A DNA stretch of 64,000 nt, from the NCBI GenBank assembly GCA_900317955.1, contig ONIP01000003.1:62001-126000 (forward strand), in the 5' to 3' direction. The position numbers were made by a program, and so were the translations under genes. Below the pieces are notes generated by a model, which saw only the letters and a program-made list of their open reading frames with translations, searched no databases and was not told the DNA's origin. Shown piece after piece: positions 1 through 64,000 of this stretch. This DNA comes from an uncultured Bacteroidales bacterium (GTDB lineage Bacteria > Bacteroidota > Bacteroidia > Bacteroidales > P3). Within the stretch, counting starts at the first letter, position 1. Each line of letters opens with the position of its first letter.

Positions 1-1404
1 GCAAACAAGGATGAATTGCTTCCCGGCAATTTGATTACTTCAGATGCTGGCGCTGGTGTTCAAGGCCTCATCAACCAGTATAACAACCTACTTCTCCAAT
101 ACAAAAAGATTATTAATACAGCAGGTCCCAAAAACCCACAAGTTCGCCAATACCAGCAACAAATGGAATCAAGCCGAAGTGCTATCCTCACTGCTATCGA
201 CAACTTAATCAACTCTATAGACATTCGTCTCCGCAGTGCTAAAGCACAGCAATCCCGTGCCCAAGGACAGATTTCTGCAATGCCTATACAGACCAAGGCT
301 GTTGAAGAGGTTCAACGTCAACAGAAAATCAAAGAGGAACTTTTCCTCTACTTGTTAAGCAAACGTGAAGAAAATGCAATGAACCTTGCTGTTACTGTTG
401 CCAGCGCCAAAGTGGTAGAACCTCCTGTCCGCTCTAATATGGGTCCCCACCTGTCAATGCACGTGCTTGTAGGTCTACTCTGCGGAGTTGCAATACCTGC
501 ACTTATTATGTTCTGCATTAACTTCTTCAACATCAAATTACGTTCCAAATTCGATATTGAAAAAGCACTTACAATTCCTATTTTAGGTGAAATCCCACAG
601 AAACCTGAAGGCAGAGCAAATGACGAAATAATTGTAACTGCCAACGGCACGGATGTTGTCACTGAAGCATTCCGAATATTACACTCGAATATCCCATTCT
701 TCTTAAAAGACAACCAGAAAGTCATACAGACAGTGTCCACTGTTCCGGGTGAGGGTAAATCATTCGTGGCACTTAACTTGGCACTTTCATTAGCCTATCT
801 CGGCAAAAAGACTATACTGGTTGACTGCGACTTACGTAAACGCTCATTGTCCAAGACCATTGACCGCCACAATCGCACTGGTCTTATTCATTATATGTTA
901 GGAAAAGAAGAAGATTTCACCAAGATTATTATGCATAGTGAAACTTCCCCGTATCTCGATTACATTGTATGCGAGAAGACTCCTCCTAATGCAACACAGT
1001 TATTGCTTGACAACAAACTGGATAAACTCGTAGAATATATGCGCGAAAAATATGACTACATCATTCTTGACTCCACTCCTGCGCAGATTGTTGCCGATGC
1101 ATCTATCATTAACCATTGCGCCGATGTTACTACATACATCATGCGTGTAGGCTATTTGAACAAGAGTTCCTTCCCATTCATCCAAGAGCTTAATGACAAG
1201 AAGAAATTTAAAAATATGGCCATTATTATGACTGACGTTCCTGTAATCAAACGTAAATACGGTGGTTACGGATACGGTTACGGTTATGGCTACGGTTATG
1301 GATATGGTTACGGATACGGTTATGGCTATGGCTACGGTTATGGCTACGGCTATGGCTACGGTTATGGTGAAGGTGAAGGCGAAGGAAAGAAGAAGAAAGA
1401 ATAG
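1..1404 (+). CDS. Wzc-like polysaccharide co-polymerase / tyrosine kinase, 3' part
   Basis: The frame is open to the left edge, so the 5' end is missing. The visible part starts in the periplasmic coiled-coil region of a chain-length determinant protein. A membrane segment follows at about visible residues 155-177, then a cytoplasmic BY-kinase domain with Walker A (VPGEGKS, about residue 250), Walker A' (VDCDLR, about 274) and Walker B (LDSTPA, about 357). Such proteins control the length of exported capsule or exopolysaccharide through autophosphorylation of a C-terminal tyrosine cluster. Here that cluster is 17 consecutive Gly-Tyr dipeptides (1264-1368) followed by Gly-Glu repeats and KKKKE. 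The rml genes downstream on the same strand fit a surface-polysaccharide locus. The family call is firm; the polymer it controls cannot be told. Confidence 0.93.
   Translation, partial: ANKDELLPGNLITSDAGAGVQGLINQYNNLLLQYKKIINTAGPKNPQVRQYQQQMESSRSAILTAIDNLINSIDIRLRSAKAQQSRAQGQISAMPIQTKAVEEVQRQQKIKEELFLYLLSKREENAMNLAVTVASAKVVEPPVRSNMGPHLSMHVLVGLLCGVAIPALIMFCINFFNIKLRSKFDIEKALTIPILGEIPQKPEGRANDEIIVTANGTDVVTEAFRILHSNIPFFLKDNQKVIQTVSTVPGEGKSFVALNLALSLAYLGKKTILVDCDLRKRSLSKTIDRHNRTGLIHYMLGKEEDFTKIIMHSETSPYLDYIVCEKTPPNATQLLLDNKLDKLVEYMREKYDYIILDSTPAQIVADASIINHCADVTTYIMRVGYLNKSSFPFIQELNDKKKFKNMAIIMTDVPVIKRKYGGYGYGYGYGYGYGYGYGYGYGYGYGYGYGYGYGYGEGEGEGKKKKE
1264..1389 (+). repeat. hexanucleotide tandem repeat encoding the Gly-Tyr tail
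   Basis: About 17 copies of GGN-TAY run without interruption, then three GGN-GAA units. All units are 6 nt, so slippage would change the number of tyrosines without breaking the frame. Third-position variation (GGT/GGA/GGC, TAC/TAT) shows the tract is not a fresh expansion of one unit. Confidence 0.9.
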
Positions 1405-1444
1405 TGAACTAATCTATAATGTTTCTTACAAATAACACGAATAT

Positions 1445-2320
1445 ATGAAGGGAATAGTTTTAGCAGGCGGGTCTGGGACCCGCCTGTATCCCATTACTAA
1501 AGGAGTGAGCAAACAGCTCCTTCCTATATATGATAAACCAATGGTTTATTACCCCATATCCGCATTGATGCTTGCCGGGATACGTGACATACTCATTATT
1601 TCTACCCCTCACGACCTGCCGGGCTTCAAACGCCTGTTGGGCGATGGCTCCGACTATGGTGTGCACTTCGAGTATGCCGAGCAACCCTCTCCCGATGGCT
1701 TGGCACAAGCCTTTATCATCGGAGAAGAATTCATTGGGAACGACTCAGTCTGCTTGGTTCTTGGTGACAATATCTTCCAAGGCAACGGGTTCGGCAAGCT
1801 ACTTCGTGATGCCGTCGCTGCAGCCGAACAAGACAACAAAGCCACCGTATTCGGATATTGGGTTGCTGACCCAGAAAGATATGGCGTAGCTGAATTCGAC
1901 AGCAAGGGAAACGTCCTTTCCATAGAAGAAAAACCGAAACAGCCCAAATCAAACTACGCTGTGGTAGGACTTTATTTCTACCCAAACAAAGTCGTGTCTG
2001 TTGCAAAGAGTATTAAACCCTCAGCCAGGGGAGAACTTGAGATTACCTCTGTAAATCAACAGTTTCTCGAAGACAGCCAACTAAAAGTCCAATTATTAGG
2101 ACGGGGATTTGCGTGGCTCGACACGGGCACCCACGACTCCCTTGCCGAAGCTTCGACTTTTATCGAAGTCATTGAAAAACGCCAAGGGCTTAAAGTCGCT
2201 TGCCTTGAAAGCATTGCTTACGAAAAAGGTTGGATAACAGCTGACGACCTGCGCCGAATAGCCGAACCCATGGCAAAAAACCAATATGGCCAATACCTAC
2301 TAAACCTGATTAAAAAATAA
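1445..2320 (+). CDS. rfbA: glucose-1-phosphate thymidylyltransferase RmlA
   Basis: Makes dTDP-glucose from dTTP and glucose-1-phosphate, the first step of dTDP-L-rhamnose synthesis in the cytoplasm. The N-terminus carries the nucleotidyltransferase signature [11 protein letters not shown] followed by [18 protein letters not shown] and GTHDSL match the sugar-binding parts of the family. At 291 residues it is full length. It lies 40 nt after the tyrosine kinase and 9 nt before rmlC, so one transcript is likely. The gene for the 4,6-dehydratase (rmlB) is not between its partners and must lie elsewhere. Confidence 0.96.
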
Positions 2321-2329
2321 CTTGCCCAC

Positions 2330-2884
2330 ATGGAAGTAATCAAAACCAAAATAGACGGTGTACTTATTATTGAACCCCGCATTTTTGGCGATATACGAGG
2401 CTATTTCTTCGAGAGTTTCAACGCTCGCGAATTTGTTGAAAAGACTGGATTATCTGTAAACTTTGTACAAGACAACGAATCCATGTCGCACTACGGCGTA
2501 CTCCGTGGACTTCACTTCCAAACACCGCCATACGCCCAAAGCAAGCTGGTTCGGGTTGTAAAAGGAAGAGTACTCGATGTAGCTGTTGACATCCGTAAAA
2601 ATTCTCCCACCTACGGACAATATGTCTCCATCGAACTTTCCGAAGACAATCACCGCCAATTCTTCATGAGCAAAGGCTTTGCCCACGGTTTCTCTGTACT
2701 GAGCGACACTGCCATCTTCCAATACAAATGCGACGAATTCTACATGCCTCAGAGCGAAGGTGCCATCGCATGGGATGACCCTGACCTCGCTATCGACTGG
2801 AACTTACCCCTCGACAAAATCATCCTTTCCGAAAAAGACAAGAAACACCCATTACTGAAAGAGTTCAATACCCCATTTTTATAA
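2330..2884 (+). CDS. rfbC: dTDP-4-dehydrorhamnose 3,5-epimerase RmlC
   Basis: Epimerises dTDP-4-keto-6-deoxyglucose at C3 and C5. The 184-residue cupin contains LRGLHFQ, with the catalytic-base histidine region, the KLVRVVKGRVLDVAVD strand and the GFAHGF motif typical of RmlC. It sits between rmlA and rmlD with gaps of 9 and 7 nt, so the three are almost certainly cotranscribed. Confidence 0.95.
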   Translation: MEVIKTKIDGVLIIEPRIFGDIRGYFFESFNAREFVEKTGLSVNFVQDNESMSHYGVLRGLHFQTPPYAQSKLVRVVKGRVLDVAVDIRKNSPTYGQYVSIELSEDNHRQFFMSKGFAHGFSVLSDTAIFQYKCDEFYMPQSEGAIAWDDPDLAIDWNLPLDKIILSEKDKKHPLLKEFNTPFL

Positions 2885-2891
2885 AATCCAA

Positions 2892-3755
2892 ATGAATATC
2901 CTTGTAACTGGCTCAAACGGCCAACTTGGCAAACATATACAGTTGTGTAGCGCAAAATCGCGTCACACATACTTCTACACGGATATTGACCAACTCGACA
3001 TCACCAATCTCTCCGCTGTTCAACTATTCATTCGTAACCATAACATTGATACTGTCGTCAATTGTGCTGCCTACACAAACGTCGACAAAGCAGAAAGCGA
3101 AGAACCTGCTGCCGACCTCTTGAACCATATCGCCGTACGCTACCTCTCCGAAGCCATGGCAGCAGTCAATGGTCTGCTTATTCATTTCTCAACTGACTAC
3201 GTTTTTGGCGGAAACAAAAACAATACCCCTTGCACCGAGAACGAACCCGCAAATCCAACTGGTGCCTACGGTCGCACAAAACTGGCTGGCGAGCAAGCCA
3301 TCATTAAATCTAAATGCCGACACCTAATCATACGTACCTCGTGGCTCTACAGCGAATTCGGAAAAAACTTCTGCAAGACAATGTTGACCCTACTCAACTC
3401 CAAGCCAACCATCAACGTGGTTTTCGACCAAGTGGGTACACCCACCTACGCCGGCGACCTGGCAGCAGCCGTTTATACTCTCCTCGAACAAGATCTCATA
3501 CCAGGCAAAGAAGGTCTCTACCACTATAGCAACGAAGGCGTATGCAGCTGGTTCGATTTCTCCAAAGAAATTGCTCGTCAGTCTGGAATCAACTCCTGCG
3601 ACATAAAACCATGCCACAGCGTTGAATTTCCCAGCCCAGTCTCCCGCCCCAACTACTCAGTTCTCGACAAAACAAAATTCAAGAACATTTTCGGCATCAA
3701 CATTCCCTATTGGACTGACAGCCTTGCCGTGTGCCTCTCAAATCTGAACTATTAA
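2892..3755 (+). CDS. rfbD: dTDP-4-dehydrorhamnose reductase RmlD
   Basis: The final, NAD(P)H-dependent step to dTDP-L-rhamnose. The Rossmann motif is GSNGQLG at residues 7-13. The short-chain dehydrogenase catalytic YGRTK (Tyr-x3-Lys) and the STDYVFGG segment are present. At 287 residues it is full length. The gene follows rmlC by 7 nt and precedes the hexapeptide acetyltransferase by 19 nt. Confidence 0.94.
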
Positions 3756-3774
3756 CAATCCAAAAATAAAATCA

Positions 3775-4335
3775 ATGAGCAAAGCATTCATTCACGAAAG
3801 CAGCTATGTCGACGATGACGTAACCATCGGTGACGACACCAAAGTATGGCATTTCTGCCACATCCAACGCGGTGCCCGTATTGGGAGCCACTGCTCATTC
3901 GGCCAGAATGTAAACATTGGAAACAATGTCCACATTGGCAACGGTGTACGCATCCAAAACAACGTCTCAGTCTACGAAGGAGTCGAAATAGAAGATAACG
4001 TCTTCTGCGGACCAAGTTGCGTCTTCACGAACGTAACCACCCCGAGAGCACACTTCCCCGTCCACGGTGTATATGCCAAAACCGTCGTAAAAGAAGGAGC
4101 TTCCCTCGGAGCAAACTGCACCATAGTCTGTGGCCACAACGTAGGACGCAGCGCACTAATCGCAGCAGGCGCTGTTGTTACTCACAACGTCCCCGACTAT
4201 GCCCTTATGGCTGGTGTTCCCGCCCGACAAATAGGATGGGTATGCGAATGTGGCCAACGCCTTGACAATAGCCTCGAGTGCTCCTGCGGCCGCAAATACC
4301 AGCTCACACCCGAGAACACACTGGTTAAAAAATAA
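3775..4335 (+). CDS. hexapeptide-repeat sugar N-acetyltransferase (WbpD/WlbB-like)
   Basis: This 186-residue protein is built of left-handed beta-helix hexapeptide repeats ([20 protein letters not shown] and following), the fold of acyl-CoA-dependent acetyltransferases acting on UDP-amino sugars. The C-terminal tail has four cysteines in CECGQ and CSCGR, a small zinc-ribbon-like extension also seen in WbpD-type enzymes. From its place after rmlD it probably adds an acetyl group to an amino sugar of the surface polysaccharide. The actual substrate is not readable from sequence; a serine or other O-acetyltransferase is less likely. Confidence 0.82.
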
Positions 4336-4362
4336 ACACATCTAAATCACACCCCCAATAAA

Positions 4363-5181
4363 GTGAAAATCAAATATCACATACTATTTCTCATTCTTTT
4401 GGCCTCAATCTTTCACTGCGAAGCCAAAAGAGAACCGGCATGGATGAAAGAACTCCCTAAACCAAGCAACGAAACATACATCTATGTAAGAGAATCCGGT
4501 GAAGGCAAAACTGTCGATGAGGCAATGGCACAAGCCATGGTACGTGTATTCCAAAACACAGCCAACAGGCTCGGTCAACCATTCGATGCACAAAAGGTAA
4601 CTGCCGCTCTCCTATCTGGAACCGACTATAAAACCATCTCAGCCCAGTACAATGTTCCCGTAAACCGTGTCGGCATCTACAACACTCGTCTTGACAACGG
4701 CAACTACTGGGTCTACGTTCTCTGTCAGGTCGCAGCTATGGGCAACGTCGAACCCCAATGGGATCGTGTGGGGCTTACATCCAGTGCAACCAACTGGATC
4801 TCGTTTGCCAAATCAGCCATCATTCCCGGCCTTGGCCAAATAGGCAAAGACCACGTTGCCGAAGGCATACTCACTTTCGTAGGCGAAGCAGCTCTCATCG
4901 GCAGTGGCTACCTCTGCTACTCCACTGCCCAAAAACAACTAAACATCATGCGTACTGATGGCATATCCATCAGCGAATTCACCAATGCCAGCCAAAAATA
5001 CAACTCCATGCAACTAACCTCCTACATTGCCTGGGGTGCAGCAGGTGCCCTTTACATTGTCAACCTCATTCGTTCCATCACTGCTCAGCCACACACACCA
5101 TACGACCTTACATTCTCCCCATCCGTCATCAGTTCACCCTTTCAAACAATGCCGACTGTAGGTTTAACCTTAAGATTCTAA
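4363..5181 (+). CDS. secreted or envelope protein, LPP20-like N-terminus and C-terminal membrane segments
   Basis: The start is GTG at 4363; no ATG lies near a plausible position. An N-terminal signal segment (ILFLILLASIFHCEA) is followed by a domain of about 110 residues with the YIYVRESGEGKTVDEAMAQA pattern. That pattern resembles LPP20/FlgT-type folds found in envelope proteins; this is an impression, not a match. After about residue 145 come hydrophobic stretches (IIPGLGQIGKDH with glycine-rich helices, and SYIAWGAAGALYIVNLI), suggesting two or three membrane passes. It is followed after 4 nt by the next lipoprotein gene. Function unknown. Confidence 0.75.
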   Translation: MKIKYHILFLILLASIFHCEAKREPAWMKELPKPSNETYIYVRESGEGKTVDEAMAQAMVRVFQNTANRLGQPFDAQKVTAALLSGTDYKTISAQYNVPVNRVGIYNTRLDNGNYWVYVLCQVAAMGNVEPQWDRVGLTSSATNWISFAKSAIIPGLGQIGKDHVAEGILTFVGEAALIGSGYLCYSTAQKQLNIMRTDGISISEFTNASQKYNSMQLTSYIAWGAAGALYIVNLIRSITAQPHTPYDLTFSPSVISSPFQTMPTVGLTLRF

Positions 5182-5185
5182 AACA

Positions 5186-6439
5186 ATGCGCCGCAACAAA
5201 CCTTTCATTATATTATTTTTAGCCATCACTGCCCTGTGCCTATCTTCATGTATCAAAAACCTCGAAGACGAAGGCATCTACGTCACAACAAACTGCCATG
5301 GCATTCTACTTGACCAACGCTCACAACAACCTCTCCAGAATATTACAATAGTCACCACAAACGGAGATATCATTCTCAGGACTGTCTACTCCGACTCCAC
5401 CGGCTCATTCACTATCCCCATCAGCGCATCCCAGATAAACTCCGGATACTACATTTCAATACAACCGGACTCTCTCTACAACACACTTGATATCCTTCTC
5501 GACAACATGAAACCCGGCCAGCAAAACTATGAACTTGGCTCCATTTTCATACAAGGCCCCGCCATCCCCACTATCACCACCGACACTGTCACCGATATCA
5601 CACCCTTCACCGCAATATGCGTTGGAACAATCGTCGACAACGGCAACTCCTCCATCACCGAATACGGATTCGTCTACGACACCCTCCCCTATCCCAACGT
5701 CAATAACTATAAAGTTTACGCCAACGGTGACACCTCAACCTTCAGCAGCACTATCGAACTACAACCTGGCACAACATATTATATTCGCGCCTATGCCCGA
5801 AATGGAATCGGCGTAGGCTACGGCCAACAACTTTCATTCACCACCCTATCCGCTCTCCCCACTATTACCGCCCCCACCATCGCCACGTTATCCTCAACCT
5901 CAGCCACATGCACCGCTACAATCCAAAACGAGGGCTCAGCCATAGTGACTCAACATGGCGTCTGCTGGAGTACTCAACCCAACCCAACCACTAATAATAG
6001 CCACACTGAACAAGGTTACGGCAGCGGCACCTTCACCTCCACGCTCAACAACCTGCAACCCTCCACCACCTACTACCTGCGAGCCTATGCTCAAAACAGC
6101 TATGGCACTGCCTACAGCACCCAACGAACCTTAACAACCACAAGTGCAATGCCAACCGTTAGCACATTCCCAGCCACCAGCATCACCTCTTCTTCCGCCA
6201 TCTCTGGTGGCAACATCCTCCGTGACGGTGGCCTACCCATCCTGCGTCGGGGAGTCTGCTTCAGCACATCCCCCGTTCCTACCATTGAAGGGAATCATAC
6301 CACCGACGGCTCCGGCAATGGACAATTCGTCAGCAACCTCACCGGCCTGCTCCCCGCCACCACATACTACATCCGTGCATACGCCACCAACGCAGCTGGC
6401 ACCGCCTACGGAGAGCAATACATCTTTGTCACCCAATAA
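5186..6439 (+). CDS. surface lipoprotein with three fibronectin-III-like repeats
   Basis: A lipoprotein signal ends in the lipobox LSSC at about residue 22. Residues 35-125 look like a carboxypeptidase-regulatory-like beta-sandwich (ILLDQRSQQPLQNITI). Then three repeats of about 95 residues each carry the motif TTYYIRAYARN / TTYYLRAYAQN / TTYYIRAYATN and a preceding GVCWSTQPNPT-type turn, typical of Bacteroidetes fibronectin-III-like modules. It probably sits on the cell surface as an adhesion or scaffold protein. It is separated by 55 nt from the large LRR protein. Three repeats of this similarity imply internal duplication. Confidence 0.82.
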   Translation: MRRNKPFIILFLAITALCLSSCIKNLEDEGIYVTTNCHGILLDQRSQQPLQNITIVTTNGDIILRTVYSDSTGSFTIPISASQINSGYYISIQPDSLYNTLDILLDNMKPGQQNYELGSIFIQGPAIPTITTDTVTDITPFTAICVGTIVDNGNSSITEYGFVYDTLPYPNVNNYKVYANGDTSTFSSTIELQPGTTYYIRAYARNGIGVGYGQQLSFTTLSALPTITAPTIATLSSTSATCTATIQNEGSAIVTQHGVCWSTQPNPTTNNSHTEQGYGSGTFTSTLNNLQPSTTYYLRAYAQNSYGTAYSTQRTLTTTSAMPTVSTFPATSITSSSAISGGNILRDGGLPILRRGVCFSTSPVPTIEGNHTTDGSGNGQFVSNLTGLLPATTYYIRAYATNAAGTAYGEQYIFVTQ

Positions 6440-6494
6440 CAAACTTCTCCTACCTTAACTAAGTAAATCATAAACCAACAAGGAGATTTGCCTC

Positions 6495-9400
6495 ATGAAA
6501 AAACACAATACCACAATAAAAGCCCTCATACTGCTGCTGCTCACAGCATTCAGTTTCACTGCCAGTGCCTATGATTTCTACACCACCGCAAGCTCTGGCC
6601 AACGCATCTACTTTAACATTCTGTCCGACTCCACTGTATCGGTAACCTACCCTCGCTTCTACAACAACTCCTATTATTACGGCTTTACCAAACCTACAGG
6701 CAATCTCATCATACCTTCAACTGTTACCCAAAACTCTCAACTATACCACGTGGTTTCCATTGGTGCCAACGCCTTCTACTCCTGCACCGGTCTTACCGCA
6801 GTTTCCATCCCTTCCTCCGTCACCATCATCAACGACGGAGCCTTCAACCACTGTAGCGGCCTCTCATCCCTTACCATCCCCAACTCCGTCATTACAATCG
6901 GAGTCGGAGCATTCCAAAGCTGTAGCAACATACAATCAGTCTCGCTTGGCAGCTCCCTCACCATTATCGGCAATGTGGCCTTCGAAAGCTGCACATCTCT
7001 TCACTCCCTTACCCTGCCCAACTCACTCACCATGATAGGCAACTGGGCCTTCAGCAACTGTTCCAGCCTTGACTCCGTATCCATCGGAACCTCCCTATCC
7101 CAAATCCAATACAACATCTTCGCTGGTTGCAACAACATCCAGTTCATCCACTACAATGCACGCAATGCAACCTGCAGCTACATCTCCAGCGACGGCTACC
7201 ACTCTTCGCTACCGCTCTCCTCTCTCCAGAAACTAATCGTGGGCGACAGTGTACAAACTATCCACTCTTACACTTTCGCCGACGCAACCAGCCTCGACAC
7301 CCTTTCCCTCGGCACACATATCAACACTATCGAGCAATACGCATTCCAAAACTGCTACAATGTTCGGTACCTGTACTACAATATTCAAAACTGCTCCGAC
7401 AGTTCTTTTATCTCAAATTCCACCTCCGATACCACGACTGGCTTCCAACCCTTCCACCGTCTCTCCACTCTTATTCTTGGCGACAGCGTTCTGAGCATCC
7501 CCTCCTATGCTTTCCAGTCCATGACCCAACTCACGAATCTCAATCTTCCACAGAACCTCCTATCCATTGGCAACCATAGTTTTGCAAACTGCCCCAATCT
7601 CTCATGCCAACTCACCCTTCCACAATCTCTTCAATCCATCGGCGAATACGCATTCCAAAACTGCACTCATATCGGCACAACCCTCCAACTACCAGACAAC
7701 CTCGTCAACATCGGCCGCAACGCATTCCAAAACTGCGACAGCCTCTTTTACCTCTACACCAACAACTCTTCTGCTCCATTGACTGCCAACGTATTCAGCG
7801 AATGCAACCGCCTCTATCAAGTCTCTATAGGAAACAACACACACTCTATTGGTGACTCCGCCTTCCTTAACTGTCCACGCCTCACAAACATCACCTTTGG
7901 AACAAATATTTCAACCATAGGGAATTCCGCTTTCCGCAACTGCATCCGTCTCATTACTCCTGTCTTCCCCTCAGGTCTCACCTCTATCAGTCATAGCGCC
8001 TTCAAAGGCTGTACTGCCCTCGGCGATGAAATTACCTTTCCAGCATCTATTTCCAACATTGGCGACAGTGCATTCTCCAACACCCATTCCATCGCAACCA
8101 TCACCATGAAAGGAAGCACACCCCCCACCATCTACGCCCACACCTTTTCCTCTTCCACCGCTTCCACACAAGTACTCGTCCCCTGCGGTTCACTTCTTGC
8201 TTACTTCATGAGCAACTACTGGGAAAACTTCTCCAACCTCCACGAATCCGCTCCCTACACCATCACCATCAGCACCAACAACCCCACCATGGGCTCTGCC
8301 TCCGTAACACTCCAACCAACTTGCAGCAGCCCCATTGCACGTATTCAAGCTACCGCCAACACCAACTACCACTTCATCCAATGGAACGATGGTAACACCG
8401 CAAACCCACGCATCCTTAACCTATCCTCCGACACATCCTTTACAGCTATTTTCGCTTCCGACTACTCCTACATCAACGTCATTTGCAACGACTCCACACG
8501 CGGAATAGTCTCTGGCTCCGGCCTCTACTCCTACATGACCCCCGTAACCATCTCTGCCACTGCATTCCCCGACTACCACTTCCAACGCTGGAACGACGGC
8601 AATACTCAAAACCCACGAACCGTCTATGCCACCCAAGACTCCACCTTTTCCGCACTCTTCCTCCCTAACCTCTCCACCATCACTGTCAACAACAATAACC
8701 CCTTAATGGGCACAGTTTCCGGCAGTGGCACCTACTACTACCAAAACCAAATAGTCATCTCTGCTACTCCCTTCACCGGTCACCATTTCACTTTCTGGAA
8801 CGACGGCATCACAACCAACCCCAGAACCATTTCAGTCTCTCAAGACTCCACCTTCACCGCCAACTTCGCTCCCAACATTTACACCCTCACCGCATTCAGT
8901 AACAACAACTCAATGGGAACCGTTACGGGTGCTGGCAGCTATAACTACCTTTCACAAGTAGAACTTACTGCCACCCCTAACTTCGGCCACCATTTCAACC
9001 AGTGGTCCGATGGCTCCACCACAAACCCTCGTACCATCATCATTACCTCCGACACCATCTTCTCAGCCCTTTTCGCCCCAAATACATACACCGTCGACAT
9101 TACTTCTAACGACACTACCACTGGCACTGCCTACGGCAGCGGCATCTACAACTTTGGCACAACTGCCAACATATCCGCCTCCCCCGCTTATGGATACCAC
9201 TTTGTCCAATGGTCCGACGGAAACCAAGACAACCCTCGCTCACTCACCGTAACTGGTAACACATCCCTCGTAGCTTTCTTCGCTATCAACACATACACAG
9301 TCTCACTCAACACCAACAATAGCACCATGGGCTCAGTTAACGGATCCGGTATCTACAACCACAACACACCAGTCCAAATCAGTGCCATCCCCTACCAAGG

Positions 9401-10970
9401 CTACCACTTCATCCGCTGGTCAGACAATGACACCAACAACCCCCGACTTATCAATGTAACATCCAACATCACACTCACTGCCATCTTTGCCATCAACACA
9501 TACACTCTTACTGCCATCAGCGCAAACGACGCATACGGTACCGTCACAGGCTCCGGTACCTACAATTACAACTCCACCGCCATCATCCTCGCCTCCCCAT
9601 TCTATGGCTACCATTTCCTGCAATGGAACGACGGCAACACCTCCAACCCTCGCACCATCACCATCACCTCCGACACAGGCTACACCGCACACTTTGCCAT
9701 CAACCAATACCAAGCCCACATCAACTCCAATAACCCCTTAGCCGGAACAACAACTGGCTCCGGAACCTACAACTACCTCTCAACCATAACAATCACTGCC
9801 ACACCCATGCCTCACCACCATTTCACACAATGGAGCGATGGCAACACCTCCAACCCACGAACCCTAACACTAACCTCCGATACCACCCTTACAGCCTTAT
9901 TCGTCACCGACACGCTCATCGTTACTGCCAACGCAGCTGACACCACACAAGGACACATCTCCGGTGCCGGCCCTACAACTTTCGGTTCCACAGTTACACT
10001 CCTCGCCATCCCAAACCATGGCTACTACTTCACTAACTGGAACGACGGCAACACCTCCAACCCTCGCACCATCACCATCACCTCCGACACTAACCTGACA
10101 GCATACTTCCAACCATACCTCTACTCACTAACAACAAGCAGCAACGACACCACAATGGGAACCGTTACCGGCAACGGCATATACAACTACATGGCCCATA
10201 TCACACTCACTGCCACCCCGCGCCCGCACCATATCTTCACCTCCTGGAACGACGGCAACACCTCAAACCCACGAACCATCACAATTACCTCCGACACCAT
10301 CCTCATCGCAAACTTCCAACCTGAGCCCCAATACACAATCACCGTGTTAGCCAATGACAACACCCATGGTTCAGTTAACGGCTCAGGCACCTACTACGGA
10401 GGCGACACCGCCACCATTACCGCAACCCCCTACAATCACCACACATTCCAGCAGTGGAGCGACGGCATCACTGACAACCCACGTACCATACGCGTCCTAC
10501 AAAATGCCACCTTTACTGCCATCTTCGCTCCGCAAACCTACACTATTACAGCAACCTCCAACAACAACGACATGGGAGCCGCATTCGGCAGTGGTCAATA
10601 CGCTTATGGTTCACAAGCCACACTCATTGCCCGCCCCTACCCCGGCTACTCTTTCAGCAATTGGAATGATGGCGACACAAACAACCCACGAACCATCACC
10701 GTCTCACACAATGCTACCTACCAGGCCATCTTCTACCGGAACCTCTCTATAGACGATATCGACAACCCCCAAATCACCGTTCTAACCCAAGGCCACCAAA
10801 TCACTATCCTCGGCGACAACGCCTCCTACTCCAAACTCTTCGACATTACTGGCCGCCCCATCAACGCATCTGCCACTACTGACAACTCCGCCACATTCCT
10901 AATCCAAACTTCTGGAGTCTACCTTCTCCAAACCAAAAACGGACAAACTCACAAAATAGTCATCCGCTAA
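6495..10970 (+). CDS. giant secreted BspA-type LRR protein with 12 tandem repeats and type IX sorting tail
   Basis: 1491 residues. A signal peptide (LLLLTAFSFTASA) is followed by BspA/TpLRR-type leucine-rich repeats (LRR_5: YAFQNC, LTNLNLPQNL, SIGNHSFANC and relatives) to about residue 580. Next come 12 repeats of about 70 residues, each ending in a W-(N/S)-DG-x3-NPR block and a TFTAIFA-like strand, resembling the bacterial-repeat modules of long surface adhesins. The last ~75 residues (SKLFDITGRPIN, SGVYLLQTKNGQTHKIVIR) form a type IX secretion sorting domain, so the protein should cross the outer membrane and be anchored or released. An RBS-like AAGGAGA precedes the ATG at 6495. Probable adhesin; ligand unknown. 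Confidence 0.88.
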   Translation: MKKHNTTIKALILLLLTAFSFTASAYDFYTTASSGQRIYFNILSDSTVSVTYPRFYNNSYYYGFTKPTGNLIIPSTVTQNSQLYHVVSIGANAFYSCTGLTAVSIPSSVTIINDGAFNHCSGLSSLTIPNSVITIGVGAFQSCSNIQSVSLGSSLTIIGNVAFESCTSLHSLTLPNSLTMIGNWAFSNCSSLDSVSIGTSLSQIQYNIFAGCNNIQFIHYNARNATCSYISSDGYHSSLPLSSLQKLIVGDSVQTIHSYTFADATSLDTLSLGTHINTIEQYAFQNCYNVRYLYYNIQNCSDSSFISNSTSDTTTGFQPFHRLSTLILGDSVLSIPSYAFQSMTQLTNLNLPQNLLSIGNHSFANCPNLSCQLTLPQSLQSIGEYAFQNCTHIGTTLQLPDNLVNIGRNAFQNCDSLFYLYTNNSSAPLTANVFSECNRLYQVSIGNNTHSIGDSAFLNCPRLTNITFGTNISTIGNSAFRNCIRLITPVFPSGLTSISHSAFKGCTALGDEITFPASISNIGDSAFSNTHSIATITMKGSTPPTIYAHTFSSSTASTQVLVPCGSLLAYFMSNYWENFSNLHESAPYTITISTNNPTMGSASVTLQPTCSSPIARIQATANTNYHFIQWNDGNTANPRILNLSSDTSFTAIFASDYSYINVICNDSTRGIVSGSGLYSYMTPVTISATAFPDYHFQRWNDGNTQNPRTVYATQDSTFSALFLPNLSTITVNNNNPLMGTVSGSGTYYYQNQIVISATPFTGHHFTFWNDGITTNPRTISVSQDSTFTANFAPNIYTLTAFSNNNSMGTVTGAGSYNYLSQVELTATPNFGHHFNQWSDGSTTNPRTIIITSDTIFSALFAPNTYTVDITSNDTTTGTAYGSGIYNFGTTANISASPAYGYHFVQWSDGNQDNPRSLTVTGNTSLVAFFAINTYTVSLNTNNSTMGSVNGSGIYNHNTPVQISAIPYQGYHFIRWSDNDTNNPRLINVTSNITLTAIFAINTYTLTAISANDAYGTVTGSGTYNYNSTAIILASPFYGYHFLQWNDGNTSNPRTITITSDTGYTAHFAINQYQAHINSNNPLAGTTTGSGTYNYLSTITITATPMPHHHFTQWSDGNTSNPRTLTLTSDTTLTALFVTDTLIVTANAADTTQGHISGAGPTTFGSTVTLLAIPNHGYYFTNWNDGNTSNPRTITITSDTNLTAYFQPYLYSLTTSSNDTTMGTVTGNGIYNYMAHITLTATPRPHHIFTSWNDGNTSNPRTITITSDTILIANFQPEPQYTITVLANDNTHGSVNGSGTYYGGDTATITATPYNHHTFQQWSDGITDNPRTIRVLQNATFTAIFAPQTYTITATSNNNDMGAAFGSGQYAYGSQATLIARPYPGYSFSNWNDGDTNNPRTITVSHNATYQAIFYRNLSIDDIDNPQITVLTQGHQITILGDNASYSKLFDITGRPINASATTDNSATFLIQTSGVYLLQTKNGQTHKIVIR
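9624..9676 (+). repeat. 53-nt exact internal repeat, copy A
   Basis: Identical to 10038-10090. It lies in the W-NDG-x3-NPR part of repeats 7 and 9 of the large LRR protein. Neighbouring repeats have diverged at synonymous sites, so this identity points to recent conversion or duplication. Confidence 0.9.
10038..10090 (+). repeat. 53-nt exact internal repeat, copy B
   Basis: Exact match to 9624-9676. The corresponding stretch of the next repeat, near 10243-10295, is similar but differs at several positions. Confidence 0.9.
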
Positions 10971-10992
10971 GATCCCTCCCTTCATAATTCAA

Positions 10993-11039
10993 ACAAGCCT
11001 CCGGCAATTACATCTCCACATTGCCGGAGGCTTGTTTTT
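10993..11039 (+). terminator. intrinsic terminator after the LRR gene
   Basis: A perfect 15-bp stem (10993-11007 with 11021-11035) is closed by a 13-nt loop and runs into TTTTT. It lies 22 nt after the stop codon. Confidence 0.9.
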
Positions 11040-11105
11040 ACATCCCAAGGAAAACAATATTTTTGATAAAAAAATAAAAAATCATTAAATATTCAAAAAA
11101 AAGTG

Positions 11106-11113
11106 TATATTTG
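11106..11113 (+). promoter_or_regulatory. -7 box of a Bacteroidetes promoter
   Basis: TATATTTG fits TAnnTTTG and lies 31 nt before the lipoprotein ATG at 11144. No clear TTTG is found at the usual -33 distance in the A/T-rich stretch upstream. It follows the terminator at 10993-11039, so a new transcript starts here. Confidence 0.5.
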
Positions 11114-11143
11114 AAAAAAATTGTCATCTAAACAATAAATGCT

Positions 11144-11794
11144 ATGTCAAAGTATATCAATCATTTATTAAAAATCATGGGTCTCTTCATGCTCCCATTT
11201 CTACTTTTCTCGGGATGCTTGAAAGAAGGTACAGACACTATTGTCTTGCCAATACCCGACGGAAAAATCCCCTACAGCGTCATTCCGGAAAACCTGCAAG
11301 ACTCCTTGCGCACAAGAGGTCTTGACATCCACGAAGGCCTCAATCCGGATACTCTCAATGGTAAATTCCTTGCTGCTCCAATGATTCTTCGCTACGCATC
11401 CGACAACTATCAAGAAGACTTTTACGACCTCTACATGGCTTTCTCTGGTCAAAACCCAAGAGGCCTCATCCGCTACCGCGAAACCCAAAAACGCGAAAAC
11501 ATTGATGGAGCATCCATCATGGCAAATGTCATTGGCGAAGGCAAGAACATCACCATGTACTGCTACCAGAACGTATTCGAATGCAACCCCAGCGGCGATA
11601 CCCTCTGGAAATGCAAAACCGCCACTGTCGTCTCCGGAACCATTAGCGAAGAAGGCATCAAAAACTGCCAGTACGCCAACATTATCCTCGACACCTGGGC
11701 CATCGACGACTACTACGCCTCCCCACTGTCAAAGAAAGGCACCTATCGCATCTGGTTCGACGGCGACAGCATTGCCAACAGATTAACCGATTAA
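11144..11794 (+). CDS. lipoprotein of unknown function
   Basis: 216 residues. The signal ends in the lipobox FSGC at about residue 25. The mature part contains TLNGKFLAAPMILRYASDNYQ and an extracellular-looking beta-rich region; I recognise no domain. It is the first gene of a set (lipoprotein, OmpA barrel, sorting-domain protein, FISUMP-like protein) with short gaps of 16, 23 and 2 nt, which suggests one operon and a joint envelope role. Confidence 0.72.
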   Translation: MSKYINHLLKIMGLFMLPFLLFSGCLKEGTDTIVLPIPDGKIPYSVIPENLQDSLRTRGLDIHEGLNPDTLNGKFLAAPMILRYASDNYQEDFYDLYMAFSGQNPRGLIRYRETQKRENIDGASIMANVIGEGKNITMYCYQNVFECNPSGDTLWKCKTATVVSGTISEEGIKNCQYANIILDTWAIDDYYASPLSKKGTYRIWFDGDSIANRLTD

Positions 11795-11810
11795 AAGAAA
11801 GGATGTGCAT

Positions 11811-13268
11811 ATGAAAATAAAACATTTATTTCTTATTGCAGCAAGTCTCATACTGGCAACAAACCTCGCCAGTGCTCAGACTTACGACTCCACCGAAACA
11901 GCAATCTCGGCTTCTTCTACCTCTGACTCAACACCGAATTTAGACACCACCCAGACCATTTCACCCGAGATTATCTGGCCCCATAGTCTAATCGGCATCC
12001 GCGGAGGCTTCAACCTCGCCGACATGGTGTATTCTCATAAACCCATCGAACGCTACAAACACTTCTGGCAACCCCAAGGCATGTTAGGTCTGTTCTTCCA
12101 TTTCCAATTAGGTGAAAGTGGATTCTCCTTGAGACCTGAAGTATCTGTTATCGGCAGAGCCGACTCTCTGAAGTGGAAAGATGTCGAATACCGCCTAAAA
12201 GCCCACTACCTCGACTTCCGGCTACCCATCGTCTACAATTTCCGTTTTGACAACAGCCGCGTATCCCCCTATATCATGGTAGTACCTGAATTTGGCATGG
12301 CCTATGGGGGAAAAGTCAGTTACCATGCCGACGACTTCCCCAATGGAGTCAAAGCCCCTATCACCCAAGCCGACATCAACGATTATGATGCGGGCGTCAT
12401 GTTTGGTCTTGGCATTGACTTCCTCATCAAAACCAGTGGCATGCCTCTGTTGTTCTCAATCGAAGGTGGATACAACATCGGCCTCCTCAACAACTTCGCA
12501 CAACGCGAAATACTGAACAACCCCGACGTTGCTCAAGGTTCTCGCTCAATCATTGCCAACAACTTCTTCGGTGCCGAACTCTATCAAGAAACACGTAGAA
12601 GCCGCGGCATCGAAGTTGCCATGCGCCTAGCCTTGCCCATCGACGGTAGCTGGAAGAAGAAACCAGAACCCCAAAAGCCCATTGACATCCCCACAGTGAA
12701 GGATCCCGACACAGTCTACGTCGTAGTAATTGATACAACGCCCGTCAAACCTGACACCGTCTACATCCCAACAGGCACTACAACTACTATTCACGATAGT
12801 ACTGAATACATTAAGAAAGACTGCTACTCATTCGCCGAAATGTATGCATTCATTACCCTTGGCATCGACATAAGCGACAAGCGTATCTGCCTCTTCAACA
12901 TCAATTTCGATTTCGACTCTTACAGACTGCGCGAAGAATCCAAGCAGCCCTTGAGCGAAGTAGCCATGATGATGAAAGCATATCCCGAAATGCGCATTAA
13001 AGTATTCGGACATACTGACAGCATCGGCTCCGACACATACAACAACAACCTCTCATTACAACGTGCCAACTCTGTCATTAAATATCTGAAATCTCTTGGC
13101 ATCGATGGAAACCGTATGGAACCCGAAGGCTACGGTGAACAATACCCCATCGACACCAACGATACAGAAGAAGGCCGCTTCAGAAATCGCCGTGTTGAAA
13201 TCGAAGTCCTTAATGTTGGTATGCGCATCACCGATAACAATAAAGAAGACAAAGAAAACAACAATTAA
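11811..13268 (+). CDS. OmpA-family outer membrane protein with N-terminal beta-barrel
   Basis: The ATG at 11811 is preferred over the in-frame GTG at 11805 because the purine-rich AAGAAAGGA lies about 8 nt upstream of it. Signal peptide (ASLILATNLASA), a low-complexity Ser/Thr stretch, then a beta-barrel of about 230 residues (IGIRGGFNLADMVYSH and following). A Pro/Asp-rich linker (PDTVYVVVIDTTPVKPDTVY) leads to the C-terminal OmpA peptidoglycan-binding domain (FGHTDSIGSD, NRRVEIEV). It anchors the outer membrane to the cell wall. The linker resembles the TSP3-like linkers of Bacteroidetes OmpA proteins, but I see no calcium-binding repeat. Confidence 0.88.
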   Translation: MKIKHLFLIAASLILATNLASAQTYDSTETAISASSTSDSTPNLDTTQTISPEIIWPHSLIGIRGGFNLADMVYSHKPIERYKHFWQPQGMLGLFFHFQLGESGFSLRPEVSVIGRADSLKWKDVEYRLKAHYLDFRLPIVYNFRFDNSRVSPYIMVVPEFGMAYGGKVSYHADDFPNGVKAPITQADINDYDAGVMFGLGIDFLIKTSGMPLLFSIEGGYNIGLLNNFAQREILNNPDVAQGSRSIIANNFFGAELYQETRRSRGIEVAMRLALPIDGSWKKKPEPQKPIDIPTVKDPDTVYVVVIDTTPVKPDTVYIPTGTTTTIHDSTEYIKKDCYSFAEMYAFITLGIDISDKRICLFNINFDFDSYRLREESKQPLSEVAMMMKAYPEMRIKVFGHTDSIGSDTYNNNLSLQRANSVIKYLKSLGIDGNRMEPEGYGEQYPIDTNDTEEGRFRNRRVEIEVLNVGMRITDNNKEDKENNN

Positions 13269-13291
13269 TAACACCTAAATACTTAACGATT

Positions 13292-13810
13292 ATGCTCAGA
13301 TCAATCATAACAAAAGCAAGTGTAGCGCTGCTTACAATATTGTGCTGCAGCATGGGCAACCTCTGCGCACAACAAGCCATCACATGCTTCGGTGGAGATA
13401 TAATCGGTACTACTGGGAGCGTGAACTTCAGTGGCGGCGAAATAGCCGTCAAAACTGCCACTGCCCGGGCAATCACGGTTGTAAATGTCACCGAATCTTT
13501 TACCGAAGGCGTCCAGCAGCCATTCACCGAAAGAGACCGCAACCAACAAGGTATTCAGGAATTGTCCATTAACCTCTCCATCTATCCCAACCCCACTGCC
13601 GACAATGTTATCATTGAGTGCAACCAGATGGAAGGACAATTAACCTACACTCTTTATGGCACCAATGGCCAAATTCTCCAAAAAGGCACCTACAAAGGAG
13701 GTCAACAACAAATCGACTTAGACAAGTATTCTGCTGGCAACTACATGTTGCACATTACAACCCCTGACAAAACAAAAATGAATGTATATAAAATTATAAA
13801 GGCTAAATAA
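13292..13810 (+). CDS. small secreted protein with type IX sorting domain
   Basis: 172 residues: signal peptide, a short beta-rich part (GGDIIGTTGSVNFSGGEIAV), then a sorting domain starting at LSIYPNPTADNVIIEC and ending in YKIIKAK. The YPNPT motif and the glycine turn YSAGNYMLHI are diagnostic of type A sorting tails. The part before the tail is only about 70 residues. It ends 2 nt before the next ATG, so the two are translationally close. Confidence 0.82.
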   Translation: MLRSIITKASVALLTILCCSMGNLCAQQAITCFGGDIIGTTGSVNFSGGEIAVKTATARAITVVNVTESFTEGVQQPFTERDRNQQGIQELSINLSIYPNPTADNVIIECNQMEGQLTYTLYGTNGQILQKGTYKGGQQQIDLDKYSAGNYMLHITTPDKTKMNVYKIIKAK

Positions 13811-13812
13811 TC

Positions 13813-15960
13813 ATGAAACGAATTGTCTTAACACTTGTATCTATTATTCTTTTGACTGGCACTGTTTTCGCCCAGGCACCAAAAGGATTCAACTACCAAG
13901 CTGTAGTAAGAAACTCTGCGGGCCAATTAATGGCCAACAGAATGGTAAGCGTCCGTATCAGCATCATGCAAGGATCTGCTAACGGCACTACCGTATATCA
14001 ACAAACAGAAAGCGTAAACACAAACGGTAACGGTCTCTTTACCCTTGTTGTTGGCGAAAATTCTAATGATTTTGCAAACATTAACTGGGGACGTGGACCT
14101 TACTACATCCTGAGTGAAATCGACCCCAACGGCGGCTCCAACTACACGCTGTCCACCAGCCAAAAAATCCTCGCCGTTCCCTATGCACACTATGCAACTG
14201 TTGCCGACCGCATCAGTGAGAACTTCACCTACGACGAGCGTGACCCGCTTTTCCGCAATTGGGGCTACCTCTACGATAGTCTTCGCAATGCACCTACACG
14301 TCTGAGCGACTTTATCAATGACCTTGACTTCCTCACCGCCGACGACTTGCAACTCACCCTGCATGGCGACACCCTGTTTATCAACAACAACAGTTATGTT
14401 ATTCTGCCCAACAACGGTGGTACTATCGATTGGGACAGCATCACAAACCGTCCCACCTCATTAAGCCAGTTCTTCAATGACCTCAACCTCTATTCCCAAC
14501 TGAGAGTGAGCGGTGACACCCTGTTCTTAAATGATAGCACCTATGTTATTCTGAATAACAATGCAACCACCATCCAATGGGACAGCATCATCAACCGCCC
14601 CACTTCACTGAGCCAATTTATCAACGATTTCAACTTCAGAATCAGTGGCGACACCCTATTCTTGAACGACAACGTATATGTCATCCTGCCCGCAAACGGT
14701 GCAACCTCAGTCCAATGGGATAGCGTTATCAACCACCCCACAGCACTGAGCCAATTCATCAACGACCTAAACTTCCTCACAGCTAACGACTTCAATCTGA
14801 GAATAAGTGGTGATACCCTTTACCTGAACGATAATTTGTATGTCGTACTGCCTAACAATAACATCACCACCATCGAATGGGACAGCGTGTTGAACCATCC
14901 CACAGCACTCAGCCAGTTCACCAACGACTTAGGCTTCATTACCACCGAAAACCAAGGTCTGAGCGATGTTATTGCCATCAACAACAACGCCAATGGTCAA
15001 ATCAAGAACTTAAGTACTCCTACCGACCCCAAAGACGCTGTAAATAAAGCCTACGCCGATTCTATACTTGCCGCCGAAGTCGCTGCACTCAATAACCGTA
15101 TCGACAGCCTCAGAGATGCCTATGAGCAACAAATAACCAACCTCAACAATCAAGTGTTCAATCTGCAACACCCGACAGTCAAAGGTGCCCTGCCCGGTAT
15201 TTTTAGCGTCAGTTCTAATAAGAAAATCAACTTCTCACAAGGTAACCTCCAATATCGCCCTCGTATCAAAACTTGGCGCTTTGCTGTTAACCAGTACGAC
15301 ATTGCCGGCAGCGACAACAACAACGTTTACATGCAATCCTACTGCAACACTTGGGTTGACCTCTTCGGCTATGGCACCAGCGGTTGGGATGGCGGTGCAG
15401 GCCGTTTCATGCCCTATGAGACTACTACCAACAACTCCGAGTACACCGAAGGTGCCGACGGAAACGACCTTATCGACTTCTATGCCAACGCCGACTGGGG
15501 ATACTACAACCCCATCATCAATGGCGGTAACCAAATGGCTATGTGGCGCACTCTCACCTATAGTGAATGGACCTATCTTCTGACTCAACGCCCCAATGCC
15601 GCTCAACTGAAAGGCATGGCCACTGTTGAAAGCACACCCGGCTTTGTCCTGCTTCCTGATGACTGGACATGCCCCGACGGTATAACTTTCGTCAACACCA
15701 ACACTGACTATACCACCAATGTATACAACGCCACTTCATGGGCTACCATGGAAGCCGCTGGTGCAGTGTTCCTGCCCGCAGCTGGCGAACGTACAGGTAG
15801 CTCTACAAGCAATATCGGTATCATTGGCAACTACTGGTCAGCCAGCCATGTGAACGGCACTACCGGCTACTCTTTCCACATCGGCGCCAACACCAATATC
15901 ATGCAAAACACTGTAACCTACTCTACCGGTTGCTCCGTCCGCTTGGTCAGAGACTATTGA
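13813..15960 (+). CDS. secreted repeat protein with FISUMP-like C-terminal domain
   Basis: 715 residues. After the signal peptide, residues 20-125 form a fibre-like N-terminal domain (KGFNYQAVVRNSAGQLM). Residues 150-380 contain about five repeats of a SGDTLFLNDNxYVILP unit followed by WDSIINRPTSLSQFINDLNF. A short coiled-coil stretch (AALNNRIDSLRDAYEQQI) precedes a ~250-residue C-terminal domain with NYWSASHVN and SVRLVRDY, the ending typical of Fibrobacter-type major paralogous (FISUMP) domains. No sorting tail is visible. The gene ends just before a strong terminator. Function is unknown; a surface or matrix role is likely. Confidence 0.8.
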   Translation: MKRIVLTLVSIILLTGTVFAQAPKGFNYQAVVRNSAGQLMANRMVSVRISIMQGSANGTTVYQQTESVNTNGNGLFTLVVGENSNDFANINWGRGPYYILSEIDPNGGSNYTLSTSQKILAVPYAHYATVADRISENFTYDERDPLFRNWGYLYDSLRNAPTRLSDFINDLDFLTADDLQLTLHGDTLFINNNSYVILPNNGGTIDWDSITNRPTSLSQFFNDLNLYSQLRVSGDTLFLNDSTYVILNNNATTIQWDSIINRPTSLSQFINDFNFRISGDTLFLNDNVYVILPANGATSVQWDSVINHPTALSQFINDLNFLTANDFNLRISGDTLYLNDNLYVVLPNNNITTIEWDSVLNHPTALSQFTNDLGFITTENQGLSDVIAINNNANGQIKNLSTPTDPKDAVNKAYADSILAAEVAALNNRIDSLRDAYEQQITNLNNQVFNLQHPTVKGALPGIFSVSSNKKINFSQGNLQYRPRIKTWRFAVNQYDIAGSDNNNVYMQSYCNTWVDLFGYGTSGWDGGAGRFMPYETTTNNSEYTEGADGNDLIDFYANADWGYYNPIINGGNQMAMWRTLTYSEWTYLLTQRPNAAQLKGMATVESTPGFVLLPDDWTCPDGITFVNTNTDYTTNVYNATSWATMEAAGAVFLPAAGERTGSSTSNIGIIGNYWSASHVNGTTGYSFHIGANTNIMQNTVTYSTGCSVRLVRDY

Positions 15961-15977
15961 TTCCTGAACTAATCGAT

Positions 15978-16013
15978 AAAAAAGGAGTCCGCAAAATCGG
16001 ACTCCTTTTTTTT
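15978..16013. terminator. bidirectional intrinsic terminator
   Basis: A 13-bp stem (aaaaggagtccg with cggactcctttt) has A-runs on the left and T-runs on the right. It can stop transcription from both the FISUMP-like gene and the convergent MutS-like gene. Confidence 0.88.
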
Positions 16014-17385
16014 ATGTCTTTAAAAAATGACGTGCTGTCTGTAACAAATCCGGATGGCACTCCAGCATCTCTGCTATCCTCAACGCCTCATGAGGAACCT
16101 CATCACTGTCATCCTCAACAAGTGAATAGTCTATAAAACGGTTAATGTTCTGAGCTGTAAGGGGCATATCAACCAAATCCTCAAGAAAACCCTTTACACG
16201 TAAACGGCGACAGTCTAACCCCAACTGGCTGTAATGCGTAGTAATCAACGTTATACTATCTCTTTTATCCATAATAGAAGCAAGACTTTGCACCAAAGCC
16301 TTCCCTTCAATCGGATTTGTTGTCCGGGCCGGCTCATCTATCAACACCAATAAATGCTCCTCCTGACTTCTATAAAGAATCTCACTGATTCGGGTAATCT
16401 CAGATGCAAAACTGCTAAGACCATTCATCTCATTCTGCTCATCTCCGATACAAAAAACAACATCGTCAACCACTTGCATACTGCAACTATCTGCTGGAAC
16501 AGGAAATCCAAACTGATACATCAACTGTGCAAGCCCAACACTCTTAAGCAACACCGTCTTACCTGCCATATTAGCTCCAGTAATAAATGTCACACCATCG
16601 GTTAACGTAATATCAACCGGTTGATACCGTAGTCCCGTTGCCTCATTATGCTGCTTCAAACGGGGATTGAAAAGACTCTGAAAATAAAAATGATTTTTGT
16701 CATGAACTGGCTCCTGCAAACCCCATGAATGCGACAATGATGCACGTGCCATAGTACAATCAATATATGCCATCTGCTCCAACGCCGTAACAAGACTATC
16801 GGCATAAGGTAGCAACTTTTCGCAAAGAGAGCATATCACCTGTTGCTGGATTTCATTCTGCTGAGCAAGCAAGTCACCCATCTGGCTGTCGTCAGCACTT
16901 TTCATCTGCTTGCGAACAACAGCCAACCGGCTATCATAACTGTCATAAATATAGAAATTCGGCACACCAGTACCATCGGGATCCAGAATCGCAAATACTT
17001 TTTGTACATCAGGAATCGGAAACATCTTATCCAAACCCAACTCCAACAATGCCCGACTACTAATGTTACACAGATTTGAAAGATTCTTCACCTCAAACAG
17101 TTCAACTTCATCAAGAACAACATGTGACGACAAACTTCGCAGCGTTGTCCTTATATCATGCAGTTGCATTAACTGATGACGCAACAATGTAACAGAAGCC
17201 TCTTTCTCAGCATCAAACATCGCTTTGCCCATAACGCATACAGCCTGCTGCTCATGGTCAAGATCTTCCTGCTTGGTCAACCAGACCTGCTCGAGCATCC
17301 GACGACGACCCGCCGATGACATGAACTCCATACTGTCCACCACATATAGAAGTCCAGGAACCTCTTTTATCTTATCTTTAAGCAT
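16012..17385 (-). CDS. MutS-like ATPase lacking mismatch-recognition domains
   Basis: 457 residues. The C-terminal half is a MutS domain V ABC-type ATPase with Walker A TGANMAGKT and a Walker B region VLIDEPARTTNP; the N-terminal half is helical (lever/clamp-like). MutS domains I and II are absent, so this is not the canonical repair protein. The DEPARTTNP variant replaces the DELGRGT of true MutS. MutS-related ATPases of this length include the lysine 5,6-aminomutase reactivase ATPase (KamC) of anaerobes; that is a recalled resemblance and no kam genes are nearby. It is convergent with the FISUMP-like gene. Confidence 0.8.
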   Translation of the reverse strand: MLKDKIKEVPGLLYVVDSMEFMSSAGRRRMLEQVWLTKQEDLDHEQQAVCVMGKAMFDAEKEASVTLLRHQLMQLHDIRTTLRSLSSHVVLDEVELFEVKNLSNLCNISSRALLELGLDKMFPIPDVQKVFAILDPDGTGVPNFYIYDSYDSRLAVVRKQMKSADDSQMGDLLAQQNEIQQQVICSLCEKLLPYADSLVTALEQMAYIDCTMARASLSHSWGLQEPVHDKNHFYFQSLFNPRLKQHNEATGLRYQPVDITLTDGVTFITGANMAGKTVLLKSVGLAQLMYQFGFPVPADSCSMQVVDDVVFCIGDEQNEMNGLSSFASEITRISEILYRSQEEHLLVLIDEPARTTNPIEGKALVQSLASIMDKRDSITLITTHYSQLGLDCRRLRVKGFLEDLVDMPLTAQNINRFIDYSLVEDDSDEVPHEALRIAEMLECHPDLLQTARHFLKT

Positions 17386-17442
17386 CTATCGATTCTATTT
17401 CAAAACACTTTCGGACACTACAACTAATCACCCCTCTAAAAT

Positions 17443-17473
17443 TGAAAAAGGGCAAGTCACAAAACCTGCCCTT
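17443..17473 (-). terminator. terminator of the rpmB-rpsU transcript
   Basis: On the minus strand a 7-bp stem (AAGGGCA with TGCCCTT) with a 12-nt loop is followed by TTTTTC. It lies 24 nt after the rpsU stop codon. Confidence 0.65.
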
Positions 17474-17496
17474 AATACGATTCGTGCAGACTCTTA

Positions 17497-17694
17497 CTAT
17501 TTATCGAGCTCTTGCTGACGCAGGTGCTGAACGTAGATAGCTTTCTGTCTGCGTTCCCGGTTAAGGACGGAAGGTTTTGTGAACTTCTGACGCTCGCGGA
17601 GTTCTTTCACTACGCCAGTCTTTTCGAATTTTCTCTTGAGTTTTTTCAGGGCTTTTTCGATGTTTTCACCTTCTTTAATAGGAACTACGATCAT
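17497..17694 (-). CDS. rpsU: 30S ribosomal protein S21
   Basis: 65 residues, full length. The sequence MIVVPIKEGENIEKALKKLK and the basic RERQKFTKPS tract are characteristic of S21, a small-subunit protein that helps start-codon recognition. It lies 65 nt downstream of rpmB on the same strand and is followed by a terminator, so the two are probably one transcript. Confidence 0.96.
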   Translation of the reverse strand: MIVVPIKEGENIEKALKKLKRKFEKTGVVKELRERQKFTKPSVLNRERRQKAIYVQHLRQQELDK

Positions 17695-17759
17695 TGTTAT
17701 TACCTCTTTCTTGTTAAGGATTGATAAAAATTGTTTATTTAGACCTGTTTGTCTTCTCT

Positions 17760-17999
17760 TTAGAACTGAAGATGTCCTTGTGCGGCAGCATCGTTAAGAG
17801 CGGCAAGAATACCTTTCTTGTTGATGATACGCATACCCTTGGCACTAACCTTCAGGGTAATCCACATATCCTCTTCGGGAATGTAAAATTTCTTTGTTTG
17901 CAAGTTGGGAGAAAAAGTGCGCTTGGTATGAATTCTGGAATGCGACACATTGTTTCCACGGATAACTTTTTTACCAGTGATTTCACAAATCTTTGACAT
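17760..17999 (-). CDS. rpmB: 50S ribosomal protein L28
   Basis: 79 residues, full length. The N-terminal MSKICEITGKK and the NVSHSRIHTKRTFSPNLQ block are typical of bacterial L28. In many Bacteroidales rpmB is followed by rpmG (L33) and a small DUF4295 gene; here rpsU follows directly and neither is in the window. Confidence 0.96.
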   Translation of the reverse strand: MSKICEITGKKVIRGNNVSHSRIHTKRTFSPNLQTKKFYIPEEDMWITLKVSAKGMRIINKKGILAALNDAAAQGHLQF

Positions 18000-18284
18000 G
18001 ACGAATATACTTTTTATTGTTTTTTTACGTTACTTATGCGTGTTTTTTCTTTCGAAAAGCGGATGCAAAAGTCGGACTTTTTTTTGAATTGACAAAAATT
18101 TCCAACTCTTAAAATCGAGCAAAAATAAAATTTTAACATATTATAAATTGCACCACACTATATTACAAGAAACTACATAAAATCTAAAAATAAAATTTAA
18201 CACATACTTTTCAAGTAGTTATCGCTCAATAACCTGTTCAAAACTCAAAAAAATAGCCTCGAAAAACAAAAAATAGCCACCTCC
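18000..18284. other. A/T-rich divergent intergenic region
   Basis: Lies between rpmB (-) and mutY (+). It is very A/T-rich and must carry both start regions. A weak -7-like box reading GACTTTTG on the minus strand lies near 18066-18073; no plus-strand box is clear. No small gene or hairpin was recognised. Confidence 0.4.
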
Positions 18285-19340
18285 ATGTTCTCCGAAAAAA
18301 TCATAAACTGGTATACCGAAAACGGGAGGAATCTCCCTTGGCGCGGTATCGACAATCCATACTTCATCTGGCTGTCAGAAATCATTCTTCAACAAACCCG
18401 AATCGAACAAGGACGAGCCTACTACGAACATTTCATTAATACCTACCCCACCGTCAAGCATCTGGCCGACGCCTCGGAAGAACAAATACTAAAAAGCTGG
18501 CAAGGCCTTGGTTACTATTCTCGGGCGCGGAATCTTCACAAAGCTGCTCGCATCATCGCTTATAACCTCAACGGCAAATTTCCCCAAACCTACGAGGGAA
18601 TCCTATCTCTACCCGGAATCGGCAAATATACCGCTTCCGCTATTGCCTCATTCGCACTTCGATTGCCTTACCCTGTTGTAGACGGCAACGTCTACCGTCT
18701 CATCGCAAGACTCTACTCCATTTACACACCCATCGGCACCGAAAAAGCCTATCGCGAATTCGAACAAATTCTCCTTCGCCTTATCGACCCGCAACGCCCC
18801 GACCAGTTCAACCACGCCATAATGGACTTCGGGTCTATCTTCTGCAAACCCACCGGCAGCGATTGTCCAAACTGTCCTTTCAGCAACGAATGCCTTGCCT
18901 ACAGAAACGGAACCGTCGACCAGCTACCCGTCCGCCAACCTGCCATCAATAAAAAGGAACGTTATTTCTATTATTTCGACATCCGATGGAATAGCCCCGA
19001 AGAGAACATCGTCATTCACAAAAGGGAACCCGGCGACATTTGGCAAGGATTATACGAACTGCCACTCTTCGAGGCAAAGGAACCTGTCAAACCAGACATG
19101 ATACTTCCCATGGCAACAGAACTCCTGAACCAATGGTTTGGCAGCACTCCTGCCACTATCGAAATTGGCCCAACGGTTAACCATACACTGACCCACCAAA
19201 CCATCAAAGCAAGTTTTCTTATTGCAAAATATCTCTCAACTCCTACCCAAATACCCAAAACCATGTGTGCAATACAGATGAACAAACTGAAAAAAATCCC
19301 CATTTCACGTTTGATTGACAGATATTTGTCAAAAATGTGA
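18285..19340 (+). CDS. mutY: A/G-specific adenine DNA glycosylase MutY
   Basis: Removes adenine mispaired with 8-oxoguanine. The 351-residue protein has the helix-hairpin-helix glycosylase core: SEIILQQTRIEQ, LPGIGKYTASAIASFA and the VDGNVYR segment with the catalytic aspartate. The iron-sulfur loop is C-x6-C-x2-C-x5-C (ending CPNCPFSNEC). The C-terminal part is the NUDIX-like 8-oxoG sensing domain (GDIWQGLYELPLFE). It precedes ssb, a pairing common in Bacteroidetes. Confidence 0.95.
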   Translation: MFSEKIINWYTENGRNLPWRGIDNPYFIWLSEIILQQTRIEQGRAYYEHFINTYPTVKHLADASEEQILKSWQGLGYYSRARNLHKAARIIAYNLNGKFPQTYEGILSLPGIGKYTASAIASFALRLPYPVVDGNVYRLIARLYSIYTPIGTEKAYREFEQILLRLIDPQRPDQFNHAIMDFGSIFCKPTGSDCPNCPFSNECLAYRNGTVDQLPVRQPAINKKERYFYYFDIRWNSPEENIVIHKREPGDIWQGLYELPLFEAKEPVKPDMILPMATELLNQWFGSTPATIEIGPTVNHTLTHQTIKASFLIAKYLSTPTQIPKTMCAIQMNKLKKIPISRLIDRYLSKM

Positions 19341-19347
19341 ATATTTT

Positions 19348-19380
19348 TTTGCAATAATTCTCCAAAATTTATTATCTTTG
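19348..19380 (+). promoter_or_regulatory. Bacteroidetes promoter for ssb
   Basis: The -33 box TTTG is at 19348-19351 and the -7 box TATCTTTG at 19373-19380, with a 21-nt spacer. This is a close match to the sigma-ABfr consensus. It starts right after the mutY stop codon, 66 nt upstream of the ssb ATG. Confidence 0.78.
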
Positions 19381-19445
19381 CAACATCATTATCCAACAAT
19401 AATCACAAAAAAGAAACTAAAGAAACTAAACTACACTAAAGCGAA

Positions 19446-19892
19446 ATGATAGGAGTAAACAAAGTTATTTTAATAGGGAATTTAGGAAAGAACCCCGATG
19501 TGGTTGCATTTCCCGTAGACAAGAACGACGAGACTTCTAACATGGTGAAAAAGGCTTCTTTCCCCTTGGCCACCACCGAATACAGAAAAAACCGCGATGG
19601 CGAACGCATCGAACAAACAGAATGGCACAACGTCGTCTGTTGGCGTACACTGGCCGAAATCGCCGAAAAAATACTCCGCAAAGGAACTCAAATATACGTC
19701 GAAGGGAAACTCCAAACACGCTCCTGGGAAGACAAAGACGGTAACAAACGCTACATTACCGAAGTCGTTGCCGACAACTTCACCATCCTCGGCAACAGAA
19801 CCCGTCAAGACGAACCTGCCCATCACGAGCCCGACCCCCTTTCTTCCATTCTCAACAATGAGACAGAACCGTTAGGCGACCTACCTTTCTAA
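19446..19892 (+). CDS. ssb: single-stranded DNA-binding protein
   Basis: Coats single-stranded DNA in replication and repair. The 148-residue protein has the OB-fold signature (NKVILIGNLGKNPDV, EWHNVVCWRTLAEIAEK, KGTQIYVEGKLQTRSW) and an acidic, flexible C-terminus ending in LGDLPF, the usual partner-binding tip. It has its own promoter and terminator. Confidence 0.96.
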   Translation: MIGVNKVILIGNLGKNPDVVAFPVDKNDETSNMVKKASFPLATTEYRKNRDGERIEQTEWHNVVCWRTLAEIAEKILRKGTQIYVEGKLQTRSWEDKDGNKRYITEVVADNFTILGNRTRQDEPAHHEPDPLSSILNNETEPLGDLPF

Positions 19893-19917
19893 ATTATAAG
19901 GAACATTTATGGAAACC

Positions 19918-19952
19918 AAAATGCCAGTCCCTTTCACAGACTGGCATTTTAC
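19918..19952 (+). terminator. terminator after ssb
   Basis: A 12-bp stem (AAAATGCCAGTC with GACTGGCATTTT) has a 9-nt loop. Its arms are A- and T-rich at the base, so it could also act for pgi on the minus strand. Confidence 0.8.
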
Positions 19953-20000
19953 ATTATAGAACTAATCAACGTTCTTAACGGTTCTCGGACAGGGATACAA

Positions 20001-21320
20001 CTATTTATCAGTATATCCGGGCTTCCCCAAAAGGCGGAACATATTCTTTTTATAGGCCTCTACACCAGGCTGGTCAAAAGGATTAACCTTTAATACATAC
20101 CCGCTCACTCCACAAGCAAATTCGAAGAAATAAATCATCTGACCCAAAACATACTCATCAACCTTGGGTATCTCAATCCGCAACACTGGAACTCCACCGT
20201 CGCGATGAGCCATAACGGTACCCAATTCCGCATTTCTGTTTATCTCCGTCAAAGACTTACCCAGCAAATAGTTTATGCCGTCGAGATTCTGTTCGTCATC
20301 AGGAATTGCAACTTGATGGCTCGGGCTGGCAACACTTATAACTGTTTCAAACATAATACGCTCGCCGTCCTGCACGTACTGTCCCATGGAATGCAAGTCG
20401 GTCGTGAAACTCAAACTATGGGGCAAAATACCCTTTCCGTCCTTGCCCTCGCTCTCTCCATACAACTGCTTCCACCACTCGCTGAAATACTTCAACTGGG
20501 GTACGAAATTCTCCAAAATCTCTACTTTACGTCCTTTCTTATAAAATATATTACGAATTGTTGCATACATCAAGGCTGGATTATCCTCCAAACCGTCATT
20601 ATTCATACAAATTGAACGCATATCATTTGCTCCTTGCAGCAGCCTATCAATATCGTATCCCGACATGGCAATCGGCAACAAACCGACAGGCGTCAGCACA
20701 GAAAACCTGCCTCCTACGTTGTCGGGAATCACATAAGTCTTATAACCCTCCTGCTTTGAAATATCATGCAAAGCACCACGACGTGCATCAGTAATAGCAA
20801 TAATCCTGTCTGCCGCCTCTTCCTTTCCGTATTTCTTCTCCAAGTGTCCTTTGATGATTCGGAAAGCTACAGCAGGTTCAGTTGTCGTACCCGACTTCGA
20901 AATCACCGCGACGGCATAATCCCTCTTGTCCAAAATCTGAAGCAACTGGTGATAGTAATCCTCACTCAGCGTATGTCCAGCATATACCACTATTGGGAAC
21001 CGCCTGCCGCTTTCCATATAAGCAAATTCTGACTGGAGAGCTTCAATAACTGCGCGGGCACCCAAATAACTGCCACCTATTCCTATCACAACGAACAATT
21101 CGGCTTTACCAGCCAACCTTTCTACGTCCTTCTTAATAGATGAAATCTCCGAAGCCTGCACGTCCTTGGGTAAATCAAGCCAGCCGAGAAAGTCTTGGCC
21201 CGCTCCATCTCCACTCATAAGTGTATGTTTAGCCGCTAAAACTTCTTTATGCATAGCGGTCAGTTCTTCCTCGCAAAGAAAACTGCGAAGGTTATCCGTG
21301 TTAATTATTACGTTATTCAT
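20001..21320 (-). CDS. pgi: glucose-6-phosphate isomerase
   Basis: Interconverts glucose-6-phosphate and fructose-6-phosphate in glycolysis. The start is placed at the ATG giving MNNVIINTDN (21320) rather than the upstream in-frame ATG at 21353, which falls over the -7 box. The 439-residue length and the motifs GIGGSYLGARA, ISKSGTTTEPA, GGRFSVLTPVGLLP and the C-terminal lysine region (NPFDQPGVEAYKKNMF) are those of bacterial PGI. Confidence 0.96.
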   Translation of the reverse strand: MNNVIINTDNLRSFLCEEELTAMHKEVLAAKHTLMSGDGAGQDFLGWLDLPKDVQASEISSIKKDVERLAGKAELFVVIGIGGSYLGARAVIEALQSEFAYMESGRRFPIVVYAGHTLSEDYYHQLLQILDKRDYAVAVISKSGTTTEPAVAFRIIKGHLEKKYGKEEAADRIIAITDARRGALHDISKQEGYKTYVIPDNVGGRFSVLTPVGLLPIAMSGYDIDRLLQGANDMRSICMNNDGLEDNPALMYATIRNIFYKKGRKVEILENFVPQLKYFSEWWKQLYGESEGKDGKGILPHSLSFTTDLHSMGQYVQDGERIMFETVISVASPSHQVAIPDDEQNLDGINYLLGKSLTEINRNAELGTVMAHRDGGVPVLRIEIPKVDEYVLGQMIYFFEFACGVSGYVLKVNPFDQPGVEAYKKNMFRLLGKPGYTDK

Positions 21321-21340
21321 AATTATAAAAATATTTTTTG

Positions 21341-21348
21341 CAAATATA
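21341..21348 (-). promoter_or_regulatory. -7 box for pgi
   Basis: On the minus strand this reads TATATTTG, 21 nt upstream of the chosen pgi start. It supports the shorter start. Confidence 0.55.
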
Positions 21349-21452
21349 CACAAAAAAAATGATATACCAACATTACAACAATTATGACAATAAAAAATTA
21401 AAATAAACCTTCGAAAAAATTTAAAAAATAGTGTTATATAAAAAAAAAAGTG

Positions 21453-21460
21453 TATCTTTG
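21453..21460 (+). promoter_or_regulatory. -7 box for the OmpA-family gene
   Basis: TATCTTTG lies 48 nt upstream of the ATG at 21508. The -33 region is A/T-rich without a clean TTTG. Confidence 0.6.
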
Positions 21461-21507
21461 CAATTTGAAATATAATGCAATAAATTCATAACAAAAAGTA
21501 TATCATT

Positions 21508-22791
21508 ATGTTGAAAAAAGTATCAAAACTCTCAATGCTGTTCTGCATGCTCGCTCTTGCAGGCAGTGTCTTCGCCCAGAAAGAGGTTCCTGAGTATCCT
21601 CAATATGGTTTCTGGAGCAATTGGAGTATCGGTGCCACTATCTCTTTTGATTACCAGCCCGATGTAAAACAGTTCTACGGTGTCGAAAAGCCTTTCTGGG
21701 GCGGTGGATTCAATGCCGGTACTGGTATCGTCCTCCAAAAGGAAGTTGACCGCGGTGCTTATCTTCGCTTCCGCTACAACCACTCCACTTGGTTCACCAG
21801 CTGCAACAAAGGACCTCACGAGAACCAGACCGCTGCTGCTACTGGTTACCGCGTTGCCGATAACACCATCACCATGGACAGACACGGTGCCATCACCGGT
21901 GAATTCCTTCTGTCTCTGAACAACTCTTTCCACAACTGGGATCCTGAGTGCCGTTGGAATCTCTACATTTTCGGTGGCGGCGGTGTTGCTACCAGCTATA
22001 ACCAAGCTCGTGGAGTGTACCGTGACGGTGTCCAGCTCGATGGCGGTCTTGGCTTCAGCTACAGAGTCTGCGAAAGCAGCACCCTCTTCCTCGAAGTTGA
22101 AGGCGATGTTATTGCTGATGCCCCCATGTTCTGGAAAAAAGAGGTTGGATTCCATCACATGAACACCTTAGCCACTTTTGGTTACCTGTTCAATCTTGGT
22201 GTTACCGCTGCTGACAAGGAACTCATTGCTCAGCGTGCCCTCCTCACCAAAGAAAACTTTGACGCTCTCACCGCTGAAAACGAAGCTGTGAAGGACGAAC
22301 TCGCCCAGGCCAAGAACAACGAGAAGAAACTCAGAGATCAGATCGAAAAACTCAGTGCCCAGACCAACAATGTTAACCAAGAGGAATTGGCTCGTGCCCA
22401 GCGTGTCTCCGACAGCCTGAACAACGTCCTTGGCAAACTGAAAGCCGACCAGCTCAGCTACTACGCTATTCCTTTCTCAGTTCTCTATGCTAACGATGAT
22501 TGGCACGTTTCTTCTGCTGAGATGATCAAGGTTAAGGCCATCTCCCGCGTCATGAAAGACAACCCCGATCTGAAACTCACCATCGTTGGTTTCTGCGACT
22601 ACACTGGTTCCGATGCTTACAACTGGAAACTCTCCCAGAGACGTGCTGAAGAAGTCAAACGTCTTATGGTTAAGAAGTATGGTATCGACGAAGACCGCCT
22701 CACCGTTGACTACAAAGGTAAGACCGTTGCTTTCGGCGACATCAACTACTCTCTCAACCGTCGCGTTTCCTTCTATCGCGTAATTGAATAA
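21508..22791 (+). CDS. OmpA-family major outer membrane protein with coiled coil
   Basis: 427 residues. Signal peptide (LFCMLALAGSVFAQ), an N-terminal beta-barrel of about 215 residues (WSIGATISFDYQPD and following), a heptad-rich coiled coil (about 240-310; AENEAVKDELAQAKNNEKKL) and a C-terminal OmpA domain (FCDYTGSDAYNWKLSQRRAEEV). The coiled coil probably trimerises or spans the periplasm, as in the OmpA-like pair of Porphyromonas. Its own promoter and strong terminator and the uniform codon choice suggest high expression. Confidence 0.9.
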   Translation: MLKKVSKLSMLFCMLALAGSVFAQKEVPEYPQYGFWSNWSIGATISFDYQPDVKQFYGVEKPFWGGGFNAGTGIVLQKEVDRGAYLRFRYNHSTWFTSCNKGPHENQTAAATGYRVADNTITMDRHGAITGEFLLSLNNSFHNWDPECRWNLYIFGGGGVATSYNQARGVYRDGVQLDGGLGFSYRVCESSTLFLEVEGDVIADAPMFWKKEVGFHHMNTLATFGYLFNLGVTAADKELIAQRALLTKENFDALTAENEAVKDELAQAKNNEKKLRDQIEKLSAQTNNVNQEELARAQRVSDSLNNVLGKLKADQLSYYAIPFSVLYANDDWHVSSAEMIKVKAISRVMKDNPDLKLTIVGFCDYTGSDAYNWKLSQRRAEEVKRLMVKKYGIDEDRLTVDYKGKTVAFGDINYSLNRRVSFYRVIE

Positions 22792-22814
22792 TCATTAATT
22801 AAATAACAAACTTT

Positions 22815-22847
22815 AAGCGGTTGCCTTGACGGGCAACCGCTTTTTTT
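22815..22847 (+). terminator. terminator of the OmpA-family gene
   Basis: An 11-bp stem (AAGCGGTTGCC with GGCAACCGCTT) with a 6-nt loop is followed by a run of T, 24 nt after the stop codon. Confidence 0.9.
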
Positions 22848-23019
22848 ATCAAATGTATTCGGATAAACTATATTATAGAGAATTGCAACTACCCTTACAT
22901 TATTAAAGGACTTAATGTAATAGGGGTCTAGCTTATTAATACACTTTCTGAGGCCTCTGTTTTTGTCAAAAGGAACAATCAAACCGCTGTCTTCAACCGA
23001 CAAACCTCAATAAACCATC

Positions 23020-24192
23020 CTACATGGACAGAATCTTAAATTCCACCCTTCTGTTATTTGCTCGTCCTTCCTCCGTTTCATTGCTGTCTATCGGCATGCT
23101 TTTCCCATAGCCCTTAAACTGTAGCCTTTGGGGATCAATCCCCTTAGAAACAAGGAATTCAACAACAGCTTTAGCCCGACGCTCCGACAACCTTTGATTA
23201 TAGACCTCCGACCCTTTTGCATCAGTATGCCCACCTATCTCCACACACATCTCGGGATACATTCCCAACAACGTCTGCAACTTCATCAACTCAAAAAAAG
23301 ACTGCTGTAAAATTGTACTTTTGTCAAATTCAAAGAATATTTCTTTCAATACAAAGGTTCCTCCAACATTAAACGATGGCTGCTCCTTGGTCAGATAAGC
23401 CGAATCCACATTAAGGTCATCAGCTTCGGGCTTAGCACAATTCAAACACTCCACACGGACATCATCAACATAATAATACGCCCCTGGCAGCAACTGCGTC
23501 AACGAATCGGGGTCAGCATATCCCGACAACTCTGCCGTGTGAAAATTACCCAATGTAATAAACTGTTCACCCCCATCTGCCACGAACACCCCCGACACAC
23601 ACTGCCAACCATGTACCTCATCCAGCGTTCGTTCCACCGGATTAACAATCTGAGGCTCATACGGCCGGGCAATCGTTTGGAACACATTCTCCGACAACTG
23701 TTCATGCTCTTTCTGCAAAAAAAGGCTTCGCACCGTGTCTTCTATCCTCTCTTTAGTAAACAGCCCGCCAAGCGTTGCCACTGCTCCTTTCGACTCCTCC
23801 GATAGACTGACATAAAATGTCAAGCGGATACTGTCCCCTTTCCTCAATTTACGCCTTAACCTCGTCTGGAGATACTCCCTGTAATCATTTCTACTACAGT
23901 AAATACCACAATACGCATCCCCGTCATAAGGCTCCTGCTTCCCTAATTTGTTGACTGGCACACCGCACTCCTTACTACCACATTTATTAAAATAATCTGC
24001 ACTGCCCTTGGTCGGCTGATACCAACAATCAACTATCGACAACACCCCCACGGCATCTATTCGTTTCGGGCATGAACGATACTCTTCAAACGACCCATTA
24101 TATACCAAATTCGTATGGGACGTATCCGTTTGCTGCGCCTGTGCCAAAACAACAACCGCTATCAACAGAATGAAAGCAACCAATCTGTTCAT
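23020..24192 (-). CDS. OmpA-family secreted protein
   Basis: 390 residues. After the signal peptide (LLIAVVVLAQAQ) comes a ~220-residue N-terminal domain starting LVYNGSFEEYRSCP and carrying several cysteines. That opening is common in Bacteroidetes gliding- or envelope-associated OmpA proteins. The C-terminus is a clear OmpA domain (FEFDKSTILQQ, GGHTDAKGSEVYNQRLSERRA). The start is directly adjacent to the stop of the glycosyltransferase, so it is the last gene of the purN operon. Confidence 0.85.
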   Translation of the reverse strand: MNRLVAFILLIAVVVLAQAQQTDTSHTNLVYNGSFEEYRSCPKRIDAVGVLSIVDCWYQPTKGSADYFNKCGSKECGVPVNKLGKQEPYDGDAYCGIYCSRNDYREYLQTRLRRKLRKGDSIRLTFYVSLSEESKGAVATLGGLFTKERIEDTVRSLFLQKEHEQLSENVFQTIARPYEPQIVNPVERTLDEVHGWQCVSGVFVADGGEQFITLGNFHTAELSGYADPDSLTQLLPGAYYYVDDVRVECLNCAKPEADDLNVDSAYLTKEQPSFNVGGTFVLKEIFFEFDKSTILQQSFFELMKLQTLLGMYPEMCVEIGGHTDAKGSEVYNQRLSERRAKAVVEFLVSKGIDPQRLQFKGYGKSMPIDSNETEEGRANNRRVEFKILSM

Positions 24193-25326
24193 CTAATTTC
24201 TGTTTTCAACCGTTTTCATCATGCTTTCCCACATTTTCTCAGCCGTAATATCCCAACTGAACATACGCCTTCTGACCCTCCCCCGCTCAATCATCTGTTC
24301 TCGAACTTCATCATCAGAAACCACACGTTCAAGCGCATCTCTCAACTCCTCAACGCTTGTCGGATTAACCAACAATGCAGCGCCACCGGCCACCTCTGGC
24401 ATCGAAGTCGTATTAGAGGTTATCACTGGCACTTCGGCATGAAAAGCCTCCAAAATAGGTATTCCAAAGCCTTCAAACAACGACGGGTATACCAGTGCCT
24501 CGCTCGACCCGAGCAGTTTTACCAACACTTCCGGCTCTGCCCTGCCAAGGAACAAAACATCCTCCTTATGCTGCATCTCGTCGTAAGCCCTCTTCAATTC
24601 ATCCTGCCACCAAACTCTCTGTCCTACAACCACAAGCTTCAATCCTCTGTCATCGCTCTCCTTAAACTTGTCAAAAGACTGCAACAACGTAGCAAGATTC
24701 TTTCTCTTAATAATCGTACTTATAAATATAAAATAACGATTCCCGCCGACATATTCCTCCCGCGTCTGCTGCTTTTCCTCATCTCCCAACGGCCTGTATC
24801 CTGTGTGTGCACCGTCATAAACGACATCTATCTTCTCCTCCTCAATATGATATGTCTTTGATATGTCTTGTTTCGAAAACCCCGATACCGTTGCAATTCT
24901 TGTACTATACCGGGCAAACTGGGGTGAAAAATAGGTCATATACCGCTGATGCGAAGGCTTCAGATTATCCTTGCTATGCTCAAAATTAATATCATGAATA
25001 ACCGTCAATGTTGGCACCTTGGTTCCAAGAGTCATATATCCGTCGGGGGAAACAAAAAGGTCTATCTTATAGCGTTTCAACGCTCGCTTCACGCTATGCT
25101 CAAAAAACAAATACCACAATATAGGATGCCGCGCTGGCGGGAAGAGAACAACCGGGTGGACATTTTCTCCAAAAACAAAACTCGGGTCATACTGCCTGTC
25201 AAAGAAAAAATAAAACTCATGCTCAGGATGGGAGCGGACAATCCTCTTCATAGTTTCGGTCGTAAACCAACCTATACCATCCATCTTGCCAGTCAACAAA
25301 AGCCTGGTATTAACCCCTATTCTCAT
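24193..25326 (-). CDS. glycosyltransferase family 4
   Basis: 377 residues with the GT-B fold. The C-terminal half contains the family-4 motif EGFGIPILEAFHAEVPVITS, the donor-binding E-x7-E, and GGAALLVNPTS. It transfers a sugar from an NDP donor to a surface glycan or lipid acceptor; the sugar is not predictable. Its ATG overlaps the purN stop by 4 nt. Confidence 0.88.
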   Translation of the reverse strand: MRIGVNTRLLLTGKMDGIGWFTTETMKRIVRSHPEHEFYFFFDRQYDPSFVFGENVHPVVLFPPARHPILWYLFFEHSVKRALKRYKIDLFVSPDGYMTLGTKVPTLTVIHDINFEHSKDNLKPSHQRYMTYFSPQFARYSTRIATVSGFSKQDISKTYHIEEEKIDVVYDGAHTGYRPLGDEEKQQTREEYVGGNRYFIFISTIIKRKNLATLLQSFDKFKESDDRGLKLVVVGQRVWWQDELKRAYDEMQHKEDVLFLGRAEPEVLVKLLGSSEALVYPSLFEGFGIPILEAFHAEVPVITSNTTSMPEVAGGAALLVNPTSVEELRDALERVVSDDEVREQMIERGRVRRRMFSWDITAEKMWESMMKTVENRN

Positions 25327-25889
25327 TTCAGCACAGTCTTTTCAATCACAACGGGGAAATATTCCTGCTCCAACAAATGAATCTTATCGGCCAATGTATC
25401 AGGCGTATCAGCATCAGTTAAAGAACATTTCGCCTGAAAAAGAGTCAACCCTCTGTCATATTGGTCATCCACGATATGAATCGTTATACCGCTCTCTTTC
25501 TCTTTGTTAGCAATAACTGCCTCATGCACATGGTGACCATACATGCCCTTCCCGCCGTACTTAGGCAACAATGCCGGATGAATATTGATAATCCTGTTAG
25601 GGAAAGCTTTCAGCATGTCCTCAGGAACCAACCAGAGAAAACCCGCCAAAATAACCCAATCTATCTCTCTTTCTTGCAGGTAACGCAACACATTTCCATT
25701 GGAATAAAAATCCGCACGACCAAAATAGTGGGAAGTTACTCCCAATTTCTTTGCCCGCTCAGCTACATAGGCATCTCGTTTGTTATAAATTATGCAGTCT
25801 ACAGAAACCTGTTCATTTCCAGCGAAGTATTCGCTTATTCTTTGCGCATTGGTACCATTTCCAGATGCTAATATTGCTAATTTTACCAT
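25323..25889 (-). CDS. purN: phosphoribosylglycinamide formyltransferase PurN
   Basis: Transfers the formyl group of 10-formyl-tetrahydrofolate to GAR in purine synthesis. The 188 residues carry LASGNGTNAQ near the N-terminus, LAGFLWLVPEDML, the catalytic NIHPALLPKYGGKGMYG and the DDQYDRG stretch. It is the first gene of a three-gene operon with the glycosyltransferase and an OmpA protein. Confidence 0.94.
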   Translation of the reverse strand: MVKLAILASGNGTNAQRISEYFAGNEQVSVDCIIYNKRDAYVAERAKKLGVTSHYFGRADFYSNGNVLRYLQEREIDWVILAGFLWLVPEDMLKAFPNRIINIHPALLPKYGGKGMYGHHVHEAVIANKEKESGITIHIVDDQYDRGLTLFQAKCSLTDADTPDTLADKIHLLEQEYFPVVIEKTVLK

Positions 25890-26149
25890 ATTTTGTCAGT
25901 TTTTGTCCTAATAACGCTAAACCTCTCAAATTGTTGTCCTTCCACAAAATTTAACATACTTCTTCTCTCAAAATACACAAAATTTAACAAATTTAGACAT
26001 AATTTGAGACAAAAAACGACACTTTTCCACAAAAAAAGCTGCTGGATCACACGTTAAAAAATCAAGACAAACCACTAATAAACAACATTTTGACCAAAGG
26101 GCTCAAAAGAAAAAAAGTTAAAAATAGTGATTATATGGATTTTTTTTCG

Positions 26150-26157
26150 TTTCTTTG
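26150..26157 (+). promoter_or_regulatory. probable -7 box for acpP
   Basis: TTTCTTTG differs from TAnnTTTG at one position and lies 31 nt before the acpP ATG, the usual distance for this group. No TTTG is found at -33. Confidence 0.4.
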
Positions 26158-26187
26158 CACCCTGTTAAACTCTAAAAATTAAATAAA

Positions 26188-26424
26188 ATGTCTGAAATTG
26201 CAACGAAAGTAAAAGCTATCATTGTTGATAAGCTCGGTGTTGACGAAAAAGATGTTACGCTGGAAGCCAGCTTCACTAATGATCTCGGCGCTGACTCTTT
26301 AGACACTGTTGAATTGATTATGGAACTTGAGAAGGAATTTGACATCCAGATTCCCGATGAAGAAGCTGAAAAAATCGTTACCGTCGGTGACGCAGTATCT
26401 TTCATTGAAAACGCTCAGAAATAA
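26188..26424 (+). CDS. acpP: acyl carrier protein
   Basis: 78 residues, acidic. The phosphopantetheine attachment serine is in [12 protein letters not shown]. It carries growing acyl chains in fatty acid synthesis and precedes fabF by 23 nt, the normal bacterial arrangement. Confidence 0.97.
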
Positions 26425-26447
26425 TTAATTTCACTCGCTTCAGCGCA

Positions 26448-27692
26448 ATGAATCTGAAACGTGTTGTAGTCACTGGTCTCGGCACACTTACTCCTATTGG
26501 TAATAACGTATCACAATTGTGGGATTCTTTATTAAAAGGAGTAAGTGGAGCCGGCCTGATTACACATTTCGACTCCTCCAACCTCAAATGCCACATTGCC
26601 GCAGAGGTGAAGGGGTTTGACGGTACCCAGTACTTCGACCGTAAGGAGATTAGAACGCTTGACCTCTTTACCCAATACGGGCTTGTTGCAGTCGACGAGG
26701 CTCTGAAAGATTCAGGTCTCGATATTGAGAAAATTGACCGCGATAGGGTTGGAGTTATTTTCGGTACCGGCATGGGCGGTGCAGAGACTTTCCAGAACGA
26801 ACTTCTGTCGTACGCCGTAAGCCAAAATACACCACGTTTCAGCCCATTTTTCATCACCAAAACCATTGGTGACATCTGTGCGGGTCAAATCTCTATCCGC
26901 TACGGTTTCCACGGACCAAACTATTCCACCACCGCCGCATGTGCCTCCTCGGCCATGTCTATTGCCGATGCATTCATGATGCTTCAATTAGGCAAGGTAG
27001 ACGTAATGATTACCGGTGGTAGCGAAGCAGCCATCATCCCCGTGGGCATAGGTGGCTTCTCCTCTATGAAAGCCCTCTCTCTCCGTAACGACGACCCCGC
27101 CACAGCCTCCCGTCCCTTCGACAAAGACCGCGACGGTTTCGTCCTCGGCGAAGGCGCCGGCACCCTCATCCTTGAAGAGCTGGAACACGCCAAAGCCCGC
27201 GGAGCCAAAATCTATGCCGAAATCACTGGCTGCGGACTCACGGCCGATGCCTACCACATCGCCGCATCACATCCAGAGGGAAAAGGAGCCATGCTCGCCA
27301 TGCGCCAAGCCATTGCCGAATCCGGCATGCAGCCAACCGATGTCGACCACATCAACACCCACGGCACCTCTACCCCCATCGGCGACATCTCCGAACCCCG
27401 TGCCGTCGTCTCCCTTTTCGGCGACCACGCCAGCCATATCACGCTGAACTCCACCAAATCCATGACTGGCCACCTTCTCGGAGCCGCTGGTGCCGTAGAA
27501 GCTATAGCCACCATTCTGGCCGTCAAAAACGACATTATCCCACCCACCATCAACCATTTCACCGACGACCCCGACATCCCTTCGCTTGATTTCTCTTTTA
27601 ACAAGCCCACCCACCGTCGTGTAGACTTTGCCCTCAGCAACACCTTCGGCTTTGGCGGACACAACGCCTGTCTGGCATTCCGTAAATATTAA
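26448..27692 (+). CDS. fabF: 3-oxoacyl-ACP synthase II
   Basis: Condenses malonyl-ACP with acyl-ACP to lengthen the fatty acid. The 414-residue thiolase-fold protein has the catalytic cysteine in TTAACASSAMS and histidines in NTHGTSTPIGD and KSMTGHLLGAAGA, the Cys-His-His triad of KAS II. It is 1 nt from rnc. Confidence 0.96.
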   Translation: MNLKRVVVTGLGTLTPIGNNVSQLWDSLLKGVSGAGLITHFDSSNLKCHIAAEVKGFDGTQYFDRKEIRTLDLFTQYGLVAVDEALKDSGLDIEKIDRDRVGVIFGTGMGGAETFQNELLSYAVSQNTPRFSPFFITKTIGDICAGQISIRYGFHGPNYSTTAACASSAMSIADAFMMLQLGKVDVMITGGSEAAIIPVGIGGFSSMKALSLRNDDPATASRPFDKDRDGFVLGEGAGTLILEELEHAKARGAKIYAEITGCGLTADAYHIAASHPEGKGAMLAMRQAIAESGMQPTDVDHINTHGTSTPIGDISEPRAVVSLFGDHASHITLNSTKSMTGHLLGAAGAVEAIATILAVKNDIIPPTINHFTDDPDIPSLDFSFNKPTHRRVDFALSNTFGFGGHNACLAFRKY

Positions 27693-27693
27693 A

Positions 27694-28461
27694 ATGCTGA
27701 ACTTTTTCCGTTTCAAGGGCGAGCACCGGGAATTTTACCTTTTTTTCAAAAACACGCTCGGTTTTACTCCGCGCAACACAAAACTTTACCAAATCGCCTT
27801 CATCCACAAATCCAAATCATTGGACATGGGGCAAGGGCGCAAAGTCAATAACGAACGTCTCGAATACCTCGGCGACGCCGTACTAAGTGCCATCGTGGCC
27901 GAATTCCTCTACAAAAAATATCCCAACCAAGGTGAAGGGTTCCTCACCGAAATGCGCTCTAAAATCGTCAGCCGCGCCAACCTCAACAAACTGGCCCAGA
28001 AAATAGGCCTATCCCAACTGGTTCAGTACAACCGCGTGTCGCAGGGCATATTCAAATCCATCGACGGCGACACCTTCGAAGCACTCATTGGAGCCATCTA
28101 CTTGGAAAAAGGCTACAACTTCACCCGCCACATCGTCATCGACAAAATCATCAATCTCCACCTCGATGTCGACACCATGGCCCATACCGACTGGAACTTT
28201 AAGAGCAAAATCATCGACTGGGGTCAGAAGAACCACAAGAAAATCAGCTTCGAGGTCGAACGCGTCTTCTACCAAGGCAAAGAAAGCCGCCGCCATTACG
28301 ACGTCCGCGTCAAAGTCGACGACACCCCGGCCGAACACGCCATTGAATACTCCATCAAAGCCGCCGAGCAACTCGCCGCCGAAAAGACCTACAAGAAATA
28401 TCAGGAGCAAGGCATCATTCCCACCCACACCGAAGAACCCGCCGCACTCGGCACCCATTAA
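27694..28461 (+). CDS. rnc: ribonuclease III
   Basis: Cleaves double-stranded RNA in rRNA and mRNA processing. The start is the ATG at 27694, just after the fabF stop. The 255 residues contain the signature NNERLEYLGDAVL near residue 50 and a C-terminal double-stranded RNA-binding domain (FEVERVFYQGKESRRHYDVRV). The order acpP-fabF-rnc is widely conserved. Confidence 0.95.
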   Translation: MLNFFRFKGEHREFYLFFKNTLGFTPRNTKLYQIAFIHKSKSLDMGQGRKVNNERLEYLGDAVLSAIVAEFLYKKYPNQGEGFLTEMRSKIVSRANLNKLAQKIGLSQLVQYNRVSQGIFKSIDGDTFEALIGAIYLEKGYNFTRHIVIDKIINLHLDVDTMAHTDWNFKSKIIDWGQKNHKKISFEVERVFYQGKESRRHYDVRVKVDDTPAEHAIEYSIKAAEQLAAEKTYKKYQEQGIIPTHTEEPAALGTH

Positions 28462-29120
28462 AAGCCCCCCATCAGCAATCCTTAACCTTACTGCAAAGGA
28501 ACAGCATTCCACCCTTCGGTTAAAATGCTGTAATACTACATTTGACCCACAATTGTGTTGCATTTTAAGAGTTCAAAACAGATGTGGAAAAGAAGTATAT
28601 CAACAGTTTACGTTACGGACTTGAGACATTCCGATTATTCAACAAACGATAAAATAGCAACAATAAATTTGCTTTAGTCGTAGGCTTATGTAGCACTCTC
28701 CATACGATACCACACAATCGCAATGCGATGTGTAGTTCTCGTGCCTTGCTCGTAATTTCCATATTGTTCAGCGGATATCCCAACCTCGAACACTCTAATA
28801 TCGCTTCTGTCGCTATCAACTTCAGTTTTGGAGGCTATCCGTGAACATATTGTGCGCATTCTGTCCGTCTCTTAAAAAGAGTTTCAATAATTTTTTTTCC
28901 ATATTTTTTCATTATATAGAATATAGCCATTATTATACAAACCCGCAATTAAGGAGGTTGCTAATTAGATAACTCTATTGGTAGTCTATGAGTTATTGCA
29001 ACATTTATATTATAAACATCTTCCTTCATCTGTCTCGTCACTCACATTAATGGCATTTGTTTGCCAAGTTACAACATTTTTCCCATACGGCAATCTTTTT
29101 GAAAAAAAGCTTTCTCCACC
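28462..29120. other. gene-poor region after rnc
   Basis: Two overlapping hairpins lie near the rnc end: ACAGCATT (28501-28508) with AATGCTGT (28524-28531), and TAAAATGC (28521-28528) with GCATTTTA (28560-28567). They share bases and cannot form together. Past 28.86 kb the sequence is A/T-rich and I see nothing definite. One short open frame on the minus strand is listed separately. Confidence 0.5.
28613..28834 (-). pseudogene. short degraded open frame, unrecognised
   Basis: On the minus strand about 74 codons run without a stop, with no ATG at the left end (TTG would be first). The composition is protein-like (IATEAILECSRLGYPLNN, LHIALRLCGIVWRVLHKP). It could be the tail of a degraded transposase or recombinase, but I cannot assign a family. 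Upstream there is an in-frame stop. Confidence 0.3.
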
Positions 29121-31226
29121 CTACCATTTCAGCCTCATCTGTATCCTCCATTGCTGGCGGTGGTTGGCGTCTATTTGCTCGTAGCCGGAGCCGAAGGTGT
29201 CTTTGTCGGCGTAGGCTGTGATGCTGTATTTGAAGCCTATGTTCCAGTGGGGCGTGATGTCGTACCGCAGCAGGAGGTAGAAACGGCAGCCTTCGTTCTG
29301 GTAGAGGGTGCTGCTGTAGTTGTAGATGAAGTCGCTCTCGGCAGCGTACATGCGGGCTTCGTAGTCGTTCACATCGAAGATGGCTATGCGGGCGGCTACG
29401 GTGAGGGGCAGGGTCGAGGGAGTGTAATGCACATCTTGGTAGAAAAGAAGCCCTCTGTCGGCCTCAGTCACGTCACCGTGGTAGTGAGCATACCCCATAC
29501 GGGAAACGAGCCGCCAGGAGCCTGTTTTGTATTCTACGTCCACCATGCATTGGTGGCGGTAGGTTTGTTCGAGCAAGTAGTGTCCGTCGACCTGGGTTGA
29601 AGGGGTGATGTTGCGGCCACGTTCTTTGTAGCGGTAACGGACATTCAGGGCAAGGCCTTTGATACGGCGTGAAGCCCGCGTAAGCATCAGGTTGTATTCC
29701 TGCCCGTGGGTGGGGGCATAAGCCAAATATTTCATGTGGGGGAAGCGGTACCAGTCGGCCCGCGCCACCGCCTCTACTCCCCACATTAGTCGGCCACGGT
29801 AGTTTAGTCCGACGCCCATTTCGTTTTGCGGGGTACCGTTCTGGCCTATGGCATTGGCATGCAGGTTGTGGTAGGTGGGGGAATAATAACGGGCATAACT
29901 GCTTAGACTGTGGTTGCTGTTGATAAGGAACTCGGCACCTGCCAAGACAGCCGGACTGAGACTCGAAGCCACGCTGTCGGGACGGTTGGCACAGAAGGAG
30001 GCTTCGCCGAACCACATTACACGACGCGACCGATAGGCGAAGTCGAAACCAGCATTGAAGTTCTCCTTGCCCCTGAAGGCATTGTCGTTGTAGACGTATG
30101 TTGCCGGCACGATGGGTTTGCTCAGCAGGGTGGCTACGGTTGTCATGCCCAAGCGCAGGTTGCTGTTACGATACTCCCAATGGGTGCCGAAAAGGGTTTC
30201 GCCTAATTGGTTGCGCTTGCCGACTTCGGTGGTGGTTCGATGGTAGCCGGAGTTGTAGATACTCTGCACCCAGTCCACACCGCTGTTGGACGAGGCGTTG
30301 CGGGGCAGGGTTGCATCGCGGTCGACATACGAAGCAAAGAGCGAGACGTTCCAGCGACTGTCCAGTGCCAGAATGGTGGCAACACCCTGCATGTAGCCGT
30401 ATTCGGTAAAGGCACCGTTGGGGCGCAGCCCTTGGGCATAGCGGTTGATGCCGGTGTTCATGGTCATGCGGGGGCCGAATCCCGACCAGAGCGTCAGCCC
30501 TTGCCCGAATTGCAGATGGTACTGTCCTGCGATGAACCGTTTGATATAGACGTTGCGGCTGGTGCCGTCGCTGCGCCAACGCGCCATGTCGTTGACCAAA
30601 AGGCTGTAGCCATAAAAATCGAATCCTCGACGCTGGCTTGCTGCAAAGAGTGCTTCGCCGGGGTCCTTGTCGGCTGAAAGTTGAAACTGGATGCGGTCTT
30701 TGTACTTGTAACGATAACGCCACATCAGCCGGAGGTTATCACCTTCATATATGCTGTCGCGATAGCCGCGCGCCTGTTCCACCGTGCCTCCTATGCCCAT
30801 CACCAGGTTGCTCCTGCCGCGGGTCAGCAGTTCCTTCAATGTGAGAGGCTGCGAAGATTCCAGCGGCTCCGCCTTCACAATGGGTCGCAGCAGTTCTACC
30901 GTCAAGCTGTCGAAGCCATTGATGGCATAGAGTTCATCAACGCTGAGCAAGTCACCATACATCTTGATATACAGACGCAACCGCTCGCGCTGGAGGTCGC
31001 TCACGAAAGGAATTATGGAGAGCAATGCGACGGTATCGTTCAGGTTGGATGGTGTGTCGTGTAACGACTCGTATAGTTCCAACATGTCTTCGGCAGTTTC
31101 ATCATCTCCTTCGTCGGAGAGCTGCTCCAAGTAATACTGCCAGACGGAGGGCAGGAGTTCCTGCGCCCTGGCTGCCGACGGGCAAAGCAGCCACAACAAC
31201 AACACAGCAACAAGCGTTCTCTTCAT
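29121..31226 (-). CDS. helix-hairpin-helix protein with outer-membrane barrel-like region
   Basis: 701 residues with a signal peptide (LLLWLLCPSAARA). Residues about 65-118 (LLSIIPFVSDLQRERLRLYI, LLSVDELYAINGFD) form two helix-hairpin-helix units like those of ComEA. From about residue 130 to the C-terminal Trp the sequence alternates as in a beta-barrel (LMWRYRYKYKDRIQFQLSA; final IQMRLKW). Proteins of this layout occur across Bacteroidetes, often annotated as ComEA-family. A role in DNA uptake or surface processes is speculation. Its ATG overlaps the EEP gene stop by 4 nt. Confidence 0.8.
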   Translation of the reverse strand: MKRTLVAVLLLWLLCPSAARAQELLPSVWQYYLEQLSDEGDDETAEDMLELYESLHDTPSNLNDTVALLSIIPFVSDLQRERLRLYIKMYGDLLSVDELYAINGFDSLTVELLRPIVKAEPLESSQPLTLKELLTRGRSNLVMGIGGTVEQARGYRDSIYEGDNLRLMWRYRYKYKDRIQFQLSADKDPGEALFAASQRRGFDFYGYSLLVNDMARWRSDGTSRNVYIKRFIAGQYHLQFGQGLTLWSGFGPRMTMNTGINRYAQGLRPNGAFTEYGYMQGVATILALDSRWNVSLFASYVDRDATLPRNASSNSGVDWVQSIYNSGYHRTTTEVGKRNQLGETLFGTHWEYRNSNLRLGMTTVATLLSKPIVPATYVYNDNAFRGKENFNAGFDFAYRSRRVMWFGEASFCANRPDSVASSLSPAVLAGAEFLINSNHSLSSYARYYSPTYHNLHANAIGQNGTPQNEMGVGLNYRGRLMWGVEAVARADWYRFPHMKYLAYAPTHGQEYNLMLTRASRRIKGLALNVRYRYKERGRNITPSTQVDGHYLLEQTYRHQCMVDVEYKTGSWRLVSRMGYAHYHGDVTEADRGLLFYQDVHYTPSTLPLTVAARIAIFDVNDYEARMYAAESDFIYNYSSTLYQNEGCRFYLLLRYDITPHWNIGFKYSITAYADKDTFGSGYEQIDANHRQQWRIQMRLKW

Positions 31227-32197
31227 GGAATCCTAACCAGTATGGGCAGATGGTCGCTGTAGCCACCCAGATATACCATACCCGTATAGGTACGGAAAGG
31301 TTTCTTGCCCATATATTTCTCGTCGTCGACAAGTAGGTAGTCGGGGGCGAACAAGTCTACGTGCAGTTGCTTGTTGGCGATGGCATGGTCAATCCATGAC
31401 CACACGCCTTGGTATTTGTAGCTTCCGGTGCCTTTGGGCTGCTTAGCCATGAGGTCATGGAACCCGGCGTGGTTGGTTGCTTTGCCGTGGAATTGCATAC
31501 CCTTGCTTATAGGTTCTTCGTCGCTGGTGGCGTTAAAGTCACCCACTGCCACGACCAATGCCTGCGGGTGTCGCCGTTGCAGGCTGTCCATGGTATAGAG
31601 CAGACGCTGAGCCACCTTCATTCTGAGTTGGTCGGCCTCTGCCCCACCCCGTTTCGACGGCCAGTGGTTGACAAGAACAAAACAGGTTTCGGCCGAATGG
31701 TTGGCGTCCTTAAGAATGCCCCCCACCAGGAGGATGTCGCGGGTGGGCTGAACATGGAGCGAATCTGAGACGACGATAGGGCGCGATTCGAGGACTTCGA
31801 ACTGCTCTTTGCGGTAGAGCAGGGCACAGTCAATGCCCCGTTTGTCGGGCGATTCGAAATGAACAAAGTCGTAGCCTACTTTGCGGAGCGGGGTATTGTT
31901 GCACAAGTCTCGCAAGACGTAGGCATTCTCCACTTCTGCCAGACCCACCAAGGCGGGCGACTGCATGGCAGTGATGACCTTGAAGATGTGGTTCTTCTTG
32001 ATGAGGTAACGCCTGGGAGTCCAACTGTTGTCGCCGTTGGGGGTGAAAACGGCGTCCTCCTTTACAGAGTCCCGCCAGGTGTCGAAGAAATTCTCCACGT
32101 TCCAGAAAGCGAGAGTCCACCGACAGCCCTCCTGGGCGTTGGCGGTTCCCGAAAACAGGAGAAATCCTATTACAATGGCTATGAACGCTCTTTTCAT
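31223..32197 (-). CDS. endonuclease/exonuclease/phosphatase family protein
   Basis: 324 residues, signal peptide at the N-terminus (IVIGFLLFSGTANAQ). The EEP fold is indicated by FWNVENFF, the metal-binding GLAEVEN, LVNHWPSKRGG, VVAVGDFNAT and the C-terminal GGYSDHLPILV. It is predicted to be an exported nuclease or phosphatase. It overlaps both neighbours by 4 nt (ATGA), implying coupled translation in the operon with the helix-hairpin-helix barrel protein. Confidence 0.88.
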   Translation of the reverse strand: MKRAFIAIVIGFLLFSGTANAQEGCRWTLAFWNVENFFDTWRDSVKEDAVFTPNGDNSWTPRRYLIKKNHIFKVITAMQSPALVGLAEVENAYVLRDLCNNTPLRKVGYDFVHFESPDKRGIDCALLYRKEQFEVLESRPIVVSDSLHVQPTRDILLVGGILKDANHSAETCFVLVNHWPSKRGGAEADQLRMKVAQRLLYTMDSLQRRHPQALVVAVGDFNATSDEEPISKGMQFHGKATNHAGFHDLMAKQPKGTGSYKYQGVWSWIDHAIANKQLHVDLFAPDYLLVDDEKYMGKKPFRTYTGMVYLGGYSDHLPILVRIP

Positions 32198-32527
32198 TGC
32201 TGCATAAGGCTGAATAGGTGTTCCGACATGCTGCGTGCTTCCTCGCTGTCTTCTCCCATCTGAGCGTAGAGGAATTCATGGCCGGGCAGATGAGTGCGCA
32301 CTATCACCTGATAGATTCCGCCTCCTGTGGGATAATCGGATGAAGGCGGTCCACAACGATTGCTCTGGCTCGCCATATTGTGCCGTCATCTTCTGCACAT
32401 ACTCCTCGCGGCGTTCATCCAAAGACTGTTGCACCTGAGGCTCTAAACGTCTGTTCCTCCACAGGAAATAGGCTACTGGGAGTATGATAAGCAATACCAA
32501 GAGAACTGTTTCCAAGTTAATGTCCAT
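32194..32527 (-). pseudogene. small membrane-anchored protein, split by a frameshift
   Basis: Two frames join into one plausible product. The 5' part (32527 down to about 32345) encodes MDINLETVLLVLLIILPVAY, an N-terminal membrane segment, then QSLDERREEYVQKMTAQYGE. The 3' part, in another frame, encodes DYPTGGGIYQVIVRTHLPGH to the stop, which overlaps the EEP start by 4 nt. The frames differ as if one base had been inserted (or two lost) near 32330-32350. The gene lies in a tight operon, so either it is newly broken or the assembly carries an error. Confidence 0.65.
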
Positions 32528-32530
32528 AGG

Positions 32531-32878
32531 CTATTTCTTTTTGCTGTACTTTGTCTTCACAATTTCGTACGACTCGCGTGTCAGTGTCTGTAAGAGATGG
32601 GTACTTGCCATCCGCGCATCCACTCCTATCCAGTGTTTGGGCGAGAGATTGTAGGGGTTGCCTATAGCCGGATGCTGTTCCTTGAGTTTATCGATATGCT
32701 CGGGGTGGCACTTGAGCGTTACAACGCCGAAGTTGTCGGCATCGAAGAATGAGAACATGTGCCCTTTGACATAGAACACCAGAACGCCGGAAGCATGGTT
32801 GAATGCCCCGAACGGCATCTTTTCTTCGACGTCGCTGCCCAGCGAAAGGCAGTAATCCCTGTATTCCTCTACATTCAT
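32531..32878 (-). CDS. MmcQ/YjbR family protein
   Basis: About 115 residues starting at the ATG for MNVEEYRDYC. The pattern SDVEEKMPFGAFNHASGVLVFYVKGHMFSF is typical of the YjbR fold, often described as DNA-binding-like, though its true role is unclear. A longer in-frame start 21 nt upstream is not needed. It is first in the minus-strand operon running to 29121. Confidence 0.85.
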   Translation of the reverse strand: MNVEEYRDYCLSLGSDVEEKMPFGAFNHASGVLVFYVKGHMFSFFDADNFGVVTLKCHPEHIDKLKEQHPAIGNPYNLSPKHWIGVDARMASTHLLQTLTRESYEIVKTKYSKKK

Positions 32879-32949
32879 GACTGCTGACAAAAACCGCACC
32901 GAGAATCCAAGAGTCCCCAGTGCGGGTAGTTATTAACGCCTGCTGGCCG

Positions 32950-34701
32950 CTATGCCAGATTCATTGAACGCTTGATGTCCTCTATCTTGGCGTCGAGAGC
33001 GGCATTTGCCTTGTCGAACGACTCCTTGTTTTCCAAGTCGCCTTTCACGCCGAAATAGAATTTGATTTTGGGTTCGGTGCCGCTGGGGCGGACAGTCACC
33101 TTGTTGCCGTCGGCGGTGAAGAACTGCAGCACGTTGCTGGCGGGCAGCGTGATAGGTTCTTTCTTGCCGGTAAGGGTGTCGGTGCTCTCATGCAGTTTGT
33201 AGTCTTTGATGCAAACCACCTTGCTGCCGTTGATTTCTGAGGGAGGATTGTCGCGGTAGTCTTTCATCATCTGCTGGATTTCCTCGGCACCGCTCTTGCC
33301 CTTGCGTACCACGCTCAGCAAGCCCTCTTTGTAGAAGCCGTATTCGGTGTAGAGATCCACCAGCACGTCGAAGAAGGTTTTGCCCTGCTCGGCAGCCCAG
33401 GCGGCGATTTCGGCTATCATAGAGCATGCGGCGACGGCGTCTTTGTCGCGCACAAAATCGCCAATCATGTAGCCATAGCTCTCTTCACCGCCACCGATGA
33501 AGACTTCTTTGCCTTCGAGCTCACGGATTTTGTCGCCGATGAATTTGAAGCCCGTCAGCACGTCGTAGACTTTCACACCCACGCGCTTGGCGATGTCGGC
33601 AGGCAATTCGCTGGTGACAATGGTTTTGACGATGAACTCCTTGCCTGTCAGGCGTCCGGTTTCTTTCCATTCCTTGAGCAGGTAGTAAATCAGCACGGAC
33701 ATGGTCTGGTTTCCGTTGAGGAGCATCCACTCGCCGTCGGGGCGTTTTACCGCCACGCCTACGCGGTCGGCGTCGGGGTCGCTGGCAAAGACGATGTCGG
33801 CGTCGATGTCCTTGGCAAGGTCCACAGCCATCTTCATGGCAGCCTTCTCTTCGGGGTTGGGGCTGGGGGTGGTGGGGAAATTGCCGTCAGGGGTAGCCTG
33901 CTCTTTCACCACATTCACGTTTGTGAAGCCCAGTTTCTCCAGCATACGCGGTATGAGGGTGATGCCGGTGCCGTGCAGCGGGGTATAGACTATTTTCAGA
34001 TCGTGGTGTTTCTTAATCAGTTCGGGGTGGAGAGAGTTCTGCTCGATGCGGTCGAGATAGACGCTGTCGACGTTCTCGCCAATGATTTCGATGTTGGCTT
34101 CGCCGCCGGTCATCTTGACATCCTCGAGACCCTTGATTTTCATCACCTCGTCGATTACGTTGGTGTCGTGGGGCGCCACCAGCTGGCAGCCGTCGTCCCA
34201 GTACGCCTTATAGCCGTTGTACTCCTTGGGGTTGTGGCTGGCCGTCACCATCACACCGGTCTGGCAACCGAAATGACGTACCGCAAAGGAGAGTTCGGGA
34301 GTAGGACGCAGAGCTTCGAAAAGGTATACATGGAAGCCGTTTGCAGCCAGTACGTTGGCAGTGATTTCGGCAAACTCACGGCTGTGGTTGCGGCTGTCGT
34401 GGCTCACGGCAGCCTTGATGGGGTTGGCATTGGGGAAGCATTTCTTCACATAGTTGGCCAAGCCCTGCGTGGCCATGGCCACGGTGTATTTGTTCATACG
34501 GTTGGTGCCCACACCCATAATGCCGCGCAAACCGCCTGTACCGAATTCAAGATTACGATAGAAGCTTTCATTCAACTCATTGGGATTATCCATCATGTCG
34601 CGGATAGCCTGTTTGGTTTCTTCATCATACTGGCCATTCAACCATGTTTTAGCGTTCTCTTTTGCTGAAGCGTCAATGTTCAGATTGTCGATATTATTCA
34701 T
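32950..34701 (-). CDS. phosphoglucomutase/phosphomannomutase family protein
   Basis: 583 residues from the ATG at 34701 (MNNIDNLNID). The active-site phosphoserine loop is TASHNPKEYNGYK; metal-binding DPDADRVG, sugar-binding GGGEESYGY and phosphate-binding RPSGTEPKIKFY are all present. It interconverts hexose 1- and 6-phosphates and feeds the sugar-nucleotide pathways (including rmlA substrate). Its length fits the PgcA-type enzymes acting on glucose. Confidence 0.93.
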   Translation of the reverse strand: MNNIDNLNIDASAKENAKTWLNGQYDEETKQAIRDMMDNPNELNESFYRNLEFGTGGLRGIMGVGTNRMNKYTVAMATQGLANYVKKCFPNANPIKAAVSHDSRNHSREFAEITANVLAANGFHVYLFEALRPTPELSFAVRHFGCQTGVMVTASHNPKEYNGYKAYWDDGCQLVAPHDTNVIDEVMKIKGLEDVKMTGGEANIEIIGENVDSVYLDRIEQNSLHPELIKKHHDLKIVYTPLHGTGITLIPRMLEKLGFTNVNVVKEQATPDGNFPTTPSPNPEEKAAMKMAVDLAKDIDADIVFASDPDADRVGVAVKRPDGEWMLLNGNQTMSVLIYYLLKEWKETGRLTGKEFIVKTIVTSELPADIAKRVGVKVYDVLTGFKFIGDKIRELEGKEVFIGGGEESYGYMIGDFVRDKDAVAACSMIAEIAAWAAEQGKTFFDVLVDLYTEYGFYKEGLLSVVRKGKSGAEEIQQMMKDYRDNPPSEINGSKVVCIKDYKLHESTDTLTGKKEPITLPASNVLQFFTADGNKVTVRPSGTEPKIKFYFGVKGDLENKESFDKANAALDAKIEDIKRSMNLA

Positions 34702-34751
34702 AGTCTGGTCCTTTCTATAAGGTGAAACAATCAAATAATTAATTCAATCTG

Positions 34752-34781
34752 CAAAGATACACATTTTTTTCCATACACAAA
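34752..34781 (-). promoter_or_regulatory. promoter of the phosphohexomutase gene
   Basis: On the minus strand TTTG (34781-34778) and TATCTTTG (34759-34752) are separated by 18 nt, a good Bacteroidetes promoter 51 nt upstream of the ATG. Confidence 0.72.
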
Positions 34782-34823
34782 GCATTTTACATGATTATGA
34801 ATGAAGAATTAAGAATTGTACAT

Positions 34824-34898
34824 AGGGCAAGTGAGTTACCCAACGCCTAAATGTTGGTTCACCGTCACAGCGCAAACGATGGTGGCGCGACTTACCCT
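34824..34898. repeat. small three-way-junction element
   Basis: A closing stem AGGGcAAGT/ACTTaCCCT (34824-34832 with 34890-34898, one mismatch) encloses two hairpins: CCAAC/GTTGG (34840-34857) and CACC/GGTG (34860-34884). It is more G/C-rich than the flanking intergenic sequence and codes for nothing obvious. Confidence 0.4.
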
Positions 34899-34943
34899 CC
34901 GCTTTGGATTGAGAAAATAATATGCCATATTGTGAATAATTTG

Positions 34944-34951
34944 TATTTTTG
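34944..34951 (+). promoter_or_regulatory. -7 box for the lipoprotein at 34978
   Basis: TATTTTTG lies 27 nt upstream of the ATG. No TTTG at the matching -33 position. Confidence 0.45.
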
Positions 34952-34977
34952 CATTTGCTTTCAAATAACAAAAAAGA

Positions 34978-35577
34978 ATGAAAAACAGCATCATATTCAT
35001 TACACTGGCAACATTGCTGGCAATGGCCGGGTGCAAACAGCACAACGAAGAATCGTTCGATTGGGACAATCAGGACAAAATAGAGTACACGGTTGACTAC
35101 ACTGCATGCTTCACCGCTGACCACGACAGCACCCTACAGGTGGCGGCAACAAGCAATTACGGCACCGTGAAAGTCGTGCAACAGGAATCTGAAAACCTGC
35201 TCGACGCGGACGGCAAGCCCGTAAAGAACACCTTCATCATTCTCGAGGATGCCGTCCCCATGGGCAAAAGCATTACGCTGCACACGGGTTGCCTATCGTA
35301 TAGTGGCGGCAAGCCGGAATTCTTGCATGTACAGATAGTAGGGAGTGACGACATGGTTGAACTTAGAATCCCCGGCAGCGACATTTACACCCTGTATTCC
35401 ATACGCGATAACATGTTCTTCGGCCCGGACGAAAAGCCTTATTTTACCATAAACGGAGGCCAGCATGTCTCCATCACCCTTCCCATCATGACCGAAGAGC
35501 GCTACCCCAAGGCCAAGGAAAGCCACAGTATCAAGATTGCCTTCGACATTGCCCACAGCGAAACAACAGGACAATGA
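34978..35577 (+). CDS. lipoprotein of unknown function
   Basis: 199 residues. The signal ends in the lipobox MAGC at about residue 19. The mature part is acidic and beta-rich (YTVDYTACFTADHDSTLQV, GKSITLHTGCLSYSGG). No known domain recognised. It stands alone, between the phosphohexomutase and the DUF3791 cassette. Confidence 0.7.
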   Translation: MKNSIIFITLATLLAMAGCKQHNEESFDWDNQDKIEYTVDYTACFTADHDSTLQVAATSNYGTVKVVQQESENLLDADGKPVKNTFIILEDAVPMGKSITLHTGCLSYSGGKPEFLHVQIVGSDDMVELRIPGSDIYTLYSIRDNMFFGPDEKPYFTINGGQHVSITLPIMTEERYPKAKESHSIKIAFDIAHSETTGQ

Positions 35578-35598
35578 TGAGGCCAAATCAATAGAATA

Positions 35599-35630
35599 TT
35601 TGGCTGTATCGGAAAAATGTTGTATTTTTG
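35599..35630 (+). promoter_or_regulatory. promoter of the DUF3791-DUF3990 cassette
   Basis: TTTG at 35599-35602 and TATTTTTG at 35623-35630 with a 20-nt spacer; 21 nt upstream of the first ATG at 35652. Confidence 0.68.
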
Positions 35631-35651
35631 CAAATCGAAAAAAGTCAAGAT

Positions 35652-35867
35652 ATGAGCAAGTATGAGATACCATTCCTTACAGCTGCAGTGCATGCTTTTG
35701 GCGAGCGCTTCGCGATGACGCGACAAGCGGCGTTCGATTATCTGCACGAGCATAAGGGGTTAGCGTTCCTGATAGAGTTCTACGATGTGGAACACTTGCA
35801 GTCGATGGACGAGACCATCGACGACCTAATTGTTTATTGTCAAAAGAATGGAGGTACGCTCGCATGA
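35652..35867 (+). CDS. DUF3791-family small protein
   Basis: 71 residues from MSKYEIPFLT. The pattern FLTAAVHAFGERFAMTRQAA, then LHEHKGLAFLIEFYDVEHLQ, matches the DUF3791 layout. It is a small helical protein, first of three genes that overlap by 4 nt each. DUF3791 genes often sit beside DUF3990 genes, so an antitoxin or regulatory role toward the next gene is plausible but unproven. Confidence 0.78.
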   Translation: MSKYEIPFLTAAVHAFGERFAMTRQAAFDYLHEHKGLAFLIEFYDVEHLQSMDETIDDLIVYCQKNGGTLA

Positions 35868-36352
35868 AACTATATCACGGCACAAATACCGATATTGAAA
35901 CGATTGATCTTAGCCAAGGATTACGATACAAAGACTTTGGCAAAGGTTTCTATGCAACCCCTGACAGAGCTACTGCCGTTCGTATGGCACAAAAACGTGC
36001 AAGGCTTTTCGGTGGAACAGCTACACTTATCATTTACGAATTAGATGAGTTAGTATTTCGTTCTGATTTGGAGATTAAACGGTTTCCAGAGAAAGCTTCA
36101 GTAGAATGGTTCTTATTCGTTGACGCAAACCGAGACCGGAAAAACTCCGCACCTGTCCACAAATACGATATTGTAATAGGACCCATAGCCAACGACGGTG
36201 TTGTGCTGCAGTTGACCAATTATCATGAAGGCATATATTCCCCAGAACAAGCTGCCCAGTTGTTGCAAGACAAATATCTTGACCAGCAATATTATTTTGG
36301 GACTGAGAAAGCCCTCGATTACCTCCATAAGATTAATGCCGAAACAGTATGA
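35864..36352 (+). CDS. DUF3990 protein, ADP-ribosyltransferase-like
   Basis: The start ATG at 35864 lies in an ATGA overlap with the previous stop. The 162 residues open with MKLYHGTNTD and continue with KDFGKGFYATPDRATAVRMA. The spaced HGT and GFYAT motifs are those of the DUF3990 family and resemble the H-Y part of ADP-ribosyltransferase folds; the third catalytic residue cannot be fixed by eye. It is a candidate toxin or effector of the cassette. It could also be a housekeeping nucleotide-binding protein. Confidence 0.75.
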   Translation: MKLYHGTNTDIETIDLSQGLRYKDFGKGFYATPDRATAVRMAQKRARLFGGTATLIIYELDELVFRSDLEIKRFPEKASVEWFLFVDANRDRKNSAPVHKYDIVIGPIANDGVVLQLTNYHEGIYSPEQAAQLLQDKYLDQQYYFGTEKALDYLHKINAETV

Positions 36353-36642
36353 ACCAGCCAACCCACCATCAGATAGCAACGTACTTGACCAACTATGTCT
36401 TAAGCGAGCTGGTGAAATATGTAATGGAAGACACCGGTTGCGGTATCGAGCAGGCAATGGAGAAAGTTTATAAATCTCCTCTGATGGAAGCCCTGCAAGA
36501 TGAAGAGAACGAATTATACGTGCAGAGCCCGGCATATTTGTATGAGTTAATGAAAGGTCGTTGGCAACGTCTCCGCGGCATAGCGACTGCACCAGAGGAC
36601 TTCGACTACAAACAAGAACTGGCAAGCCGTTATGAACTATGA
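36349..36642 (+). CDS. small helical protein, third gene of the DUF3990 cassette
   Basis: 97 residues, start in an ATGA overlap with the DUF3990 stop. The sequence YLTNYVLSELVKYVMEDTGC, then IEQAMEKVYKSPLMEALQDE and YLYELMKGR, resembles the first gene in layout (helix, helix, then an E/Y-rich end), so the two may be diverged relatives flanking the effector. Not recognised as a named family. Confidence 0.65.
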   Translation: MNQPTHHQIATYLTNYVLSELVKYVMEDTGCGIEQAMEKVYKSPLMEALQDEENELYVQSPAYLYELMKGRWQRLRGIATAPEDFDYKQELASRYEL

Positions 36643-36982
36643 GCGACAGATTATATTAAGAAAACTTCTATAAATCACCTCGGGTGAGACTTTTCATAAC
36701 ACCGTACAAGAATTGAGATGACCGAGTTGCCATCCAAGGAATTGTTGCAACGCCAGATACGCAAAAGCTTGAAGGCATCCCGCCAGCATTGGGAGAACCG
36801 CTCAAAGGACTAACCCCTAAAATTGTTTTGCCAAATAAGAAAAGAATTGTACCTTTGCAGCGTGAAATTACGAAAAAGTTCGTTACGAAAAAATGCGTAG
36901 CAAAAGAGCACTTTTCAATGTCAGTACTTTTTGATGTATTTACAATGGGGTGAAGAGCCTAGTTCAAATAGCAATTACCCGA
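36643..36982 (+). other. intergenic region with a strong orphan promoter
   Basis: Holds a 31-codon open frame at 36718-36813 (MTELPSKELLQRQIRKSLKA and on) that may be the tail of a lost gene, then a well-formed promoter (listed separately) with nothing longer than 13 codons behind it before convergent genes begin. Confidence 0.5.
36827..36857 (+). promoter_or_regulatory. promoter without a visible gene
   Basis: TTTG (36827-36830) and TACCTTTG (36850-36857) are 19 nt apart, close to consensus. The plus strand downstream has only a 13-codon frame from 36893, then antisense to the DUF4435 gene. It may drive a small RNA or be a relic. Confidence 0.6.
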
Positions 36983-37834
36983 TTAGGAGGGAAGTCGTAG
37001 TATGTTTTGATTATTATTGTTACACCATTGCGCTAATTTGGAATATAAGTATGTCCCACAAAACAATTGAACTGAATAGTTACTAAGGATTGTCTTTTTT
37101 AAATTTTTTTTCAACAAATTCCCACCTTTCCTTTTTTGTATTTCACAATACACACAATCCATCAAATCATGACCATTGGTAATACTGAGTATTTCAACTA
37201 TACTATGGCTGTTCTGAAAGGAATCTAATTCCTCTTGCTTTGCAGTATTATTGGGAGACACACCTTTTACCTTAACAAATAATTTATCACGTTGTCCTAA
37301 TAGACCTTCTTCATATAAAGAAATAGTGTTTAAATTTTTGAAAGCAAGGTTTCGATGGTTATTATAATTGTACCATTTCATATAAGAATAGTCTTTGAGA
37401 ATTTCGCTTAGTTGGTAGATATCTATACCATCGCAATAACTATTATACTCTTCGCCAACAATCTCACCGATACAATGATTCTGACAAATCATTGTTTCAA
37501 GATCATGAGCATCAGTAAAAAACATGGATGCACACGGAGGTGGGTTTAGGTTTGCATTGTTAAAATCAGCATCTCTCAAAGATATGATTCGTGTAGGAAA
37601 TTTTTTTTCAACTTCTGATAAAACAATTTGATGAAAACTAATATTTTTGGGAAGCAAATATACTGCGTCCTCCTTCAAAACATTGCTATAAACCAATTTA
37701 TCATCTGGACCTTCAACTAATACTAAAACCTTATTCCTTAAATCACGGCTTTGGAATAACAGATAAACTTCACTTAAAGCCGCACCTTGGCCATGTCTAA
37801 TAATTTCAGATCGGATTGTATTATTCATTTGCAT
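36983..37834 (-). CDS. DUF4435 TOPRIM-like protein (AriB-like)
   Basis: 283 residues. VLVLVEGPDDKLVY carries the acidic residue of a TOPRIM fold and ISLRDADFNN the D-x-D motif; LETMI follows. The family (DUF4435) includes AriB, the effector nuclease of the PARIS phage-defence system. Two ATGs compete (37834 and 37828); the second makes an ATGA overlap with the ATPase stop, as elsewhere in this operon. The gene is visibly A/T-rich compared with its neighbours at 32-35 kb, which suggests horizontal transfer. The family call is good; the system assignment is inference. Confidence 0.82.
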   Translation of the reverse strand: MQMNNTIRSEIIRHGQGAALSEVYLLFQSRDLRNKVLVLVEGPDDKLVYSNVLKEDAVYLLPKNISFHQIVLSEVEKKFPTRIISLRDADFNNANLNPPPCASMFFTDAHDLETMICQNHCIGEIVGEEYNSYCDGIDIYQLSEILKDYSYMKWYNYNNHRNLAFKNLNTISLYEEGLLGQRDKLFVKVKGVSPNNTAKQEELDSFQNSHSIVEILSITNGHDLMDCVYCEIQKRKGGNLLKKNLKKTILSNYSVQLFCGTYLYSKLAQWCNNNNQNILRLPS

Positions 37835-39129
37835 TGAGATGTCAAATCAAAACACTTCTCCCACCTTTCTCCAATAATTTGAGGTGAATGAGTAGCAATT
37901 ATAGCTTGCCCTTCTGTTAGTTTTAAAATGCGCTCTAAATCATCAATATACTGAAACTGCCAGGCAATATGAAGGGATATTTCTGGTTCATCTATCAACA
38001 GCAACTTATTCTTTCCAAATTCGAACACAAGATAATACAGCATAATTATAATGTTTTGCTCTCCACTTGACAAGTCAGATAATGATATCCATTTGAAATC
38101 ATCAGTCTGTACTCTAATACCCTTCTCCACAGAAAACGATACTTTTTTTGCAGTAAAGCCCTTCCTCTCAATAATATCTGTGAACAATTTTAATTTCCCA
38201 CAAATATCATCTAACTTTTCAAACTTTTCTGAAATGTCTTGAATATATGCAGAAAGTTCATTACCATGACTTTCACTATATTCAGGGATAATAACATTAT
38301 CTATTAAGTCATAAGAATATAGTTCACGAGTTTGTTCAATTAATTTTTTACGTTTCTCTTCATACTCTTGCTGAGTGAGACGTGAAAATGTATCATTTAT
38401 CAATTTGTTTATAAACTGATTATCTTTTTCTTGTGAAAAGGAAAGGAAATCATATTTTGCTCTCCGGATTCTCTGTTTTATCCGTTTTGCAACATCGTCA
38501 ATAGTATAATCTACCATTGAGGTTAAATATTCAGTCTCATCAAGATCGATTTGCTTACTTACTTTGGGTTTGAGAATTCGTTGAGCTTCTATAAACACCG
38601 TAGCTAAAGACTTTATTTGCAAAAGGAAAGCATTACCACTATTTTGCTCCTGAGCTATTATCTGAAGCATTCTTGGATTACGTCTTGCAAAATCATGAAA
38701 ATCTTTAGATGACACTACATCTGACCTCAGCCTCCTACCCTCATAATAACCTATTGACCTTATTGCCTTTCGAACAATTTTACCGTTAATGACAAACTTA
38801 CTTTCAGACTGGTCAACATTTATCCATTTAAATTCTATTTCTTTATTTCCTTCATTCGGTGTGTCTTGCGCATCTGATTCGTCAAGAATAGTCTTAGCCG
38901 TCACAAACAAACAACACCCATCAGCAAGCAATAACTTAACAGATAGAAATGGCAATGAATAAAAATAGAACAAATCAGACTTTGCGAGGGCATTAATGAT
39001 TGTTAAGATAGTCGTTTTCCCGTAGCCATTTGGACCTGTAAGAATAAGATAATTACTCTCTGAATCTAACTGAAAATAATAATTATATCGGCCAAAAAGT
39101 CCTTCTATTTCAAATCTAGACAATTTCAT
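37825..39129 (-). CDS. AAA/ABC-type ATPase (AriA-like)
   Basis: 434 residues. Walker A GPNGYGKTT near residue 33, an ABC signature LSSGEQN, Walker B LLLIDEPE followed by ISLHIAW, and a switch histidine in IIATHSPQ. The long insert between Walker A and the signature is a coiled coil (YEEKRKKLIEQTRELY). This is the RecF/OLD-like class used in defence systems; beside a DUF4435 gene it corresponds to AriA of PARIS. It starts in an ATGA overlap with the HNH gene. Confidence 0.85.
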   Translation of the reverse strand: MKLSRFEIEGLFGRYNYYFQLDSESNYLILTGPNGYGKTTILTIINALAKSDLFYFYSLPFLSVKLLLADGCCLFVTAKTILDESDAQDTPNEGNKEIEFKWINVDQSESKFVINGKIVRKAIRSIGYYEGRRLRSDVVSSKDFHDFARRNPRMLQIIAQEQNSGNAFLLQIKSLATVFIEAQRILKPKVSKQIDLDETEYLTSMVDYTIDDVAKRIKQRIRRAKYDFLSFSQEKDNQFINKLINDTFSRLTQQEYEEKRKKLIEQTRELYSYDLIDNVIIPEYSESHGNELSAYIQDISEKFEKLDDICGKLKLFTDIIERKGFTAKKVSFSVEKGIRVQTDDFKWISLSDLSSGEQNIIIMLYYLVFEFGKNKLLLIDEPEISLHIAWQFQYIDDLERILKLTEGQAIIATHSPQIIGERWEKCFDLTSQCK

Positions 39130-39491
39130 CGTGACATAATATTTGAGAGTTGTTTCTGCAAATTGCTATTCACAGTAAATTGCCCCTCAATAATGACATT
39201 CTCATTACCATTAGACTTTACACTTGCAGTATAAGATGGGTAGTCATCTCCTTTTGAACGATTATTTTGCCACTGCATTGGTCTTAGATTGATTAAATCA
39301 TCCGTACCTCCTTTTGTCTTAGGAAGCACATGGTCTATTTCCCAACCGAAGATACTATCTGTGTTACCATATTGATTCCTCAACATCCATGCGCCACACG
39401 CATCTTTACGTACGGAGTCTGAATCGTACCCTTTTTGTATAAGGCCCTTATTCCAAACTTGTTGTATGATACCCTCATCAAATATCGACAT
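39126..39491 (-). CDS. HNH endonuclease
   Basis: 121 residues from the ATG giving MSIFDEGIIQ; a TTG start 15 nt further up would lie on the -7 box. The HNH core is WEIDHVLPKTKGGTDDLINL then QWQNNRSKGD: the Asp-His pair, the central Asn and the final Asn-x3-Lys. It is the first gene of the operon and overlaps the ATPase by 4 nt, so it is probably part of the same system rather than a passenger. Confidence 0.85.
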   Translation of the reverse strand: MSIFDEGIIQQVWNKGLIQKGYDSDSVRKDACGAWMLRNQYGNTDSIFGWEIDHVLPKTKGGTDDLINLRPMQWQNNRSKGDDYPSYTASVKSNGNENVIIEGQFTVNSNLQKQLSNIMSR

Positions 39492-39503
39492 CTTTTTTTT
39501 TTG

Positions 39504-39511
39504 CAAAAATA
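39504..39511 (-). promoter_or_regulatory. -7 box of the HNH/ATPase/DUF4435 operon
   Basis: Reads TATTTTTG on the minus strand, 12 nt from the chosen start codon, leaving a very short leader. No TTTG at the usual -33 distance. Confidence 0.5.
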
Positions 39512-39563
39512 CGGTTTTTCTTTGAATTGAGAGAAATTATTATTTCATTCTAATATTAATTTG

Positions 39564-39571
39564 TATCTTTG
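39564..39571 (+). promoter_or_regulatory. -7 box of the structured RNA, copy 1
   Basis: TATCTTTG, 75 nt before the conserved GAAGCG of the RNA. In copy 2 the same distance is 76 nt. No -33 TTTG at the right spacing. Confidence 0.6.
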
Positions 39572-39576
39572 CAAAC

Positions 39577-39797
39577 GAAATAACAACTAAATAGACAACA
39601 TATCGGAAGAAAAAAATAGAAGATAAATACATAATATAGAAGCGTTTTCGCATTTCAAGCAGTCCGAAACCTAGGAAATTTCTGACCACAATGCTTACGA
39701 AAGCAGAAGCGCTCGCGGTAATACCGTGAGCTTTCTTGTTAGCATTGTGGGTTATTCCTAGGACCTCGGACTCAACAAAAAGTTCGCGGTTTTTTTT
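39577..39797 (+). ncRNA. structured RNA, copy 1 (about 220 nt)
   Basis: Expected to start about 6 nt after the -7 box and to end in the T-run at 39790-39797. A small hairpin (GCGTTTTCGC, 39641-39650) precedes a long stem: 39662-39667 with 39766-39771, 39670-39677 with 39755-39762, 39686-39695 with 39741-39750, 39699-39703 with 39731-39735 and 39712-39719 with 39723-39730. A one-sided bulge CAGAAGCG (39704-39711) lies inside. The plus strand is the transcribed one: it pairs G with U where the minus strand would have A against C. It shares an identical 17-nt core (39723-39739) with 55203-55219 on the opposite strand. It could also act as a 5' leader of the gene at 39851. Confidence 0.72.
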
Positions 39798-39850
39798 ATG
39801 TCTAAACAAGAAACATAGATTTAGAAGAAACTAACATTAAAATCCTGCCT

Positions 39851-40087
39851 ATGGAAAAGAAATACAAACTCAATTATGACCCGCCTAAGGTTACAATGGT
39901 GTCCTTTGTGGTGGAAAAGGGATTGCAGATGTCGGTTCGGACATCTGGCTTCGAGTTACCCCTCTTTGATAGTGACACATGGGATGGCCCTACATCAAAT
40001 ACAAATGCCAATCGCTTTGGCGATGCCGGATGGAACAACGGTTCCTCTCAGGGTACCGATGTCTTCGGCACAGGTTCATGGAATTAA
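39851..40087 (+). CDS. small protein of unknown function, leader-less
   Basis: 78 residues with no signal peptide: MEKKYKLNYDPPKVTMVSFV then an Asp/Gly/Asn/Thr-rich tail. Small proteins that open with a PPKVTMV-like strand are common just upstream of surface lipoprotein genes in Bacteroidales, but I know no function. It is 38 nt before the DUF285 lipoprotein gene, so they are probably cotranscribed. Confidence 0.6.
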   Translation: MEKKYKLNYDPPKVTMVSFVVEKGLQMSVRTSGFELPLFDSDTWDGPTSNTNANRFGDAGWNNGSSQGTDVFGTGSWN

Positions 40088-40125
40088 ACAATTTATCAAA
40101 TCATCAAACATTGAAAACACATACT

Positions 40126-41859
40126 ATGAAGAAGCAACATATCATTTTCTCGTTCTTTGCAGCCTTGCCGGCCCTCTGTGCCGTCAGCTGCCAGAAAGAC
40201 CAGGATGTCGTCACTCTTAATGCGGTCATCCAGAAAGTCAGCAACGACTCAAAGGTCTATATCAACGACCACACACCCTATTGGCATAATGGTGACCAGA
40301 TAAGGATTAACGATGTCGATTACACATTACAGACGGCAATGGAGAACTCCGCACAGATACCCAATGTGGCAAACAGCACCTCGGGCTACCGTGCTATATT
40401 TCCTGCCGGCATCCTCACCAATAGCAATGCCAATATCAATAGCAGCAGCTCTGTGGCTGTTACCCTGCCTGCAACACAGGTGTTTGAAATGGTGGGCACT
40501 CATCAGCGGGTGGATGTCCCCATGGGTGCCTTTATAGATAGGGGCAACACCTTACAGTTTCACAACCTCTGCTCGGTGGTAAGGGTGTATGTCAGCAACG
40601 CCATCAATGCCCAACTACCCGTTACAGACATCACCATCACTGCTGAAAGCGCTATTCTCAGCGGTACAGGTACCGCCACTATCACTGGCGAAAGCACGGA
40701 CGCTATCACTATCCCCTCTTCAACAGGTTCTCATTCGGTTAGCCTTTGCAAGACAGACAACAACCCGATGAAAACAGTTGAGCCTTTGGCAACAGAATAT
40801 TTTGATGTGATAGTACCTGAATTCTCCACCCCAAGCGATGTAACCGTTACTGTCACGACTCCCACGGGTTATAAGTCTATTCCCGTCGAGGATGCCACTC
40901 TAGCTCATAACACTATTACTACCGTTACCGTCAATGTGGATGAATTGGCCCAAATCATCGCTGCTGAACTTGTTGATGGACCAACATTCAATGCAGCCAT
41001 TCCCCAGAATGCCACAGCGATACGTTTTGAATACAATAATGCCTATGTTACATCGGGTACAACCCTTTCCATAGCCATATCTCAATATCCAATTTATGGC
41101 AATATGAACGGCACCACCTGGGTGGTTTCTACTTCATCCAATAGAATTAACGCCAATACTAACAGTGGCAACATGTTTGACGGCCAAGCACTCACCAGTA
41201 TTGATTTTGGGAACAACTTCAACACCTCTAATGTCACTAATATGTCTGGGATGTTCTGGGAGTGCAGAGATCTGACCAGCCTCAACCTCTCCAACTTCAA
41301 CACTTCCAATGTCACGGATATGTCAAATATGTTCGTTGGTTGCAGCAGCCTGACCAGCCTCAATATCTCCAATTTCAACACTTTCAATGTCACGGATATG
41401 AGATCAATGTTCTTTAATTGTAGAAGCCTAACCAGCCTCAATCTCTCTAACCTCAACACTTCCAATGTTACGAATATGAATGGGATGTTCGTTGGTTGCA
41501 GCAGCCTAACCAGCCTCAACCTCTCCAACTTTAACACATCCAGTGTCACGAATATGTCAAATATGTTCATTGGTTGCAGTGGTCTAACAAGCCTCAACCT
41601 CTCCAACTTCAACACATCCAATGTGAATGATATGCGGTACATGTTCTGTAATTGTAGCAGACTAACAAGCCTCAATCTTAATGACTTTGACATGAATGCT
41701 CTTTCTAATCATAATGGCCAAACCGGTAAATACCAAATGTGTTCAGGTCTCGCTTCTATCTCTGGTGCCTGCGCTATCACTTGTCCTACAGTTATACAGA
41801 CCGAATTGCAAAGTGGCACAGACCTCAATAATAGTATTGTCACATGGTACACACACTAA
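40126..41859 (+). CDS. BspA-type (DUF285) surface lipoprotein
   Basis: Starts at the ATG for MKKQHIIFSFF; the longer open frame upstream overlaps the small protein and is not used. The lipobox is AVSC at about residue 20. A fimbrillin-like N-terminal part (about 25-300) contains beta-rich segments (YINDHTPYWHNGDQIRI). Residues about 364-519 are six repeats of 26 residues (NFNTSNVTDMSNMF, then CSSLTSLNLS) of the DUF285 leucine-rich type found in BspA-like adhesins. Ends before a strong terminator. Likely surface-exposed adhesion protein. Confidence 0.88.
   Translation: MKKQHIIFSFFAALPALCAVSCQKDQDVVTLNAVIQKVSNDSKVYINDHTPYWHNGDQIRINDVDYTLQTAMENSAQIPNVANSTSGYRAIFPAGILTNSNANINSSSSVAVTLPATQVFEMVGTHQRVDVPMGAFIDRGNTLQFHNLCSVVRVYVSNAINAQLPVTDITITAESAILSGTGTATITGESTDAITIPSSTGSHSVSLCKTDNNPMKTVEPLATEYFDVIVPEFSTPSDVTVTVTTPTGYKSIPVEDATLAHNTITTVTVNVDELAQIIAAELVDGPTFNAAIPQNATAIRFEYNNAYVTSGTTLSIAISQYPIYGNMNGTTWVVSTSSNRINANTNSGNMFDGQALTSIDFGNNFNTSNVTNMSGMFWECRDLTSLNLSNFNTSNVTDMSNMFVGCSSLTSLNISNFNTFNVTDMRSMFFNCRSLTSLNLSNLNTSNVTNMNGMFVGCSSLTSLNLSNFNTSSVTNMSNMFIGCSGLTSLNLSNFNTSNVNDMRYMFCNCSRLTSLNLNDFDMNALSNHNGQTGKYQMCSGLASISGACAITCPTVIQTELQSGTDLNNSIVTWYTH
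41215..41682 (+). repeat. six tandem 78-nt repeats in the DUF285 gene
   Basis: Units begin with AACTTCAACAC or close variants at 41215, 41293, 41371, 41449, 41527 and 41605. Each encodes one 26-residue leucine-rich repeat. Unit number could change by recombination without loss of frame. Confidence 0.85.
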
Positions 41860-41890
41860 GGTAAAACCATTCCTGAAAACGACTAAATCT

Positions 41891-41945
41891 TGAAGTGCCA
41901 CTTCGGCTATTCGCTGAAAAACCGAAGAGGCACTTCCTTTTTTTG
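41891..41945 (+). terminator. terminator after the DUF285 gene
   Basis: GAAGTGCC pairs with GGCACTTC (41892-41899 with 41929-41936), with an inner CTTCGG/CCGAAG extension, and is followed by CCTTTTTTT. Confidence 0.8.
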
Positions 41946-42067
41946 CATATCCATTGAGGTCATATCAGGCGTAGTCCACCCGACGGGAAAGCCGACTTCG
42001 CCGAGAGACCGAAGAAGGGTCGAAGAGCTATCACACTCTCTTTAGGTGGGTTTATTCGTTATGTGTC

Positions 42068-42463
42068 GCGTCCCTGTCGGGACGCTGGTTTAGTGGTTGT
42101 CTTAACACGGCACTGCGAGGACTTTGTCCTCTTGTACCGTGTTATGCAAGGTCTCGTCCCTGTCGGGACGCGGGTCTATAGGTTGTCTTGTCACGGCACT
42201 GCGAGGACTTCGTCCTTTTGTACCATGTTATGCAAGGTCTCGTCCCTGACGGGACATGATAGCAGTATGACAGCCGATAGGGCGTCCCGATAGGGACGCG
42301 ATATGCATAACACGGTACAAGCCTATGGCGCAGTGCCGTGATAGCAGCATGACAGCTGGGAGGGCGTCCCGACAGGGACGCGATATGTAAAACACGGTAC
42401 AAGCCTATGGCGCAGTGCCGTGATGTCAGCATGACAATCGGTAGGGCGTCCCGACAGGGACGC
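42068..42463. repeat. inverted array of six REP-like hairpin units
   Basis: Six copies of the palindrome GCGTCCCTGTCGGGACGC or close variants lie at 42069, 42155, 42241 (degenerate), 42282, 42364 and 42446. The first three are 86 nt apart in one orientation and the last three 82 nt apart in the opposite one, so the whole array is itself a large inverted repeat around 42260-42280. Between palindromes is a second hairpin bounded by CACGG and CCGTG. These are REP-type elements of the adjacent REP-associated transposase. Confidence 0.88.
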
Positions 42464-42499
42464 GACACAATAAAGGCACACAACAAGCGTTATCAGAGC

Positions 42500-42950
42500 A
42501 TGAGTTATGTCAGTGCATTGTATCATATCGTCTTGCGCACACACCGCAGCGAGTTAGCTATTGCCGAAGAACATGAGAATGAACTGTATGCCTATATGAA
42601 TGGCATCATCAATAGCTAACGGCAAACTGTACCGTATCGGCGGGATGCCCGACCATGTGCATCTGCTGGTATCCTTGCCAGCCACATTGGCTCTGGCCTC
42701 TTTTGTGAAAGAGCTGAAAGTGTCATCCAGTAAATGGATGAAAGCCAACCCACACTTTCCAAAGTTCACTGGATGGTCGCAGGAGTATGCGGGATTCACC
42801 TACAGTATTCACGACAGGGACAAGATCATCAATTATATTAAGGGACAGAAGGAGCATCACAAGAAGATGACCTTTGCCGAAGAGTATAGGCGGTTTATCG
42901 AGGCCAATGAGGTGGCTATAGACAACCGGTTCTTCATGAAGGATGCATAG
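42500..42950 (+). pseudogene. REP-associated tyrosine transposase (IS200-like), frameshifted
   Basis: The first 39 codons (MSYVSALYHIVLRTHRSE to YAYMNGIINS) end at a TAA at 42617-42619. The product resumes in the next frame at NGKLYRIGGMPDHVHLLVSL. Removing one T at about 42617 would join them. The metal-binding HVH and the downstream catalytic Tyr region (FTYSIHDRDKIINYIKGQKE) are intact. This is the Y1 transposase family that mobilises REP hairpins, and it is flanked by such hairpins on both sides. As written it would yield no full protein. Confidence 0.85.
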
Positions 42951-42952
42951 TC

Positions 42953-43055
42953 GCGTCCCTGTCGGGACGCTGGTCTAGTGGTTGTCTTATCACGGCACTG
43001 CGAGGACTCTGTCCTCTTGTACCGTGTTATGCAAGGTTGCGTCCCTGTCGGGACG
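42953..43055 (+). repeat. two REP-like units downstream of the transposase
   Basis: The palindromes are at 42953-42970 and 43039-43055, 86 nt apart, in the same orientation and almost the same sequence as the first units upstream (42069, 42155). The transposase thus lies between arrays of both orientations. Confidence 0.87.
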
Positions 43056-43200
43056 AATCGTCTTTTTTCTACTATTTTGCTGGGTGCCTATTCTACTTAC
43101 TTTTTGGAATTCATTCCAAAAAAGTCATGTCTTGGCGAGTTAAGAAAATACCTATTGCCCGAACAATAACACTCCTTATTGTAGAACTCCGTTTGGATTG

Positions 43201-44169
43201 TCAGGCGTAGTACTCGGCCACGCTGTCGAGGATGGGAAGGATTTGGTCAAGGGCGGTAGTATTGACCATGGGAATGCGGAACTGCTTGAAGTCGCGAAGG
43301 CCTTTGAAATAGCCGCCGTAGTGCTTGCGCATCTCGAACATGGCAGTGTGTTCGCCTTTGAACTCGACGGCTGCCAGTAGGTGACGGCGGCACACCTCTA
43401 CACGCTCAGCTACGGCTACCGGACGTTCTTCCTCACCGCGCAGCAGGCGTTGCGTCTGCTCAAATATCCAGGGGTTGCCGATGGCACCTCGCCCAATGAG
43501 GATGCCGTCCACTCCATAGCGATGTCGTGCCTCGATGGCTTGTTGGGGTGTGGTGATGTCGCCGTTGCCGAAAATGGGAATGTGCATACGAGGATTGTTC
43601 TTAACCTCGCCGATGAGTGTCCAATCGGCCGAGCCTTGGTACATCTGGGTCTTGGTACGCCCATGGATACTGAGGGCGGCAATGCCCACATCCTGCAGCC
43701 GCTCTGCCAGCTCGACAATGGGCTTGTCGTCGGCATCGTAACCCAGCCGGGTCTTGACGGTAACAGGCAAGTGCGACCGCTTGACGAGTGCTTCGGTAAT
43801 GCGGAGCATTTTGGGTATGTCCTTCAATATGCCGCTTCCCGCACCCTTACCGGCCACTTTGCGCACGGGGCAGCCCCAGTTGATGTCGATAAAGTCGGGT
43901 TCCTGCTGCTCCACAATGTCAAGACAACGCAATAATACGTCCTCGTCGGCACCGAAAATCTGGATTCCGATGGGGTGCTGCGACGGGGTGAAACGCATTT
44001 TGCGGTAGCTTTTTTCTGCCTCGCGGTTCAAGGCCTCAGAGGCGATGAATTCGGTGATAAGAAGGTCGGCACCAAACTCTTTACATAGCTGGCGAAAGGG
44101 AAGATCGGTTATGTCGTCCATGGGAGAAAGCCCAAGGACACAATATTTTCCAAATTCAAGCGTTTTCAT
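43201..44169 (-). CDS. dusB: tRNA-dihydrouridine synthase
   Basis: Reduces specific uridines in tRNA with FMN. The 322-residue protein has SPMDDITDLPFRQLC at the N-terminus, the catalytic cysteine in NWGCPVRKVAGKGAGSG, the SIHGRTKTQMY phosphate region and GVDGILIGRGAIGNPWIF. The dus subtype (B-like) is tentative. It is transcribed from its own promoter away from cdd. Confidence 0.93.
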   Translation of the reverse strand: MKTLEFGKYCVLGLSPMDDITDLPFRQLCKEFGADLLITEFIASEALNREAEKSYRKMRFTPSQHPIGIQIFGADEDVLLRCLDIVEQQEPDFIDINWGCPVRKVAGKGAGSGILKDIPKMLRITEALVKRSHLPVTVKTRLGYDADDKPIVELAERLQDVGIAALSIHGRTKTQMYQGSADWTLIGEVKNNPRMHIPIFGNGDITTPQQAIEARHRYGVDGILIGRGAIGNPWIFEQTQRLLRGEEERPVAVAERVEVCRRHLLAAVEFKGEHTAMFEMRKHYGGYFKGLRDFKQFRIPMVNTTALDQILPILDSVAEYYA

Positions 44170-44180
44170 TATTCAGAATG

Positions 44181-44188
44181 CAAAGATA
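44181..44188 (-). promoter_or_regulatory. -7 box of the dus gene
   Basis: Reads TATCTTTG on the minus strand, 11 nt upstream of the start codon. Confidence 0.55.
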
Positions 44189-44261
44189 CGAAGAAATTGA
44201 AAATTAAAAATGAAAATTGAAACCTTGCGAAGCAAGTATTGAAAAATGAAATCTCAATTAT

Positions 44262-44735
44262 ATGGAAAATAGGAAATTGATAATTGATTATGCAGAGTAT
44301 GACTCGTTGGCGGAGTTGCCAAATGATGCGAGACAATTGATGGAGAGAGCCATGGAGGCTGCCCGCAATGCCTATGCCCCCTATTCCAATTTCCACGTCG
44401 GAGCAGCAGTGCGGCTGGCCGACAATACGATCGTAATAGGCAACAATCAAGAAAATCTCGCCTACCCGTCGGGGCTATGCGGAGAACGGGTCGCCTTGTT
44501 CAGTGCCTCGGCTCAGCACCCCGACCAGCCTGTCACGGCGTTGGCTGTTGTGGGGCTGCACAACGGGGAATACTGCGAGGCCTCCCCTTGCGGTGCTTGC
44601 AGGCAGGTCATGATTGAATATGAACAGAAATACGGGAGAGAAATGACCCTGCTGTGTTACCTTGCAGGAGGTAAAATTCGGCAAATCAGAGGTGCAAAAA
44701 GCCTACTTCCATTCAGTTTTGATACCAAACTATAA
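44262..44735 (+). CDS. cdd: cytidine deaminase
   Basis: Deaminates cytidine and deoxycytidine for pyrimidine salvage. The 157 residues include YSNFHVGAAVRL, GNNQENLAYPSGLCGERVAL (zinc-binding Cys and catalytic Glu in CGER) and SPCGACRQVM with the other two zinc cysteines. Homotetrameric class by length. Confidence 0.93.
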   Translation: MENRKLIIDYAEYDSLAELPNDARQLMERAMEAARNAYAPYSNFHVGAAVRLADNTIVIGNNQENLAYPSGLCGERVALFSASAQHPDQPVTALAVVGLHNGEYCEASPCGACRQVMIEYEQKYGREMTLLCYLAGGKIRQIRGAKSLLPFSFDTKL

Positions 44736-44810
44736 CTATTTTTATTACACAGCAAAATACTGTAATACAGACGTGTACGGTTACTTGCCAAATATTTTTC
44801 GGCAAAAAAG

Positions 44811-44841
44811 TTTCGTACACTAAAATTTCTTTGTACTTTTG
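44811..44841 (+). promoter_or_regulatory. promoter of the ppiD-dxr operon
   Basis: TTTC (44811-44814, one mismatch from TTTG) and TACTTTTG (44834-44841) with a 19-nt spacer, 53 nt upstream of the ATG at 44895. Confidence 0.58.
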
Positions 44842-44894
44842 CACGTTTAAAATAGCGAATAAAATAATAAAAAATATAACAAAAATACTCACAA

Positions 44895-47012
44895 ATGGGA
44901 ATTATAGGAAGTATTAGAAAACACTCATGGATAGCTGTCGCCGTCGTCGGTGCAGCTATCATTGCATTCATCATCGGTGACTTGACCAAGAACAATCGCG
45001 GCATCCCCGACATGGGTAAAATCAATGGTTCTACAATCACCTACCAGCGCTTCAACGAACTGATTGAAGAAACAGAAAACAATTACATGCGCCAGCAGGG
45101 TATCAGCCAGATACCTGCCGATGTGGAATATCAACTTCGCGACCAAGTCTGGCAGACGCTCGTAGGCGAGACTTTGACCGATGAGCAGTTCGATAAATTG
45201 GGACTCACTGTCAGCCCCGCCGAATTGAACGACATGTACGTCGGCACCTTCATCCACCCCTATCTGCGCCAAAGTTTCACCGACCCCAAAACTGGCCAGT
45301 ATCAGACCGAAGCCATCCAATACTATGTGGATAACTTCGACGACCTTGACACCGCTCAGCGCATGCAGTGGGTTGAACTGGAGAAAGCAGTAAAAGCCGA
45401 CCGCAAACAGCAAAAATACAGTGCCCTGATTAGCCGCGGCATGTACATGCCAAACAACATTGCCAAACAACTTGTGGCCATGGGCAACAAAGTAAGCAAT
45501 GCCTATGCTATCAACCTCCCCTACCAGTCTGTCTCCGACCAGGAAATCACCCTCACCGACGAGGACTACCAGAAATACTACAAAGAACACAAAGCCGAGT
45601 TCCGCATCCGCGAAGCCCTGCGCGATATTGAATATATTGTCTACCCCGTAGTACCCACGGCACAGGACCTTGCCACCATCCAAGCCGATGTTGAGAAAAC
45701 TTGGGGAGAATTCCAAACTGTTGACCCCGAGGAACTGATTTTCTTCGTCAACGCCGAGTCTGACCGCAGCTACGATTCAAGCTACCGCAAAGCAACCGAA
45801 TTCGGCTCACCCCTCGATTCTGCCATCATGGCCGCTGGAGAAGGCACCCTCATCAGCCCCCGCAAGGTCGGAAACGAATGGGTCATGGCAAAGGTACTCA
45901 AAGTGGCCAACCGCCCCGACAGCATGCGCGCCAGCATTATCTACATCTATAACGAGAAAGCCGGTGGCAACATCACCCGCAGCGACGAGCAAGCCAAACT
46001 CCTTGCCGACAGCGTCCTGAACATTGTCCGCAGCGGCTCCATGTCGTTTGAAGAGGCAGTCAACCAATACTCCGAGGATCCCCAGAAAGCCAACAACAAC
46101 GGCGACCTCCAATGGCAACTTGACGGCAACTTTGGTTTCCTCAACGAGGACATCTACAACAACCCTGAAGGAAATGCCTTTATAGCCAAATTCCCCAACG
46201 AAGTGGGCTACATGGTTGTAAAAGTAACTGGCAAGACTCCTCTCCACAAGAAATACCGCGTTGCTGCCATTACCCGCACCATTGCCGCTTCGGAGAACAC
46301 CTCCCGCAGTGTATACAACAATGCCAACCGTTTTGCCGGCAACAACCGCACCTATGCCGAGATGATTGCCACCGCCCAGGCCGAAAACCTGCAAGTGCGC
46401 AGCGGCAGAATCAACTCCATGAGCTACTCCTTGCCCGGAATCAACAATGCCCGCAACATCATCCAATGGGCTTTCAACGAAAAGACCGAAGCCGGCGATG
46501 TCGCCGACCAGATTTTCGAAGCCGACGACATGTTCATCGTGGCTGCTCTGAAGGAAGTCTACAACCCCGGTTTTGCCACTCTTGAGCAGGTGCGCTCCTC
46601 CATCGAGAACAGCGTCCGCATCGAAAAGAAAGCCGAACTGCTTAAAGCCCGCCTCGAAGAGGCCAAACAGGCCAATGCCAACCTGACCGCCATCGCCGCC
46701 AAAATGAGCGTCGCTATCGATACCCTCGACAGTATCTCCTTCAACGACTACTATCTTGGCAAATATGGCATGGAGCCCAAAGTCCAGGCCGCCATCGTTG
46801 CTGCACAGCCCAACACGCTTATCGGCCCCATCCAGGGTGCCAACGGTGTTTACATGATCAATGTCAACACCAAAGTTGATAATCCCGTTCCCGAAGATGT
46901 CGCTACCGTCCGCAGCCGCAAAGAAAACGTCTTCATGCAAGGACTCCGCGGCATTCAGCAAGTGCTGAAAGACCACGCCAAGATTATCGACCAGCGCAAC
47001 AAGTTCTTCTAA
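44895..47012 (+). CDS. PpiD/SurA-like periplasmic peptidyl-prolyl isomerase
   Basis: 705 residues. An N-terminal membrane anchor (HSWIAVAVVGAAIIAFIIGD) is followed by a SurA-N-like chaperone region (about 40-200). A parvulin-type domain (about 345-450; YSEDPQKANNNGDLQW then VGYMVVKVTGK) and a further ~250-residue helical part complete it. It assists folding of outer membrane proteins. It is the first gene of an operon with the next membrane protein and dxr, ending in a one-base overlap. Confidence 0.9.
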   Translation: MGIIGSIRKHSWIAVAVVGAAIIAFIIGDLTKNNRGIPDMGKINGSTITYQRFNELIEETENNYMRQQGISQIPADVEYQLRDQVWQTLVGETLTDEQFDKLGLTVSPAELNDMYVGTFIHPYLRQSFTDPKTGQYQTEAIQYYVDNFDDLDTAQRMQWVELEKAVKADRKQQKYSALISRGMYMPNNIAKQLVAMGNKVSNAYAINLPYQSVSDQEITLTDEDYQKYYKEHKAEFRIREALRDIEYIVYPVVPTAQDLATIQADVEKTWGEFQTVDPEELIFFVNAESDRSYDSSYRKATEFGSPLDSAIMAAGEGTLISPRKVGNEWVMAKVLKVANRPDSMRASIIYIYNEKAGGNITRSDEQAKLLADSVLNIVRSGSMSFEEAVNQYSEDPQKANNNGDLQWQLDGNFGFLNEDIYNNPEGNAFIAKFPNEVGYMVVKVTGKTPLHKKYRVAAITRTIAASENTSRSVYNNANRFAGNNRTYAEMIATAQAENLQVRSGRINSMSYSLPGINNARNIIQWAFNEKTEAGDVADQIFEADDMFIVAALKEVYNPGFATLEQVRSSIENSVRIEKKAELLKARLEEAKQANANLTAIAAKMSVAIDTLDSISFNDYYLGKYGMEPKVQAAIVAAQPNTLIGPIQGANGVYMINVNTKVDNPVPEDVATVRSRKENVFMQGLRGIQQVLKDHAKIIDQRNKFF

Positions 47013-47563
47013 TGGACATACCGCTATTTAACGCGATAAAACAGAAAGGCGCGGCCCTGCGGCTGCGCCTTTCTAACAATTGGCAGGACTTCCGCGAGCG
47101 GATGCGCCACAAGCACCGTTTTGTGGTTATGGACACCGACACCTTCAAGGAGACCTTCTCCGTCGAGCTCACTGCTTCCAATGTGTTCACCTACCTCGGC
47201 ATCGCGTTTATCGTTCTCCTGATTCTGGCCTCCCTGCTCATCGCCTTCACTCCGCTCCGCAGTCTCGTCCCCGGATTCATCAAACCTGAACTAAGGGAAG
47301 AAACCGTCCGCAACGCACAGATTATCGACTCCCTCGAAGTGGTTATCGACCAACACGAACAACAAATCCGTATTATCCAGGACGTAATCAACGGGAAGAC
47401 TGTCTCTGCTGCCGAACCTACCCATACCGAAGCAATAGACAACATCGAAATCACCTATCGCCATAGCCGTGCCGACTCCCTGCTTCGACAAGAAATAGAA
47501 CAACGCAACAAGGCATTACAAAAACAAGAAAAGCCCAAGCACAAAAAGAAACACAAAAAATGA
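47012..47563 (+). CDS. membrane protein resembling the N-terminus of M23 peptidases, catalytic domain absent
   Basis: 183 residues. The N-terminal cytoplasmic RHKHRFVVMDTDTFKETF, one membrane segment (YLGIAFIVLLILASLLIAFT) and LRSLVPGFIKPELREE closely follow the start of the membrane-anchored M23 metallopeptidases common in Bacteroidetes. The protein then has a coiled coil and a basic tail (QEKPKHKKKHKK) and stops; no HxxxD or HxH zinc motif exists. It overlaps ppiD by 1 nt and dxr by 4 nt, so it is maintained in the operon. Confidence 0.8.
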   Translation: MDIPLFNAIKQKGAALRLRLSNNWQDFRERMRHKHRFVVMDTDTFKETFSVELTASNVFTYLGIAFIVLLILASLLIAFTPLRSLVPGFIKPELREETVRNAQIIDSLEVVIDQHEQQIRIIQDVINGKTVSAAEPTHTEAIDNIEITYRHSRADSLLRQEIEQRNKALQKQEKPKHKKKHKK

Positions 47564-48690
47564 AACGCATCGCCATACTGGGTTCCACGGGCTCGATAGG
47601 CACCCAGGCACTCAATGTAATCCGCCGCCACCGCGACCTCTTCTCGGTGGAAGTCCTATGCGCCGGAAGCAACGCCGACCTACTCATACAACAAGCACTG
47701 GAATTTGACCCCAACGCTGTGGCCATTGCCGACGAGAACAAATATCAACAGGTGCAGGAGGCTCTCTCCCCTCACGATATTAAGGTCTTTGCCGGCATGA
47801 GCTCCATCGCCGACCTTATGGAGATGGACACCATCGACATGGTGCTGGCCTCCATCGTGGGCTTTGCCGGCCTCCGCCCTACCCTTCGCGCCATCGAACA
47901 CCATAAACCCATTGCCTTGGCCAATAAGGAGACTATGGTGGTAGCCGGGCAGATAGTCACCGATGCCGCCACCCGCTACAACGTCCCCATACTGCCTGTC
48001 GACTCCGAACACTCGGCCATCTTCCAGAGCCTCGTGGGCGAAATGGGCAACGTGGACAAAATCCTCCTCACCGCTTCGGGCGGCCCCTTCCGCGGATATA
48101 CACGCCAACAATTGGAACATGTCACCCTGGCTGATGCACTGAAACACCCCAACTGGAGCATGGGACGAAAAGTAACTATCGACTCTGCCTCCCTCATGAA
48201 CAAAGGCCTCGAGGTTATCGAAGCCCGCTGGCTCTTCAACATCCCCGCCGAGCGTATTCAGGTGCTTGTTCATCCACAATCGGTTGTGCACTCCATGGTG
48301 CAATACATCGACGGCAGCATCAAGGCACAACTGGGCGTCCCCACCATGGAGACCCCCATCCAGTATGCCTTCAGCTTCCCCACCCGTATTGAGAGCCATC
48401 TCCCACGGCTCGACTGGACAAAATATCCCCAACTCACTTTCGAGGAACCCGACACAAAGACCTTCCGCTGCCTCCAGCTGGCCTACGATGCCATCGCCCG
48501 CGGGGGCAACATGCCTTGCATTATGAACGCTGCCAACGAAGTGGCCGTCCAACGATTTATTGATGGAAAAATCACCTTCCTGCAGATAGCCGACTTTGTC
48601 GAAGAACAAATGCAACAAGCACCCTTCATCGCCAAGCCTACCCTCGACGACCTCTTCCGCACCGACGCTGAAGTCCGCAACCGAGGATGA
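47560..48690 (+). CDS. dxr: 1-deoxy-D-xylulose 5-phosphate reductoisomerase
   Basis: Second step of the MEP isoprenoid pathway. The 376 residues contain the NADPH-binding LGSTGSIGTQALNVI, ALANKETMVVAG, the metal/substrate loop DSEHSAIFQSL, TASGGPFRG, and MNKGLEVIEARWLF. It is the third gene of the ppiD operon and ends 4 nt before a convergent gene. Confidence 0.95.
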   Translation: MKRIAILGSTGSIGTQALNVIRRHRDLFSVEVLCAGSNADLLIQQALEFDPNAVAIADENKYQQVQEALSPHDIKVFAGMSSIADLMEMDTIDMVLASIVGFAGLRPTLRAIEHHKPIALANKETMVVAGQIVTDAATRYNVPILPVDSEHSAIFQSLVGEMGNVDKILLTASGGPFRGYTRQQLEHVTLADALKHPNWSMGRKVTIDSASLMNKGLEVIEARWLFNIPAERIQVLVHPQSVVHSMVQYIDGSIKAQLGVPTMETPIQYAFSFPTRIESHLPRLDWTKYPQLTFEEPDTKTFRCLQLAYDAIARGGNMPCIMNAANEVAVQRFIDGKITFLQIADFVEEQMQQAPFIAKPTLDDLFRTDAEVRNRG

Positions 48691-48694
48691 ACTC

Positions 48695-49222
48695 CTAACG
48701 CTGTTCAGAGACAATATAAACTTTGTAATTTGGTTCTATAGGCGGATACCAACTCTCAATGGTATCTTGTATCGTATTGCATTCTTCACGTGTTTCTGCA
48801 ACGATACCTACCACCAGATTGTCCGGCTCCTCCATCATGTCCCTACCCATGACAATTTCGTTATAGAGGAAGGACTCCTTAGCCTTCTGTCTTGCCGCTA
48901 CAAGCCACCGCTCTATTGCCATCACACGTTTGCCCGTTTTAGAAGCGAGCCATTTCATATCGTCCTTTATCTCACGCAGCTCTGCCATGCAGTCAGAATA
49001 AAGGGCATCATCCATATTTCTCCTTTGGGCTACAATCAACAGTGCCACCTCCTCACAATCCTTTCTTGTGGTCAATTCCCTATCTGCCGACTCTATCCCC
49101 AACGCCGCCAAATCCTCCAATATTGCATCCGACAGCCGTGTGTGGAACATCCGCCCTACATCCCACAGGATAAGATCATCTTTCAACCCTTGCAGAAACT
49201 GTTCTTTGTCCATCGGCTTCAT
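48695..49222 (-). CDS. conserved-looking helical protein, unknown function
   Basis: 175 residues, no signal peptide or membrane segment. Helix-rich and charged (ALLIVAQRRNMDDALYSDCM, KWLASKTGKRVMAIERWLVA). No family recognised. The start codon overlaps the stop of the upstream TPR gene (TAATG), so translation of the two is probably coupled. Confidence 0.6.
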   Translation of the reverse strand: MKPMDKEQFLQGLKDDLILWDVGRMFHTRLSDAILEDLAALGIESADRELTTRKDCEEVALLIVAQRRNMDDALYSDCMAELREIKDDMKWLASKTGKRVMAIERWLVAARQKAKESFLYNEIVMGRDMMEEPDNLVVGIVAETREECNTIQDTIESWYPPIEPNYKVYIVSEQR

Positions 49223-49861
49223 TACTCTTTATTCTTCTCATGGCACATCGCCAAATACTGCTCCGTCAATTCGCGGGTGGCATCATCAGGCTCGTGGTCA
49301 AGCACATACTTTAACTCCTCCTCTGCCTCGCCTATGCGGTCAAAATTGAGGTAATAGGCTGCTCGGTTGACGTATGCCAACAAAAAGTCGGGGTCTATCT
49401 CGATGGCCTTCTCTATATCAGCCATCGCATGCTCATGGCGGCCAAGCATGCCGTAGGCACTGCCCCGGCTGCAATAAGCCTGCGCGTAGTCGGGATTCAA
49501 CTCTATCGCCCTTGTGAAATCGGGTATCGCCTGCTCATACTGCCCTTGCTTATAGCGCAGATAGCCGCGATTGTTATATGCCTCCGCCCGTTTGGGACAT
49601 AGCCGTATCGCCTGCTCGAAGTCCGCTAACGCACGCTCCATATCACCCAATGCATCGTAAGCAATGCCGCGATTCAGATACACCCGGATGCTCCTCATCC
49701 CAATACGCCAAATAAAACAGATTCTCCGCCTCTTCCTTCGCCCGCTTCTTTGCCCCATACCGCACTCCCCGCGCCTCAAAACGCAGCGACCCGATAGTGA
49801 CAACCCACCTCCTCGGCGACTTCTGTTTCTTATGCTGGTTCTTCACAATATAAATACCCAT
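49222..49861 (-). pseudogene. TPR-repeat protein, split by a one-base frameshift
   Basis: The 5' part (49861 to about 49685) encodes MGIYIVKNQHKKQKSPRRW to NLFYLAYWDEEHP. The TPR part in another frame runs from VYLNRGIAYDALGD to the stop, with four TPR units (ALADFEQAIRLCPKRAEAYN, AIPDFTRAIELNPDYAQAYC, AMADIEKAIEIDPDFLLAYV, then EELKYVLDH). Removing one G from the GGG run at 49683-49685 would join the frames exactly. An internal start would give a shorter TPR protein, but its first 35 residues (GRCVLRRGECGMGQRSGRRK) look like non-coding translation. Confidence 0.7.
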
Positions 49862-49903
49862 TTATATAAATGGTCATTTACATATAGCGTACGCCATTAC
49901 ACC

Positions 49904-51145
49904 TTATTTCGTACCTTTGAACTCGAACCCTGCCTGCTCGACGGCAGCGCGAATGTCGGACTCGTTTGCAGTGCCTGTGACAACGAGGGTGTTGGCCGCA
50001 GGGGTGGCCTCGCAGGTGTCGACGCCTTTCACTTTGCCGACAGCTTGTTCACAGGCGGCTTTGCAATGATTGCAGTGCATACCTTCGACGGCATAGACAA
50101 CCGTCCCGGCAACAACTTCTTGTTTCTTGAATTTACTGAGGAATTTCATAGTAAGGGCTATTATGATGAACAATACTAATAGTGACGAACATATCATTTG
50201 AAAGACGCTGGGCGAAGCTGCCTCCGACGGGCAACAGGCGCTATGCATACCGCATCCTTCGGACACGCCAATGGCGTTGATGCCAAAAGCGTTTATCAGC
50301 AATCCGAAGAGAACGGAGAAGCCCACGATGGTGAGCAAGTAAATCCACGTGAAGCGACTACCCATCGACTTGCGAACCACAAGGATAGAGGCAATATTGA
50401 CCGCAGGACCGGCCATCAGCATCACAAGTGCGGCTCCTGGCGAGAGGCCCTTCATCATCAACGCAGCTGCTACAGGGATGCTGCCAGTGGAACAAATATA
50501 CATTGGCACCGCCACAATGAGGATGACCAGCATCTGAAGCAACGGCTGCTTTCCAAAGGAGAGGAAAAACTCATCAGGTACGGCCACATTGATAAGGGCA
50601 GCCACCAAGAGGCCGATGGCAAGCCGAAGACCGATGTCTTGAATCATGTCGAAGTAGGCGTACTTAAATACACGCCACAGACGGTTGCCGAGTTCAACGG
50701 TGCAATTGTTCTCTGAGGGCGTCACGGCAGCATCGAAACTCGTAAACCGATTCACCAGTAAGCCACCACAAACACCTGTCACCAACGCGGCCACAGGACG
50801 CACCACCGCGAAACCCAAACCCATCAGCGAAAAGGTGGCTAAGATGGAGTCGATGCCCGTTTGCGGAGTAGCGATAAGGAACGATGCCACAGCCCCTTTC
50901 GACGCACCCTCGTTCTTTAGCCCGACAGCAGTGGGGATGACACCGCACGAGCAGAGCGGCAACGGTACACCCAACAAGGCCGCCCACAGCACCGACAGCT
51001 TGTTGTCACGTGAGAGATACCGCACGTAAAACCTTTTCGGCACAAATACATGCAGCACCCCCGCAATGAGGAAACCAAGCAACAGATAGGGACTCATCGC
51101 ATTAATAACTGCCAACAGTGCGTTTAATAAATCAGATACTGTCAT
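49904..51145 (-). CDS. SO_0444-type metal permease with C-terminal HMA domain
   Basis: 413 residues. About eight to ten membrane segments with the conserved PLPLCSCGVIPTAVGLKNEG motif, whose cysteines probably bind metal, and SFLIATPQTGIDSI. A His/Cys-containing loop (CGMHSACCPSEA) lies before the last membrane segment. The C-terminal ~70 residues are a heavy-metal-associated domain with GMHCNHCKAACEQA. This family is thought to export copper or zinc. The fused HMA domain would deliver the ion to the transporter. Confidence 0.85.
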   Translation of the reverse strand: MTVSDLLNALLAVINAMSPYLLLGFLIAGVLHVFVPKRFYVRYLSRDNKLSVLWAALLGVPLPLCSCGVIPTAVGLKNEGASKGAVASFLIATPQTGIDSILATFSLMGLGFAVVRPVAALVTGVCGGLLVNRFTSFDAAVTPSENNCTVELGNRLWRVFKYAYFDMIQDIGLRLAIGLLVAALINVAVPDEFFLSFGKQPLLQMLVILIVAVPMYICSTGSIPVAAALMMKGLSPGAALVMLMAGPAVNIASILVVRKSMGSRFTWIYLLTIVGFSVLFGLLINAFGINAIGVSEGCGMHSACCPSEAASPSVFQMICSSLLVLFIIIALTMKFLSKFKKQEVVAGTVVYAVEGMHCNHCKAACEQAVGKVKGVDTCEATPAANTLVVTGTANESDIRAAVEQAGFEFKGTK

Positions 51146-51273
51146 CTCTCATTAACAATTCTTCTACTATTATTAACGCCAAATCCTCGGAATTATTGCC
51201 CCATCAAAGACACATTGCAGCATTACATCGGCGTTTTCAAAACCGTTTTGGGGTAATGCAACCTCTTTCATCT

Positions 51274-51768
51274 TCATTGGCGAACTGTTAACAGGCTATA
51301 TATTTTTGTATAGCCGTAATGTCCATCCTCTTCGTCATAATTTTCCACAAGCCCATTCTTATTGACAAGCAGAGGAATCGGCATTGCCTTGGTTTTTCTG
51401 TAATCTTTCAGTAGGCTAAGCATAGTCTTGTTGGCATCTCTTTTAATCAAGAACGGAATAGACAAATCTAGATTGATAACCAATCGGTTCTCGGATATTA
51501 AATCAACGACTGCTTCTTCTTTGCCATAATGAATGATAACAATTCCGACGTTGTTTCTCTCCAGTTCTTCAAGATATGGCTTTATATTCGTCTCAAGCAT
51601 GCTTTTACTTGCTTCACAATAATCTGCCCATATATAAATCAATGTATTATCATGACTCTCTATCATGTGAACAAGGTTTGTTCTGTCAGAATCTCTCAAT
51701 GCTGTCTTTTGACCAGAACAAGAAACCAATCCAAGAAATGCTAGCAGAAAGACTATTCTATGTTTCAT
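51274..51768 (-). CDS. thioredoxin-like lipoprotein with a single active-site-type cysteine
   Basis: 164 residues. Lipobox LVSC at about residue 17. The core IYIWADYCEASKSM corresponds to the WCxxC loop of thioredoxins, but only one cysteine remains. The cis-proline region (AMPIPLLVNKNG) is present. It sits near the cytoplasm-facing metal permease but is not cotranscribed clearly. A redox role is unlikely without the second cysteine; a binding or chaperone role is possible. Confidence 0.65.
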   Translation of the reverse strand: MKHRIVFLLAFLGLVSCSGQKTALRDSDRTNLVHMIESHDNTLIYIWADYCEASKSMLETNIKPYLEELERNNVGIVIIHYGKEEAVVDLISENRLVINLDLSIPFLIKRDANKTMLSLLKDYRKTKAMPIPLLVNKNGLVENYDEEDGHYGYTKIYSLLTVRQ

Positions 51769-51835
51769 ATCGTTATGTTTTATATTCTTTCACCATTATA
51801 AACGCCAATCCCCCGAAATTACTGCTCTCCCACCA

Positions 51836-51862
51836 AACAAAAGCCACCACCCATTCGGTGGC
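51836..51862 (-). terminator. terminator of the PIN toxin-antitoxin operon
   Basis: On the minus strand GCCACC pairs with GGTGGC around an 8-nt loop and is followed by TTTTG; 24 nt past the PIN stop codon. Confidence 0.65.
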
Positions 51863-51885
51863 GGCATTATCTGCATCAAGTTTTA

Positions 51886-52296
51886 TTACAAACTCCTTAC
51901 TATGTTCAGAAACTCTGCGAGCGTCCGCACATCGACCTTTGGGAAGTCATAATGCTGGAGTTCACTGAAGTGGCGGTCATTGCTGACAATATAGGTAGCA
52001 CCCGCTGTAATGGCGCAATCTACAAACTTGTTGTCATCGGGGTCGGTAGTAATCATGTTGAAGCGAAAAGCAGGGCTTATACGTATAACATTAGGTGTCT
52101 CTATCAACTCCTTAAGTACGGTATTAGCGATAATGTTGTTGTATCGTTTTGCTAAAATCTCATGGTACTCAAAAAGGATTTCGTTGGAGACACACAACTT
52201 GTATTTGCCTGCACGGAACGCTTGCCAGATGTCATTGTTGTATGACCCAGGCATGATGACATTGACAAGACAGTTTGTATCGAGAACTATTTTCAT
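51886..52296 (-). CDS. PIN-domain toxin
   Basis: 136 residues from the ATG for MKIVLDTNCLVN. Acidic residues of the PIN nuclease site are at LDTNCL, NEILFEYHE and TTDPDDNKFVDCAIT (putative-toxin PIN family), followed by ATYIVSNDRHF. The start forms an ATGA overlap with the upstream antitoxin stop. PIN toxins cut RNA. Confidence 0.88.
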   Translation of the reverse strand: MKIVLDTNCLVNVIMPGSYNNDIWQAFRAGKYKLCVSNEILFEYHEILAKRYNNIIANTVLKELIETPNVIRISPAFRFNMITTDPDDNKFVDCAITAGATYIVSNDRHFSELQHYDFPKVDVRTLAEFLNIVRSL

Positions 52297-52523
52297 TTGT
52301 TGTACGGTGTTCTCTCGTGCAGGTTCGACCAATCATCCAATGTCTGTTGAGTAATGTTATTCTCCTTCTGGAATTGCAGCAGCAGACGGTCGGTCTTCTG
52401 CCGATAGAACTGGAGCAGAATATCTTGCAATTCATTCTGCTCTTGTTCCGTGTCGATATACGACATGAGTCTCAAGATGTTCAACTGCGCAGGATTTAAT
52501 TGCGTTGCCCCTGTTGCTTCCAT
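52293..52523 (-). CDS. antitoxin partner of the PIN toxin
   Basis: 76 residues, helical and Gln/Leu-rich (MEATGATQLNPAQLNILRLM and ELQDILLQFYRQKTDRLLLQ). No DNA-binding family recognised, but position, size, 4-nt overlap and order (antitoxin first) are those of a type II antitoxin. A similar helical small protein of this type is usual before PIN toxins in Bacteroidales. Confidence 0.75.
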   Translation of the reverse strand: MEATGATQLNPAQLNILRLMSYIDTEQEQNELQDILLQFYRQKTDRLLLQFQKENNITQQTLDDWSNLHERTPYNK

Positions 52524-52816
52524 ATTGCGTAAGTGTTTATGTGTTCAACATTTTGCTATTATAACGAATCTGAATCTGTTTTATTGCGCAAGCGACTGAT
52601 TTCTTTGAGATGCCTCAATACCGCCTAACTTGTATTAGACGTTGCGTATTCCAGATATCATTATTCACAATCGGTGCAGCAAAGCTCCCCTGCTACAAAC
52701 AACCAAAACACTCCTGGCAATGTCAATCCGAGCAACAATGCTCTCCATCCCCCAAGTCCAAAAACTACGAGGACGAGAAGTCCGCCTGCTGCATTGTTAT
52801 TAATTGTGAATCAACA
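52524..52816. other. intergenic region with a start-less hydrophobic frame
   Basis: No promoter box was seen. On the minus strand 52661-52810 there is a 49-codon frame encoding GGLLVLVVFGLGGWRALLLG and FWLFVAGELCCTDCE, which looks like a small membrane protein, but it has no ATG, GTG or TTG start (ATT would be first). It may be the end of a lost gene. Confidence 0.3.
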
Positions 52817-53638
52817 TTAATTGTTACAATACTCTGCTCCCAACTTTTCTTTAAGTAATTGCTCTTGTGCTATCACTTGATCATCGGGTGTGTTCTTTGA
52901 CATTATCATCAATAATGAGAATGCAAAGTTTCTGGAATAGTCGGGGTCGCAACCGACCAACTCTTTCAGAGTCTTGTTGTTGCCATGTCCATTGGTCTTC
53001 ACATACACTTCCCATCGCTGCCAGATGCCTTCCTTGCCATAGGCCGATCCAATATAGAGCTTGTCAGTTCTCGTGTCTCGAATTACATAGACACCGTATA
53101 CATTTGAAAGCATGTGATGCCATTCTTCGTTGTCGGTATTTACCAATTCTGTCAACTCATCGAATGTGAGTATAAAGTCAAGGTATCCAGGGAACGGCTT
53201 GGAATCGAAACCTGAAGATATTTCGATGACCTCCATCTCGTTGCAGAACTTCTGATGCCATGAGATTGGGTTTGACCAATTGATAATTACACGTTCTTTC
53301 AATCTTTCGAAACCACCGACTTCCTCTAATGTATAGAAATATTTGTCGTTGGGATTTTCAATCGTTTGACGGACTTCCTCTATGGGTTGAACCCGCAAAA
53401 CACGATATACGCCAACAAAACGGGCTCTTCTACCTTCCTCGCCGATGAAACTGACGATGTAGTCTAATTCATGAAAAACAGGTTTGGATTGTATCGCCTG
53501 ATAATCCTCAAATTTATCCCGGTGGAATCGGTAAAGGTCATAAACATTCTGACGATGGTCTTTGTGTCTCACCAATTTGGCTTTTGCGTCCTTAGGGAAT
53601 CCGCATCTTACTAATAATTCTTGAATTGTGATAAGCAT
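52817..53638 (-). CDS. GIY-YIG nuclease family protein
   Basis: 273 residues. The C-terminal third holds the GIY-YIG core: GVYVIRDTRTDKLYIGSAYG then GIWQRWEVYVKTN, with the Tyr pair and the catalytic Arg position. The N-terminal ~150 residues are a separate alpha/beta domain. Last gene of a minus-strand operon (82-residue protein, macro-like/YopX protein, then this). Confidence 0.8.
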   Translation of the reverse strand: MLITIQELLVRCGFPKDAKAKLVRHKDHRQNVYDLYRFHRDKFEDYQAIQSKPVFHELDYIVSFIGEEGRRARFVGVYRVLRVQPIEEVRQTIENPNDKYFYTLEEVGGFERLKERVIINWSNPISWHQKFCNEMEVIEISSGFDSKPFPGYLDFILTFDELTELVNTDNEEWHHMLSNVYGVYVIRDTRTDKLYIGSAYGKEGIWQRWEVYVKTNGHGNNKTLKELVGCDPDYSRNFAFSLLMIMSKNTPDDQVIAQEQLLKEKLGAEYCNN

Positions 53639-53661
53639 GATTATAATGTTTTATAGGTTTA

Positions 53662-54804
53662 TTAATGTCTCCAATTGTACTCAACACCTAACTCGTTTAG
53701 GACAATGTAGGGAATGTTATCCGTAAAAAAATTGGGGGTTAATCTGGCCTTTACCAGTTCTTTTCCCAATGTGCTTGTAGGTGGGCAGGCGAAGGTTCCA
53801 TAAACACTGCTAAAGAATCGTCCGTTACGGTTCCTTACTAGCTGGTCGTCATTAAAATCAGCATCCAACCCATAGAACACCGTTCCAAGTCGGTCAAACT
53901 TGGAACATTCGGACATGTGGATGCAGTGATTGTCGAGCAACAAGGCGTATTCTTCATGTATTACTCCGACTGGTAAAACATAGGATGCTCCATGAAAATA
54001 GGCCCGAACTATGTCTCCCGTATAAATGTGGTCTCCTCGTTTGTCTTTAAACGGGGTACGCACTCCTGCGAAATGCACCCTGCGCACATAGCCTTTGTTT
54101 GGACACTCATCATGAAATTCATCATAGAGGATATAATCTGCATGCTGGTCTTTGTATTTCTCGTCCTTCGAACAAACGTAAAACTCCCATGGACTGTGGA
54201 AAAAGAAGCCAAAACCAAAACTAGTGTAGCCGAATTTTCCATCACCATCAACATAACGTATTTTTATATGTGGATACTTAGTATTTAGTGCTGCTCCTAT
54301 TTCGTATCTATACATACGGCTTAAGCGCACAAGTTCTTCTTCGTCAATTCCATAATTCAACGTAGGAGTTTCTTCTTCTTGTCTGCCCAATCTCATATCT
54401 ATATCGAAAAAAATGAGCCACCATTCAAGAGCAAATACTGCATTATTCACATCACGCAATTCATAGAATAGGGGTGCGACCTGTTGGTCTTTAAAACCAG
54501 CTACACCACATCCCAACCGCGTGATAAGGAATCTGTTCATTGGATGGTCTTTTACATATTCTATGAACTCTTGGACGTAAGGAACCATCTCTTCAACTGT
54601 TTCAAACATGGTTGGAATAGCATAGCATTGTCCTTGTGGGCCTACACCCTGTCCATAAGTTGCACCAAAATGGCGACAGGCATATCCTGCAGCACCACCA
54701 CGATGTTTGCCTTCCAAATTGCTGCCAAAGACAAATACCTCACAACGAGTCAATTCTCTAATGGGTTCTGCTGACAACTTTCTACCTCTATAGTTTGACA
54801 CCAT
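53662..54804 (-). CDS. macro-like phage-type domain fused to a YopX-like domain
   Basis: 380 residues. Residues about 20-135 (CEVFVFGSNLEGKHRGGAAG, GQGVGPQGQCYAIPT, RLGCGVAGFKD) match the A1S_2505-type phage proteins, related to macrodomains. Residues about 245-345 (FAGVRTPFKDKRGDHIYTGD, GVIHEEYALLLDN) have the layout of YopX phage proteins. A linker between them (about 150-240) is unrecognised. Both halves are phage- or mobile-element-type, so the gene is probably accessory. Ligand and role unknown. Confidence 0.72.
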   Translation of the reverse strand: MVSNYRGRKLSAEPIRELTRCEVFVFGSNLEGKHRGGAAGYACRHFGATYGQGVGPQGQCYAIPTMFETVEEMVPYVQEFIEYVKDHPMNRFLITRLGCGVAGFKDQQVAPLFYELRDVNNAVFALEWWLIFFDIDMRLGRQEEETPTLNYGIDEEELVRLSRMYRYEIGAALNTKYPHIKIRYVDGDGKFGYTSFGFGFFFHSPWEFYVCSKDEKYKDQHADYILYDEFHDECPNKGYVRRVHFAGVRTPFKDKRGDHIYTGDIVRAYFHGASYVLPVGVIHEEYALLLDNHCIHMSECSKFDRLGTVFYGLDADFNDDQLVRNRNGRFFSSVYGTFACPPTSTLGKELVKARLTPNFFTDNIPYIVLNELGVEYNWRH

Positions 54805-54813
54805 AATTGAATG

Positions 54814-55062
54814 CTATTTAAAGTTATCATACCTTTCTTTAGAGACCGGAAATCTCATCATCACCGCTTCCCACCAGCATCCTATACCGACATCCTCTTT
54901 CCAGTCGTATGGCTCTTCATCCCCTCTGCCTATAGTTTTTCGCCAAACATGCCATCCGTATGGCTTCGTTGGAACAGAACGGTAGATGTAGTTGCCACAT
55001 TCTGGCACCAAATACATCTCTTCTGTAAAGAGCTTCTCAAAAAATAATTCAGCTTCCATCAT
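54814..55062 (-). CDS. small protein of unknown function
   Basis: 82 residues from MMEAELFFEKLF; acidic/aromatic (EECGNYIYRSVPTKPYGWHV-like region, then GIGCWWEAVMMRFPVSKERY). 9 nt before the macro-like gene, so first in the operon. A longer in-frame start at 55092 would overlap the -7 box and is less likely. Family not recognised. Confidence 0.6.
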   Translation of the reverse strand: MMEAELFFEKLFTEEMYLVPECGNYIYRSVPTKPYGWHVWRKTIGRGDEEPYDWKEDVGIGCWWEAVMMRFPVSKERYDNFK

Positions 55063-55089
55063 TAATACCTTTATTGTTACTTTCGAATG

Positions 55090-55097
55090 CAAAGATA
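55090..55097 (-). promoter_or_regulatory. -7 box of the small-protein/macro/GIY-YIG operon
   Basis: Reads TATCTTTG on the minus strand, 27 nt upstream of the ATG at 55062, and just after the RNA's T-run in the same direction. Confidence 0.52.
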
Positions 55098-55142
55098 CAT
55101 CATAGGTATGCCAAAATGTGACATAGGGTTTATTTTTTGTAC

Positions 55143-55367
55143 AAAAAAAGCCGTGAACTTTTTTTGTTCATGGCTGAGGTTCTCGACTACCTATCATTAC
55201 GAACAAGAAAGCTCACGGTGCTCGTGAGCGTTTCTCCTTTCTTGTGTAATGATAGTTGAAATTGTCGAGATTTCAGCCATACAAAAGAAAAGCGAATACG
55301 CTTCAATATGTCTTTATTTTTCTATTATTCTCTTTAACTTATGCCATATCTTACTATTTTTGTTTGA
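55143..55367 (-). ncRNA. structured RNA, copy 2 (about 225 nt)
   Basis: Read on the minus strand. The -7 box TATATTTG (55380-55373) is 76 nt before the conserved GAAGCG (55304-55299). The stem is 55273-55280 with 55170-55177, 55264-55270 with 55181-55187, 55246-55255 with 55191-55200, 55237-55241 with 55207-55211 and 55223-55228 with 55212-55217; bulge GAGAAACG (55236-55229). At the end a hairpin (GCCATGAAC with GTTCACGGC, one A-C mismatch) and TTTTTTT make a terminator. The core is identical to copy 1 over 17 nt; the helices keep their pairing with different bases. Confidence 0.72.
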
Positions 55368-55372
55368 CAGTG

Positions 55373-55380
55373 CAAATATA
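55373..55380 (-). promoter_or_regulatory. -7 box of structured RNA copy 2
   Basis: Reads TATATTTG on the minus strand. About 20 nt further up is TTCG, one mismatch from TTTG. Confidence 0.55.
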
Positions 55381-55510
55381 CGAATATTTTCGGATATAAC
55401 CGAAAAAGTCGCATTATTACTCCCGTTTATCGGAGTATAACCCGACAAACCGTGCAGGAATCGATAGGGCAACATCACTCTTTATTATTGATGATTTTTG
55501 ACATTTGTTC

Positions 55511-55540
55511 TTTGTATGTTAAAAATCTGTCGTATCTTTG
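55511..55540 (+). promoter_or_regulatory. promoter of the outer-membrane barrel gene
   Basis: TTTG (55511-55514) and TATCTTTG (55533-55540) with an 18-nt spacer. Transcription would begin near 55547, giving a 190-nt leader. Confidence 0.68.
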
Positions 55541-55736
55541 CATTTTCTAAGTATCACGCAGAATGCTCTTAACTATTAATAATGAACTATCTAACCCCAT
55601 CGCCTTTTTTGGCGACGCGGGGGATGTGCCGATGCTTCAAAACGAATCGGTGACATTCCATGAGGCTCTCCGCGCCCCGTGAGCGACTTTTTCTTTGCAA
55701 AGTCACCATCTGTTTCATTATTAATAAAACCAATCT

Positions 55737-58160
55737 ATGCTGAAAAAAATCATCATGGCGATGCTCGTAATGGGCATAGCCAGTGCCGCGATGGCACAAA
55801 ACCATTATATGCTGACCGGACAGCTATCCGACAGCAAAGGACAGCCCCTGCCCTATACAAACTGTGTGCTACTCAACGCCGCCGACAGCTCTTTTGCATG
55901 CGGCACCACGAGCGACCTCGACGGTGCGTTCTCACTCGCCAACATCAAGCAAGGACACTACCTATTGAGGGTAAGCGCCATCGGATACGACACCCACTGG
56001 CAGACCATCGAAATGGACAAAGATACCAGCCTCGGGACCATCATAGTGGAAAGCAATGCCACAATACTAAACGAAATCAAAGTCACCGCCTCACGACCGC
56101 TCTACTCCGCCAACGGTGAGAAGGTGTTCTACAACGTGAGCGACGACCCCAGTGTGCAAAGCGGCAACGCCACCGACGCTCTGCAAAATGCCCCGGGCGT
56201 GGAAGTCGATGCCGAGGGCAATATCAAATACCGCGGCGGAGCCGAAGTGACCATTTGGATTAACAACAAGCCATCACACCTCAAAGCCGAAGGCCTGAAA
56301 CAATACCTCAAATCACTCCCAGCAGGCACACTCAAACGTATCGAAGTGATAGCGCACCCCTCGGCCAAATACCACTCAAAGAACTGCGTAATCAACATCA
56401 TCACCACCGCCAAAGTGAAGCACAACGAACTGCTCTGTCTCGGCCTCAACGCCAACAGCAAACCCCAAGCCAGCCCTTGGGCAGATTATGTGTGGACCAA
56501 TGAGAAAGTACGCTTCAACCTCTTCCTCAGTGGCGATTACGACAACTATCAAGTCACATCCAGCAACCACTCAAGTCTGCTGGCTCCCGACAGTACCATC
56601 TCCACAACCCTTCGCAGCCGAGGCAACAGCCGCAACCGCTCCATCAACGGCAACTTCGGAATAGACCTCGACTACCACATCGACTCCAACACCATGGTCA
56701 ATCTCTGGCTCTGGGCTACCGCCCTCCACGACAGCAGCCACCTCGACTCCCGTACCGAACGCACCGAACTAATCCACAACCCTGGACGCTATTTCTATAA
56801 CGAAACTGTAAAAAACAGCAACACCATGGGAGACCTCAGCTTCGGCGTGATGCTGGAGAAAAAACTCGACACCCTCGGAGGCATGCTCTTTTTCGACTAC
56901 ACCGGCACCCTGACCAACACCCGCGCCTACAAAGCTGACGACCGCACCCACGACAGCCTCACCACTCTCGACTTCCTGAGCCTCAACCGAAGCAACAACC
57001 CCACCCAATGGCACGGCATCATGGCCGATATAGCCTTGCCTTACAGCCGTCACGGCGAAGTGGACTTTGGCATCATGGCCTCTCTCTCGCCCGAAAGCAA
57101 AACGGTGAAAGAAAACCTATCCACTGCCGAAGTCATTAACATGGTGGACTCCCTGCGCAGTTACACAATGACAAACAGCACCTACGAACTTTCCATCTAT
57201 GCCGGAGCCGAACACCGTTTTGGACGACTCACCCTCGGGGCTTCGCTAAGCAGCGACAACACTTGGTACAACCTCACCTACCCCGGAGCCGACAGTGCGA
57301 ACGTCAACAAGAGCTACCACACCTTCAGTCCCACCGTTCATGCCAGCTACAGCACCGAATCCATGCACAACTTCACCCTCAGCTACACCCACTACGTCAC
57401 CCCACCTACCGCCACCCAACTCACACGCTTCACCATCTACGGCTACGACAGCTACAGCACCGGCAACCCCAATTTGAGCAATGGCTATGCCAACAACCTA
57501 GAACTCGGCTGGGAACGCTATTTCGACCACCTCGGCTCCATAGGCCTCACCGCTTGGTTCAACGCCAACAGCGACCACACAGGCACCCTCACCGACGTAG
57601 CCTACTGCGACCGCTTCGGCCGCATCGTCGCCTTCTCACAGCCTTTCAATATTGGCACCACCCGCAACACCGGGATTGGGCTCAACACCACCCTGCGCCC
57701 GACCGACTTCATGAACATCCGTTTCTACGCCAATCTCTACGACGACTACTACCGTGTGCAGTATCGCCCTGGCCACTGGCAGGAAAGCGAGATGCTCTGC
57801 TACTCGCTCCGGCTCAACTTTTGGACAAAACTATGGGACAAACTGCAACTCTTCGCCAACGCCACCTACCGCAGCCGCACACAAACTCTCCTCGCCACCG
57901 TCGACCCCTACCTCTCCTTCGACTGCGGTGCAAGCACCGACCTCCTTGACCACCGACTCTCCCTCTTCCTCAACGTGGCAGACCTCTTCGGCACCGTCCG
58001 CACAGGCGGCGAAAGCATCAACCCATATAATCCCTCCACAAGCGAAAGCACTCTCACCAGCCGCTACATCAGCTTTGGGCTCACCTGGCGCATAGGGCGC
58101 ACCGAAATGGAAGGCCAGCAAACCCACGGCAAGAAACCCTCCCGAAAAAAAGGACGCTAA
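55737..58160 (+). CDS. outer membrane beta-barrel protein, TonB-receptor-like with carboxypeptidase-regulatory domain
   Basis: 807 residues. Signal peptide (MLVMGIASAAMAQ), a carboxypeptidase-regulatory-like domain (about 25-105; GQLSDSKGQPLPYTNCVLLN), a plug-like region (about 125-215; ATDALQNAPGVEVDAEGNIK) and a large barrel of the OMP_b-brl_3 type to the C-terminus. This is the layout of one class of SusC/TonB-dependent-like proteins in Bacteroidetes, but no SusD partner is adjacent. The substrate is unknown. A basic tail (GKKPSRKKGR) after the barrel is unusual for a TonB receptor. Confidence 0.85.
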   Translation: MLKKIIMAMLVMGIASAAMAQNHYMLTGQLSDSKGQPLPYTNCVLLNAADSSFACGTTSDLDGAFSLANIKQGHYLLRVSAIGYDTHWQTIEMDKDTSLGTIIVESNATILNEIKVTASRPLYSANGEKVFYNVSDDPSVQSGNATDALQNAPGVEVDAEGNIKYRGGAEVTIWINNKPSHLKAEGLKQYLKSLPAGTLKRIEVIAHPSAKYHSKNCVINIITTAKVKHNELLCLGLNANSKPQASPWADYVWTNEKVRFNLFLSGDYDNYQVTSSNHSSLLAPDSTISTTLRSRGNSRNRSINGNFGIDLDYHIDSNTMVNLWLWATALHDSSHLDSRTERTELIHNPGRYFYNETVKNSNTMGDLSFGVMLEKKLDTLGGMLFFDYTGTLTNTRAYKADDRTHDSLTTLDFLSLNRSNNPTQWHGIMADIALPYSRHGEVDFGIMASLSPESKTVKENLSTAEVINMVDSLRSYTMTNSTYELSIYAGAEHRFGRLTLGASLSSDNTWYNLTYPGADSANVNKSYHTFSPTVHASYSTESMHNFTLSYTHYVTPPTATQLTRFTIYGYDSYSTGNPNLSNGYANNLELGWERYFDHLGSIGLTAWFNANSDHTGTLTDVAYCDRFGRIVAFSQPFNIGTTRNTGIGLNTTLRPTDFMNIRFYANLYDDYYRVQYRPGHWQESEMLCYSLRLNFWTKLWDKLQLFANATYRSRTQTLLATVDPYLSFDCGASTDLLDHRLSLFLNVADLFGTVRTGGESINPYNPSTSESTLTSRYISFGLTWRIGRTEMEGQQTHGKKPSRKKGR

Positions 58161-58608
58161 CCCAAATATCAGTAAACTCCAACAATACAAACACTGCCCA
58201 TACAAACCTCTTACCGACAAGACATTGTTGCGATACAACGAAGCAATCTGCTACAGTGCTACAGTTGCTACAGTTAGTTTTGCAGTTATCAAAATTCCAA
58301 CAATAATGTATTTAACAATAGATATATAGCTATAGCTTCATGCAAAAATGGACACCCAAACTCTAACTGTAGCACTGTAGCGCTTTTTTCCCATTGCAAA
58401 AAAACAAAGAATAACAACCTATCATATATTTTTCTTTTATTATTTGAAAATCAGTTGTATATTTGCAGGATGAAAGGTTTGGCAAATATGATTGTGGATT
58501 CGTTGATATTCAAGTGTTTATTTTACATTTATTTTAGGTTTTGTCTACCTTTTGTTTAGGTTTTATTTAGGTTAGATAGACAAAATATAATCAAATAATA
58601 GAAAAAAG
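58161..58608. other. intergenic region with inverted repeats and iterated boxes
   Basis: Contains a split inverted repeat (58250-58276 with 58363-58383) followed by TTTTTT at 58384-58389, which may terminate the barrel transcript despite its long loop. Further on is the promoter at 58458-58465, a 29-codon frame from about 58470 and three TTTAGG-type repeats just before the next gene (58535-58575). Confidence 0.5.
58458..58465 (+). promoter_or_regulatory. -7 box upstream of the 58609 gene
   Basis: TATATTTG with no good TTTG at -33. The transcript would have a leader of about 140 nt containing the TTTAGG-type repeats. Confidence 0.5.
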
Positions 58609-59490
58609 ATGGCAGAAAGTAAGGCTAATATATTAGGGTTCATTGGACGCATACAGGGTAAGGGAGTAACATTCTACAGGCGCGGGGGGAAGACGTATGC
58701 ACGCATCAGCACACGAAAGGCGCCTAATAGGCAGTCAGTGAAACAGTTTATCAACCGCGAGAGGATGCGACACTCCATCGCCTTGTGGCATTGTTTTTAT
58801 TCCTCCGACAAACCGTTGATGGAGACTTCTGGCAGCCTGACGGCCTACAACGCCTTCCTGCGGGCGAACTCGGCTTTGCCGACAGTTTACTTTACTAAGC
58901 AGCAGGCGCGACAGGGGGCGTCGTTGCTGATGCCGGGGTTGGTGGTTTCGGAGGGACGGTTGCCTGCGGTGGAGTATGACTTTGCGGTACTGGAAAGCGG
59001 CGAGCGGGTAGTGCTGACCAACCTGCTGACTGGTATCGACGAGTCGGAGACGCAGGAGCTGACTATCGGCTGCAACGATGATTTGCGCCAACTGCTATCC
59101 AGCAGCAGCAACCCGCAGCTAATGCCCGGCGACATAGTGCGCTTCTACCGCTTTGAGCAACGGATGCAGGACGACTGCCCAACGGTAAAGATAACATGCT
59201 GCGAGTTGGCGTTGGACAACGACCCGCGACAGAACCCCGCATTGAGGAACTGGCGGTTCCTCTCGCACGAGGGACGGCTGGCGATAGGCAGTGCCGACGA
59301 CGAGAACACCGGCTGGGCAGTGGTGCTGTTCGGAGAGAAGGAGCAGAGTGCGTCAACGCAGAGGGTCGTCTCCACATGCCGTATATTTGAACAATACACC
59401 ACCGACGAGGCGTTGGCAAATGCCGCCGAGAGCTACGGCAACATAGAGAAACCCGGGCTGCTGACCCCGGACAACCAAGAGCGCAGATAG
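58609..59490 (+). CDS. unrecognised protein
   Basis: 293 residues, no signal peptide. The N-terminal MAESKANILGFIGRIQGKGV, then RRGGKTYARISTRKAPNRQS, is basic and could bind DNA or act as a small structural domain; a DUF6266-like opening comes to mind but the match is loose. The rest is unremarkable, with VEYDFAVLESGERVVLTNLL and a Gly-rich end. It stands alone between intergenic regions and is richer in G/C than its neighbour at 59.6 kb. Confidence 0.55.
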   Translation: MAESKANILGFIGRIQGKGVTFYRRGGKTYARISTRKAPNRQSVKQFINRERMRHSIALWHCFYSSDKPLMETSGSLTAYNAFLRANSALPTVYFTKQQARQGASLLMPGLVVSEGRLPAVEYDFAVLESGERVVLTNLLTGIDESETQELTIGCNDDLRQLLSSSSNPQLMPGDIVRFYRFEQRMQDDCPTVKITCCELALDNDPRQNPALRNWRFLSHEGRLAIGSADDENTGWAVVLFGEKEQSASTQRVVSTCRIFEQYTTDEALANAAESYGNIEKPGLLTPDNQERR

Positions 59491-59639
59491 GAAATAGTAT
59501 GTGACAAAGAGGAATTTACCAGACTATATTATGTGGGCAAAGTATCGCCTTTAGAGTATGTCTGACTCAATATCTTTGTTGGTTACACATTGCAAAATAC
59601 CACTTGATCAAAAATGCGAAACTCCATAATAAAGAAGAT

Positions 59640-61190
59640 CTACTCATCTGTTTCCCTCGCAACCATGTTCTCTCTCAATTTGTCAATCATTAATGTGGCG
59701 CGATGTGGTATAACTTTTCGGCAAATAGAAAAATATTTGTTCATTAATACATTGAATACTGAAGGTTTGGTATAGTTGAAGTTAACTGCAACTTCTCCCA
59801 TAACTGGCTCAGGAGTGTAGTAATCAAAGAAGTCGTCCATTAACAAATCATGCATAAGCTGTTCAAAACCTCCATGTTCAATGTATTTTTTCTTGAAGTA
59901 TTCGTTCTTCCTAGGCTTGTATTTGTAGTCCTCCAGAGTTTGCTTAAGGTTGATGAGTGACTGATCGAAGTATATACCATGGGTATAGTTTATCAGGTTT
60001 GAGGGATCATACCAGATATTGCCTACACTGAAGAAAAGTGCACTGTGCGGATCGTCAGACAAATTATGGTCAAATATTTTTTTTATGCTCAATAGATTGT
60101 CACCCATGATAAAGTCACATTCGGTTGAGAAACGACCTTTGCTGTCGAACATCTCACGCCCATAAACATCATGGAATGCCATCACACATATGGCGCGTGA
60201 AATATTTAGATATCGGACGTGGTTCGAAGCCAACTGAGGATTGTCATAGTGTGGGTCACCAATCATACTCCGAAGGTCAAAGGTCTTTAATCGATCTATA
60301 TCACCATCGAGATGCTCATCAATGAATTCGCATAGCAACTTCCAGTGCTCGAACACGGGGTCAGCAATACGTCTCTGCTCTTTCCAATAGAGAATTCTTC
60401 TCTGCTCGAACTCGGAAGGTTCAGTTAGAGAGCGTTTTCTATACTCGCATCTACCGGCAAGGTTGCGGTCGCGAAACGAGCGTGCAAAGAGCTTCCCGCA
60501 ACCATTTCCCTCCGGGTCAATCCCTTTTGAATATATGCAACCCTCGCAAATTGTTCCTTTTACGCCAATCCATAAGTTAGGCAGCGTTACATCGATCTCT
60601 ATCCCGATATGTTCCCCATAGAACACCCGAACATATCCGATATACCCTTTGCGTTTAATCCATAGGATATCATCGTAGCCAGCCATCCAATGGATGTCAT
60701 CGTACTCCACATTCAGAAGCACTTCACCATTGATATGCACCAATCCTTTGGGATAACGGGTTGGGGTCGTCTTAGTCTTAGGGATAGTGTTGCTAACTAT
60801 GACATAGCCGTTGCGATAGCTGTTTTTGAAGATAGTATGGTAATTCTCACAAAAAACAAGTGTGCCGTCGTTCCACATCAAATTCTTTCTACGGGAAGGC
60901 GTGACATCGACGAGATAAAGATTGCGTCCAGCAAAGGGCTCAATGTACCAGTATTTGAACTCGGTGACTTTTTCTCCTTGTTTGTTGAGGAGGCCCCAAC
61001 CGCCCTCGTTAGTCTTATGGTCTAATCGAAACCCAATGGCTACCCCGTCGACAAACTCCTTGATGGTACGGTATCCTAACGAAGGACTGATAACGACATT
61101 CCCTTCGTTGTCCATCAGACCTTCATAGAGACCATCCATAAAGGCGATGTAGCCGTCTGACCGGGTGCAAGTGATTTTTGGGTTTGGCAT
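59640..61190 (-). CDS. WG-repeat-like protein with a cysteine cluster
   Basis: 516 residues, no signal peptide. The N-terminal part resembles WG repeats (GYIAFMDGLYEGLMDNEGNV; EGGWGLLNKQGEKVTEFKYW). A Cys-rich segment follows (GTICEGCIYSKGIDPEGNGC, then LAGRCEYRKR) that may bind zinc. The C-terminal ~250 residues are unrecognised. Intracellular; possibly part of the accessory block with the DUF262 gene, from which it is separated by 99 nt on the same strand. Confidence 0.62.
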   Translation of the reverse strand: MPNPKITCTRSDGYIAFMDGLYEGLMDNEGNVVISPSLGYRTIKEFVDGVAIGFRLDHKTNEGGWGLLNKQGEKVTEFKYWYIEPFAGRNLYLVDVTPSRRKNLMWNDGTLVFCENYHTIFKNSYRNGYVIVSNTIPKTKTTPTRYPKGLVHINGEVLLNVEYDDIHWMAGYDDILWIKRKGYIGYVRVFYGEHIGIEIDVTLPNLWIGVKGTICEGCIYSKGIDPEGNGCGKLFARSFRDRNLAGRCEYRKRSLTEPSEFEQRRILYWKEQRRIADPVFEHWKLLCEFIDEHLDGDIDRLKTFDLRSMIGDPHYDNPQLASNHVRYLNISRAICVMAFHDVYGREMFDSKGRFSTECDFIMGDNLLSIKKIFDHNLSDDPHSALFFSVGNIWYDPSNLINYTHGIYFDQSLINLKQTLEDYKYKPRKNEYFKKKYIEHGGFEQLMHDLLMDDFFDYYTPEPVMGEVAVNFNYTKPSVFNVLMNKYFSICRKVIPHRATLMIDKLRENMVARETDE

Positions 61191-61289
61191 CTTTGTATCG
61201 TTTGTCCGGATTCTTTTATCCTAAATCGGTCATTAGGCCGACTCGGCAAATAACTGAATATACCTCTGACTTTCTAAAATATTAACGTA

Positions 61290-63101
61290 TTACAACGAAT
61301 AGTAATATTCTTTTATTTTCTCCGCCATTAACGAACGTCTGATCTGAAGAAATTCATTGTAGCTATCGGCATTCATAGAAACTATTGATTCTGGAATACA
61401 ATTTGATTTCAAATTATTGTTTAATGTTTTTGTATCAGATATATTTCCATATACAGCTATTCCATCAGCGCATCCATTTGCCGCCTTTTGAAAATAAATA
61501 TTCGGAGCATCATCGGATATAAGTTTATTCACCATAGTGTCAAGGTAGGTGAAATTTGCAATCTGATTATAACGGTTTTTTTCTGTTATATCATTACGTA
61601 TAAGATATTTTCTTGGGAAAATATGATGGACATCCCCAACTACTCCAATCAGATCGCTAATCTTGGTTCCCTTGCAGAACAAGGAATCATCGGCAAAAAA
61701 TATTTGTGCCGCGAAGAACACATTTAGGAATGGACTGCTGACAGAGGCTGATTCCAATCTTTGCGGTAATTGGGTCTCCCAGAATGTTTCTGAGAGTTCC
61801 GCTTGCTCAATTTCATTGTAGTATGAAAGGAATCCCCGCTCCCTGATACGTTTTATATCATAGTCCATTACACTTTCGGGTGATGTAATGTATCGGCTTG
61901 TCAATGTGGATAAAATATACCATCTTTGCACATAATGCTTGATTTTTCCTTTATCAATATTGGAGTCACTATGAAGCAGTAAATAGAGGGTGTATGCAAA
62001 GTCAAGCGTCATCTGTGAATTGATTAGTTTTTCACATATAAAGCCTGCTGATTTTATAGCAAGTATAAAGTTAGTATAATTATTTTGATTCATATATTCC
62101 AACACACTCTCGGACATACGGACAAACGTTTCTTCCGATATCATTTCTTCATTTTCACGAGTCTCGAAGTTACGCCCTTCAAGCAATGCCACAAGGTCTT
62201 TCATTTTGGCACGGCCAAATCTATACATAAATGATACCCTAAGTATATCATTGAAATCTGGGTCGTAAATAGATTCCTTGTCATTCCTCAGCCAACTCAT
62301 TTTATCGAAGAATGGGGTTTGCTTGAAATCTTCGTCCTTTGTCATCTCATTATACCACTCTGGTGCAACCGCCAAATGAGAGAAATACTCGACTGCTTTA
62401 CGCAAAGTATTTCCTCCGTACTTTTCGTTGGCAGCCATACGAGACATAGCAAAATCGGCTTGATTAAGTTTAGTTCCTTGACTATTAATACGGATAAATA
62501 TTTCTGTCACCTCGTCAATGGATATTTCATTATTCAATGTAATAATACCTATCTGACGGTTCTTTATCTCAACAAGGCGCATGATAATTTTGTTCAAATC
62601 TCTCGGCAACACTTCTTTGTTAACTGAGCAGTATTTTTGAACAAATTCAAAGCTATCAAAATCAGGCCGGAATACTTCAGCAATATCCGCAATCCATCTT
62701 TTGTCTTTTATTACTGCAGGAGTTTGAACCTTGAATTTTTCTTCATCGTCATCCGATGCTAACGGATTAAAAGATATTTTGATTCGATGCTTCTTAAAAT
62801 TAGCATCCATAATGTCAGTTCCTACTATTGATGTCATCAAAGCCGTAACACGTTGTTGTCCATCAATCATTATCTTCTTGCCAGTAGAGATAGTCCCATC
62901 TTTTAGCTTCATAGTAGGACTTTGCGACATAATAAGATAACCTGTTGGATAGCCCATATACAAAGAATCAATAAGGTCTCTGACCTGCACAGGTTTCCAT
63001 ACAAAAGGTCTCTGTATTTCTGGAATTGCTATTTGTCCTGATTTGATAAACCCTATAACCTGTTCCAAGGAATGTTGCTGAACATTATATTTTTCTGCCA
63101 T
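61290..63101 (-). CDS. DUF262 (GmrSD-like) protein with C-terminal HNH-type nuclease
   Basis: 603 residues. The N-terminal DUF262 domain has IPEIQRPFVWKP, LIDSLYMGYPTGYLI and the catalytic-type DGQQRVTALM of ParB/Srx-like nucleotide-hydrolysing folds. A helical middle is followed by an HNH-type motif near residue 510 (GDVHHIFPRKYLI, then NQIANFTYLD). This is the composition of GmrSD/BrxU-like type IV restriction enzymes that cut modified phage DNA. Likely a defence gene; whether it acts alone cannot be told. The upstream region shows no promoter box. Confidence 0.85.
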   Translation of the reverse strand: MAEKYNVQQHSLEQVIGFIKSGQIAIPEIQRPFVWKPVQVRDLIDSLYMGYPTGYLIMSQSPTMKLKDGTISTGKKIMIDGQQRVTALMTSIVGTDIMDANFKKHRIKISFNPLASDDDEEKFKVQTPAVIKDKRWIADIAEVFRPDFDSFEFVQKYCSVNKEVLPRDLNKIIMRLVEIKNRQIGIITLNNEISIDEVTEIFIRINSQGTKLNQADFAMSRMAANEKYGGNTLRKAVEYFSHLAVAPEWYNEMTKDEDFKQTPFFDKMSWLRNDKESIYDPDFNDILRVSFMYRFGRAKMKDLVALLEGRNFETRENEEMISEETFVRMSESVLEYMNQNNYTNFILAIKSAGFICEKLINSQMTLDFAYTLYLLLHSDSNIDKGKIKHYVQRWYILSTLTSRYITSPESVMDYDIKRIRERGFLSYYNEIEQAELSETFWETQLPQRLESASVSSPFLNVFFAAQIFFADDSLFCKGTKISDLIGVVGDVHHIFPRKYLIRNDITEKNRYNQIANFTYLDTMVNKLISDDAPNIYFQKAANGCADGIAVYGNISDTKTLNNNLKSNCIPESIVSMNADSYNEFLQIRRSLMAEKIKEYYYSL

Positions 63102-63168
63102 AAATAATTGTTATTTCCTCATGCTGGGATGAGTTCATTATGTTTGGATGGATAGTAGAGAGTATAAA

Positions 63169-64000
63169 CTATTTCTTGATAAGCTTGATATAAGCACCAT
63201 TTTCAGTAATGCCTGTGGATGAGCAAGTTCTCAAGCATACGATGTAAATGCCGGAGGGAAGATTTGAAATGTTGAAGCTGTTAGTTCCCAGAAAGGTGAC
63301 TATCTGACGGCCATTCATGTCCATAACAAGAATCTCGACAACTTGATTGTTAGTACCGACAACAGAGACTTCACCGTTGGTGGGGTTGGGGTAGAGAGTG
63401 ACTGCTTGGGGTGATTCGGGGTTCTCTATGCCTTGAGTGCCGCCGTTCAGAATGGTCAGCTTTAGCATTACGATGCTGTCGCAGCCTTGCTCGGTGGAGA
63501 AGATTTGCATGTAGGTTCCTGAGGAGGTGTAGATTGAATCATTCCATGTATAGGTACCCGAAGCTATGGTGTCGAATATGAAGCTTATGGCTGAGTGATT
63601 GACGACGAGATGGTAATGGGTGATGGAATCGCAACCAGAGACGGTGGTGAGTTGCTCGGTGGTATTGGCTGATTCGGTATAGAAGTTTCCTTGCCAGAAG
63701 AGGGTATCGCAGGCGGTGACGGTGTCAAAATCTTCGTAGGAAGGAGTAATGACAATGTGGTGCGTGACGGTGGAGTCGCAGCCGTTGACGGTAGAAAAAG
63801 CCTCAGTTATATCGGTCGAGTTGAGATAGCAGCGGTTGTTCCAGTAGAGGGAGTCGCAACCAGAGATAGTTTCGTGTGTAGAAACGGAGGGATAGACAAC
63901 GAGGTTGAGTACAAAGGAGGAGTCACAGCCGTAGATGTTGGTGGCTGGGTAGACGGACTGGGTTGAGGAGGTGTAGGTGGTACCGTGCCACGTGAGACTG
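63169..64000 (-). CDS. large secreted protein with GCDS repeats and type IX sorting tail, 3' part
   Basis: The frame is open to the right edge (64000), so the N-terminus is missing. The visible part contains about five repeats of about 40-45 residues, each with a GCDS/GCDT motif (IYGCDSSFV, ISGCDSLYW, VNGCDSTVT, VSGCDSITH, EQGCDSIVM), then a sorting domain: VTLYPNPTNGEVSVVG, LPSGIYIVCLR and YIKLIKK. A type IX secreted surface or extracellular protein. A gene opening just within the window would be wrong: an internal ATG at 63510 is only a codon in the repeat. Confidence 0.85.
   Translation of the reverse strand, partial: SLTWHGTTYTSSTQSVYPATNIYGCDSSFVLNLVVYPSVSTHETISGCDSLYWNNRCYLNSTDITEAFSTVNGCDSTVTHHIVITPSYEDFDTVTACDTLFWQGNFYTESANTTEQLTTVSGCDSITHYHLVVNHSAISFIFDTIASGTYTWNDSIYTSSGTYMQIFSTEQGCDSIVMLKLTILNGGTQGIENPESPQAVTLYPNPTNGEVSVVGTNNQVVEILVMDMNGRQIVTFLGTNSFNISNLPSGIYIVCLRTCSSTGITENGAYIKLIKK

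Follow-up and report, generated by a model that had tools for sequence, protein, structure and literature searches.

A widespread candidate leader RNA of the Bacteroidia with attenuator-like alternative pairings

Two structured RNAs in a 64,000-nucleotide stretch of DNA from an uncultured Bacteroidales bacterium (contig ONIP01000003.1, positions 62,001 to 126,000; hereafter the window) are confirmed here as members of a family that extends well beyond these two copies. By the content of Rfam 15 this family is new, while its kind is known, namely a cis-acting leader RNA with attenuator-like alternative pairings. Its unusual traits are its class-wide spread, its multiple copies per genome, its mixed regulon and its exchange between genes. 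Judged by sequence comparison, the module probably, though by no means certainly, acts in cis as a leader that switches transcription of the gene or genes behind it.

Two homologous RNA modules in the window

A first-pass annotation of the window had described a pair of homologous RNAs, here termed c1 and c2, and had taken paired changes in their helices as evidence for a selected RNA structure. The pair is real: all coordinates and helices given for it were recovered, the core common to both copies is as claimed, and so are the three outer helices that covary, and the −7 box lies 75 nt from GAAGCG in c1 (39564 to 39639) and 76 nt in c2 (55380 to 55304). Both copies fold far below their dinucleotide shuffles (z −5.29 for c1 and −6.52 for c2, 0/200 each). 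A scan of the window with the covariance model R1, which is based on a first alignment (A2) of 30 homologues from the genus, returned only c1 and c2 above noise, both of them members of the R1 training set. The parts of the two copies and the genes behind them are as follows.

39564–39571, plus: c1 −7 box of the Bacteroidota type, TATCTTTG, putative promoter for the RNA (sequence)
39628–39798, plus: c1 structured RNA module, full match to covariance model R1 (179 bits, E 5.8e-33)
39639–39651, plus: c1 5′ hairpin H0, GAAGCGTTTTCGC, whose GCGTTTT is able to pair with bulge J
39661–39667, plus: c1 helix P1, 5′ strand AGTCCGA, partner 39766–39772
39670–39677, plus: c1 helix P2, 5′ strand CCTAGGAA, partner 39755–39762
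39686–39695, plus: c1 helix P3, 5′ strand CCACAATGCT, partner 39741–39750
39705–39712, plus: c1 bulge J at the base of the apical hairpin, AGAAGCGC, alternative partner of H0
39711–39718, plus: c1 apical helix P4, 5′ strand A, GCTCGCGG, pairs with A-prime
39724–39731, plus: c1 apical helix P4, 3′ strand A-prime, CCGTGAGC, partner either A or T
39741–39750, plus: c1 helix P3, 3′ strand (covariation)
39755–39762, plus: c1 helix P2, 3′ strand (covariation)
39766–39772, plus: c1 helix P1, 3′ strand (covariation)
39782–39789, plus: c1 proposed terminator strand T, GTTCGCGG, rival of A for A-prime
39790–39797, plus: c1 U-run, proposed intrinsic terminator (sequence)
39851–40087, plus: first ORF downstream of c1, 78 aa, MEKKYKLNYDPPKV... 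(sequence), without Pfam or NCBIfam match
40126–41859, plus: second gene downstream of c1, BspA-like LRR/DUF285 lipoprotein (PF03382, E 2.8e-38)
55373–55380, minus: c2 −7 box of the Bacteroidota type, TATATTTG (sequence)
55142–55315, minus: c2 structured RNA module, full match to R1 (161 bits, E 1.8e-29)
55273–55280, minus: c2 helix P1, 5′ strand ATGGCTGA, partner 55170–55177
55170–55177, minus: c2 helix P1, 3′ strand TCAGCCAT (sequence and covariation)
55264–55270, minus: c2 helix P2, 5′ strand TCTCGAC, partner 55181–55187
55181–55187, minus: c2 helix P2, 3′ strand GTCGAGA (sequence and covariation)
55246–55255, minus: c2 helix P3, 5′ strand CTATCATTAC, partner 55191–55200
55191–55200, minus: c2 helix P3, 3′ strand GTAATGATAG (sequence and covariation)
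55211–55229, minus: c2 apical hairpin P4, with A GCTCACG and A-prime CGTGAGC (covariation)
55151–55158, minus: c2 proposed terminator strand T, GTTCACGG (covariation)
55143–55149, minus: c2 U-run (sequence)
54814–55062, minus: first ORF downstream of c2, 82 aa, without Pfam, PADLOC or NCBIfam match
53662–54804, minus: second ORF downstream of c2, 380 aa, NCBIfam A1S_2505 N-terminal domain (E 7.7e-37), without Pfam or PADLOC match
52817–53638, minus: third ORF downstream of c2, candidate defence protein UzuA (PADLOC, E 4.4e-88)

The A1S_2505 family in the operon behind c2 (52817–55062, minus) is named after phage proteins. On the other side of c1 lies a PARIS-like set (36983–39506, minus) composed of an AriA-like ATPase (PADLOC E 2.4e-29) together with weak matches to AriB (3.6e-8) and HNH. 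The earlier association of c1 with this PARIS-like operon is unsupported, as the AriA/AriB-like genes are located upstream of c1 on the opposite strand, i.e. they are divergent.

A conserved hairpin of four covarying helices

The search for a third homologue with compensatory changes yielded well over 150 loci. The module measures about 170 nt, and its helices P1 to P4 were evaluated in alignment A3, which comprises 90 sequences. In this alignment 97.4% of the helix cells are paired, compared to 68.1% in shuffles and 32–43% with slid partners, and double-sided changes number 770 against 206 in shuffles, counts that lean towards P1–P4 since the sequences were fitted to a model holding these helices; given the sizes of the differences, this lean is unimportant for P1–P3. 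The covariation score reaches 0.778 as opposed to 0.200 after shuffling, and 25 of the 29 helix pairs show changes on both sides. These include every pair of P1 (7/7, with 97.6% of cells paired), P2 (7/7) and P3 (8/8). Hence, the claim that the RNA structure is under selection has strong support. The apical helix P4, formed by A and A-prime, is paired in 100% of cells, and its 3′ strand GCTTTCTTGT is nearly invariant within the genus. At most core columns of the terminal U-run, U is found in at least 83 of the 90 sequences.

Mutually exclusive pairings of A-prime with T and of H0 with J

Two further pairings, A-prime with T and the H0 loop with bulge J, are both absent from the model that was used for alignment. 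The mean duplex energy of A-prime:T is −13.67 kcal/mol for a sequence's own partner versus −10.26 ± 0.32 kcal/mol for permuted partners (0/1000), a difference that recurs within each of two clades (0/2000 permutations each), and 92–98% of the cells in its runs are paired. Since T might resemble A merely through their common partner A-prime, we examined the neighbouring apical loop. Columns 125–252, by which A-prime:T extends into this loop, are paired in 80 of 87 sequences, where 44 would be expected; the partner of column 125 within the loop, column 117, pairs with it in 72 of 86. The extension comprises 2.33 bases versus 1.05 for permuted partners (0/2000), and 2.33 versus 1.88 within the window's clade (0/2000). 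In the apical-loop extension, resemblance to A would thus account less for the A-prime:T pairing. Individual columns and loci illustrate the exchange of paired bases: columns 143–239 hold A-U 31 times, G-U 27 times and G-C 30 times, with A-C occurring only once; the longest swaps are seen in the leaders of PLD-helicase genes, for example UUAUCCGUG with CACGGAUAA, and a swap outside the window's family reads CGUGGG/CCCACG.

For H0:J the energy is −7.80 kcal/mol with the own partner versus −6.79 ± 0.13 kcal/mol with permuted ones (0/1000), and 91.9% of cells are paired (e.g. GAGUUU:AAACUC in L096). Covariation of this pairing is evident outside the window's clade (0/2000 permutations) and not significant within it (223/2000). 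A pairing of the 5′ hairpin with the 3′ tail, which RNAalifold returned on the first MAFFT alignment, was rejected, as A-prime:T and H0:J explain more.

A-prime:T and A:A-prime are mutually exclusive, and H0:J shares bases with the H0 stem as well as with A. The covariation points to selection on mutually exclusive terminator- and antiterminator-like helices, and regulated termination is predicted from it.

The module is placed between a promoter box and a co-directional gene

Of 165 copies, 134 have a TAnnTTTG box 5–140 nt upstream (13.7 in shuffles, 11 in a control region), and such a box separates the U-run from the start codon at 8 of 142 loci, where 6.9 would arise by chance. Since the boxes are distributed in this way, a recognisable candidate gene promoter precedes the RNA at nearly all loci. 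A sigma-70 style promoter scan is uninformative for Bacteroidota. The first downstream ORF is co-directional in 83/88 and 63/67 loci, together 146/155, and starts at a median of 63 nt past the U-run, while the strand of the nearest upstream ORF is near random (42 plus and 41 minus in one set, 46 and 31 in the other). By these arrangements the RNA is predicted to be a cis leader between promoter and co-directional gene rather than a free-standing RNA.

Four of the eight loci with a box after the U-run belong to the c2 subgroup, i.e. c2 and three close relatives, which share an extra TAnnTTTG box (gtatctttgc; 55100–55060, minus, in c2) about 35 nt before the start codon. Because of this extra −7 box, the gene in the c2 subgroup may also be transcribed apart from the RNA. 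At another locus (L093, 1391–1459, minus), the Rfam DUF805 RNA (RF03081) lies directly between a module copy and the gene, so that two leader RNAs are stacked.

Distribution and family identity

Homologues were detected by blastn in 72 of 99 genomes of the genus. R1 matches were found in 125 of 149 genomes and all 12 genera of the family, with up to 18 per genome, in 58 of 198 genomes of the order and in 47 of 295 genomes of the class. In the phylum sample 13 of 198 genomes matched, these being the window's own genome and twelve others, all from the same class. An exact pattern of the apical core, run over named genomes, gave 80 loci among the matches listed, nearly all with the complete structure; carriers include Millionella massiliensis, Sunxiuqinia indica, Aequorivita echinoideorum, Rikenella, Symbiothrix and MAGs of Dysgonamonadaceae. 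The Bacteroidia that carry the module come from gut, rumen, termite gut and environmental habitats. The window's own genome (G000) has additional strong copies at C39:37646, C37:6523 and C40:4342, the last of which (L040) stands ahead of a tyrosine recombinase-like gene, as well as weaker candidates. One locus (L088) has a copy at 246–411 and, by eye, an apparent tandem second copy at about 520–700, both in front of one gene; the model search listed the first alone. Contigs of MAGs often stop within about 250 nt of a copy (L125, L137, L149, L157, L175, L193), which suggests that the leader and the region following it are repeated among paralogues.

It had been left open whether the RNA belongs to a listed family such as Bacteroidales-1 or a 6S-like RNA. 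Against Rfam 15 the element had no match at the gathering threshold in the window and 32 loci, and relaxing E for c1 and another seven loci brought none either; Bacteroidales-1, 6S, 6S-Flavo and Flavo-1, as listed there, are thereby set aside. The assignment to 6S RNA is also at odds with the up to 18 copies per genome and the cis position. As regards a retron ncRNA, the 25 commonest Pfam families of the first downstream genes include no reverse transcriptase, nor do the scanned neighbours in the window. Viral contigs, phage and plasmid records contained no match (both viral scans using exact patterns, blastn the c1 sequence only), and a phage-borne origin is unsupported by these collections. 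A published description of the module was not found in the literature searched, which covered openly readable article text.

The downstream genes are mixed

According to a Pfam and PADLOC tally, the first downstream genes share no common pathway. Their families include TonB plug, carboxypeptidase-regulatory, PLD-helicase, BspA LRR, Fib_succ_major, MmeI-type methylase, N6 methylase, T9SS tail and TPR proteins. Outside the window's group, a crude hydrophobicity rule assigns an export-like signal to 74 of the 99 first genes, compared to 8 of 43 divergent upstream genes; within the group it does so for 11 of 35 first genes. The downstream genes are hence mixed, with mostly exported proteins (by prediction) outside the window's group and often putative restriction or defence functions within it. 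The family as a whole leads many gene types and is neither defence- nor retron-specific. The regulon points to no single ligand or regulator.

Among 30 loci with homologues of one restriction-type PLD helicase, 22 have the RNA immediately ahead of the gene. One homologue (L272, G016:C3), 77% identical, has no RNA, and its genome is without any R1 match, which makes it a natural case for comparing gain and loss of the module. At L253–L275 a conserved stretch (GAAAGGCGAAGCGCC..CGCCAAGCCTT) between the RNA and the PLD-helicase gene, right ahead of the start codon, may fold into a further small hairpin.

Exchange of the module between genes

Several pairs of copies (L001/L007, L030/L034 and L019/L020) are 90–98% identical and have flanks at background level on one or both sides, the block of identity beginning some 10 nt ahead of H0 and ending at the U-run. 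Among seven aligned pairs, none of the module ends is fixed. In the 22 PLD-helicase leaders, the identity of the RNA is uncorrelated with that of the gene (r 0.12). As read from these comparisons, the module of about 170 nt moves between genes as a unit, a pattern compatible with the leader being subject to gene conversion or recombination.

A model for transcriptional switching and its alternatives

In the model that we favour, each copy would be transcribed from its own promoter, as the boxes indicate, and the nascent RNA would form the small 5′ hairpin H0 and the long hairpin P1-P2-P3 topped by A:A-prime. A-prime could alternatively pair with T directly ahead of the U-run, a pairing indicated by covariation. 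Since A-prime:T followed by U residues has the geometry of an intrinsic terminator, it would act as the terminator and A:A-prime as the antiterminator. The likewise covarying pairing of the H0 loop with bulge J would weaken A:A-prime and thus serve as an anti-antiterminator, and P1–P3 would either lock the antiterminated form or hold a sensor in the conserved internal loops. In nested prefix folding, a calculation that excludes pseudoknots and kinetics, A:A-prime stays paired at every length; hence, transcription would read through by default, and termination would be what is regulated. A-prime:T spans about 50–60 nt containing the 3′ strands of P1–P3, so that once these helices have formed the geometry would be that of a pseudoknot and not of a classical terminator hairpin. 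With P1–P3 in place, both A-prime:T and H0:J would be pseudoknots, for which the linker lengths appear sufficient by a rough estimate. Given the variety of genes behind the RNA, its signal is probably a global one and not a metabolite of some pathway; it might be a nucleotide second messenger, the state of transcription or an RNA-binding protein.

A more far-reaching version, which we put forward tentatively and hold to be possible rather than probable, is that the family represents a double-pseudoknot RNA switch of a new class, which occurs in much of the Bacteroidia, senses a global signal such as a nucleotide second messenger, sets the expression of surface proteins and restriction or defence functions together, and is passed on as a module by recombination. 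A multi-copy leader in front of surface receptors, adhesins, lipoproteins, TonB transporters and restriction systems would be among the class's more widespread regulatory RNAs, and it is absent from Rfam 15. If the switch is real, its signal would reveal how surface and defence traits relevant to phage sensitivity and host contact are controlled.

The leader position in front of many unrelated operons and the conserved apical 3′ strand would also be expected of a processive-antitermination element comparable to put, EAR or LoaP-dependent RNAs, by which RNA polymerase is modified to pass terminators in long operons. We regard this as unlikely, since conserved mutually exclusive pairings favour a switch and some targets are apparently single genes. 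Moreover, the genomes G181, G082 and G039 have 11–12 copies each, yet a single NusG homologue, and the need for a dedicated NusG paralogue is thus unsupported. The own promoter, the terminal U-run and the compact conserved fold are also compatible with an autonomous RNA, either a trans-acting small RNA or a protein-binding one, that ends at the U-run and is merely located beside genes, and in c2 and its three relatives the gene even has a −7 box of its own. The co-directional gene at 146 of 155 loci with an upstream strand near random, the scarcity of boxes between RNA and gene (8/142) and a gene association that persists over large distances (the PLD helicase, 22/30) make such an autonomous RNA rather improbable.

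Nearly identical modules set in unrelated sequence on one side or on both, the uncorrelated RNA and gene identities at the PLD-helicase loci and the copies near MAG contig ends could further be read as a mobile DNA element or a recombination site, MITE-like or a point of cassette exchange, which is transcribed by chance. Against this stand the RNA-type compensatory changes, the constant place and direction of the module between promoter and gene and the lack of any copy in the viral contigs, phages and plasmids searched. In addition, there are no consistent terminal repeats, and a closing helix from flank to flank has only weak end complementarity (11/1000). A chance-transcribed mobile element is therefore very improbable, and the cis-acting switch remains our preferred reading.

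Comparison with known regulatory RNAs

Like transcription-attenuating riboswitches and attenuators, the module is located in a 5′ leader with its own putative promoter and a U-run, and possesses covarying, mutually exclusive strands A, A-prime and T together with conserved internal loops. It differs from them in that its downstream genes share no pathway, that it is shuffled between genes and that its two competing helices, the terminator and the antiterminator, would be pseudoknots built around a long stem. The conserved internal loops are compatible with a ligand, as in riboswitches; the genes behind them give no pathway. Riboswitches for c-di-GMP (GEMM) occur in multiple copies and control mixed regulons. 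The module resembles them in both respects but has no Rfam match to them. With the epsC/EAR, put and LoaP-type antitermination RNAs it shares the position as a leader on operons for surface functions; unlike these, it has no Rfam match, has alternative pairings beside a terminator-like U-run and needs no dedicated NusG paralogue.

The large, unnamed list of candidate structured RNAs from human microbiomes, including Bacteroidetes, compiled by Fremin and Bhatt 2021 (PMC8040213) could contain fragments of the module, though the text of that publication gives no matching description. The DUF805 and DUF805b RNAs (RF03081, RF02914) are, as the module probably is, cis-regulatory RNAs and are found in its loci, though seldom next to it (at the gathering score, 1 of 32 loci); in contrast to the module of about 170 nt, their models cover about 35–70 nt, and they do not match it.
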